Origin: Acidobacteriota bacterium
Lineage (GTDB): Bacteria; Acidobacteriota; Terriglobia; Terriglobales; Acidobacteriaceae
Assembly: GCA_003225595.1 (NCBI GenBank)
Contig: QIAR01000218.1
Location: 1 to 43,050 of the forward strand
Reading direction: 5' to 3'
Length of the DNA stretch: 43,050 bases
Shown: positions 1-43,050 of the stretch, in pieces
Numbering within the stretch: the stretch's first letter is position 1
How the letters are laid out: every line of letters begins with the position of its first letter
The notes under the pieces: generated by a model
The model's input: only the letters and a program-made list of their open reading frames with translations
What the model was told of the DNA's origin: nothing
Databases searched by the model: none
Made by a program: the position numbers and the translations under genes

Positions 1-132
1 TTTTCGCCGGACTCGGCTCTTGTCTCGGAGGGAGACTCCAATTACTCCGCATCGGGCAGCGCAGGCAAACCAGCCGCCGGCTCCTATGTCCGGCAGGGTG
101 TTCTCGAGAGCTCGAATGTCAGTTTTTTTTGA
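1..132 (+). pseudogene. flgG: C-terminal remnant of a flagellar rod/hook protein (FlgG-like), truncated just after the conserved ...VRQGVLESSNV motif
   Basis: Frame 1 reads FSPDSALVSEGDSNYSASGSAGKPAAGSYVRQGVLESSNVSFF*. FlgG-family proteins have (R)QG-LE-SNVN followed by about 30-40 more residues (EMVNMI..QRAYE..); here a stop follows after SFF. Confidence 0.7.
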
Positions 133-1226
133 CCTTAGCGATCATGTTGCTGTTATCCGTGCAGTGCTTCAGCGCGGAAGCAGATATTCGCAAAGTACTG
201 ATTCGCGATGTGACCACGGTCGAGGGAGTGCGGGAGAACCCGCTGCTTGGCTATGGCATGGTGGTTGGGCTGAACGGCACTGGAGACCGCCGCCAGACCG
301 CTTTCAGCACGCAGACTCTGGCCAACATTCTGCAACGCATGGGAGTACAGATTCCGGCCGGTTCCGCCCGGGTCAACAACGTCGCCGCTGTATTTGTAAC
401 CGCCAGCCTACCCGCCTTTGCCCGGCCAGGTATGAATCTCGACGTGACAGTGTCGTCGGTCGGTGATGCCAAGAGCCTGGAAGGCGGTCTCCTGCTGCTG
501 ACACCCCTGCATGGAGCGGATGGCCAGATTTACGGGGCGGCACAGGGCCCGGTGGCCGTCGGAGGTTACAGCGCTGCTGTGGCCGGCAACTTGCGTCAAC
601 TGAACCATCCGACCGTGGGACGCATTCCCGGTGGGGGAGTGGTGGAACGCGATACGGCTCTGGACTTGGGTAAGCTGCAGCCGTTGTCGCTGCTCTTGAG
701 CGAGCCTAATTTCAGCACGGCGGAAGAAATTGCTGGGTCGATCAACCGCGAGTTCGGGACCCAAGTAGCATTGGCGGATGATAGCCGGCGCGTAGAAATC
801 AGTTCTGCAGCGGCGCATATCGCCAGCCTGCCTGCATTCCTTGCCCGGGTAGAGAACCTGTCAGTGCTGGTCCACCGGCGAGCTAAAGTCGTGATCAATG
901 AGAGGACGGGCACCGTGGTGATGGGCAAGGACGTGCGGCTGGGGGCGGTTGCGATCCTGCACGGCAACTTTTCCATCGAAATTACGACCGAATTCTCGGT
1001 GTCACAGCCGGCGCCGCTCTCCCGTAGAGAAACGGCGCTTGTTCCTCAGCCCAATGTTCGGACCGAGGAAACCCCGGCACGGCGGATTGAATTGGGCGAA
1101 GGCGCCAAAGTAGAGCAACTGGTGAATGGACTGCAGGCCATCGGAGCCACGGCCCGCGACGTCATCGCGATCCTGCAGGCCATCAAGGCTGCCGGGGCTC
1201 TGGAAGCTGACTTGGAGGTGATCTGA
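129..1226 (+). CDS. flgI: Flagellar P-ring protein FlgI
   Basis: ADIRKVLIRDVTTVEGVRENPLLGYGMVVGLNGTGD..., full-length FlgI with N-terminal signal-like sequence; TTG start is uncertain because of an upstream junction. Confidence 0.95.
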   Translation: MTLAIMLLLSVQCFSAEADIRKVLIRDVTTVEGVRENPLLGYGMVVGLNGTGDRRQTAFSTQTLANILQRMGVQIPAGSARVNNVAAVFVTASLPAFARPGMNLDVTVSSVGDAKSLEGGLLLLTPLHGADGQIYGAAQGPVAVGGYSAAVAGNLRQLNHPTVGRIPGGGVVERDTALDLGKLQPLSLLLSEPNFSTAEEIAGSINREFGTQVALADDSRRVEISSAAAHIASLPAFLARVENLSVLVHRRAKVVINERTGTVVMGKDVRLGAVAILHGNFSIEITTEFSVSQPAPLSRRETALVPQPNVRTEETPARRIELGEGAKVEQLVNGLQAIGATARDVIAILQAIKAAGALEADLEVI

Positions 1227-1591
1227 TGAACCCTCTCTCTCTTGGAATCGAAGGTATCCGCTCAGGCTCCTGGTCTGAGCAGGCCAGTACTCCATCAACC
1301 GGCAGAATTCTCAAGGCGGCGCGCGACTTTGAATCCGTGCTGCTGAATTCTTTGCTGCACTCGATGCAGGAGACATTTTCTGGCGTCTCTGGCGAGAACA
1401 AAGAAGTGGGTAGCGACGATTATTCCGATATTGGAACTGAGGCACTGGCTGCGGGGCTCAGCGCTTCGGGCGGCTTGGGCATTGCCCGCATGATAATGAA
1501 GGATCTCACCAAAACGGAGGTATTAAGCCACCAGGCGCCCGGGGCGGTCGCTGGGGCAAATTCCCCGCCACTAAAGCTTGATTTAAGTTAG
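1226..1591 (+). CDS. flgJ: FlgJ-type rod-binding protein (no muramidase domain)
   Basis: RILKAARDFESVLLNSLLHSMQETF...DIGTEALAAGLSASGGLGIARMI, FlgJ N-domain pattern; start overlaps the flgI stop (TGATG). Confidence 0.85.
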   Translation: MNPLSLGIEGIRSGSWSEQASTPSTGRILKAARDFESVLLNSLLHSMQETFSGVSGENKEVGSDDYSDIGTEALAAGLSASGGLGIARMIMKDLTKTEVLSHQAPGAVAGANSPPLKLDLS

Positions 1592-1639
1592 CCGATTGAA
1601 GGCGTTAGGGGTGCAGACCGGAGGCAAATTTGGAACTGG

Positions 1640-2014
1640 ATGAAGACCGGATTAAAGTTTTCTAACCGAGCTGCCGATCTTGGATTGCAGGGATACTTCC
1701 AGGCGAGGGAGATGAGAATCGACTTAAACACGAGAATCCTGGAAGCTTCGGGGGACGGAAAACCGGCCAGATCGAAATCTTCGGCGGGGGTGTCCGGCGG
1801 AACCGCAGTAGCCCCTGACGAGGCACGGCTGTCGCTCGAACATCACCGCGTACAGACGCTGGAGGCAAAGGTTAACGGCATGCCGGAGATCCGCAGCGAG
1901 AAGGTGGAAGCACTACGCCGTGCGACCCAAGATGGCACTTATAAGGTCGGCCCGGAGAAGATTGCACAAGCGGTATTTGACGAACTTCTTGCTTCCTCAA
2001 CTCGGATCCGGTAG
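1640..2014 (+). CDS. flgM: FlgM-like anti-sigma-28 factor
   Basis: C-terminal RLSLEHHRVQTLEAKVNGMPEIRSEKVEALRRATQDGTYKVGPEKIAQAVFDELL, FlgM-like. Confidence 0.8.
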   Translation: MKTGLKFSNRAADLGLQGYFQAREMRIDLNTRILEASGDGKPARSKSSAGVSGGTAVAPDEARLSLEHHRVQTLEAKVNGMPEIRSEKVEALRRATQDGTYKVGPEKIAQAVFDELLASSTRIR

Positions 2015-2036
2015 GCCAGGACTGGGCCGGTAACTT

Positions 2037-2222
2037 ATGAACGACTTGTCCACTGAGCGGTTAGGGCCGACCTCGCGTGTATCAGAGGCGGAGGGACAGC
2101 CAAGCAAGCGCGAGTCTCCGTCGAAATTGCGACGTCGGCCAGTTCCGCCTTCTCCCAGCAGCGAAGCAGAGCCCGATCCCGATCCCGAGGAGCCCACTCA
2201 CCAGATTGATCGGCTGGCCTGA
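2037..2222 (+). CDS. Small proline/acidic-rich hypothetical protein
   Basis: 61-aa ORF between flgM and the flgN remnant (PVPPSPSSEAEPDPDPEEPTHQIDRLA); weak support. Confidence 0.3.
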   Translation: MNDLSTERLGPTSRVSEAEGQPSKRESPSKLRRRPVPPSPSSEAEPDPDPEEPTHQIDRLA

Positions 2223-2295
2223 TGTAAAAAAATCATGCCCACGAGAATCATGTGCCAAGTCAATCACGGGCCATGAGAAGCATGGTCAAAAAACA

Positions 2296-2475
2296 ATGAC
2301 GCACCAAGACGCTGCGCGATGTTTCGACCTGTTGGAACAGCGCCTCAGGCTAGTGCGCCGGGTTGCGTCGGCACTGGAACAGGGTCAAACCGCCTTGGTT
2401 ACGATGGACGCGGAACAAATTGAACAACAAGTGAACGACGAACAGGCTCTCTGTCAGGAGTGGCAATCAATCAGC
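2296..2475 (+). pseudogene. flgN: N-terminal remnant of FlgN-like export chaperone
   Basis: MTHQDAARCFDLLEQRLRLVRRVASALEQGQTALVTMDAEQIEQQVNDEQALCQEWQSI resembles the FlgN N-terminal helix, then the frame becomes Arg/Ser-rich nonsense where FlgL coding begins in another frame. Confidence 0.6.
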
Positions 2476-2831
2476 CCGGCTCGCAGGTCTTCACCGCCTC
2501 GGGCAGCGATGTGTTCCAGGCGATCAGCGATCTTATTACTGCGTTGCGGACGGGCTCGAGCACGGATGCTTCGATCGTTAGTGTGCGGCAGGCACTCGAC
2601 CACATCTCAATCCAGCGCGTGTTCTACGGCAATACCCTCAACCAGATGGACTCACAACAGACTTTTCTGAATAGTGAGAAGCTCGAACTGAGTCGCCAAG
2701 AAGATGCGGTGGGGGGAGCGGATATGGCTGTTGCTGTAAGTCGCTTGACCAATGCCCAGAATGCGCGCAATGCAACTCGGGTGGCGACTGGCAAAGTGTC
2801 ACAAATCAGTCTTTTCGATTTCTTGAGATAG
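2460..2831 (+). pseudogene. flgL: C-terminal part of hook-filament junction protein FlgL (N-terminus missing)
   Basis: GSQVFTASGSDVFQAISDLITALRTG...QALDHISIQRVFYGNTLNQMDSQQTFLNSEKLELSRQEDAVGGADMAVAVSRLTNAQNARNATRVATGKVSQISLFDFLR, FlgL C-terminal domain; only GTG start, 123 aa. Confidence 0.8.
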
Positions 2832-3189
2832 CTCGAGAAGAGATCTTGCGGGAGGCGCGGGCCCACTCAGCAGCTGATTCCAAATGCGCACGCTCGGACT
2901 CTAGACGTGCGCGCTCGTTCAATAGATTTGCGTGCAATGTCGGGAGCAGACTTCGCAGCCGCTCGACATTCTTCCGGTACTCGCTGATTTGTCTACTCAG
3001 TTCGGGATCGGCTTCCGCGCCTGCAACTCCGTCTCGCAAGAACTCTCCCGCAAGCAGCAGTTCCGCTAGCACCCTGGCGAGGTGCTCAGACGTAACCGCC
3101 ACAAATTTTGGGCTCTCCGGCGCAAGCTCATCAAGAAGTAGGCGGAGCCGCTCATTGGTGTCGTGCAGAGTTTGGCTTGAGGGGGACAT
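2806..3189 (-). CDS. FliT-like flagellar coiled-coil protein
   Basis: MSPSSQTLHDTNERLRLLLDELAPES...; start overlaps fliS stop (TGATG) in the fliD-fliS-fliT position. Confidence 0.55.
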   Translation of the reverse strand: MSPSSQTLHDTNERLRLLLDELAPESPKFVAVTSEHLARVLAELLLAGEFLRDGVAGAEADPELSRQISEYRKNVERLRSLLPTLHANLLNERARLESERAHLESAAEWARASRKISSRAISRNRKD

Positions 3190-3605
3190 CAGGCTTTCCC
3201 ACCTTGGGCGGAAACGGGGGGATGGGTGCTTGCCCGACTTGTGCGCTCTACTTCTATCCAAGCTTCACGCAATGACAGCAGGTTGGTGATCTGGGTCTCG
3301 AGAATCGTCTTGGATGGGTTGATCTGCGCCTCCAACAGGCTGGCACGCAGCAAGGTGTAAAAATGCTCCAGATTCTTGGCTACTTCGCCTCCGTGATCGA
3401 GGTCCAGAGTAGCCTGGAGTTGTCCGACGATGGCCAGTGCGCGATCCATTTCGCGGCTGCGCTGCTCAATATCGTTCCGCTCCAAGGCATTTAAGGCACA
3501 CTGCAAGTCTTGAACAATCTGTTCGTAAAGCAACATTACAAGCCGAACAGGGCTTGCGCTATGCACGGCGGATTCGCGATAGGCGTGCTTCGCATCCGTG
3601 CTCAT
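3189..3605 (-). CDS. fliS: Flagellar export chaperone FliS
   Basis: YRESAVHSASPVRLVMLLYEQIVQDLQCALNALERNDIEQRSREMDRALAIVGQLQATLDLDHGGEVAKNLEHFYTLLRASLLEAQ, FliS family. Confidence 0.95.
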   Translation of the reverse strand: MSTDAKHAYRESAVHSASPVRLVMLLYEQIVQDLQCALNALERNDIEQRSREMDRALAIVGQLQATLDLDHGGEVAKNLEHFYTLLRASLLEAQINPSKTILETQITNLLSLREAWIEVERTSRASTHPPVSAQGGKA

Positions 3606-4944
3606 AAATGTCCGACTGGCAATGAGGCGAGCTGGCCGGTGATCTGCGCCATGATGAGCGGAAACTGCCCCAGCATGGCATCCACCTGGCTGTATTGTTG
3701 ATCAACTGCTGGCGCCGCCCCACCAGTCGGTCCTCAAAATCCGTGATTTCGGCGGTAAGTGTCGCTTGAGTGCTGCCGTTTTCGGCTAGGTTGACATTGA
3801 TGATGCCATCCGTGGCATCGGTCAGAGAGGCCAAATCAGTGCTGAATTTATTGGCGAACCCGTTGGGACCAAGAGATTGAAAGAAATTCTGAAAATCCGT
3901 GAGATGGTTGCTAATAACCTCGTTCAGTTTCACGCTGTCCACGCTGAACGTACCATCGTTGGCCATGTTTACACCCAGAGAGGCGAGGTTTACATAACCG
4001 TTGTTCCCACTTCGCGAAAAAGTGACATCGGAGAGCAGGCTTCCCTGCAAAGAACGAAGCGAGCTGTTGGCGGCCAGCGGCCCAGCGGTGTTTGCTACAG
4101 GGTCAAAGGTGAACTGCGAATTGATCGCGCCCATCACTGTGTTGTAGCTCGCAACGAAGGCGTTGACCGCCTGTGTTGCCCTGGCGGTGTCCGCGCCAAC
4201 CGTGAGCAGGACCGGGATTCCTGGAGCGGCGCTGACCAGGTTGAGTGTGACCGCCGCCAGTGCTCCGGTCACGGTGTTCGTTGTACTGTTCAATGGCACA
4301 CCATCAATGCTAAATGAGGCATTTACTCCCGCAGCCGCTTTGGTGAAAATCAGCCCGGTTGTCTTTCCCGTTACGGAAAGATCGCCCGGTTCGCCGCTGG
4401 CCGTACTGACCAGCGCGAGCCGCGCACCATTGAGGTCATTGATCACACCGGCCGTCACGCCCAACTCATGGCCATTGATGTAGCTGGCCAGCCCGTCTAG
4501 TGTGTTGTTGTTAGCGTCGACCGGGATGTCCGTACTCGTGTTGCCCACTTTCAAGGTGAAGGTGCCGGTACTGAAGGTTGCGCTGCCGCTGGTGGCCGGC
4601 TCGGTGTAATAGGACGATGTGGTCGCCAGACTTTGGACTATTACGGTATGGGTGCCAGACGCTGCCGAGGACTGCGCAGTGCCCATCACGATGCCGCTCT
4701 GCGAAGAACTGGCCACGTTTGAAGTAATGGCGCCAAGCACGTCTTTGAGCGCATTGACCCTATCCTGAAGAGTACTTAGATTGGAACTGATACTGTTCAG
4801 GACAACTCGTTGCGTGCTTAAGCGCGCCTGTTGCTGCTGCCAAACTCGCTCTGGAGCCTGCTCGCTGGAAATGATCTGGTCGACAACAGCGGTGACATCA
4901 ATTCCGGATCCTGGGTTCGCCGTGTTCGTGTTCAAGCTAATCAT
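3602..4944 (-). pseudogene. fliD: Flagellar filament cap FliD, apparently frameshifted near the C-terminus
   Basis: Native-looking start MISLNTNTANPGSGIDVTAVVDQIISSEQAPERVWQQQQ. The ORF leaves frame near 3697; adding one base restores ...LINQYSQVDAMLGQFPLIMAQITGQLASLPVGHL* with TGA overlapping the fliS ATG (ATGA). Confidence 0.85.
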
Positions 4945-4992
4945 GTAATCTCCCGCAAGCGAGGGAATGTTGTTCAGAATGGTTAGCGCCAT
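4945..4992 (-). pseudogene. fliC: 5' remnant of flagellin (first ~13 codons) fused in frame to fliD
   Basis: MALTILNNIPSLA is the conserved flagellin N-terminus; it is immediately followed by GGAGATTAC and the fliD ATG. GGGAG RBS at the flagellin ATG. Confidence 0.75.
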
Positions 4993-5103
4993 TTTGAATT
5001 CTCCCTAATTTTGGTTCCGTCTTGCTGAAACTACTTCCCCAGATTCACTGCAGAGGCCCTGTTCCGCTTTCTCACTTCCGGAACCCATCTGTTTCTAATG
5101 GTC

Positions 5104-5130
5104 ACATCGGCACTCTGAAGAGTAGCTTTA
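5104..5130 (-). promoter_or_regulatory. Sigma-28 (FliA) promoter of the flagellin remnant/fliD-fliS unit
   Basis: Minus strand: TAAA-(N15 GCTACTCTTCAGAGT)-GCCGATGT, matching the TAAA-N15-GCCGATAA consensus except for the last two positions. Confidence 0.85.
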
Positions 5131-5187
5131 GGTTCGGAGCTTCCAATGGCAGGTTACGCAGGTAATTTTCACCCCGTAAGCCATTCC

Positions 5188-5214
5188 TAAAGGCATTCCT
5201 CCCCAAGCCGATAA
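5188..5214 (+). promoter_or_regulatory. Sigma-28 (FliA) promoter of flbD-motA-motB
   Basis: TAAA-(N15 GGCATTCCTCCCCAA)-GCCGATAA, exact match to the consensus. Confidence 0.9.
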
Positions 5215-5266
5215 CGTCAGCAGAGGCCCCAGTGGCTATGCCGGCGCTGCCGGCGAGAGGGATCAA

Positions 5267-5524
5267 TTGATTCAGCTAACACGTCTGAACAACCAACACC
5301 TAACTGTCAATTCGGATTTGATCAAGTTCGTCGAGCAGGCCCCGGATACGGTCATCACGCTGGTTACTGGCGAAAAGATCGTAGTGCGCGAGAGTGTGGA
5401 AGAAGTCTTGAAACGGGTCATTCAGTTTCGTCGCTCCGTACTTGAACGGATCGTGCCGACCTGGGATAACAACTTTGCCAAATCTCCGCCAGCTAACTGC
5501 AACAAGAAACCGGAAGAAGCCTGA
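5267..5524 (+). CDS. flbD: FlbD family flagellar protein
   Basis: MIQLTRLNNQHLTVNSDLIKFVEQAPDTVITLVTGEKIVVRESVEEVLKRVIQFRR, FlbD family; TTG start. Confidence 0.9.
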   Translation: MIQLTRLNNQHLTVNSDLIKFVEQAPDTVITLVTGEKIVVRESVEEVLKRVIQFRRSVLERIVPTWDNNFAKSPPANCNKKPEEA

Positions 5525-5535
5525 GGGGGAAGTTC

Positions 5536-6321
5536 GTGGATAAGGCCACTTTCGGGGGCATTCTCGTCGGTATAGGCGGAATCCTGGCTGGTTTGCTGAT
5601 CGAGGGAGGCAGCCTCACTCAGATTATGCAGCCGACTGCGGCGATAATTGTGTTGGGCGGCACTCTGGGCGCAGTTCTCATTCAGTTTCCGCTGCCGGTC
5701 GTAATGAGCGCCTTTCGCCGCCTGGCACATGTCTTCTTCGAGCCCAAGAACGATCCACAATCCATGATTCAGGAGGTGGTGAGGTTCGCCAATAAAGCTC
5801 GCCGCGAGGGAATTGTGGCCCTCGATGCCGACGTTCAGAACGTTGAAGAACCTTTTTTGAAAAAGTCACTGATGCTCGCAGTGGACGGGACCGAGCCCCA
5901 GGAACTGCGCAAAATGATGGAACTTGAACTTGATAACAGGGCCGAGCAGGACGAGAGGATTCCTCAGGTCTTCGAGTCGGCCGGTGGTTTTTCTCCCACC
6001 ATCGGCATCATCGGCGCCGTGCTGGGGCTGATACAGACCATGCAACACCTGGACAAGATCGACGAGGTAGGCCGCGGTATTGCGGTTGCGTTTGTAGCGA
6101 CCATTTACGGTGTTGGCTCCGCCAACCTTTGTTTTCTGCCCTGCGCGGGCAAACTGAAGATCCGCATTCGCGAAGAGCAGGTGATCCGCGAAATGACCCT
6201 GGAAGGCGTCGTCTCGATCTTGGAAGGTATGAATCCTCGTATTCTGGAAACCAAGCTGCTGGGCTACCTCGCCGATGTGAAAGCAAAGCCTGCGGAGAGG
6301 CCATCGGAGACTTCGGTATGA
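5536..6321 (+). CDS. motA: Flagellar motor stator protein MotA
   Basis: GGILAGLLIEGGSLTQIMQPTAAIIVLGGTLGAVLIQFP...GFSPTIGIIGAVLGLIQTMQHL..., MotA/PomA family. Confidence 0.95.
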   Translation: MDKATFGGILVGIGGILAGLLIEGGSLTQIMQPTAAIIVLGGTLGAVLIQFPLPVVMSAFRRLAHVFFEPKNDPQSMIQEVVRFANKARREGIVALDADVQNVEEPFLKKSLMLAVDGTEPQELRKMMELELDNRAEQDERIPQVFESAGGFSPTIGIIGAVLGLIQTMQHLDKIDEVGRGIAVAFVATIYGVGSANLCFLPCAGKLKIRIREEQVIREMTLEGVVSILEGMNPRILETKLLGYLADVKAKPAERPSETSV

Positions 6322-7187
6322 GCCGCAAAAGGCGCCAAAAAGAACACGTCAATCACGAACGTTGGCTGGTTTCTTACGCCGACCTTATCACCCTGCTGTT
6401 CGCGTTCTTTGTAGTGATGTACTCCACTTCCCAGGTCGATCACCGTAAGGTCGGCAAGCTGGCCGCGGCGATTCAGGTGGCCTTCCAGGAACTGGGCGTG
6501 TTTCAGGCTACGGGCACCAAGGTTCCGACGGAAACTAGTGACCCAATACCTCCCGATACCGCGCAGGCCCTGGAAAATGTCGATCGCACTTCCGCCCTGG
6601 GCCGAATCGTGCCTGCACCGAAGGGTGTCCTCAGTAGCGAGCAGAATGATCTGTCGCTGCTCCGGCGCGAACTGGAGCAGGCTCTGGCGCCGGAGATCTC
6701 TCGTCACGAAATAGCCCTCCGGCAAGGACCCGATGGGCTGGTCATCAGTCTTCGCGAGATCGGATTTTTTGATAGCGGTTCAGCGCAGATCAAGACCAAT
6801 TCTCGGGGAGCTTTCAGTCGTATCGCATCGCTGCTTGTGGAACGCAATTACCGGCTCCGAATCGAGGGCCACACCGACAATGTGCCCATCCACACGCCAC
6901 AATTTGCTTCCAACTGGGAACTCTCGACCGGGCGAGGCACGGAGTTAATCCGTCTTCTGGTTGTGCAGTACGGATTCGCCCCGGAACGGCTCTCTGTCGG
7001 TGGTTATGCCGAGTTCCACCCTATCGCCAGCAACAGCACGGAGGAAGGGCGCGCGCTTAACCGCCGAGTCGATGTGGTGATCCTGAGCAAACCGGCGTCA
7101 GCCGAAATGCCCGCCCCGGAAAAGCCCACTGCTTCCGACGCCAAACCTGCAAGTTACCTGGAACCGCAAGCGCCGCCGTCATTCTAA
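6318..7187 (+). CDS. motB: Flagellar motor protein MotB (OmpA-like)
   Basis: HERWLVSYADLITLLFAFFVVMYSTSQVD plug/TM and OmpA-like IEGHTDNVPIHTPQFASNWELSTGRG; ATGA overlap with motA. Confidence 0.95.
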   Translation: MSRKRRQKEHVNHERWLVSYADLITLLFAFFVVMYSTSQVDHRKVGKLAAAIQVAFQELGVFQATGTKVPTETSDPIPPDTAQALENVDRTSALGRIVPAPKGVLSSEQNDLSLLRRELEQALAPEISRHEIALRQGPDGLVISLREIGFFDSGSAQIKTNSRGAFSRIASLLVERNYRLRIEGHTDNVPIHTPQFASNWELSTGRGTELIRLLVVQYGFAPERLSVGGYAEFHPIASNSTEEGRALNRRVDVVILSKPASAEMPAPEKPTASDAKPASYLEPQAPPSF

Positions 7188-7241
7188 AAGTCGTAGCCCA
7201 AGACATTTTCTGAAATACGCTCCCCAGCAGATTCTAGGAAG

Positions 7242-7706
7242 TTAGCGGCTACCGGCCGCGCGTGTAGCTACCTTCACCATGGTCGGGAAATTCTTTTCGT
7301 CCAAAAGGTCACGGACCTTTCGCAGCAACGCTTGAACGGAAAAAGGTTTGGAGAGGTGGGACATCCGCGGCTCCTGATGCGCCTTTACGAATGCGACCCT
7401 CTCCCCATAACCGGACATGAAAATGATTTTCATCTCTGGGCAGAGTGCTCCGAGCTCCTCAGCCAGAACGCACCCGGTCTTGCCCGGCATGACTACGTCA
7501 GTAAGAAGAAGATGTATGTTCCCGGAGCGCTGGAGGAAGATACTCATCGCGTCCACCGCATCATCCGCTTCTAATACCACGTAACCTGCCGATTCCAGGA
7601 TCTGACAGGTGACCTCTCGCACGAGGGCTTGGTCTTCGACTAGCAGAATGGTCTCCCACCCCCACGGAATTTCGGCTTCCGTTCCAATCGATTTGCATTC
7701 TCCCAT
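7242..7706 (-). CDS. Response regulator receiver (CheY-like) protein
   Basis: ETILLVEDQALVREVTCQILESAGYVVLEADDAVDAM...LLLTDVVMPGKTGCVLAEEL...IFMSGY...LSKPFS. Confidence 0.92.
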   Translation of the reverse strand: MGECKSIGTEAEIPWGWETILLVEDQALVREVTCQILESAGYVVLEADDAVDAMSIFLQRSGNIHLLLTDVVMPGKTGCVLAEELGALCPEMKIIFMSGYGERVAFVKAHQEPRMSHLSKPFSVQALLRKVRDLLDEKNFPTMVKVATRAAGSR

Positions 7707-7980
7707 ATTACCTTCCAGCCTATGTCCAGAAATTTATGGACCGGTGATTTTCATTCGCGTAACTTTACGCAGCACGTAAATCACATCTGCACCTTCCATT
7801 CCATTAGTTCGCTCCACTATGCTGACTTCAGAAGTGCTTTCAAATCAGCCATGCCATTGGGGTAATCGGAGAGGACAGTGCGAATCGCGCAGAAGCTAGG
7901 GGTCTCAGCGCGGCAAAAGAGTGCCGAAGTGGGAAGAGTTACTGAATACTGTTCGGAAGAGGCCCTGATTGTCTTGCGAA

Positions 7981-10548
7981 CTATCGGGAACTCGTGAGCA
8001 GGGTTTGATACGGGTCGATCAGGATCTTCCGTGTTCCACTTGGCGCGGTCAGGCGGAAAGTGCCCTCAGGACCATCGACGAACACCCTCCCAAGCAGCAC
8101 AGACGTTTTTCCGGCAACTGCCGCGTATATCGGGACTGCGGTGACGAGTTCTTCGGGCGCGTCCTTTTGCAACAGGGTTCCACTGACGATGGTCGCATCA
8201 CCCTTCGGTGCAAACTTCACACCGTGCGCTTCAAAATGCGGCAACGCGGTCCCGTTTACCCAGCCCTCTAAAAACCAGTTTAGGTTCTTCTTGCCCTCGA
8301 ACTGCAGAGACGGAGGCAGGTTTTCTTCAAAAACCCGCAGCAGATCACGAGTGGTGATTACCTTGCCTTCATACCGATCACGCAGTTTGCGCAAGCTGCG
8401 GACAAACGGCTCGTCTTCGCCCGCCGAACCGCGGGGATGCGGGCCGCCCTTTGCTTCTGCATCGAGCAGCATGTAGCGCAACATGTGGAAAAGCCATGTA
8501 CCCCGACCGTAACTGATTGCTTCATATCCATTGGGAAAATGCGAAGAAGAAAGCCGCAAGCCCAGGGTCACGGGTCCAGCATCCTTCAGTAGCTCACCGC
8601 TCTTGTTCTTCTGAAGCAGGTCCTGACGGTACCTTTCCATCACAATCCGGAACTCCGCTGGATTTTCCGATTCCAGCATCATCATGGCGCAGTAGTTCGC
8701 CAATCCCTCAACGATCCACTGGTCGTGATAACTCCTCCACGTAATCAGATCTCCCCACCACTGGTGCGCGGTCTCATGGGCAAGCGCCAGGCCGCTGAAC
8801 AGGGTCTCCAGCCGGTCCAGATGAACTTGGCGCTTCTGTTCGGGCGTCAAGAATGCGTAGCTCGAGAGGAATACCAACCCAGGCCAGCCCTGACTTGACT
8901 TGCCGGGCATCTGCGTGATCTCTAGAGAGCTGTAGGGAAAGGGCCCGAAACGACGCGCAAAGAACTCAACCTCGCGCGCGGACTGATCCGCAACCGGCTG
9001 GGCATTGCGCGCCGGCGAAGGGGCGGGCGGAGTGATTACAACAGCCTGCTCGCGGAAGGGTACGGGCTTCCGAAGGTCGGGAACGGTGACCACCTCGCCT
9101 TGGCTCTGGGGGAAGTTGCGCTCCAGTCCGGCGGTCGCATAACTCTCTACGATCACATCGCCGGCGCGCGTGACCGCACGAACATACTTTCCGAGATTGA
9201 ATCCGGCAATTGGGATTGGACGCTCCGAAACCCACCGCGTCACCTGCTCGCCCGGTATTGTCAGGCCGCCGCCATCACTGGCTGGATTCGCCTGGGATGG
9301 GACCGGCACCCGCTTGCCAGTTGCCAGCAAGGTCCAGCCCGGCGGGTAGTGGAACTCCAAATCGAAATCGGACATGGCGATGCCTCTATTCGGATACCAC
9401 GTTCCGCGAGCGCCCACATACAGCAGTCCTCCCCCCGCTTCGGAGAGAACTTCTCCGCCATATCTAAACCGCAACTCCAGCTTCTCCCCGGTTTTCAAAG
9501 GCTCGGGAAAGACTACAGCGACCAAATCGTTTCCCCGGCGCGCCAGTTGTGAGCCTTCGAGGGCCTGATTGTGAATGAATTCCACTGGCCGTCCGTTCGC
9601 CTCTACAGTTTTTATCTGAAGGAATCTCGATAGCTCGAAAAGCAACGCACGCTCTCCACCACGCCGTGCCTCGAGCTGCAAGCGAGCATCGCCATTGAGG
9701 TCCGTGGGAGGCTTTATGTCCGAACGGATGGTGTAACGCGTGATAGTGATATCTTCGCGCTTGTCCTGTACTTCCTTCCCGACCTGCGAGTCGGGCCGAT
9801 TCGGCGCGAAAGAAGTCCAGACGTCGTAGTAACTCGCGCCTTCGACGGTGCGCATGTGGCCGGCCCAGAGCGGCTCTGGCACTTCCGAATCGAAGTAAAC
9901 GTCGAAAGTTCCGAGCTTGCGTCCTTGCAGACGAGCATGCAGCATCCGATCCGTACCCGATTGCGTTTCGGGCAGCTTCGTCTCTCCGCTTCCACGTGGT
10001 GGGAGGAAATGGTCGATGCTCATGAGCAGGCGCAATGCGTCGAAATCGGCCAAGTTGCGTGCCGTCTCATCCCACTGCGAAACAAATTCCTGGGCATGAT
10101 CGGATGGCCGCAACCACGGCTGCAGTTCGGCGTAAGTATCATCGTTAAAACGGAAGTAGGCCGTGCCGAACTGCTCTTCAAGGATCGCCATCCCGGTGAA
10201 CAACGCCATTGAGGACCGTTCCGCCTTATCCTGAGAAGCCAGCAGAACCTCTCCGTCTCCCTCAAAAAAAGCGCCAGTAATTCGCCCGAACACATCCTGG
10301 GTGAAAGCGATGGTGCCATCTTCCAGGGTAAGGTGAAGGGCGGAACGGTCCAATGATGCTCCTCGCACCTGGTAGACTCGCGACTTGTCCAGCCCGATAT
10401 TGCGCAATTGCAAATAGAGAGTCTCTGCAGATTTGGAAGCACGGATTTGCGGCGCTGCGCCGGCCTGCGTCCAAGCGCCCATCGCGCCCGAAAGCGTGAG
10501 GCATGCTAGCAACACAACTTTACCGACTCGAGTGATTACCATAGTCAC
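7981..10548 (-). CDS. Secreted M1-family metallopeptidase
   Basis: Signal peptide; HETAHQWWGD...E zinc motif; MPGKSSQGWPGLVFLSS. Confidence 0.85.
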   Translation of the reverse strand: MTMVITRVGKVVLLACLTLSGAMGAWTQAGAAPQIRASKSAETLYLQLRNIGLDKSRVYQVRGASLDRSALHLTLEDGTIAFTQDVFGRITGAFFEGDGEVLLASQDKAERSSMALFTGMAILEEQFGTAYFRFNDDTYAELQPWLRPSDHAQEFVSQWDETARNLADFDALRLLMSIDHFLPPRGSGETKLPETQSGTDRMLHARLQGRKLGTFDVYFDSEVPEPLWAGHMRTVEGASYYDVWTSFAPNRPDSQVGKEVQDKREDITITRYTIRSDIKPPTDLNGDARLQLEARRGGERALLFELSRFLQIKTVEANGRPVEFIHNQALEGSQLARRGNDLVAVVFPEPLKTGEKLELRFRYGGEVLSEAGGGLLYVGARGTWYPNRGIAMSDFDLEFHYPPGWTLLATGKRVPVPSQANPASDGGGLTIPGEQVTRWVSERPIPIAGFNLGKYVRAVTRAGDVIVESYATAGLERNFPQSQGEVVTVPDLRKPVPFREQAVVITPPAPSPARNAQPVADQSAREVEFFARRFGPFPYSSLEITQMPGKSSQGWPGLVFLSSYAFLTPEQKRQVHLDRLETLFSGLALAHETAHQWWGDLITWRSYHDQWIVEGLANYCAMMMLESENPAEFRIVMERYRQDLLQKNKSGELLKDAGPVTLGLRLSSSHFPNGYEAISYGRGTWLFHMLRYMLLDAEAKGGPHPRGSAGEDEPFVRSLRKLRDRYEGKVITTRDLLRVFEENLPPSLQFEGKKNLNWFLEGWVNGTALPHFEAHGVKFAPKGDATIVSGTLLQKDAPEELVTAVPIYAAVAGKTSVLLGRVFVDGPEGTFRLTAPSGTRKILIDPYQTLLTSSR

Positions 10549-10568
10549 CTACTTCGGTCTCCCACTCG

Positions 10569-12011
10569 TTGCTAGAATGCGCCACAGTGCGGGTACCTGT
10601 CATCATCTTCTTCGAATTGACGATCTTCATCATGGCGGCGGCCGTGTGTGCGCCGGCGGAAGTCATCCGCCTGAAGAACGGTGGCACAATCTGGGCAGAG
10701 CAGGTCCGCGAAAAGGGCGCGCATATCGAGTACCAGATCGGCGATAACTCTTATGCTATTCCCAAATCATCGGTGAAACACATCGATGGCGGTGGGATTC
10801 CACCCCAGTCTCTACCTCCCACGGGAGATGCTGATCTGTCTGCCTTTGCTCCGAGCGATAGCTTGGACAGTAAAGGCAATCTCTCTGCAAAAATCCTTCA
10901 CGATGACCGGATTGATTCCGATGCCCTCGCCGACATGGAGAAGAGCGGCAATGCAGAGCTCGTCGCCACTGCCTATTTCATCGCTGGCAAGCACGAGTTC
11001 GAACAAGGCGATGTCAAAGAGGCCCGCCGGTATTACGAAACCGCGCTCCGCTTCCAATCCAATAATTCAACTATCTTGAATTATTACGCGGCCTTGCTGG
11101 TGCGGACAGGCAACGCTGCCGAAGCTCTGACTTATGCCGAGCGTTCCGCTCGCGTGGCACCCGATTCCGCGGATGCTCTAACCATTCTTGGGTTCGCGCA
11201 GTTCACTGCCGATCGTACTCGTGAGGCCATTCGCTCCTGGAAAAAATCTTTAGCAATGCGCCCGGACGCGAAGGTCGAGCAGTTCCTGGCCAAAGCGGAA
11301 CGAGAAGCCACCGCGGAAGCCGAGTTCTCCCAGCGGGAGAGCAGCCACTTTACTTTGCGGTTCGAAGGCAAACAGACTTCCGAGTCGTTACGGAGGGAAT
11401 TGCTCGCCACCCTGGAATCAGAATATGACGAACTAGTCCGCCAACTTGCCGCCTCGCCGCGGAGCAGCATTCCGGTTGTACTCTACACCGAGCGGGCGTT
11501 TTTCGATGTCACCCACGCGCCCTCATGGACCGGCGCCGTCAATGACGGAAAGCTTCGTATTCCGATCAGCGGCATAACATCAGTTACCCCTGAACTGGCT
11601 CGCGTCCTGAAGCACGAACTCGCTCACTCCTTCATTGATCAGATTTCTGCCGGGCGCTGCCCGCAATGGTTGCATGAGGGAATCGCGCAGCTACTCGAAC
11701 CTAAAACGACGGATGCCCGGGGCCACCGGTTGGCCCAGGTCTTCCGGGCGCAACGCGAGATCCCGTTTTATGTTTTAGAAGGCGGCTTCATGCGGTTCTC
11801 GAAGGTCGAGGCCGTGCTGGCCTACGATGAGTCCCTTGCCGCTGCCGAGTACATCAGCGATACTTATGGCCTGAGCGATCTGCAACGCATCCTCGACCGC
11901 ATCGGCCAGGGGAGTTCCACGGAGGCGGCTCTCCGCGCTACCATCCACTGCAGCTACGGCGAACTGGAAACTGAAGTAGGCAAATATCTTAGCCGCAGAT
12001 ACAGCGATTAA
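10569..12011 (+). CDS. TPR-repeat protein with gluzincin-type metallopeptidase-like domain
   Basis: TPR segments (EARRYYETALRFQSNNSTILNYYAALLVRTGN...) and LKHELAHSFIDQ...WLHEGIAQLLE. Confidence 0.8.
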   Translation: MLECATVRVPVIIFFELTIFIMAAAVCAPAEVIRLKNGGTIWAEQVREKGAHIEYQIGDNSYAIPKSSVKHIDGGGIPPQSLPPTGDADLSAFAPSDSLDSKGNLSAKILHDDRIDSDALADMEKSGNAELVATAYFIAGKHEFEQGDVKEARRYYETALRFQSNNSTILNYYAALLVRTGNAAEALTYAERSARVAPDSADALTILGFAQFTADRTREAIRSWKKSLAMRPDAKVEQFLAKAEREATAEAEFSQRESSHFTLRFEGKQTSESLRRELLATLESEYDELVRQLAASPRSSIPVVLYTERAFFDVTHAPSWTGAVNDGKLRIPISGITSVTPELARVLKHELAHSFIDQISAGRCPQWLHEGIAQLLEPKTTDARGHRLAQVFRAQREIPFYVLEGGFMRFSKVEAVLAYDESLAAAEYISDTYGLSDLQRILDRIGQGSSTEAALRATIHCSYGELETEVGKYLSRRYSD

Positions 12012-12097
12012 CCACGGCAAAGGTTCAGTATGACTCTCGGTAATGTTTGCTGAGTTGCGATTCTTGTGCTAACTTCGGCCCGAGTACTTACTTGTGT

Positions 12098-12868
12098 ATG
12101 CAGTCCGCTTTCGGAAGCAAACCCGTCCTGGCCACACCTGTCGATCCGATAAGGTCGGAGATTCCTAGACTGCACGATGCCGAAATCGCCGCGATTTTCT
12201 ACGGCCAACGTATGGGCGGAGATTTCTACGAGTTTCTCCGCGTCAACCCGTCTCGCGTCTTGTTTGGTTTATTGGACGTCGCTGGACGGCGCGACCAAAA
12301 TCGAGAAATTCTCTCCGCGGCGCAGCAGACTTTTCGGGCCTTGGGTCACAAGCTGTTTGCCGACGAAGACATCAATGAAGCCGAAGCAATGATTGAACTT
12401 TGCCACGAGCTGAACCGCAGTGTCTTACAGGCTGCCGGAGGTGTCCGCAGTTGTCCTGCGTTTTCCGGGTGTTACAACGAGAGTGTGGGCACCATCTGTT
12501 ATACAAATGCAGGGCACACCCCTGCTCTGCTGCGGGACCTGTCCGGAGTTGTGATGCTGACCGCTACCGGACTTCCACTGGGACTGTTTTCCCACACTAC
12601 TTGCGATGCTCCCACAGTTGCTCTGAGCACGGGCGCAGCCCTGCTCCTCGTTTCCAGGGGAGTGGTGGAAAGTCGCCGCAATGGCGAAGATTTCGGACTG
12701 GAACGTCTGAAGAAACATCTCCAGCACACCACAGCCAGCAGTGCCAAGGAACTGGGTTTGAGTGTTCTGGATAGCGTGCAGCAGTTCATGTGCACGCCAC
12801 CCACACACGACGACGTCACCGCACTAACCCTGGTTCGGGCTGTCAGCGCCAAAGTCGCGAGTGCGTAG
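12098..12868 (+). CDS. SpoIIE/RsbU-type PP2C serine phosphatase
   Basis: GQRMGGDFYEFLRV...VLFGLLDVAGR...TICYTNAGHTPALL...LPLGLF...HDDVTALTLV. Confidence 0.85.
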   Translation: MQSAFGSKPVLATPVDPIRSEIPRLHDAEIAAIFYGQRMGGDFYEFLRVNPSRVLFGLLDVAGRRDQNREILSAAQQTFRALGHKLFADEDINEAEAMIELCHELNRSVLQAAGGVRSCPAFSGCYNESVGTICYTNAGHTPALLRDLSGVVMLTATGLPLGLFSHTTCDAPTVALSTGAALLLVSRGVVESRRNGEDFGLERLKKHLQHTTASSAKELGLSVLDSVQQFMCTPPTHDDVTALTLVRAVSAKVASA

Positions 12869-12906
12869 CTTATTTGGGGGACGAAACCATCATGCTGGGC
12901 TGATGG

Positions 12907-15567
12907 CTATCTTCTTGTTTTCGCCGGTTCTTTTTTCTCGCCCACCCGTTTGCTGACCTCGAACACCATTTTTCCGGCGCGCTTATCGGCGTCCACCACC
13001 ACGTGATCGCCGTGCAATACTTCGCCGTCAAGAATCTTCAGCGCCAGCGGGTCCTGCACCAGCTTCTGAATGGCTCGCTTCAAAGGGCGCGCGCCGAAAT
13101 TTGGATCGAAGCCCTCGGTGAATAGCAGTTCTTTCGCCGCCTCGGTCAGTTCGAGCGAGATCTTGCGATCCGCCAAGAGCCTGCGCACGTCTTCCAGGCG
13201 GAGCTCGATGATCTTGACCAATTGCTCCTTGCCCAGCGGGCTGAACACGATGATGTCATCTACTCGGTTCAGGAACTCGGGCTTGAAGTGACCGTGGAGT
13301 GCGTTCATCACCAGTTCGCTGGCGCGCGCGAACTCTTCCGCCGACCGCATGTTCTCGGCCTGCAAATACGTAGACCCAATGTTCGAGGTCATGATGATCA
13401 CCGTGTTGCGAAAATCGACGGTGCGGCCTTTGCCGTCGGTCAGGCGGCCATCGTCCATGATCTGCAGCAGGATGTTGAAGACATCAGGATGAGCTTTTTC
13501 GATCTCGTCGAAGAGCACAACCGCATACGGACGCCGTCGTACCTGCTCCGTGAGCTGGCCTCCCTCTTCGTAACCCACATATCCCGGAGGCGCGCCGATC
13601 AAACGTGAAACGGCGTGCTTCTCCATGTACTCGGACATATCGATGCGCACCATAGCATGCTCATCATCGAAGAGGAATTCTGCCAAAGCGCGGGCCAGTT
13701 CGGTTTTTCCTACACCGGTCGGGCCAAGGAAGATAAATGAGCCGATCGGACGTTTAGGATCGCTCAAGCCTGCGCGCGAGCGGCGGATGGCGTTCGAAAC
13801 GCGCTCCAGTGCCGCATCCTGACCCACGACTCGCTGGCGCAGTCCGTCTTCCATGTTGATCAGTTTCTTTACCTCGCCCTCGAGCATCTTCGAGACCGGA
13901 ATGCCGGTCCACTTGGAGACGATGCGGGCGACGTCTTCCTCGTCGACTTCTTCCTTCAGCATCCGAGTGGTGCGCCCGCCGACAACGTTTCCGTCCATCT
14001 GTGCGGTGACCTTCTTTAGTTCTTCTTCCGTCTGGCGAAGCAAGCCATAGCGGATCTCCGCCACGCGTGCTAGGTTGCCCTTTCGCTCTTCCGTCTGCTC
14101 TTCGAGCTTCAACTGTTCGATCTTCTCTTTCAGCTCGCGGGAGCGGGCGATGATGTCTTTTTCTCTTTTCCAGTTGGCTTTCAGCGCATTGGACTTTTCG
14201 CGTACTTCGGCCAGTTCCTTATCGATCGCCGCCAGCCGTTCGCGGGAATTCGGGTCATCTTCCTTCTTCAGCGCCTGGCGCTCGATTTCCAGTTGTGTGG
14301 CTCTCCGCTCGAGCTGGTCGATCTCGGTTGGCATGGAATCGATCTGGATGCGCAGGGAGGCCGCCGCTTCGTCGATGAGATCGATCGCTTTGTCGGGCAA
14401 GAAGCGATCGGAGATGTAACGATGCGAAAGTGTGGCGGCGGCGACAATGGCCGAGTCTTTGATGCGCACTCCGTGATGCACTTCGTAACGCTCTTTAAGT
14501 CCACGCAGAATTGCAATCGTGTCTTCGACGTTCGGCTCGCCGACGAACACAATCTGGAAACGACGTTCGAGGGCTGCATCCTTTTCGATGTACTTGCGGT
14601 ATTCGTTTAACGTTGTTGCTCCAATGGCGCGCAGTTCGCCGCGGGCCAGCGCCGGCTTCAACATATTCGAGGCGTCGATCGCGCCTTCCGCCGCGCCCGC
14701 GCCCACCAGCGTGTGCAGCTCATCGATGAAGAGAATGATTTGACCCTGCGAGTCTTCGATCTCTTTCAAAACGGCCTTCAGCCGGTCTTCGAATTCGCCG
14801 CGGTACTTGGCTCCGGCCACCATCGATCCCAGGTCGAGAGCAACGACTCGCTTGCTTTTCAAGACTTCCGGTACATCGCCGGAGACAATGCGCTGCGCCA
14901 GTCCCTCCACGATGGCGGTTTTGCCCACGCCAGGCTCGCCGATGAGCACCGGATTGTTCTTGGTGCGACGCGAGAGGACTTGGACCACGCGGCGGATTTC
15001 TTCATCGCGTCCAATCACCGGATCGAGCTTCCCGCGCCGCGCTTGTTCAGTGAGATCACGGGCATAGCGTTCGAGCGCCTGGTACTTGGCTTCGGGATTC
15101 TGGTCGGTAATACGCTGCGATCCGCGGACCGCAGTAAGCGCTTTGAGGATGGCCTCGTGAGTGGCGCCGTGACGAGCCAGAAGCTCCTGGGCAGCGTCGC
15201 GCTTGAGCTGCGTGATGGCGAGTAGCAGATGCTCGGTAGAAACGTACTCATCCTTAAAATTATCGGCCTCCTTGAAGGCCCGCTCGAGAAGCTGGTTCAT
15301 AGGCTGGGAAAGGGTAGCCTGTGCGACACTTCCGCCGGAGATCTTGGGGATGCGCTCAATCTCGCGGTACACCTCATTGAGCACTGCTTGCACGGCAATG
15401 CCGATCTTCTCCACGATGGGCGGAACGATGCCTTCGCGGTCTTCAAGCAGTGCGGCGAGCAGATGCACTGGCAGCAACTCAGGATTGCCGTGCTCGGACG
15501 CCAAATCGTTGGCGCGCTGCACCGATTCCTGCGCTTTTAGCGTGAATTTGTCCCAACGGATGGGCAT
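12907..15567 (-). CDS. clpB: ATP-dependent chaperone ClpB
   Basis: Clp_N repeats, two AAA+ modules ([39 protein letters not shown]), ClpB middle coiled coil. Confidence 0.98.
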
Positions 15568-15740
15568 GTGAACTCCTTACACTGGTTATCATTTTAACTA
15601 AGGCGGAAAATCTACGTATTTCGGAATTCGACTAAAACAAAATGCACAAATTCTTCGCTTCGCTCAAAATGACCGCCTGCATATTCGAGCTCCGCTCGAC
15701 CAGCCAGACTAACGCGTCTGGCCAATGTGTTTCTTGTCGC

Positions 15741-15778
15741 AAAAAAACGGGAGAATGGCACGGCTCCGTCTCCCGTTT
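15741..15778 (-). terminator. Rho-independent terminator downstream of hsp20
   Basis: Perfect 10-bp inverted repeat AAACGGGAGA/TCTCCCGTTT followed by T tract (TTTTTTT) on the minus strand. Confidence 0.85.
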
Positions 15779-15798
15779 CACGACCGTAGACAATTAGC

Positions 15799-16299
15799 TT
15801 ACGCGGCCTTGCTCACGCCCTTGATCTCTTTACCCTCAAGGGTTTTCTCGCTGCCAACGTTGACCTTGATCTGCTTGGGCTTGGCTTCAGCCTTCTTGGC
15901 CATACTGATCTTCAGCACGCCCTTGTCATAGTTGGCATGCACCTGCTCCGGGTCGACCGTGTTGGGGAGCGTGAAAGAGCGGGTGAAGCTTCCATACTGC
16001 CGCTCGACGCGACGGTAGTTCTCCTCCTTTTCTTCCTTCTCGAACTTGCGCTCGCCGTGCACGGTAAGGGTGTTGTTCTCAATGCGAACATCGATGTCTT
16101 TCTCATCGATGCCCGGAACTTCAATCTTCAGAGTAACGTTGTGCTCGTCCTCGTAGACGTCGACCGGCGGAGCAAAGGTTGTGGTGGTCAACGATTCTTC
16201 CCGGCCTTCAGGGGCAAACGGTTCGCGGAACAAGCGATTCATACGATCTTGCAGAGTAACGAACTCACGGAACGGGTCCCAACGGGTTAGCATTGTCAT
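15799..16299 (-). CDS. Small heat shock protein, Hsp20 family
   Basis: DPFREFVTLQDRMNRLF...PPVDVYEDEHNVTLKIEVPGIDEKDIDVRIENNTLTVHGERK...GSFTRSFTLPNTVD...YDKGVLKISMAK. Confidence 0.97.
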   Translation of the reverse strand: MTMLTRWDPFREFVTLQDRMNRLFREPFAPEGREESLTTTTFAPPVDVYEDEHNVTLKIEVPGIDEKDIDVRIENNTLTVHGERKFEKEEKEENYRRVERQYGSFTRSFTLPNTVDPEQVHANYDKGVLKISMAKKAEAKPKQIKVNVGSEKTLEGKEIKGVSKAA

Positions 16300-16379
16300 A
16301 AGTCATTCCTCCTTTAATAGAAATGGTTTTCTTAGGGCTCCTGGAAACTTCCCTAAAGGCATCTGTTTAGTATGTGTCT

Positions 16380-16409
16380 AGCATAAAACTTGAGCGGGTT
16401 GTTGTCAAG
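16380..16409 (-). promoter_or_regulatory. hsp20 promoter with overlapping HAIR-like inverted repeat
   Basis: Minus strand TTGACA-N17-TATGCT; overlapping CTTGACA-N7-GCTCAAG resembles HspR-associated inverted repeat CTTGAGT-N7-ACTCAAG. Confidence 0.6.
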
Positions 16410-16432
16410 CACATGTATGAGTGTACTTTCAA

Positions 16433-17626
16433 TTACTTACAATGGGCTATTGCGCATTTCAGGTAGGCGGTTTCGGGCACCGTCAGCACTATGGGATGGT
16501 CCCGGGCCTGGGTGCGGTTTTCCAAGATTCGAATAGTTCTGTGGACATCGCGAGAAGCCTCGGCAAGGATTTCCAGAAAATCGGCTTGGCTCACGTGATA
16601 GGAACATGAGCAGGTGACGAGGGTTCCGCCGGGGCGGAGCATCTTGAGGGAACGCAGGTTCAATTCCTTGTAGCCACGAAGCGCAGTTTCGAGGGTGCGC
16701 TTGCTCTTAGCAAACGCCGGTGGATCGAGGATGATCGTGTCGTACTGACGACGGGCTGCGGCGTAGTCCTTGAGCAGGTCGAAAGCATTGGCCTCAATCC
16801 ACTCGATCTCTCGTCCATTCAGAGCAGCGTTCTGTTCGGCCATTTCCAAGGCCGGCCGAGAGCTGTCCACTCCAGTTACCGTCGAGCAGCGCCCGGCCAG
16901 GTGAAGGGCGAACCCGCCTTGATAGCAGAAAACATCCAAGGCTTCGCCATGGGCGTATTGAGCGGCGGCGGCATAGTTTTCCCGCTGGTCGAGGAAGGCA
17001 CCGGTCTTCTGTCCCTCGAGCCCGCAGTAATGAAAGCGAACGTTGTTCATGGTGAAAACAGTGTCCTTCTTCTCGCCGTAAAGCAAACCGGGAGTGCGCG
17101 GCGGGAGCTGCTCTAACTCGCGGATGCGAGGCTCGACTCGCTCCACAATTCCTGCGGGCTTGAGCTCCTCGTTCAGCTTTTGGATCAATACCTGCCGCAC
17201 CGGCTCAGCATCCATGGCCTGCGTAAGCACCTGGAGAGAAAGAATGTCGTTATATCGGTCCACGATTAGTCCCGGGATAAAATCCCCCTCGCTGAAAATA
17301 ACGCGGTAGGCATCAGTATCGCTGATCACTTGAGCGCGGTAGGCGATAGCGGCCTCAATTCTTTGACGCAGCAGAGCCGGCAAATCCGTGACCGGTTGGG
17401 GTGAGAGCATGCGCAGGGCGATCTGTGATGCGCTGCTGTAGAGAGCGGTCCCCAGGAATTTGCCGCGCTCATCGGTGACGCCGACCAGGGCACCGGGTGG
17501 AATGCTGTCGTCCGAATTGATATCAGAACGGTAGACCCATACATGGCCACTTTTCAGGCGGGAAACGCCTCGGGCGGAGACCTTCACCGTCGGGAGCGCG
17601 GCGGCAACTGTGGGACTTTTAAGCAT
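16433..17626 (-). CDS. rlmI: Class I SAM-dependent rRNA methyltransferase, RlmI family (PUA-like N-domain)
   Basis: KSGHVWVYRSDINS...; DVFCYQGGFALHLA; DTIILDPPAFAKSKRTLE; LVTCSCSYHVSQADF. Confidence 0.85.
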   Translation of the reverse strand: MLKSPTVAAALPTVKVSARGVSRLKSGHVWVYRSDINSDDSIPPGALVGVTDERGKFLGTALYSSASQIALRMLSPQPVTDLPALLRQRIEAAIAYRAQVISDTDAYRVIFSEGDFIPGLIVDRYNDILSLQVLTQAMDAEPVRQVLIQKLNEELKPAGIVERVEPRIRELEQLPPRTPGLLYGEKKDTVFTMNNVRFHYCGLEGQKTGAFLDQRENYAAAAQYAHGEALDVFCYQGGFALHLAGRCSTVTGVDSSRPALEMAEQNAALNGREIEWIEANAFDLLKDYAAARRQYDTIILDPPAFAKSKRTLETALRGYKELNLRSLKMLRPGGTLVTCSCSYHVSQADFLEILAEASRDVHRTIRILENRTQARDHPIVLTVPETAYLKCAIAHCK

Positions 17627-17857
17627 CAGGGAATCTTAAACCCGGCAATAACACGTAGGCCCAGGCGCCCCTCGGCTAGGCGGCAGAGCAAAGCTCTGTC
17701 TAACATTCGACAAGTCAGTAGTCGAGCTGGGCTCGACCGGTGCAGACGAGGGCATCTGCCCCTACGTGGATCGAGGACAGCGCCGAGATGTTTATGCTCA
17801 CACACACCGGTTTTAAGGGATGATGAGTGCCAAAATATGAGAGTGGATTGGGCTGAG

Positions 17858-17899
17858 GACCAATGACCAACGACCGACGGCTAACGACTACCAACTGAA
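17858..17899. repeat. Degenerate heptamer tract (GACCAAT GACCAAC GACCGAC GGCTAAC GACTACC AACTGAA)
   Basis: Read directly; 7-bp phase kept for six units. Confidence 0.7.
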
Positions 17900-17902
17900 G
17901 AT

Positions 17903-19030
17903 CTAGCTGGCGGCAGGGTGTTCGGAGACGACGGTTTCACTGGATTTAGCGTGAGTCCGCGCGTCCGACTCGACACGCGCGGCTGCGAGATCGGAATGTA
18001 AGGCATCCAGAACCATCATGGGCAACTCGGCGCCCCATTCTTCAAGTTCTGTCTCACTCCAGTTTCCGTTCAAGCGGGTTGCGCTCTCAAGGTCTGCGGC
18101 GAAGGTGGCGCGGTAGTCGGCATCGCGTAATTCGGTTTCGCCGATCTTGCGTCCGGTGTGGAGATCGTAAATACGGCGGCTGGAAGTGCCCTCATGGTTA
18201 ACAAATGCCAGAAAAACTTCTTCATGCTCACCGTAATGCAGACGGTGATACCAGGCCTGATCGGCGTCAGCTTTGGGCCGGGAACGCCGTTTCCGCGTCA
18301 TATTCGTGCGCTCAATGCTCGCTTCGTTCGCGGGATTGAAATACAGAATTCGCTGACAGGAGTCACAGGTCACGATCTGCTGTCCGCTCCGTACTTCGTT
18401 GTAGGTTTGCGGACGAAGCATCATTTGGCACGCCATGCACTTGTGATCACGCACCTCGGAAAGACCGGTGCCGCGGAATTTCATCACCCGTTCGTAATGG
18501 CGTAGAAGATCGGGTGATACTTCCACACGGAGCTTTTCGCGTTTGGCATTCCACTCGGCGAGCTGTTTCTCGTCTTCAGCGGTGCGCTGGCGCGCGTCGG
18601 CCTTTTCCTGCTCGATTTCCGTCATCTCCGCTTTCAGTTCGGCTTCCGCCGCCTTGACCTCTTTCTCTCGAGCCTCGGCATTGATCATGAGCTCGAGTAT
18701 CTTGTCTTCGTTGGCGCGAATATCTTGTTCGGCGAACTGGATTTCATGCAGCAACGCTTTGTACTGATCGTTGGTTTTTACGTCGAGTGACTGGTCGCGG
18801 TACTTCGAGACTTTCTGCTGCAGGTCTTGAATGGCAGTTTCATACTTGCGGCGGGCTGCCTCATCAGTTTTGATGGAGGCTTTCGCTCTTTCCAGAACAG
18901 TTTTGGTACCTGCGAGCTTTTGCTCGATCGCTGCTACTCGCTTGGGCAGGGCCGCAACTTCGTCATTCAGACGGCGGATCTCCCGGTCGGCTTCTTGCAA
19001 TTGGAGCAGGTTCTCGATATCTGGAAGCAT
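17903..19030 (-). CDS. Coiled-coil zinc-ribbon protein (CT398-like/zf-RING_7) with a C-terminal extension
   Basis: MLPDIENLLQLQEADREIRRLNDEVAALPKRVAAIEQKL...; zinc ribbon CMACQMMLRPQTYNEVRSGQQIVTCDSCQRILYF; about 120-aa extension after the ribbon. Confidence 0.8.
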   Translation of the reverse strand: MLPDIENLLQLQEADREIRRLNDEVAALPKRVAAIEQKLAGTKTVLERAKASIKTDEAARRKYETAIQDLQQKVSKYRDQSLDVKTNDQYKALLHEIQFAEQDIRANEDKILELMINAEAREKEVKAAEAELKAEMTEIEQEKADARQRTAEDEKQLAEWNAKREKLRVEVSPDLLRHYERVMKFRGTGLSEVRDHKCMACQMMLRPQTYNEVRSGQQIVTCDSCQRILYFNPANEASIERTNMTRKRRSRPKADADQAWYHRLHYGEHEEVFLAFVNHEGTSSRRIYDLHTGRKIGETELRDADYRATFAADLESATRLNGNWSETELEEWGAELPMMVLDALHSDLAAARVESDARTHAKSSETVVSEHPAAS

Positions 19031-19275
19031 TATCAGGAATGACGCTAGATTGATTTTAGCATGCGAACGGATGTTTTCCGGTCGCTGGAATGCAAGGCTT
19101 AGACCAGAGTTGGCAAAGGCTTCCGCGGCTTGGCAACTTTCGTGTCTTGTCTCCACGACGGCTTTTACATTCTTGCCTCCGCTGACCGCGACAGTTCCCA
19201 TGCATCGAACCGTGCCGGCGATGTTACACTTTTCAGCCTGCTAACAACGTTCATGCCTGTCCCTGGAGCCAGCTC

Positions 19276-21513
19276 GTGAATCGTTTTTTTGGCTTACTAG
19301 TTCTTGTCACACTCGCGATGTTCTCCCGCGGAACCGCCCAATCCACGGTAACCGCAAACTCGCAGAAAAAACCTCTAACGCTCGAAGCCATATTCGCCGA
19401 AGGCGGCATTACCGGACGCAGCCCCGAAACCGTGAAGTGGAGCCCCGACAACACCAAGGTCTCATTTGTGCAGCGCGATGACTTCGGCGAGCACGGAGAA
19501 CTATGGTACGTCGATGCTGCAACAGGCGGGAAAAAGGTTTTGGTCAGCGAATCCAAGTTGGCCATGCTGGCACCGCCTTCCAACAAGATTACAGATGAGC
19601 GTGAAAAAGAACGGGTCACGCGCTATCACGTGGCAGAATATTCGTGGGCTCCCGATTCCAAGCACCTGCTCTTCGATTCGCAGGGCCAACTCTGGCTCTA
19701 TAACCTCGAGAACGGCACGGCTGTCCAGTTCACTTCTGCTCCCGAAAAGAGCGAGGATCCGAAGTTTTCTCCGGATGGTACCCACTTGGCTTATCTGCGC
19801 AAGCACAATTTGTATATACGGCCAGTTTCGGGCAAGGGCGAGAAGCAGCTCACCAAAGACAAAGATGAGAATTTGCTCGATGGCGAAGTGGACTGGGTCT
19901 ACGCGGAAGAGCTCGGCGTTCGCAGCAATTATTTCTGGTCGCCCGACAACAAGGAAATCGTCTTTCTACAGATGGACGAAAATCAGGTGCCCACGTACCC
20001 GATTACTGACTGGCTGCCTACACATCCCAAGGTTGACATGGAAAAGTATCCCAAGGCGGGCGATACCAACCCGTCTGTGCGTCTCGGCGTAGTGGGCGCG
20101 AGTGGTGGTAAGGTCAAATGGATTTCGCTCACGAAAGAGACTGATATTTACATTCCCCGGTTCGGCTGGCTGCGCGACGGGCTGCTCTGGGCGGAAGTCC
20201 TCAACCGCATACAGGACACAATGGAGTTGTACTTTGTGGACGCGCACTCCGGCAGTTCGCGCAAGGTGCTGACCGAAACCAGTCCAGAAGCGTGGGTGAA
20301 CGTTAACGATGACTTTCGGGTTCTCAAGTCGGGGGACCGTTTCCTGTGGTCGAGCTGGCGCGACGGCCACACCCACCTGTATGTCTACAGCTTTGACAAG
20401 CAGCATCTGCTTGCAGCCGATGCGAAGCTCGAACGCCAGCTCGAGCAAGGAAACTATGAGGTGCTCGGAGTCGAAGGGGTGGATGAAGATTCTGGTACCG
20501 TCTTCTTCACGGCAAATAAAGATGACCCGCGACAAACCAAGGTCTACGGTGTGAAGGTGGACGGGTCAGCCCTTCATGAAGTCATGCCCGGTGAAGGGAC
20601 GCACAAAGTCACATTCGCAGATAATGGCAAGGCTCTGGTAGACAACTATTCCTCTGCACTCACGCCACCCAGTTTGGCCGTCTGCAACCCGGAGCGGAGC
20701 TGTCACAAATTCTGGGAATCGCGCAGCGTAACCGATTACGACCTGACTGCTCCCAAGTATCTGGAGTTCAAAGCCGACGATGGCGCTACTCTATATGGTC
20801 AACTCCTCCTGCCGCCGGAAGGGAGACCCAGCGCCAAAATTCCCGTGATCGTGAGCGTCTACGGAGGCCCGGCCGGGCAACTGGTGCGCAATGCCTGGGG
20901 TGGCACGACCGAGCTCTTCCATGAGCTTCTCGTCAGGCGGGGTTTAGCCGTCTTCTCCGTGGATAACCGCGGCACTCCAAATCGCGGCAGAACATTCAGT
21001 ACTGCCATCCGCAAGGAATTCGGGATAATTGAATTGAAAGATCAACTTGCCGCGCTCAATAGTCTTTTCGCACAATACCCGCAACTTGACAAAGAGCGCG
21101 TCGCGGTCTGGGGCTGGAGTTACGGCGGATCAATGACTCTCTATTCGATGACTCATTCCGAGGCATTCAAAGCAGGCGTGGCGGTTGCTCCTGTGACCGA
21201 CTGGCGCAATTATGACTCGATTTATACCGAGCGCTACATGGGATTGCCCAAACAAGATGCTAAGGCGTACGACGACTCCTCCATACCCAAGGCCGCAGGC
21301 AACTTGCATGGCGCGCTTCTGCTGGTCCACGGTACCAGCGATGATAACGTTCACCTGCAGAACAGCGTCCAGATGGTGGACGCGCTCATCAAAGCAGGCA
21401 AGCAATTCCGGTTAATGTTTTATCCGAACAAAACTCACAGTATCTCTGGGCCTGAAGCGCGTACCCAGTTGTTCCACATGATGCAGGAACATTTCGAGCG
21501 AGAGTTAAAGTAG
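19276..21513 (+). CDS. Dipeptidyl peptidase IV (S9B) family serine peptidase
   Basis: DPP-IV beta-propeller segments (YFWSPDNKEIVFLQMDENQVPTYPITDWLPTHPKVDMEKYPKAGDTNP) and GWSYGG nucleophile, HGTSDDNVH; GTG start. Confidence 0.95.
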   Translation: MNRFFGLLVLVTLAMFSRGTAQSTVTANSQKKPLTLEAIFAEGGITGRSPETVKWSPDNTKVSFVQRDDFGEHGELWYVDAATGGKKVLVSESKLAMLAPPSNKITDEREKERVTRYHVAEYSWAPDSKHLLFDSQGQLWLYNLENGTAVQFTSAPEKSEDPKFSPDGTHLAYLRKHNLYIRPVSGKGEKQLTKDKDENLLDGEVDWVYAEELGVRSNYFWSPDNKEIVFLQMDENQVPTYPITDWLPTHPKVDMEKYPKAGDTNPSVRLGVVGASGGKVKWISLTKETDIYIPRFGWLRDGLLWAEVLNRIQDTMELYFVDAHSGSSRKVLTETSPEAWVNVNDDFRVLKSGDRFLWSSWRDGHTHLYVYSFDKQHLLAADAKLERQLEQGNYEVLGVEGVDEDSGTVFFTANKDDPRQTKVYGVKVDGSALHEVMPGEGTHKVTFADNGKALVDNYSSALTPPSLAVCNPERSCHKFWESRSVTDYDLTAPKYLEFKADDGATLYGQLLLPPEGRPSAKIPVIVSVYGGPAGQLVRNAWGGTTELFHELLVRRGLAVFSVDNRGTPNRGRTFSTAIRKEFGIIELKDQLAALNSLFAQYPQLDKERVAVWGWSYGGSMTLYSMTHSEAFKAGVAVAPVTDWRNYDSIYTERYMGLPKQDAKAYDDSSIPKAAGNLHGALLLVHGTSDDNVHLQNSVQMVDALIKAGKQFRLMFYPNKTHSISGPEARTQLFHMMQEHFERELK

Positions 21514-21568
21514 CCCATGTGGGCCCGAGCAAAGCTCGGGTTCCTCTTTTCCGAAGGAGCACTGATCG

Positions 21569-22405
21569 ATGGAGCGGCTTGCCCTCGGTGATTTCGAACT
21601 GACCGTCTTCTCTGATGGAACCTACTACCTTGACGGCGGCGCATTCTTCGGTGTCGTGCCAAAGGTCATGTGGTCGAGAAAGGTGAAAGCTGACGAGCAG
21701 AACCGCGTCGTCGTCGGACTCAATTCGCTGCTGGTGCGCACCGGCAAGCACAACGTGCTGATCGAAACGGGGATTGGCAACAAACTCTCAGAAAAAATGG
21801 CCAAGATCTACGGCCAGCCGGCAAAGTTGCTGGAGAATCTCAGTGCTGGTGGGATAGCGCCCGACGACATTGATGTGGTCATTAATACTCACCTGCACTT
21901 CGATCATTGTGGCTGGAACACGGTACGCAAGAATGGTCAGGTGGTCGCAACTTTTCCCAAAGCGCAGTATTACGCGCAAGAGGGCGAATGGCAACACGGA
22001 CGTCGTCAGCACGAGCGCGACGCTATCAGCTACATCAGCGAGAACTATGACCCGCTGATCGACAATGGCCAAATGCACCTGCTGCATGGCGACCAGGAGA
22101 TCGTTCCCGGGGTATTCGCGAATATTTTCCGGGGGCACACCGCGAACATGCAAGCGGTAATTATTAAAAGCGATGGCAAGACCGCGTGTTACATCTCCGA
22201 CCTGATTCCCACCACAGCGCACCTGGACCTCACTTGGGTCATGGGGTTTGATCTCTTCCCGCTCGAGACGATCGAGAGCCGCAAAAGCTATTACGCACAG
22301 GCAGTGCCGGAGCAATGGCTAACCGTTTTCACTCACGACCCAAATATGCCCTGGGCGCACCTGGAGAGGAATGAGGCAGGAAAGATAATGGTGAGAGGGA
22401 GATAA
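21569..22405 (+). CDS. MBL-fold metallo-hydrolase (lactonase-like)
   Basis: VLIETGIGN...DIDVVINTHLHFDHCGWNT, HxHxDH motif. Confidence 0.9.
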   Translation: MERLALGDFELTVFSDGTYYLDGGAFFGVVPKVMWSRKVKADEQNRVVVGLNSLLVRTGKHNVLIETGIGNKLSEKMAKIYGQPAKLLENLSAGGIAPDDIDVVINTHLHFDHCGWNTVRKNGQVVATFPKAQYYAQEGEWQHGRRQHERDAISYISENYDPLIDNGQMHLLHGDQEIVPGVFANIFRGHTANMQAVIIKSDGKTACYISDLIPTTAHLDLTWVMGFDLFPLETIESRKSYYAQAVPEQWLTVFTHDPNMPWAHLERNEAGKIMVRGR

Positions 22406-22528
22406 CGTAATCCAGCGGCGAGCCTGTCCGCGATCAAAGTAGAGATACCCGGTCGTGGCTTCAGTCGGATTGCAGACTCGGGGCCGTGCCTCGCTCGACT
22501 GCCCCCCGAGAGCATCTGGCCTGCGTGA

Positions 22529-23653
22529 TTATTGCAAGGGCGAGACGCACGTACCTACATCTGCGCGGGCGAGGGTGCCCGCACCGCACGTTCCGAGAAT
22601 TCCCTCGAAGAATTCTTCCACATGCCCAAGAATTTCCCGCTCCGTCTTCGCTTCGTAAATAGCCTTGCGCAGTGCAGCCCCGCCCGGCACTCCGTGTGTG
22701 AACCACGAGGCGAACTGCTTCATCTTGCCTGCCGCTCCGGGCATCTCTTCTTCAATCAGCATCTGGAAATAGGTGCGGATCATTTCGTACCGATCGGCAT
22801 CGGTGGGTTCGCCATAGCCGCCACTCTTCGCATATTGCGCGATCTGGCGGAAGATCCACGGATTCGACGCAGCGGTGCGGCCGATCATCACAGCATCACA
22901 GTCGGTCTGTGTCACCATGGCGCAGGCGTCTTCCGGCATGCGGATGTCGCCATTGCCGATCACCGGAATCTCCACTGCCTGCTTGACCGCGCCAATCCAG
23001 TCCCAGCGCGCCTGACCGCTGTAACCCTGTTCGCGCGTGCGGGCGTGCAGCGCAACCGCGCACAGCCCACAATCCTCCGCCATTTTCGCCAGTTCGACGC
23101 AGATGATTTCCTGTTCATTCCATCCGGCGCGGAATTTGACGGTAAACGGAATCTTCACTGCCGCGCGCACCGCTTCAAAAATTCGCCGGATCCCGGGCAG
23201 GTCGCGCAACAGCCCAGAGCCACCGTTGCACTTGACAACCTTTTTCGCAGGGCAGCCCAAGTTGAGGTCTATGAGATCGAAACCCAGATCCTCGACCATG
23301 CGAGCGGCATCTGCAATCACTGGGGGACTGCTGCCGAAAAGCTGCGCTGAGATGGGATGCTCGTCCTCGTAGAAGTGCAGATAGCGTTGCGCCTTCTTGT
23401 CCTTGGCACGTAGGACACCGTCAGCCGAGGTGAACTCGGTCATGATCAGCCCGCATCCGCCAAGGTTCCGAATGAAGCGACGGAACACTGTGTCGGTCAC
23501 TCCCGCCATGGGGGCAAGGACCGTAGCAGGGGAGAGGGTGACCGAGCCGATTTTGAGTGCGTCGGGAATAGGGACGAGGTCAGCCGCACCACCCTCAGCA
23601 CGGGCGGGGACGCCCGCGCCTACATCGGCCGAATTGTCCCAAAACTTCTGCAC
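22529..23653 (-). CDS. dusB: tRNA-dihydrouridine synthase (DusB family)
   Basis: LAPMAGVTDTVFRRFIRNLGGCGLIMTEFTSADG...IDLNLGCPAKKVVKCNGGSGLLRD...VALHARTREQGYSGQARWDWI. Confidence 0.95.
   Translation of the reverse strand: MQKFWDNSADVGAGVPARAEGGAADLVPIPDALKIGSVTLSPATVLAPMAGVTDTVFRRFIRNLGGCGLIMTEFTSADGVLRAKDKKAQRYLHFYEDEHPISAQLFGSSPPVIADAARMVEDLGFDLIDLNLGCPAKKVVKCNGGSGLLRDLPGIRRIFEAVRAAVKIPFTVKFRAGWNEQEIICVELAKMAEDCGLCAVALHARTREQGYSGQARWDWIGAVKQAVEIPVIGNGDIRMPEDACAMVTQTDCDAVMIGRTAASNPWIFRQIAQYAKSGGYGEPTDADRYEMIRTYFQMLIEEEMPGAAGKMKQFASWFTHGVPGGAALRKAIYEAKTEREILGHVEEFFEGILGTCGAGTLARADVGTCVSPLQ
22538..22586. repeat. GC-rich palindromic REP-like element
   Basis: GCGGGC-GAGGGT-GCCCGC hairpin preceded by partial copy GGGCGAGACGCACGTACCTACAT. 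Confidence 0.5.
23595..23625. repeat. GC-rich palindromic REP-like element
   Basis: CGGGCG-GGGA-CGCCCG hairpin followed by CGCCTACAT. Confidence 0.5.
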
Positions 23654-23684
23654 CTGCTTATTTTAGTCGCCTTCGCAAAATAAA

Positions 23685-23714
23685 ACCCCCGCCGCAGCGA
23701 GGAGCCTCTTTTTT
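23685..23714 (-). terminator. Possible Rho-independent terminator of rpmE
   Basis: CCCCCGCCGCAGCGAGGAG imperfect GC-rich stem flanked by A/T runs between rpmE and dus. Confidence 0.5.
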
Positions 23715-23750
23715 CATCTGTGTAAACTGCGCAAATCGGCGCGAAAAAGA

Positions 23751-23969
23751 TTACTTCTTTTCGGCTCCAGCTTTGGCGTACTTGCGGCGGAAGCGCTCCA
23801 CGCGTCCGGCCGTGTCCACCAGTTTCTGCTTGCCGGTGAAGAACGGGTGGCAGTTGGAACAGATTTCTACGTGGATGTCGCCCTTGTGCGTCGAGCGGGT
23901 CATGAAGGTATTGCCGCACGCGCAATGCACTCGCACTTCGTTGTACGCTGGATGAATGCCTGCCTTCAT
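23751..23969 (-). CDS. rpmE: 50S ribosomal protein L31
   Basis: [64 protein letters not shown]. Confidence 0.98.
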
Positions 23970-24211
23970 AAGTCTCCAAATCCCTGCTTGAGTCGTTAGA
24001 TTCTATAGGATTGATTCGGGATTCAGCAACTTGGGGCGGCGGGTGTGCTGCGGTTTGAAATCCATGTACTGTACTAAAATAAGGGCCACAGAATGGTTAT
24101 CAGAGACAACGGCGGCAGCCTGCGGGTAGGTTTTGCGGCGGTTTTCTACAACAGCCGCCCTTTGACCCGGGACCACTCGAGCGCAGGGAGTCATTTGCAG
24201 GAGAGCGCAGG

Positions 24212-24907
24212 ATGAAGACTGTAGGGATGATCGGCGGGATCGGGCCTGAGTCAACGGTTGAGTACTATCGCTCGATTATTGCAACGTATCACGAGCAGAA
24301 ACGGGATGGAAGTTATCCTTCGATCATAATCAATAGTATCGATTTGAAGAAGATGCTGGATTTGATCGAGGCGAATGAATTAGCCAAGCTGACCGAGTAT
24401 CTGGTTGGCGAAGTGCAAAAGCTTGCGAGGGCGGGGGCAGATTGCGGGTTGCTAGCCGCGAATACGCCGCATATTGTTTTTGACGAGATTCGTCGCGGGT
24501 CCCCCCTTCCACTGGTGAGCATTGTCGAAGCAACTTGCCAGGCAGCCAAAGCCCTGGGGTTGAAAAGACTCGGTTTGTTTGGCACACGTTTCACCATGGA
24601 AGGGCGATTCTATCCAGACGTATTCTCTAAGGAAGGGATTACTTTGGCCGTACCCGACGAGGACGAGCAAGCCTACATTCATGACAAGTACATGAGTGAG
24701 TTGGTAAAGGGCATTATTCGGCCTGGAACGCGTGAGCGATTGCTGACGATAGTAGATCGATTGAAAGAGCGGGAGGGTATTCAGGGGTTAATTCTAGGCG
24801 GGACGGAACTGCCCTTAATTTTGCGGGATGTCATGGACCGAGGCATTCCATTTCTAGATACGACTCAGATTCATGTAAAAGGTGTTGTCGCACAATTATT
24901 GTCGTAG
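24212..24907 (+). CDS. Aspartate/glutamate racemase family protein
   Basis: MKTVGMIGGIGPESTVEYYRSIIATYHE...GADCGLLAANTPHIVFDEI...GLFGTRFTMEGRFY...LGGTELPLIL. Confidence 0.95.
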   Translation: MKTVGMIGGIGPESTVEYYRSIIATYHEQKRDGSYPSIIINSIDLKKMLDLIEANELAKLTEYLVGEVQKLARAGADCGLLAANTPHIVFDEIRRGSPLPLVSIVEATCQAAKALGLKRLGLFGTRFTMEGRFYPDVFSKEGITLAVPDEDEQAYIHDKYMSELVKGIIRPGTRERLLTIVDRLKEREGIQGLILGGTELPLILRDVMDRGIPFLDTTQIHVKGVVAQLLS

Positions 24908-24953
24908 ATGGCCGCCCAACCGCGCCCGCCATCTAAATACACATAATCCAAAT

Positions 24954-24982
24954 AAAAAACGGCAGGGCCGACCCCCTGCCGT
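24954..24982 (-). terminator. Rho-independent terminator downstream of HU gene
   Basis: ACGGCAGGG/CCCTGCCGT 9-bp perfect stem, 6-nt loop, then TTTTTTATT on the minus strand. Confidence 0.85.
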
Positions 24983-25000
24983 ACTGGTTAAAACAAGAGC

Positions 25001-25282
25001 TTACTTGCTACGGTTGACTGCTTTCTTGAGTTCGGCTCCAGGTGTGAACTTTGCGACTTTGCGGGCAGCGATCTTGATCGTGGCACCGGTTTGCGGGTTG
25101 CGCCCGTTCCGGGCCCTTCTCTGTGAAACCGAGAAAGTGCCAAAACCAATCAGAGCCACCCGATCTCCCTTCTTCAGAGCAGTGGTAATGCTGTCCACCG
25201 CAGTATCGATCGCAGTGGTTGCTTGTGTTTTGCTTATATCGCAACCGTCTGCGATTTTGTTTACGAGATCGGCTTTGTTCAT
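25001..25282 (-). CDS. HU family DNA-binding protein
   Basis: MNKADLVNKIADGCDISKTQATTAIDTAVDSITTALKKGDRVALIGFGTFSVSQRRARNGRNPQTGATIKIAARKVAKFTPGAELKKAV. Confidence 0.97.
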   Translation of the reverse strand: MNKADLVNKIADGCDISKTQATTAIDTAVDSITTALKKGDRVALIGFGTFSVSQRRARNGRNPQTGATIKIAARKVAKFTPGAELKKAVNRSK

Positions 25283-25493
25283 CTTCTCTCCTGGCAGGGT
25301 TCCTTGTGTTCCCCAGCGCGCACCCCGGGGGAGGTGAGCAACTAGAGCACCCGCTGAGAGGGAATCCTGTTGGCTGCTATTTTCCGCTGTCTTTTCCGAA
25401 TGTCAACTGTGAAAATCCGCACGGGGCGGGTTATTTCGTATTCCTGCCATCCAAAGTCCGCAACACGCATGGGTATCCAAGTGGTCGAGAACA

Positions 25494-25541
25494 AAAAACG
25501 AGCCACTCTCCCGGTCCGGCAACTACCTGAGAAGAGTGGCT
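25494..25541 (-). terminator. Rho-independent terminator of aceA
   Basis: AGCCACTCT...AGAGTGGCT 9-bp stem followed by CGTTTTTTG on the minus strand. Confidence 0.75.
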
Positions 25542-25566
25542 TTCGGCCGAAAAATCGATGCGTCGT

Positions 25567-26985
25567 TTAGGCGCCGGCGCGCGGTTTCACCGGTTTGATG
25601 CCGGTTACCATAACTTGTTCGGGAGGCGGGATTGCGGGGCATTCGCCCAAGATCGGCTGGCAAGCTGCATCCGGACCATGCGCATCACGCACCCGTGCCG
25701 CCGTTCCGGTGAACTGTTCTTGCTCGGTTGAGCCCGTGAGCGCCGTGGTGGACGAGGTTCCACCCGCGATCACCTGCGCCACCATATCGAAATAACCGGT
25801 GCCCACAAAGCTCTGGTGTTTGACCGCCTCATAGCCGTAATCGCGTTCGCGGCTGAATTCTTTCTCTTGGAGACGAGCATATGCTGTCATCCCGGTGAGC
25901 CGATATCCCTGTGCCAGCTCGAACATGCTGAGATTCAGTGAATGGAAACCCGCCAAGGTGATGAACTGAAACTTGTATCCCATGGCCGCCAGCTCCCTCT
26001 GAAAGCGCGCGATGGCTGCGTCATCCAACTTCTTCTTCCAGTTGAATGATGGCGAACAGTTGTAGGCAAGCAATTTGCTCGGGTATTTCGCGTGAACGCC
26101 CTCAGCGAAGCGGCGAGCCTCGTCCAGGCTGGGCTCGGCGGTCTCGCACCACACGAGTTCGACATAGGGTGCGTAGGACACGGCACGCGCGATGGCCGAA
26201 TCAAGGCCACCTCGAATGCAGAAGAACCCTTCGGGGGTTCGGTTACCCGTCAGGAACTCGTGATCACGGGGGTCTGTATCGCTGGTCAGGAGTTGCGCAC
26301 TGTTAGCATCGGTACGCGCCATGATGAGAGTGGGCACGCCGAGAACATCGGCGGCGAGCCGCGCGGCCACCAGCTTCTGGATGAATTCGTTGGTGGGCAC
26401 CAGGACCTTTCCGCCCAGGTGGCCGCATTTCTTCGCTGACGAGAGCTGATCTTCAAAGTGTACGCAGGCGGCTCCCGCCTCAATCATGGCCTTCATCAGC
26501 TCGAACGCGTTCAAGTTTCCTCCAAAACCCGCTTCCGCGTCGGCGATGAGGGGTGCGAACCAGTACGTGTCATCGTGCCCCTCCGCATGATGAATCTGGT
26601 CCGCGCGTGCCAGGGCCTGATTAATGCGTCGCACGACGTTGGGAACGCTATCGGCGGGATAGAGACTTTGGTCGGGATACATTTGGCCCGCGTCGTTGGC
26701 ATCGGCCGCGACCTGCCAGCCGCTGACGTAAATCGCAGGCAATCCGGCTCTCACCTGCTGGATCGCCTGGTTGCCCGTCATCGCGCCCAGCGAAGGAACG
26801 TAAGGCTCGGTGTGCAAGAGGCGCCACAGCCGTTCCGCACCCAGCCGCGCCAAGGTGTGCTCGAGGTGGACTGACCCCCGCAGCCGCTCCACGTCCTTAG
26901 CGGCATAGGGCCGGGTAATGCCCGTCCAGCGTGGATTTGAGGCCCAGTCTTTTTCCAGGTTCAAATCTTTCCCGTTCTTCCTCAT
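25567..26985 (-). CDS. aceA: Isocitrate lyase
   Basis: [38 protein letters not shown]...; [43 protein letters not shown]. Confidence 0.97.
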
Positions 26986-27407
26986 GGGTCATTGTCCTTT
27001 CCAATTCACATGCCGATGCGGTCGAGCGTCGCTCGGCATGGACAGGTCCCTGTCAGCGGTGGCCGGCGTCGGTGAGATGCTGGAATTCGGCGGAGAGTAG
27101 CTCACGGCTTGCGGCCTACAGCCGCTCCACCCAGAACCGCTTGTCATGTGCGGCAATTGGCCTGCCAAATCAAACTGCTGTACCTACCATGAATCCAATA
27201 AGTTGCTGCGGTCCGCGCGCCTACTAGTGAAAGAAGCTTGCACTTCATGCGAGCACAGAAATCCCCCTGAACAACACGACCAGCCAGGAAATGGCGCTGG
27301 AGGGAGTTCGCGCTATCGACTAAGGGTTCCCGCTCGACTGCCGTGAGCCCTTTGCGCCTCAAGCAGATTTTGAGGCAAGCGCCGGGCGCGGTCAAACTGA
27401 TTGTTTC

Positions 27408-27420
27408 TATCAAGCTGATA
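27408..27420. promoter_or_regulatory. Candidate LysR-type T-N11-A box (TATCAAGCTGATA)
   Basis: Perfect 5-3-5 palindrome matching T-N11-A, in the divergent aceA/LysR intergenic region. Confidence 0.5.
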
Positions 27421-27498
27421 AGAAAAGATGATCAAAATGCGGAGATTTGATAAGAATATGTTGTTAGGCAACTGCCTGGACGCAAATCGAATTAAATC

Positions 27499-28446
27499 AT
27501 GCAAACCATGGAGATCGATCAAATCGAGACGTTTCTCGCGGTGGCTACATTCGACGGTTTTCACCGCGCAGCGGAGGCGCTACGGATCAGCCAGCCAGCG
27601 GTTAGTGCTCGCATCAAAGCGCTGGAGCAGTCACTTGGAGCGACCCTCTTTGCGCGCTCCCGGGGTGGGCTTACCCTCTCTGATGCTGGCAGAACTCTTC
27701 GTCCGTATGCCGAGCAACTCTTACGGACCGCTTCACTGGCGCGCCAGGCTGTCCATGAACTACGGCCGGGGAGCGAAGGCCCACTGCAGATTGCGGCCGC
27801 GCTTTCCATCTGTGTGTACTTTCTCCCGGATGTCCTGAAGCACTTTCAGCGGGCCCACCCGAACGTCATCATTAACATTCGCTCGGGACACTCGAAGGAA
27901 GTGTTAGAGATGGTCATGGGTGGAGAGGCGGAGATCGGTTTGGCGCGCTCTCTTCAGCATCCCGAAGTTGAGACTTTGAGCCTTGGAGACGATCCACTTC
28001 TGCTAGTGGCACACCCCAAACAAGAGCCGAAGAACGTGCGCCGGGCGCGGCTTGAGGAAGTGGCGAACTGGCCGCTCATCTTCTTCGACCGGGGGTCCAG
28101 CGATTGGACGCTCACTCACAGTCTGTTCCGCCGGGCCGGCCTCGTCGCTAACGTGGCCCTGGAAGTTGACACCATCGAAACCGCCAAGAGAATGGTGGAA
28201 CGCGGGTTAGGTGTGGCATTTCTCCCCAGGATAGCGGTGGGGCGAGAAATTCAGCGAGGCAAGCTCGCCACCGTGAGGATTCTCGACGCGGAACCTCTGC
28301 GCCGAAGCCTCGACCTGATCCATCCTCGACACCGCGCTCTGCGCGCCGAGGCCCGGGCGTTTCTGGCTGTGGTTAGAGAAGCCGTTAATGAGGCTTCCGC
28401 ATTCGCCGGTAACTCGCTCCGGGGCTCGCGGCGGCGATCGAAATGA
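27499..28446 (+). CDS. LysR family transcriptional regulator
   Basis: MEIDQIETFLAVATFDGFHRAAEALRISQPAVSARIKALEQSLGATLFARSRGGLTLSDAGRTL, LysR HTH. Confidence 0.97.
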   Translation: MQTMEIDQIETFLAVATFDGFHRAAEALRISQPAVSARIKALEQSLGATLFARSRGGLTLSDAGRTLRPYAEQLLRTASLARQAVHELRPGSEGPLQIAAALSICVYFLPDVLKHFQRAHPNVIINIRSGHSKEVLEMVMGGEAEIGLARSLQHPEVETLSLGDDPLLLVAHPKQEPKNVRRARLEEVANWPLIFFDRGSSDWTLTHSLFRRAGLVANVALEVDTIETAKRMVERGLGVAFLPRIAVGREIQRGKLATVRILDAEPLRRSLDLIHPRHRALRAEARAFLAVVREAVNEASAFAGNSLRGSRRRSK

Positions 28447-28591
28447 GGGAACGGCGTGAATCGCTGTTTTCCTCTCCTCTGCACAATCCCGCACACATCT
28501 CCACAACATGTGCACAGGCGAACCGGGTTTTCCACTTGCGCGAACTCCGCCGGCGGGTGCAGATTCAATCACAGGGAAGGCAACCCAGGTC

Positions 28592-29347
28592 ATGAAAGTT
28601 TCCGCAGAAGTTTGTCCCTTGTGCGAGGGCACGGGCTGGAAAACGGTTTCGACTCAAAGCGATCGCCGCGTCACACGCTGCGACTGTCAGTTGAGAGCGC
28701 GTTCGCATTCGTTGCTCGCGGCGGCGCGCATCCCCAAGCGGTATGAGCACTGCGAGCTTGTCAGCTTTACGACGGACTTCCCCGGTGCGGATCTGTCCTT
28801 AGCGCTCGCCCGAATTGCCGCTGTAAAGTATGTCGAAGAATACGACCCTAAAGATGCGACAGGCCTACTAGTTATAGGCAAGATCGGTGTGGGCAAGACG
28901 CACTTGGCGGTTGGCATTATCAAGGAACTGCTCGGCAAAGGCATTGGCTGTCTGTTCTGCGATTACCGTGACCTGCTGAAACAAATTCAGAATTCGTATA
29001 ACGATTCGGTGAAGACCACCGAACTTGAAGTACTGCGTCCCGTTTTTGAAACTGAGGTGCTGGTGCTCGACGAACTGGGCGCGGTCAAGCCAACCGAATG
29101 GGTTTGGGACACAGTAAGCCTGATCCTGAACACGCGATACAACGACAATCGCACAACAATCATCACCACCAATTTTGACAACAAGCCCGCTGGCGCACTG
29201 GCTGGTCCGCGCGGTGCCGCCCGCGAAGAAACACTCGGTGACCGCGTTGGAGAGCGCATGCGTTCGCGGTTGAACGAGATGTGCCGCATCATCAAGATGG
29301 ACGGCGAAGACTTCCGCCAAAAATTCCGCAGCGCGAGCTTTCGGTAA
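28592..29347 (+). CDS. DnaC-like/IstB-like AAA+ ATPase with N-terminal Cys cluster
   Basis: CPLCEGTGWK...RCDCQ; LLVIGKIGVGKTHLAVGII; VLVLDELGAVKPTEWVWDTVSLILNTRYNDNRTTIITTNF. Confidence 0.88.
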   Translation: MKVSAEVCPLCEGTGWKTVSTQSDRRVTRCDCQLRARSHSLLAAARIPKRYEHCELVSFTTDFPGADLSLALARIAAVKYVEEYDPKDATGLLVIGKIGVGKTHLAVGIIKELLGKGIGCLFCDYRDLLKQIQNSYNDSVKTTELEVLRPVFETEVLVLDELGAVKPTEWVWDTVSLILNTRYNDNRTTIITTNFDNKPAGALAGPRGAAREETLGDRVGERMRSRLNEMCRIIKMDGEDFRQKFRSASFR

Positions 29348-29402
29348 TTCCTTGGGGTACGGATTTTCGCGGACTAAGACGGGTACTTCAGGAATCCCAG
29401 TT

Positions 29403-29437
29403 TGCAATCTGCAATCTTCAGTCTGAAATCTTGAATC
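29403..29437. repeat. Degenerate heptamer tract (TGCAATC TGCAATC TTCAGTC TGAAATC TTGAATC)
   Basis: Read directly; five in-phase 7-mers. Confidence 0.75.
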
Positions 29438-29476
29438 CGTGTTCATTCGTGCGAATCCGTGGCCTAGAATTAAGAA

Positions 29477-31252
29477 GTGCTGACCCACCGGCTCGAGTTC
29501 GTTCCCGAACGTGACGCTGAAATCTTCGCTGCCATTCCTTCCGCGACCGCGGTCTTTCTGCTGCGCGGCAATGATCCGCAAGCCGAGCCTTATGTTACGA
29601 AGAGTGCACACCTGCGCCGCCGCCTCATCCGCCTGTTGGGCTCTCCGGAGGAACGCACGAAGCGATTGAACCTGCGCGATCGGATTCGCTGGATCGAGTA
29701 CTCGCTCGCCGGGTCCCATTTTGAATCCGGCTTCCTGCTCTACAAAGTGCTACGCGCGACTTTCCCCAATACGTATTCAAAGCGTCTGCGACTGCGCTTG
29801 GCACCCATGATTAAGCTGCACATGGAAAACGAATTCCCGCGAGCTTCGGTCACAACGCGTCTGGGGCGGCTTAACGGCCCAGCGCTTTATTACGGACCAT
29901 TTCCTTCGCGCACAGTGGCGGAAAAATTCGCCAACGACTCACTCGACTTCTTCAAAATGCGCCGTTGCGTCGAGAATCTCCATCCCGATCCGAAGTTTCC
30001 CGGCTGCATCTATTCGGAAATGAAAATGTGTCTGGCGCCCTGCTTCAAGGGTTGTACCGACGAGGAATACCGAAACGAAGTCGCACGTGTGCAGGCCTAT
30101 TTGGATTCTAGTGGCGACTCGCTGGTGCGCGAAATCTCCATGCTGCGTGATGAGGCGTCGAACCATTTGGATTTCGAGAGTGCTGCGGCTACCCATGCGC
30201 GCCTGGAAAAACTCTCGCCGTTGCTAGGCCAACTGCCGGAAATCGTACGCCGCATTGATCGACTCGCAGCAGTCATGTTGCAGCCTTCATCTGTACCCGA
30301 ATGTGTCGCCCTGTTCCGCATCGATTGCGGGCACATTTCCGGACCGCTGAATTTTCCGATCCAATCTACTGAGTATGCGAAGTCGCAATCGATGGAGTCC
30401 CGGCTCCAGGAGGCGCTCACGACAATCACACCCGCTGTGTGCAAAACTGCGCTTGAACTGATGGAGCACCTGGCCATCCTGAAGCGCTGGTATTACCGCA
30501 GCCACCGGATCGGAGAAATCTTTCTCGCAGATGAGAAAGGCGGGCTGCCGATGCGTCGCATCGTGCGGGGCATATCACGCGTCTATAAAGGCGAAAAACC
30601 GGAGACCGATCTTGCAGCCACGATGATCACCCCACCGAATCTCTTGTACGGGCGGCATCCTGCCTGCTGTCTCGGAGGGCATCTTGTCTTCCTAGGAGCG
30701 GCCAACGGGTTAGCTCGACAGACCGAGGACGGCGGCTCTACCAATTCCCCTGCGATTGAGGGCATGATGAAACACCAAAACGACAAATCTCTTCGAGAAC
30801 ACCTGCTCTCCCTCCTCAAAGGCGGCGGAGCGCACGCCAAGTTTGACGATGTGGTTGCTGATTTCCGAGCGGATTTGCGTGGCAAGAAAATGGAGGGCCT
30901 GCCCTACACGCCATGGATGCTGCTCGAGCATATGCGTATCGCGCAGTGGGACATTTTGGAGTTCAGCCGCAATCCCAAGCACATTTCCCCAGAATGGCCC
31001 GACGGTTATTGGCCAAAGACGGAATCGCCACCAAGTGCGGCGGCTTGGAACAACAGTATCAAGTCATTCCGAAAAGACCTCAAGTCGATACAGGATCTGG
31101 TTAGCGAACCCAAGGCCGACCTCGATGCACCCATCCCCTGGGGTGACGGCCAGACAATCCTGCGAGAAGCACTGCTGGTTGCCGATCACAACGCGTATCA
31201 TTTGGGACAGATAGTCGTGTTGCGAAGGCTTCTTAGTGCGTGGAAGGAATGA
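29477..31252 (+). CDS. UvrC/Cho-like N-terminal region fused in frame to a DinB-family domain
   Basis: N-part: [77 protein letters not shown]...[16 protein letters not shown] (UvrC/Cho pattern). C-part: [26 protein letters not shown]...[23 protein letters not shown]...[21 protein letters not shown] (DinB-like with His residues). Confidence 0.8.
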
Positions 31253-31262
31253 GAGAAAATTT

Positions 31263-31303
31263 GCGATTGATGATTTTCGATTGACGATTGGAAAATCTGA
31301 ATC
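31263..31303. repeat. Degenerate heptamer tract (GCGATTG ATGATTT TCGATTG ACGATTG GAAAATC TGAATCC)
   Basis: Read directly. Confidence 0.7.
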
Positions 31304-31352
31304 CTTGGACCACCGCAATGAAACTCGTAAAGCTGCAGAACGCCTATAGGTC

Positions 31353-31380
31353 GTCAATTGGCAATCGGCAATCGCATATC
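31353..31380. repeat. Short heptamer tract (GTCAATT GGCAATC GGCAATC GCATATC)
   Basis: Read directly. Confidence 0.55.
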
Positions 31381-31416
31381 TCCTTTGTCGGCGTGCCGCT
31401 GTGCCGAGTTCTGGAC

Positions 31417-33057
31417 CTACGCACGCTTGCGGAAAATTACCCGCACTCCCTCCCTCCACCTCTCGTCAATTCCCACCAGCGTCCAGTCGATCTCGGGGGA
31501 GATGTAGTGCAGCAGGGTGTCTGTGGCGGGATGGATGTGCAGCGCCGGCGCGACCAGAAATAACAGCGAGGGCTCAGTTGACAGCTCATGTCCCGTAAAA
31601 TACCCGAAGCGCTGGAACTCGCTGCGCGCGCGATGCCACTCGACACGTGACCAGTAGTCCACCCCTTGCAGCGGCAGGTGAATGTCTTCATCGGCCTTCA
31701 GTTCCACGACCGCCAATTGCCCCTCCCGCGTCACAGTCAGGACATCAATCATGGCGCGATCAGCAGCGGAAAAAGCCGGCACCTGCGAATACATTGATGA
31801 TGAATCCAACCGCTCATCTATGGCGCTCACATCGCGAACCACCAATGACTCGAGCCAGCGCTCCGGATGCATGCGCCACAAGGGATGATGGCGTGGTCCA
31901 TGCGAATCGCGTATGTCACGGGCGCGCCGCAGTAGATCGGCCAAATCCCCTACATTATTTTCCGCCAGCACTCGCTCATTTGCGCCAACACCAAACACGA
32001 TCTCCTGGGTATTCCGGAATGACTCCGTGTGCGCCAGGCGTGCACGGGCAAACTCGAGGCCTCGCAAACGAAAGGCGACCTCGGCCGCAGACAGCACCGC
32101 GATTTCACAGTCTGGCACCAGCTCACTTACGCGTCCGATGGACTCCGCAAAGCGTTCCCGAGCTACCGTGTCATCCGTGCGATGCAGGAGTCTGGTGGCG
32201 ATATTTCCGCGATCAGCACAGTCAATTTCACGCAGCGACTCATCTCGCTCTCCAAGCTCGTAGATCTGCCACTTCGCGGCCGTGCGGTTCAGATGTGCCA
32301 TACGCTCTCGCGCGAGCGCCGAAGTACCAGCGGGCAGGAAAAGTTTGAGGCCTTCGACGAGCACCCTTCCGTCCTGAGCCTGTCGGAATGCGTCCAGCCA
32401 GAGAATACCGAATGTAAGCGCAGCATCGATTGAAGCCTGCGTCTCTTGCTGGTTCACTCCGAGTACAGCGAAAGTCGAGCGCCCTTGCTTGAGCAGGCCG
32501 CGCGTATAAATCGGACCAAACGATCGCTCCAAATCCATCGCCGTGCTGAGCTGGGCCACTGTGAAGCCGGCGAATTGCCGCTCGAGCACCCTGCGCAATT
32601 TCTGCTGATAGGCGGATCGGGCGGCCTTGCGGGCGGACGGCGTGCGTCGATCCCGCTCACGGCAGATTTCCAGCTTTGACGGGCGTGTCTGTCCCAGACG
32701 CTGTACCGCTAATCGCAGAACATCGTTCTTGATTTCCGCCTCGAGCACCCGACGCACTATATTCCGTTCTGTGGACCACAAATGAAGCAGGCATTTGCCG
32801 CGTTCGCCCGAAATTGAATATTTCGCCCGTGCCAGATCGAACGCTACCGCGCCCTCTTCCAGAACCACGGCGTCGCGGGATCCAGCGAGGAAATCCTCAA
32901 GCGTGCGGACCAGCGATTCAGAAGCCATTGCAGGATTGTTTCCGACTAAACGCCGCGTGTCTGTGACCGCTAAACACGACTTAAGTACAAGTGCAGCCGA
33001 CTCGGCCTGAGACTGGGCTTTAAAGCCAGCCTCGCACAATTTTTTTGTGACGTTCAT
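31417..33057 (-). CDS. Uncharacterised 546-aa protein with C-terminal PD-(D/E)XK nuclease-like motif
   Basis: C-terminal FSAADRAMIDVLTVTREGQLAVVELKADEDIHLPLQGVDYWSRVEWH: D-x(n)-ExK signature with conserved strand pattern; long N-terminal region with no recognised domain. Confidence 0.65.
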   Translation of the reverse strand: MNVTKKLCEAGFKAQSQAESAALVLKSCLAVTDTRRLVGNNPAMASESLVRTLEDFLAGSRDAVVLEEGAVAFDLARAKYSISGERGKCLLHLWSTERNIVRRVLEAEIKNDVLRLAVQRLGQTRPSKLEICRERDRRTPSARKAARSAYQQKLRRVLERQFAGFTVAQLSTAMDLERSFGPIYTRGLLKQGRSTFAVLGVNQQETQASIDAALTFGILWLDAFRQAQDGRVLVEGLKLFLPAGTSALARERMAHLNRTAAKWQIYELGERDESLREIDCADRGNIATRLLHRTDDTVARERFAESIGRVSELVPDCEIAVLSAAEVAFRLRGLEFARARLAHTESFRNTQEIVFGVGANERVLAENNVGDLADLLRRARDIRDSHGPRHHPLWRMHPERWLESLVVRDVSAIDERLDSSSMYSQVPAFSAADRAMIDVLTVTREGQLAVVELKADEDIHLPLQGVDYWSRVEWHRARSEFQRFGYFTGHELSTEPSLLFLVAPALHIHPATDTLLHYISPEIDWTLVGIDERWREGVRVIFRKRA

Positions 33058-33244
33058 CCAGAGGATTCTTCTGGAAATTCAGCTTAAAGACGGGCTTTAC
33101 CACTTAGCTAAATTCTTCGTTGGGCCTGAAAGCCGGGGCTCAAATTGGCGGTACTGTCCGGAGGGCGAAGCCAAAGACTAACTGCGGGGAGGTCAAGTAA
33201 GATAACTATTCTGGACCTCCAGGTCTCCGCGGTAAATAAGTAAC

Positions 33245-34342
33245 ATGGGCTTCTCTGATTTTCACGGCAACTCGGAAACCGTCCACCGCATACGCGACAT
33301 GCTGGTGCATCAGCGCCTGCCACATGCCGTGATCCTTGCCGGTCCACGCGGCTCGGGCAAGTATACCTTGGCTCTCATGCTGGCTAAGGCGATGAACTGC
33401 CTTTCGCCCACCACCACAAACGGCCTACCTGACTTCTGCGGCCAGTGTTCCAACTGCACCCGCATCGCCCAATCGGAAGACCTCGAATCCCGCTGTGCCG
33501 AAGCGGTAGACACCCGCGAGCATTTGCGCGAAACGGATAAGAAAGAAACGCGCATCCTTGTCCAGACCCATCCCGACGTGCTCGTTATCCCGCCTGACCC
33601 GCCGCAGATGATGATCAAGGTTGACCAGGTGCGACGCGTCATCGAGAGCATTTACTTCCGGCCCGGCGAAGCCAAAGAGCGCATCTACATCTTCACCGAT
33701 TCGGCTTTCATGAAAGAGGCCGCCAACTCTCTCCTCAAGGTGCTGGAGGAACCTCCTGAGTTCGCGACTATTTTCCTGTTGGCTGAAAATCCCGGCGAAT
33801 TGCTGGCTACGATTCGCTCGCGTTCCATGACGTTTTGCCTCGGAGCACTTAGTGCCGAGGAGATCGAGCGCTACTTAACTAGGCACCGGCCTGACTGGGA
33901 TACCAAACAGCGCTCGCTAGTGGCACGACTCTGCGAAGGCGCCGTGGGACGCGCCCGAGGCTTCGATCTCACTGCTTACATCGCCGCCCGAGATCACGCC
34001 CTGACGATTCTTGCCTCGTCCCTGCGCGGCAGCGATCACAGCCAACTTTTCAAAGTGACAGAAACTTATCGTTCTGGAGCCGAAGGCCGCGAGAAGATCG
34101 AGGCGTTGCTGCGGACCCTCTATTCCCTCCTCCAAGACATCATGTTTCTGAACTCCGGCACTCCCGGGTTGGTCCGGAACACTGATGTTCAAGACGAACT
34201 GAAAAAGCTTTCCGAATCCGCCGACTTCGCCTGGGTTGCATTTGCGGCCGACCGTCTCTCCGAGGTCGAGCGTGGCATCCGCCGCAACCTGCTGCGTTCG
34301 CTGTCGCTGGACGCTTTCGCTACGGCGCTGGAGCGGCGTTGA
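33245..34342 (+). CDS. holB: DNA polymerase III delta-prime subunit (HolB-like)
   Basis: HAVILAGPRGSGKYTLALMLAKAMNCL...CGQCSNCTRI...IKVDQVRRVIESIYFRPGEAKERIYIFTDSAFMKEAANSLLKVLEEPPEFATIFLL. Confidence 0.92.
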   Translation: MGFSDFHGNSETVHRIRDMLVHQRLPHAVILAGPRGSGKYTLALMLAKAMNCLSPTTTNGLPDFCGQCSNCTRIAQSEDLESRCAEAVDTREHLRETDKKETRILVQTHPDVLVIPPDPPQMMIKVDQVRRVIESIYFRPGEAKERIYIFTDSAFMKEAANSLLKVLEEPPEFATIFLLAENPGELLATIRSRSMTFCLGALSAEEIERYLTRHRPDWDTKQRSLVARLCEGAVGRARGFDLTAYIAARDHALTILASSLRGSDHSQLFKVTETYRSGAEGREKIEALLRTLYSLLQDIMFLNSGTPGLVRNTDVQDELKKLSESADFAWVAFAADRLSEVERGIRRNLLRSLSLDAFATALERR

Positions 34343-34399
34343 AACCGCTAGTTGGATTTGGCGGTTAGCAAGATTTGCCCGCAGTGCCACAGAGCCCGA

Positions 34400-34434
34400 G
34401 AATGGCTGAATGCCCAATGCTGACTGCCAAATGC
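34400..34434. repeat. Degenerate heptamer tract (GAATGGC TGAATGC CCAATGC TGACTGC CAAATGC)
   Basis: Read directly; five in-phase 7-mers. Confidence 0.7.
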
Positions 34435-34592
34435 TGCCTTTGTCCCAAAAGTCATTGCCGCAGCATCACTTAGGCATTGTGCGTCTCCCGCCGGTGTGGT
34501 AGGGTATTTGAAATTCACACCTCAGTGCCCACAATCTCAGCGGCTCAGTATTGTGGAATTCCGCGCGAACAGTGCGAATAGGTGGTGCGACC

Positions 34593-34991
34593 ATGAAAGA
34601 TACAATCGATTCCATTCCAGCCGAGCGGCCTGTCGAGCAGGAAGCATTTGCCAACCGTAAACTGATTCGCCCCCTGCTCAATCGTAACGACCACAACCAT
34701 ACGCAGACTTCCATCGACCGGCGCGAACGCCCCGAGCGTTCACCCCTTGCGGGCAAGAAGATTCCACCGCCGGAAACCACCAACGCGGAAAATTTCTATT
34801 ACCAGAAGCAGATGCAGTCGAAAACTCCGATGGTCATCGTGCTCCGCGACGGGGAGCAGCTCCACGGCTACATCGAGTGGTACGACAGGAATTGCATCAA
34901 GGTGAACCGCAACGGCCAGCCCAACCTGATGATCTACAAACCCGCGATCAAATACATGTATAAGGAAGGCGAGGACGGTAGGAACGGGTAG
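34593..34991 (+). CDS. hfq: Hfq-like RNA chaperone with extended N-terminus
   Basis: C-terminal ENFYYQKQMQSKTPMVIVLRDGEQLHGYIEWYDRNCIKVNRNGQPNLMIYKPAIKYMYKEGE matches the Sm1/Sm2 layout (L-x-G-x-x-L-x-G-x-I ... YK-x-A-I), N-terminal ~70-aa extension. Confidence 0.8.
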   Translation: MKDTIDSIPAERPVEQEAFANRKLIRPLLNRNDHNHTQTSIDRRERPERSPLAGKKIPPPETTNAENFYYQKQMQSKTPMVIVLRDGEQLHGYIEWYDRNCIKVNRNGQPNLMIYKPAIKYMYKEGEDGRNG

Positions 34992-35011
34992 GGTTCGGGT
35001 CGCAGATGGCG

Positions 35012-35067
35012 GGTTCGCAGGTCGCAGGTCTGCACGCAGCACGCAGCACTCAGCACTCAGCTCCTTC
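35012..35067. repeat. Degenerate heptamer tract (...AGGTCGC AGGTCTG CACGCAG CACGCAG CACTCAG CACTCAG CTCCTTC)
   Basis: Read directly. Confidence 0.75.
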
Positions 35068-35192
35068 AGTTCCTTCGCTGCAACGGAAATCTTCATGATT
35101 GCCATTCCGACGTGAATCGCAGCCTTCAAGGAAGCAGGAGAATCTACTCTGAGAAGCTAACGACGTGCTACCTGCACCGCTGTGACCTGGAG

Positions 35193-35744
35193 CTACAGTT
35201 TCGGCAGCACAATCCCTTTCTGTGCCTGGTATTTCCCCTTGCGATCGCGGTAGCTGGTCTCGCAAACCTCGTCTGACTGGAAGAAGATAATCTGGCAGAG
35301 GCCTTCATTGGCGTAGATCTTGGCCGGAAGCGGCGTCGTGTTTGAGATCTCAAGGGTCACGAATCCTTCCCACTCCGGTTCGAATGGCGTGACGTTCACA
35401 ATAATCCCGCACCGCGCATAGGTACTTTTCCCCACGCAAATCGTCAGCACGTCGCGTGGAATCCTGAAGTACTCCACTGACCGCGCCAGGGCAAAAGAAT
35501 TGGGCGGGATGATGGCACAATCGGAGCGCACGGTCACAAACGAGCGCTCGTCGAAATTCTTCGGATCTACGACGGCGCAATTCACGTTGGTGAAAATTTT
35601 GAACTCGTCAGCCACGCGTAGGTCATAGCCGTAGGAAGAGAGCCCGTAGGACACCACACCTTCCCTTATCTGCTTTTCTGAAAACGGGTTGATCATGTCG
35701 TGTTCCAGGGCCATCCTACGGATCCAACGGTCGTTCTTCAGCAT
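35193..35744 (-). CDS. dcd: dCTP deaminase
   Basis: [32 protein letters not shown]...[78 protein letters not shown]. Confidence 0.97.
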
Positions 35745-35819
35745 GCTTCTCCTTCGTCAATTTGTATTTAGGCTTTTGCAATTTGGTAGTTTGGCGTTCC
35801 TTTGCCACGACGCTGCTCT

Positions 35820-35852
35820 CCAATTACCAAATTACCCGATTACCAAATTATT
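35820..35852. repeat. Degenerate 8-mer tract (CCAATTACC AAATTACC CGATTACC AAATTATT)
   Basis: Read directly. Confidence 0.6.
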
Positions 35853-35979
35853 CAATGAGTTCCGCGCGGCTGGCAAAAAGAGTTCAAAATCGGTGCAATC
35901 GAGGGTGCAGCCATCTTACGGGAGAGAAGGTACCGTTGACAATCTACCTTATCTCTCTTAGCATCAAGCACTTGGTGCT

Positions 35980-36279
35980 TTGACTGCACTCTCGAACCGG
36001 GAGCCGCTCGTGATCAAGCTCGACATTATTAATGAAGTGGTTAACAAAACAGGAATCACCAAAACCAAAGCTGAGCTGGCGGTCGAAACCGTCTTCGAAA
36101 GCATGAAGAAGGCGCTCACCAAAGGCGATCGCATTGAATTGCGGGGATTTGGTGTATTCAATGTCCGGCCGCGCAAGACCGGTATCGGTCGCAATCCGCG
36201 CACTGGCGCCGAGGTGTCGATCCCACCCGGCAAGGCCGTACGCTTTAAGCCAGGCAAGGAGTTGCAGTCCATCGATTAA
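35980..36279 (+). CDS. HU/IHF family DNA-binding protein (second paralog)
   Basis: KLDIINEVVNKTGITKTKAELAVETVFESMKKALTKGDRIELRGFGVFNVRPRKTGIGRNPRTGAEVSIPPGKAVRFKPGKEL. Confidence 0.95.
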   Translation: MTALSNREPLVIKLDIINEVVNKTGITKTKAELAVETVFESMKKALTKGDRIELRGFGVFNVRPRKTGIGRNPRTGAEVSIPPGKAVRFKPGKELQSID

Positions 36280-36432
36280 GCTCGGCCGATGAATAAGTGG
36301 CGCGAGCAGTTTTCGGTCGCGCTCAGGACAGGCCCGCCGGCTGCGCACTCGACATGCTCGGGGCAGGCTTTATGGCGTCCCGCACGTAACCGGGGCCGCT
36401 GGAGTAAGGTTAGCGTAAAGGCCCAAACAAGC

Positions 36433-37461
36433 ATGTCGGATCCCACTTCTCCGCTGACTTCTACCACTGAGTACTATCGCCCCGTACAAGTTTGGGTAGT
36501 GCATCCGCCCAAACAGCGCTACTGGTTGCATGCCCTGCTGCTCGTGTTAACCGTGTTTACGACGCTCGTGGTCGGCGCTCGCATGCAATCTAACTTCCTG
36601 CACAACCAGCCGGTGTTTTCTCTCAATGATGACGCGCTCCCGTTTTTCCCTGTGCGCTGGGCATTATCGCAGCCATCACGCCTATTGCTCGGGATTCCCT
36701 TTGCGGGCACGCTGATGCTCATCCTGCTGGCCCACGAGATGGGGCACTATCTCTATTGCAAGCGCTACCGCGTTTACGCCACGCTTCCCTTCTTCATTCC
36801 CGCGCCGACCCTGATTGGAACTCTGGGCGCGTTCATCCGCATCCGCTCACCGATTCGCTCACGTACGGCGCTCTTCGACATCGGAATTGCCGGGCCGATT
36901 GCGGGGTTCGTCGTCGCCGTCATCGTGCTGATCGTTTCACTCGGGCTTTCGAAGCCATTGCCGCCCGGACTGGCGCCCTCGGACATCGAACTCGGATACC
37001 CGCTGATTTTCCACCTGATGCATCGCTTGCTGGCTGCGTCAGCCCCGGCGCATACTGCCGCCGCACTGCCGCTGGCACGTGTGTATCTGCATCCCACCGC
37101 AGTTGCAGCCTGGGTGGGAATGTTCGCGACTGCGCTTAATCTCTTGCCCGGCGGGCAACTCGACGGCGGACACATAGTTTTCTCGATTGCCCCCCGCGCG
37201 CACAGAGTCGTTTCTCGCCTGACCATCCTGATTCTGATTCCGATGGCAGTTTACTTCTGGGCAGGTTGGTTAATCTGGGCGATCCTGCTGGAGATTAGCA
37301 GCCTGCGCCACCCTCAGGTTGCGGACTGGCCCCGTGTGTCGGGGTTCCGCGCTTGGCTCGCCGTCTTTGGGCTCATCATGCTGATCCTGACGCTGACGCC
37401 GGCGCCGTTCGCACATAGTTCGCTGCGGGAAGTCGTGCGCGAGTTTAGGGCGGGAAGATAG
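36433..37461 (+). CDS. M50-family (site-2 protease-like) membrane metalloprotease
   Basis: LILLAHEMGHYLYCKRY (HExxH in TM), GIAGPIAGFVVAVIVL, NLLPGGQLDGGHIVF. Confidence 0.9.
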   Translation: MSDPTSPLTSTTEYYRPVQVWVVHPPKQRYWLHALLLVLTVFTTLVVGARMQSNFLHNQPVFSLNDDALPFFPVRWALSQPSRLLLGIPFAGTLMLILLAHEMGHYLYCKRYRVYATLPFFIPAPTLIGTLGAFIRIRSPIRSRTALFDIGIAGPIAGFVVAVIVLIVSLGLSKPLPPGLAPSDIELGYPLIFHLMHRLLAASAPAHTAAALPLARVYLHPTAVAAWVGMFATALNLLPGGQLDGGHIVFSIAPRAHRVVSRLTILILIPMAVYFWAGWLIWAILLEISSLRHPQVADWPRVSGFRAWLAVFGLIMLILTLTPAPFAHSSLREVVREFRAGR

Positions 37462-37546
37462 GAGCACCTGTTGTCGCCACCGCGGTCGGAGAACGCGGAG
37501 AAGATTTTTTGGGCCACTGTTTCACATGGTGTGAACGCCAAGACCT

Positions 37547-38815
37547 CTATTCGTACCGCAGGCAGACGATGGGATCGAGGTTGGCCGCCAGATTGGCGGG
37601 ATAATAACCGAAGAACAAGCCCACGCCGACGGAGATCGCGAACCCAATCGAGACCCATAGGTAAGAGAGCGTTGCCGGAATTGAAGGCACGAAAGTGCGC
37701 ACTAGAGTGGACACGCAGGCCCCGATCAGAATGCCGATGGTGCCGCCGACCAGCGTGAGGACCACCGCTTCAAGCAAGAACTGCAGACGGACATCCGCGC
37801 GCCGGGCGCCGATGGCCTTGCGCACGCCAATTTCCTGCGTGCGCTCGGTCACGGAAATGAGCATGATATTCATCACGCCGATGCCGCCCACCAGCAGTCC
37901 TACGGAACTGATCACAGTTGTGAGTATGACCAGTGCGCCCGTGAGTTGATTCCACAAATTGCTGATGAAATCCGGCGAGCTCACCTCGAAATCATTTTCC
38001 GCAGCAGCAGGGACACGGCGCAGGCGACGCATCGCCTGAATGACCTCGTCCTGCGCCTTTTCGATTTTGATGTTCTCCGGCACGGTGAAGGCCATGATCA
38101 GTTCTTTGGCTTCCGGGTATCGCTTCTTGAAGTTGCTGAGCGGGATGATGGCGAATACGTCCACCCCTGGACCGATGAACAGACCCTGGTCATGCTCAAA
38201 GACGCCGATGACCTCATAGAGCCCGCCATTGATGCGCACCGTTTTGCCGATGGCATCTGTGTAGGGGAAGAGCGATTCGCTAATGGCCGCGCCCAAAACC
38301 ACGACGGGACGCGCGTGCTCCTGATCGAACGCGCTGATGAAGCGGCCGCGCTCGACGGCGAATAACGGAATCGCTTCCGTGTACTGTGGTTCAGCGCCGC
38401 GCACGATGACCTTCTCGACGCTACGGTCGCCGCTGGTGATCAGGTTGGTGTCCCCGAAGAAAAAGCCGCGCGTGCCGACTGTGGTGACGATCTGCACGTC
38501 GGGAGCCGCCCGGCGGATGAAGTCCGCGTAATTATATTCAAAATACTTGCGGGTGCGAATGCGTTGCGGCCAGCGCGAAGGGTCGGTGCCCGGCGGAAAT
38601 CGCGAGATGAAGTAAGTGCGCGAGCCCAGGGATTCCACTTTGTCCTGCACGAACTTATTCAATCCCTGAATGATTGACGCCATGGAAATCACTGAGGACA
38701 CCCCGATGACAATGCCGATCACGGTCAATGCGGAGCGTACCTTGCTGGTGCGCAGCGTTTCCATCGCGGAGTAGAAGTTTTCCCGGGCTTGAGACGGTTT
38801 CATGATCGCCATCAC
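37547..38815 (-). CDS. ABC transporter permease (MacB/FtsX type)
   Basis: ENFYSAMETLRTSKVRSALTVIGIVIGVSSVISMASIIQG...GGIGVMNIMLISVTERTQEIGVRKAIGARRADVRLQFLLEAVVLTLVGGTIGI. Confidence 0.95.
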   Translation of the reverse strand: MMAIMKPSQARENFYSAMETLRTSKVRSALTVIGIVIGVSSVISMASIIQGLNKFVQDKVESLGSRTYFISRFPPGTDPSRWPQRIRTRKYFEYNYADFIRRAAPDVQIVTTVGTRGFFFGDTNLITSGDRSVEKVIVRGAEPQYTEAIPLFAVERGRFISAFDQEHARPVVVLGAAISESLFPYTDAIGKTVRINGGLYEVIGVFEHDQGLFIGPGVDVFAIIPLSNFKKRYPEAKELIMAFTVPENIKIEKAQDEVIQAMRRLRRVPAAAENDFEVSSPDFISNLWNQLTGALVILTTVISSVGLLVGGIGVMNIMLISVTERTQEIGVRKAIGARRADVRLQFLLEAVVLTLVGGTIGILIGACVSTLVRTFVPSIPATLSYLWVSIGFAISVGVGLFFGYYPANLAANLDPIVCLRYE

Positions 38816-40032
38816 TCAGACCTCAAAGCGACGATCGGGTCCAGCCGTGAAGCGCGTACCGCGGGATAGATTCCAAAAAACAATCCGACCGCGGAACTCA
38901 GGAACACTCCCAATACTGCCACCCAGGTCTGCACTGAGGCGGGAAAGGGGGTATAGGTTCGCAGCCCCAGAGCGACCAGAAATCCGAGCGTGATGCCCAC
39001 CAGCCCTCCGGCCATACATTGCATGACGCTTTCCGTCATGAATTGCCGCAGGATGTCAAGCTTGGTCGCGCCCACCGCCCGCCTGACGCCGATCTCCCTC
39101 CGCCGCCCGGTCACGCTTACCAGCATGACATTCATGATCACGATGCCGCCGACGACAATCGAGATCGCGCTCACCATAATGAACACGGCAAAAAATGCCG
39201 AGCTGATGCTGCGCCACAATGCCATGTAACTTTCCTTGGTCCCGATGAAGAAGTCGTCATCCATTTTGCCCGTGAGGTGGCGCCGCCCGCGCAAGATGAG
39301 CTGTGCCTGGTCCTGAGCTCGCACAAAATTCTCGGGGCTCGTCTTGACGTTGATGATGAGGCTGGTGTGTGCGCCTCGCATGCGCAAGAAAACCGAGAGC
39401 GGCACCATGACGAAATTGTCCTGATCCTGGCCGAGAACGCTGCCGACCTTCTCCACGGTACCGAGCACCCTAAACTCGTCGCTGCCGACGCGAATGGTCT
39501 TGCCGATGGGGTCCACGCCGAGAAACAACCGCTGCACGAGCGTGTCGCCAATCAGGCAGACATTGGCGCTGTGTTCGGCTTCGGCTGGGGTGAAGTAGCG
39601 GCCGAGCTCGACGGTGCGCGTGTCAATGTCGGCCATAGTTGCCGTTTGACCGGAGAGGTTAACGTCCTGCACCTCGTTGTCGCCATATCGTGCGCGGACG
39701 GTAGTGCTGGCGCTGGCCCCGACCTGTTCGCATGCGGCGCATTTATCGGCTATGGCCCTCATGTCGTCGAGCTCAATCTTCTTGTACTTCAGCGCCTTGA
39801 TGATGATGTTGAAGTCGGTCACCGCGAAGGGAGTGCGCGCGAGCTGAAAGACATTGGTGCCGAGGTTGGCGATCTTCTGTTCCACATAAACATTCGCGCC
39901 CTGCACGATGGTCATGACTGTGATGAGGGTGGCAACACCCATCGTCAGCCCCAGCATAGTGAGTGAGGCGCGCATCTTGTGTGCGCGCAATGCACTGAAG
40001 CATTGGGCAAGATTGTCGCGGACGGCAAGCAT
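38812..40032 (-). CDS. ABC transporter permease (MacB/FtsX type)
   Basis: DNLAQCFSALRAHKMRASLTMLGLTMGVATLITVMTIVQG...GGIVIMNVMLVSVTGRRREIGVRRAVGATKLDILRQFM; ATGA overlap with the next permease. Confidence 0.95.
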   Translation of the reverse strand: MLAVRDNLAQCFSALRAHKMRASLTMLGLTMGVATLITVMTIVQGANVYVEQKIANLGTNVFQLARTPFAVTDFNIIIKALKYKKIELDDMRAIADKCAACEQVGASASTTVRARYGDNEVQDVNLSGQTATMADIDTRTVELGRYFTPAEAEHSANVCLIGDTLVQRLFLGVDPIGKTIRVGSDEFRVLGTVEKVGSVLGQDQDNFVMVPLSVFLRMRGAHTSLIINVKTSPENFVRAQDQAQLILRGRRHLTGKMDDDFFIGTKESYMALWRSISSAFFAVFIMVSAISIVVGGIVIMNVMLVSVTGRRREIGVRRAVGATKLDILRQFMTESVMQCMAGGLVGITLGFLVALGLRTYTPFPASVQTWVAVLGVFLSSAVGLFFGIYPAVRASRLDPIVALRSE

Positions 40033-40552
40033 CGGCAGAGCAGGCGACTCCAGTTAGGGTAGCAAATCCTTGCACGATTGACGTCGAAGTAAAAGCAGTA
40101 GTCGAACCCTCGGGCTTGGTCCTGTTGCTTGTGCCAAGAACCTCTCCCATTCCGGGCGCTGGGTCGTTTTGTTTAAGTGATGCAACCGAATGGAAATGGC
40201 GTGCCGAAACTTCAGATTTTTTCGCACGCTAGATCCTCAGCTTCACTGGAAGCCCGTCCATCTTTCCCTGTCTGGCGGTTACTTCGGGCTAGTATTCAGG
40301 GCTCCGGTCAAAATTTGCTCAGGGGCACTGAAATCGATCGAATGCGAGGTTCAATGGTGTTACGAGGCCCCCATAAACGCATTCTTAGGCGGCACCAGTA
40401 TCGCTGTCCCGCATTAGAACTTGCGGATTAGTGGGCTGCACTTGGTAAGCCCTCAGCCAGCCCAGAAGAGTTCAGTACTCATGCCAAGCTGTCACAGGCG
40501 CCCCCGCCAGATGGGACACTTTGGCACTTCCCCGCCGGGAGGGCTAATCAAC

Positions 40553-40575
40553 AAGTGATTGGTTTTCAATCACTT
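40553..40575. promoter_or_regulatory. Perfect inverted repeat upstream of the S8 peptidase
   Basis: AAGTGATTG-GTTTT-CAATCACTT (9-bp arms, 5-nt spacer). Confidence 0.5.
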
Positions 40576-40691
40576 ACAAAATCCCGATTTATGGTACCCG
40601 CGGTGCAATAGTAATCGACGAATGTATGCGGCCCTGAGATCTTTGCCGCCGCTCTGTCCGAGTGAAAGAGAGCTGTTCGGAGAAGGAGACA

Positions 40692-42445
40692 ATGCTTACC
40701 CAACTTTGCAGTTACAGGGGAAACAGAAAAATCAAACGCAGCGCCATCTCAGACATGCGCCCCGCCGTTCTGCTCCTGCTGCTGCTAACGGCGTCTCCTC
40801 GAAGATGTCGAAGGACCTGCAGGCGGTGCCCTCCGGCACGACAGTAAATGTGGTGGTGCAGTATTACAACCCGCCGACGACTACCGACGTGAATGCTGCC
40901 AAGGGGGTGGGAGCCAGCAATGGCAAGGCGTTTGGACTGGTCAAGGGATACCGTTGGACCATGTCCCAGGGCAACGTGCCCAGCCTCATCAGCAAGGATT
41001 CCAACATCAAGTACATTTCGCTGGATCGCCCGCTGAAGAGCGCGATGAACTACGCGGTTCCGGCCGTGGGGGCTGACATTGCCCGCAGCTTGGGCTATGA
41101 CGGCACGGGCGTGGGCGTCGCCGTAATCGACAGCGGAGTGAACTCCGTTTTTGACTTGACGCAAGCGGGCAGCAGCAAGACGAGCCGCATTGTTTACAGC
41201 CAGAACTTCGATCCTTCTGCCAATACCACCAACGACCTTTACGGCCACGGCACGCACGTTGCGGGCATCATCGCCGGCAACGGAGGCAGCTCCTCTTGCG
41301 GTAACTGTGACGTCACGTTCCGGGGTATCGCCCCCAACGCCAACATCATCAACCTGCGGGCGCTTGACCAGAACGGTTCGGCCACCGACAGCACCGTTAT
41401 TGCGGCCATTCAGCAAGCCATTGCCCTGAAGAGCCAGTACAACATCGGGGTGATCAATCTTTCGTTGGGCCGTGGCGTTTTTGAGAGCTACACCCTCGAT
41501 CCCTTGGACCAAGCGGTGGAACAGGCTTGGAATGCGGGCATCGTAGTGGTGGTGGCCGCGGGCAACTATGGCCGAGACAACTCGAGCAACAATTCCGGCT
41601 ACGGAACGATAACCGCGCCTGGCAATGATCCCTACGTAATCACGGTGGGCGCAATGAAGACGATGGAGACGGCGTCGCGCGCCGATGACCTGATCGCCAC
41701 CTACAGTTCGAAAGGCCCGACCATGCTGGACCATGTGGTTAAGCCTGACTTGGTGGCGCCCGGTAACCTGATCGCATCTGATCTGGCCTCAACTGCGGAC
41801 ACGCTCTACAGCGCGTACCCGACGAACCTAATTCCTATTGCGGACTACACCACTTCCAACAACAGCAACACTTCTTCCACCTACTACCGTTTGAGCGGCA
41901 CCAGCATGGCCGCCCCGATGGTGAGCGGAGCGGTCGCGCTGTTGTTGCAGCAGAATCCCTCCTTGACACCGGACCAGGTGAAGGCGCGGTTGATGAAGAC
42001 CGCGTACAAGGTCTTCCCGGCATACGGTTCGTACACCGATCCGACAACGGGAATCACATACACCTCTCAGTACGACGTCTTCACCGTCGGCGCAGGCTAT
42101 CTCGACATCGCAGCAGCCTTAAACAACACCGACGTGGCCCCCGCAACGGCGGGTAGCGCCATGTCTCCAACGGCTGCCTATGATTCCACGACCGGCACGG
42201 TATACCTGGTCAACGGGTCGTCGGTCGTGTGGGGCACCTCAGTCATGTGGGGTAGTTCGGTTGTGTGGGGCACCTCGGTCATCTGGGGTACCAATATGGC
42301 TGGGCAGTCGGTCCTTTGGGGCAATTCGGTCTGCTGGGGCACAAGTACGAACAGTGGCTTCAGCGTCATCTGGGGCACCAGCGTGATCTGGGGTACTAAG
42401 ACCAACTCTGATGCCATGACAGTCGCCATCGGCGGTGACAAATAA
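40692..42445 (+). CDS. Secreted S8 subtilisin-like serine peptidase with C-terminal VxWG hexapeptide array (apparent frameshift between signal peptide and mature region)
   Basis: Asp motif GVAVIDSGVN, His motif GHGTHVAGIIAGN, Ser motif LSGTSMAAPMVSGAVALLLQ. GGAGAAGGAGACA-ATG start at 40692 encodes MLTQLCSYRGNRKIKRSAISDMRPAVLLLLLLTA in a different frame from the protease domain (protease-frame ORF 40559..42445). Confidence 0.85.
42218..42397 (+). repeat. Eight V-x-W-G hexapeptide units (18-bp coding repeats)
   Basis: SSVVWGT SVMWGS SVVWGT SVIWGTNMAGQ SVLWGN SVCWGTSTNSGF SVIWGT SVIWGT. Confidence 0.9.
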
Positions 42446-42509
42446 GGTGCGGCCTACGTTGGCAGGCCGTACGGGTCTCACAAGTGGGAGGATTCGGAAG
42501 GAGGAGGAT

Positions 42510-42614
42510 ATGAAAACGAGCGTACAGAGACTGGCTACAACGATCTTGATGGCGTTGACGGTGGTCTTGATCCTGGTTTCGGTTTCGGCTGCATCTGCGG
42601 TATGGGGCAACTAG
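42510..42614 (+). CDS. 34-aa micro-ORF: signal-peptide-like sequence ending in VWGN
   Basis: AAGGAGGAGGAT-ATG; MKTSVQRLATTILMALTVVLILVSVSAASAVWGN*; AxA cleavage motif (ASA) directly before VWGN. Confidence 0.65.
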   Translation: MKTSVQRLATTILMALTVVLILVSVSAASAVWGN

Positions 42615-42682
42615 CCGTTGGTGCATCGCGTATGTAGAGCACGTGCGATTAGGGCGACGAAATTCACAGAGCGGTGAGAATT

Positions 42683-43050
42683 ATGCCGACAACGAAAGAT
42701 ACTCCACGAGTGCAACGCGTTTCGCGGGCCGCACGGCTATTCATTGGGCTGATGGCCCTGGGTGGCGTCGCTGTAGTGGGTTCAGTAGCGCTCGGAGTGC
42801 ACGCCTGGCCTCACCTGCCGTTCCTCGCGATGTTAGCGATTGCGGTGCCTGCCTCCCGGCTGAAACTGAAGCTTCCCGGCTTGACCGGCAACATGTCGGT
42901 GAGCTTGCCGTTCATTCTTCTCGCAGCCGTGACCTTGAGTACCTTTGAGGCAGTCGTGCTTGCGATGCTTTCCGCCGCAGTGCAGAGCCTGCCCCGGGAC
43001 GGAGGCAAAATTAAACCAATGCAGATCATCTTTAACCTCAGTACGATGGC
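42683..43050 (+). CDS. Multi-pass membrane protein N-terminus, truncated by window edge (possible membrane sensor of a GGDEF/HD-GYP-type protein)
   Basis: MPTTKDTPRVQRVSRAARLFIGLMALGGVAVVGSVALGVHAWPHLPFLAMLAIAVPASRLKLKLPGLTGNMSVSLPFILLAAVTLSTFEAVVLAMLSAAVQSLPRDGGKIKPMQIIFNLSTMA... open to the end; C-terminal domain not visible. Confidence 0.65.
   Translation, partial: MPTTKDTPRVQRVSRAARLFIGLMALGGVAVVGSVALGVHAWPHLPFLAMLAIAVPASRLKLKLPGLTGNMSVSLPFILLAAVTLSTFEAVVLAMLSAAVQSLPRDGGKIKPMQIIFNLSTM

Follow-up and report, generated by a model that had tools for sequence, protein, structure and literature searches.

A family of micropeptides with an invariant ASAVWG[S/N/A] end adjoins WG-tailed subtilase genes in Acidobacteriota

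Twenty-three micropeptides from 19 genomes of one Acidobacteriota family make up a previously unnamed and undescribed family of exported peptides, and every one of them abuts a gene for an S8 protease with a VxWG tail. They are 33 to 44 amino acids long with one hydrophobic helix each, and were located by scanning the flanks of protease genes and by DNA-pattern scans of genomes. Computation established their conservation, the strict protease adjacency, a sigma-54-type promoter and the invariant ASAVWG[S/N/A] end. The micropeptide very probably works together with the adjoining WG-tailed subtilase; as for the mechanism, we tentatively infer an exported peptide ligand tied to the protease, in an architecture resembling Phr/CSF. 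The micropeptides have no significant Pfam or NCBIfam match, and our searches of open-licence papers retrieved no report of the micropeptide, of the SAVWGS motif or of peptide quorum sensing in Acidobacteria.

The stretch analysed (the window, 43,050 nucleotides) makes up all of contig C290, one of 814 contigs in an Acidobacteriota genome assembled from a metagenome and 97% complete. Re-reading of the sequence gave what had first been described, an S8 protease ending in eight VxWG units and followed by a micro-ORF with its Shine-Dalgarno sequence (Table 1). The protease reading frame is open from 40559 to 42445 and belongs to Peptidase_S8 (PF00082, E=2.2e-53); its catalytic D/H/S triad is invariant in an alignment of 37 homologues and most of the catalytic part is modelled confidently by AF2. 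The protease stop and the AAGGAGGAGGAT-ATG region of the micro-ORF are 64 nt apart. In the source genome, where counts come from pattern searches, GTNTGGGGNAMNTAG (VWG-[N/T]-TAG) matches only once, at the end of the micro-ORF. The encoded peptide possesses the full tail, a hydrophobic core and the strongest Shine-Dalgarno sequence of the set, and we regard the micro-ORF as almost certainly a real gene. The order of genes is protease, micro-ORF, MASE9, contig end. The standalone MASE9 protein of L206, to which the truncated last gene was matched, is itself a PF20972 member (E=5.7e-7), and MASE9-like homologues occupy the equivalent place after the proteases of L032, L005, L006 and L042. Between the protease and MASE9 gene of L032 (4635-4820) lies a decayed fragment (SVVRGASTLNSNSAFSDVGDDEQ) that looks like the C-terminal end of another WG subtilase. 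On its other side, the window protease adjoins two FtsX/MacB-like ABC permease genes (37547-40032, minus strand) where an Opp cluster is usual; the Opp cluster of the source genome is on contig C628. In genus g31, several of the loci whose micropeptide lies upstream of the protease (U loci) have an ABC exporter and an HlyD-like protein upstream. The contig start (1-7200) carries flagellar and motility genes (FlgI-like, FliD/FliS-like and MotA/MotB-like, by reading).

Table 1. Features of the protease and micropeptide locus in the window.
Feature	Position	Strand	Basis
Sigma-54-type -24/-12 box, TGGTACCCGCGGTGCA	40592..40607	+	TGG-N9-TGCW upstream of the protease
Protease start, Shine-Dalgarno (GGAGAAGGAGACA-ATG) and signal peptide	40692..40847	+	Translation; alignment with L032, L033 and L005
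S8 subtilase body	40811..42445	+	Pfam Peptidase_S8 (E=2.2e-53), alignment of 37 homologues, AF2
WG array, eight V-x-W-G-[TSN] units	42221..42397	+	Read directly; ends the S8 ORF
Shine-Dalgarno of the micro-ORF, AAGGAGGAGGAT	42498..42509	+	Precedes the ATG
Micro-ORF, 34 amino acids, signal-peptide-like, D type, MKTSVQRLATTILMALTVVLILVSVSAASAVWGN and stop	42510..42614	+	Family of 23 peptides, dN/dS
C-terminal heptapeptide ASAVWGN (family: ASAVWG[S/N/A])	42591..42611	+	U/D comparison, codon variation
MASE9-like membrane protein, cut by the contig end	42683..43050	+	Matched by tblastn to L206's standalone MASE9 protein

The micropeptides fall into two types. Nine D-type peptides (33 to 36 amino acids; the window, G187, G109, G072, G246 and tandem pairs in G325 and G309) are encoded 40 to 250 nt downstream of the protease, and 14 U-type peptides (41 to 44 amino acids) just upstream of it. 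An exact DNA pattern for A[SA]AVWG[S/A/T/P]-stop, built from U-type end codons, gave 14 matches in 398 genomes, more than by chance, the reversed control pattern giving four; a true stop codon follows in 13 of these 14, each of which sits immediately ahead of a gene for a WG-tailed subtilase, a neighbour that in G261 was confirmed by a protease N-terminus at the contig end. WG-tailed S8 proteases themselves occur in 91 of the 298 sampled genomes of the order. A phylum-wide pattern search beyond the family yielded mostly TGG read-through or chance matches, its two best candidates not being micropeptides, and the flanks of micropeptide-less proteases contained no other micropeptide type with a helix and a Shine-Dalgarno sequence. 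In three D peptides (L094/L095 and L110) a lipobox-like cysteine precedes the tail (LAIAC-NASAVWGS, LALAC-SASAVWGS), and these could be lipopeptides.

The original prediction had singled out VWGN as the shared element, which proved too narrow: what is conserved is the heptapeptide, ASAVWG followed by S, N or A in all 23 peptides, one of which has an extra Cys, with a free C-terminus right after WG-x in 22. Between U and D types the last seven residues are 95% identical, against 12% for the 25 residues before them. Four Ala, four Ser, three Val and three Gly codons are in use in the tail; since third codon positions vary freely, conservation at the RNA level was rejected. The terminal serine is encoded by AGY in D peptides and TCN in U peptides, which suggests that the tail may have arisen twice. 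The proposed dN/dS check on the family gave Nei-Gojobori values of 0.05-0.15 in four close pairs of equal length, which indicates purifying selection; most of the more distant pairs gave 0.23-0.59, where the right-alignment of unequal lengths inflates dN. Together with the invariant tail and the adjacency in 23 of 23 cases, this supports the coupling of protease and micropeptide that had been put forward as speculation. The tail stays the same where the array next to it differs, SAVWGS being found beside SVVWGQ or SIIWGN; this constancy points to a single fixed recognition partner and speaks against a tail that simply mimics the array beside it.

The micropeptides, with N-terminal charges and a hydrophobic core (KD 1.7-2.9), resemble Phr/RRNPP propeptides in having an N-terminal export signal ahead of an invariant C-terminal part. 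The AxA site lies 4 to 8 residues past the hydrophobic core in all nine D peptides; the 14 U peptides have 16 to 21 residues there, which makes cleavage by signal peptidase at ASA-V unlikely for the U type. The released VWGN tetrapeptide first envisaged is thus plausible for D peptides and not for U peptides. In the mechanism that we favour, the N-terminal helix would carry the tail across the inner membrane, the D-type tail would be released by signal peptidase and the U-type tail trimmed by the neighbouring protease, and the freed tail would serve as a peptide ligand, to be read out by way of OppBCAD uptake, the c-di-GMP enzymes with MASE9, HD-GYP and GGDEF domains and the sigma54-PilZ activator.

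The genomic context supplies these components. In most sampled genomes the protease shares its locus with a sigma54-AAA-Fis-PilZ activator, a MASE9-HD-GYP-GAF-GGDEF protein (in which PilZ was seen in one Pfam scan), OppB, OppC, OppA, OppD and a standalone MASE9 protein. Micropeptides lie within this set in genera g11, g19, g32 and g83 and in G187. TGG-N9-TGCW, the sigma-54 promoter spacing, was found upstream of 15 of the 16 micropeptide-linked units (0.8 expected) and of 50 of 91 other WG-subtilase genes (4.1 expected), while the reversed pattern and the other strand gave background levels. At 13 of the 14 U loci the box starts 40 to 55 nt before the micropeptide ATG, making the micropeptide the first gene, with the sigma54-PilZ protein encoded nearby as the obvious candidate for an activator. 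Most micropeptide-bearing genomes have an OppA ortholog, whether beside the protease or at another place; at the cut-off used it was missing in G246 and G374, and the OppA of G273 is a distant one. In D loci a cassette of radical SAM/SPASM, ScmC-like and signal-peptidase-like genes lies by Opp (L215 80-2921, L216, L213, L217); radical SAM is present in four loci and the full cassette in three. This is possibly a RiPP cassette, with no precursor found there. Radical SAM orthologs also occur elsewhere in the genomes of G182, G067, G294 and others; maturation of the micropeptides by radical SAM enzymes was rejected, no ortholog at E<=1e-40 being found in the searched U-micropeptide genomes or in G109.

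The invariant free C-terminus borne by variable helices, the fixed tail and the locus of protease, Opp and c-di-GMP genes together favour a Phr-like peptide ligand, Phr propeptides carrying a C-terminal pheromone that is processed by extracellular proteases and re-imported by Opp (PMC11343458). The tandem micropeptide pairs in G325 and G309 also speak for it, as do the sigma-54-type box ahead of 13 of the 14 U peptides and the finding, described below, that a SAxWG motif occurs only in proteases without a micropeptide. Against it, the Opp/c-di-GMP locus is found without a micropeptide in many genomes, the micropeptides of g31 lie apart from Opp, and the OppA of G273 is only distantly related. 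Among the selected neighbours scanned with Pfam and NCBIfam, which comprised the protease, MASE9, HD-GYP-GGDEF, Opp and sigma54-PilZ proteins, there was no TPR receptor.

A different role, which we hold to be rather unlikely, would have the micropeptide as a membrane-tethered docking or nucleating unit, showing one WG unit outside on which the array of the protease would dock or assemble, so that the protease is held at the surface. It stands close behind the peptide ligand because the tightest link of the micropeptide is to the WG protease itself, tighter than to any other gene, and because the tail is identical with a single unit of the array family, with near-perfect (SAVWGS)n arrays in Bryobacterales. 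Moreover, one tail is presented on several anchor types (helix plus stalk, signal-anchor, lipobox-like), and assembled subtilases have a precedent in the Bacillus subtilase Vpr, which forms active fibrils (PMC10657474). Nevertheless, docking sits poorly with a tail that fails to follow a neighbouring array such as SVVWGQ. Columns W480, W509 and W521 of the array are invariant in the alignment and W486, W503 and W527 are at least 90% conserved; the array has no confident AF2 fold, either with 37 homologues or for a near-perfect array of 147 residues, and a PDB sequence search with the WG tail gave no match. The Bryobacterales subtilases concerned (L038 and L040, with about 20 near-perfect SAVWGS units) are without a micropeptide. 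The C-terminus of many WG subtilases is a brief acidic stretch, G-[ED]-x (GEN, GDK, GEQ, GDN), maybe a second sorting signal. A general sorting motif was rejected: in the fetched loci, AAWG followed by charged residues occurred outside WG subtilases only in seemingly random frames.

A related motif, [SG]A[AMVT]WG (SAxWG), appears within the proteases themselves, typically as RHSAAWGKRLS just ahead of the hydrophobic core of the signal peptide. It was found in the signal-peptide n-region of 28 of 92 micropeptide-less proteases and in none of 16 micropeptide-linked ones (Fisher p=0.010), and at the Opp locus, read by hand, in 9 of 14 versus 0 of 10 (p=0.002), both p-values being optimistic as the rows are phylogenetically related. 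Shuffled N-termini never contained the motif. It is possible, if on balance doubtful, that these Gram-negative soil bacteria have a new protease-micropeptide system in which one fixed SAxWG recognition element comes in cis, within the signal peptide of the protease, or in trans, as a sigma-54-driven exported micropeptide, and that secretion of the WG protease is thereby coupled to c-di-GMP signalling. The cis motif lies on the cytoplasmic side, while the micropeptide tail is expected outside; this difference counts against docking and against the peptide ligand alike.

The proteases from which micropeptides are absent bear on a further explanation. When 109 protease catalytic domains were placed in a tree, ten of the U-linked proteases grouped in a clade whose members all bear micropeptides (SH-aLRT 99), and the four D-linked proteases other than that of the window grouped in a second (SH-aLRT 99); a second-copy protease of G109 labelled U is the gene downstream of the D peptide and does not count independently. 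The window protease is a third, isolated case. Conservation beside homologous proteases, the check first put forward, holds for the family of 23 and fails for the nearest orthologs, L032 (87% identical), L033 and L005, which have no micro-ORF. These three absences are what one would expect if the window copy were a non-functional leftover, a micropeptide moved beside a broken protease in a lineage with no need of it. In the window the signal peptide read from the ATG at 40692 is not in frame with the protease body, about 13 nt being missing at about 40790-40805, near the cleavage region, relative to L032, either a pseudogenising change or an assembly error, and decaying fragments occupy the equivalent spot in L032. 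We consider a leftover improbable, since the intact tail, core and ribosome-binding site of the window peptide speak against it. Furthermore, the n-region of the window protease reads SAISDMR where L032 has SAAWGKR, so that the cis motif kept in L032, L033 and L005 is lost, the pattern expected if the peptide replaces it. The window may thus represent a recent cis-to-trans swap, or simply a decaying protease.

Less probable still is a regulatory leader peptide, in which the next gene would be controlled through translation of the micro-ORF, a Trp lying two codons ahead of its end. The conserved residues do stop exactly at the stop codon, the U peptides come first after the sigma-54-type box, and every micro-ORF precedes another gene (protease, sigma54-PilZ or MASE9). 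These downstream genes, however, are not alike between the types, the conserved hydrophobic helix and Shine-Dalgarno sequence resemble those of a protein that is made and exported, and the tail recurs elsewhere in mid-protein as the cis motif; no Rfam regulatory element, c-di-GMP riboswitches included, was found near the micro-ORFs in 18 searched loci. A type I toxin, considered for the small hydrophobic size, is disfavoured by the invariant tail and the fixed protease neighbour.

If the micropeptide is indeed a peptide ligand, peptide signalling in one of the most abundant soil phyla would be tied to c-di-GMP and sigma-54, and a single locus would often encode precursor, protease, importer and regulators. 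Whatever the mechanism, the window's 34-residue gene, too small for normal annotation, leads to a clean set of overlooked micro-ORFs that share an invariant seven-residue end, and to a testable cis/trans swap in which a short motif is found either in the signal peptide of the protease or in a micropeptide encoded on its own.

In Bacillota, signalling by peptides that are exported, cut by extracellular proteases and taken up again is well established (Phr/PapR). The Phr, PapR and NprX propeptides of RRNPP quorum sensing are of similar scale to the 33 to 44 residues here and likewise have an N-terminal export sequence and an active C-terminal part that stays constant, together with duplicated peptides and a locus that encodes both a secreted subtilase and Opp. 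In contrast to them, the micropeptides belong to a different phylum and to a c-di-GMP/sigma-54 context, have no RRNPP receptor among the selected scanned neighbours, and share one tail between genera without pherotype divergence, a tail that is moreover the repeat unit of the neighbouring protease family. In the enterococcal sex pheromones, derived from lipoprotein signal peptides, a short peptide likewise comes last in a signal sequence, and the lipobox-like Cys of some D peptides recalls them; the micropeptide, however, is a dedicated micro-ORF with nothing past the tail and no lipoprotein. CsgB-type nucleators of curli and Vpr fibrils share with our system a short-repeat unit in the small partner of a secreted protein, but here it is a single seven-residue unit on a membrane helix and assembly is only putative. 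Finally, arrest and leader peptides of the SecM/TnaC type are similar in being short ORFs with a conserved C-terminus by the stop codon, first in the transcript as in the U type, and differ in that the D type lies downstream of the protease and the helix is adjacent to the tail, so that it would still be inside the ribosome tunnel.
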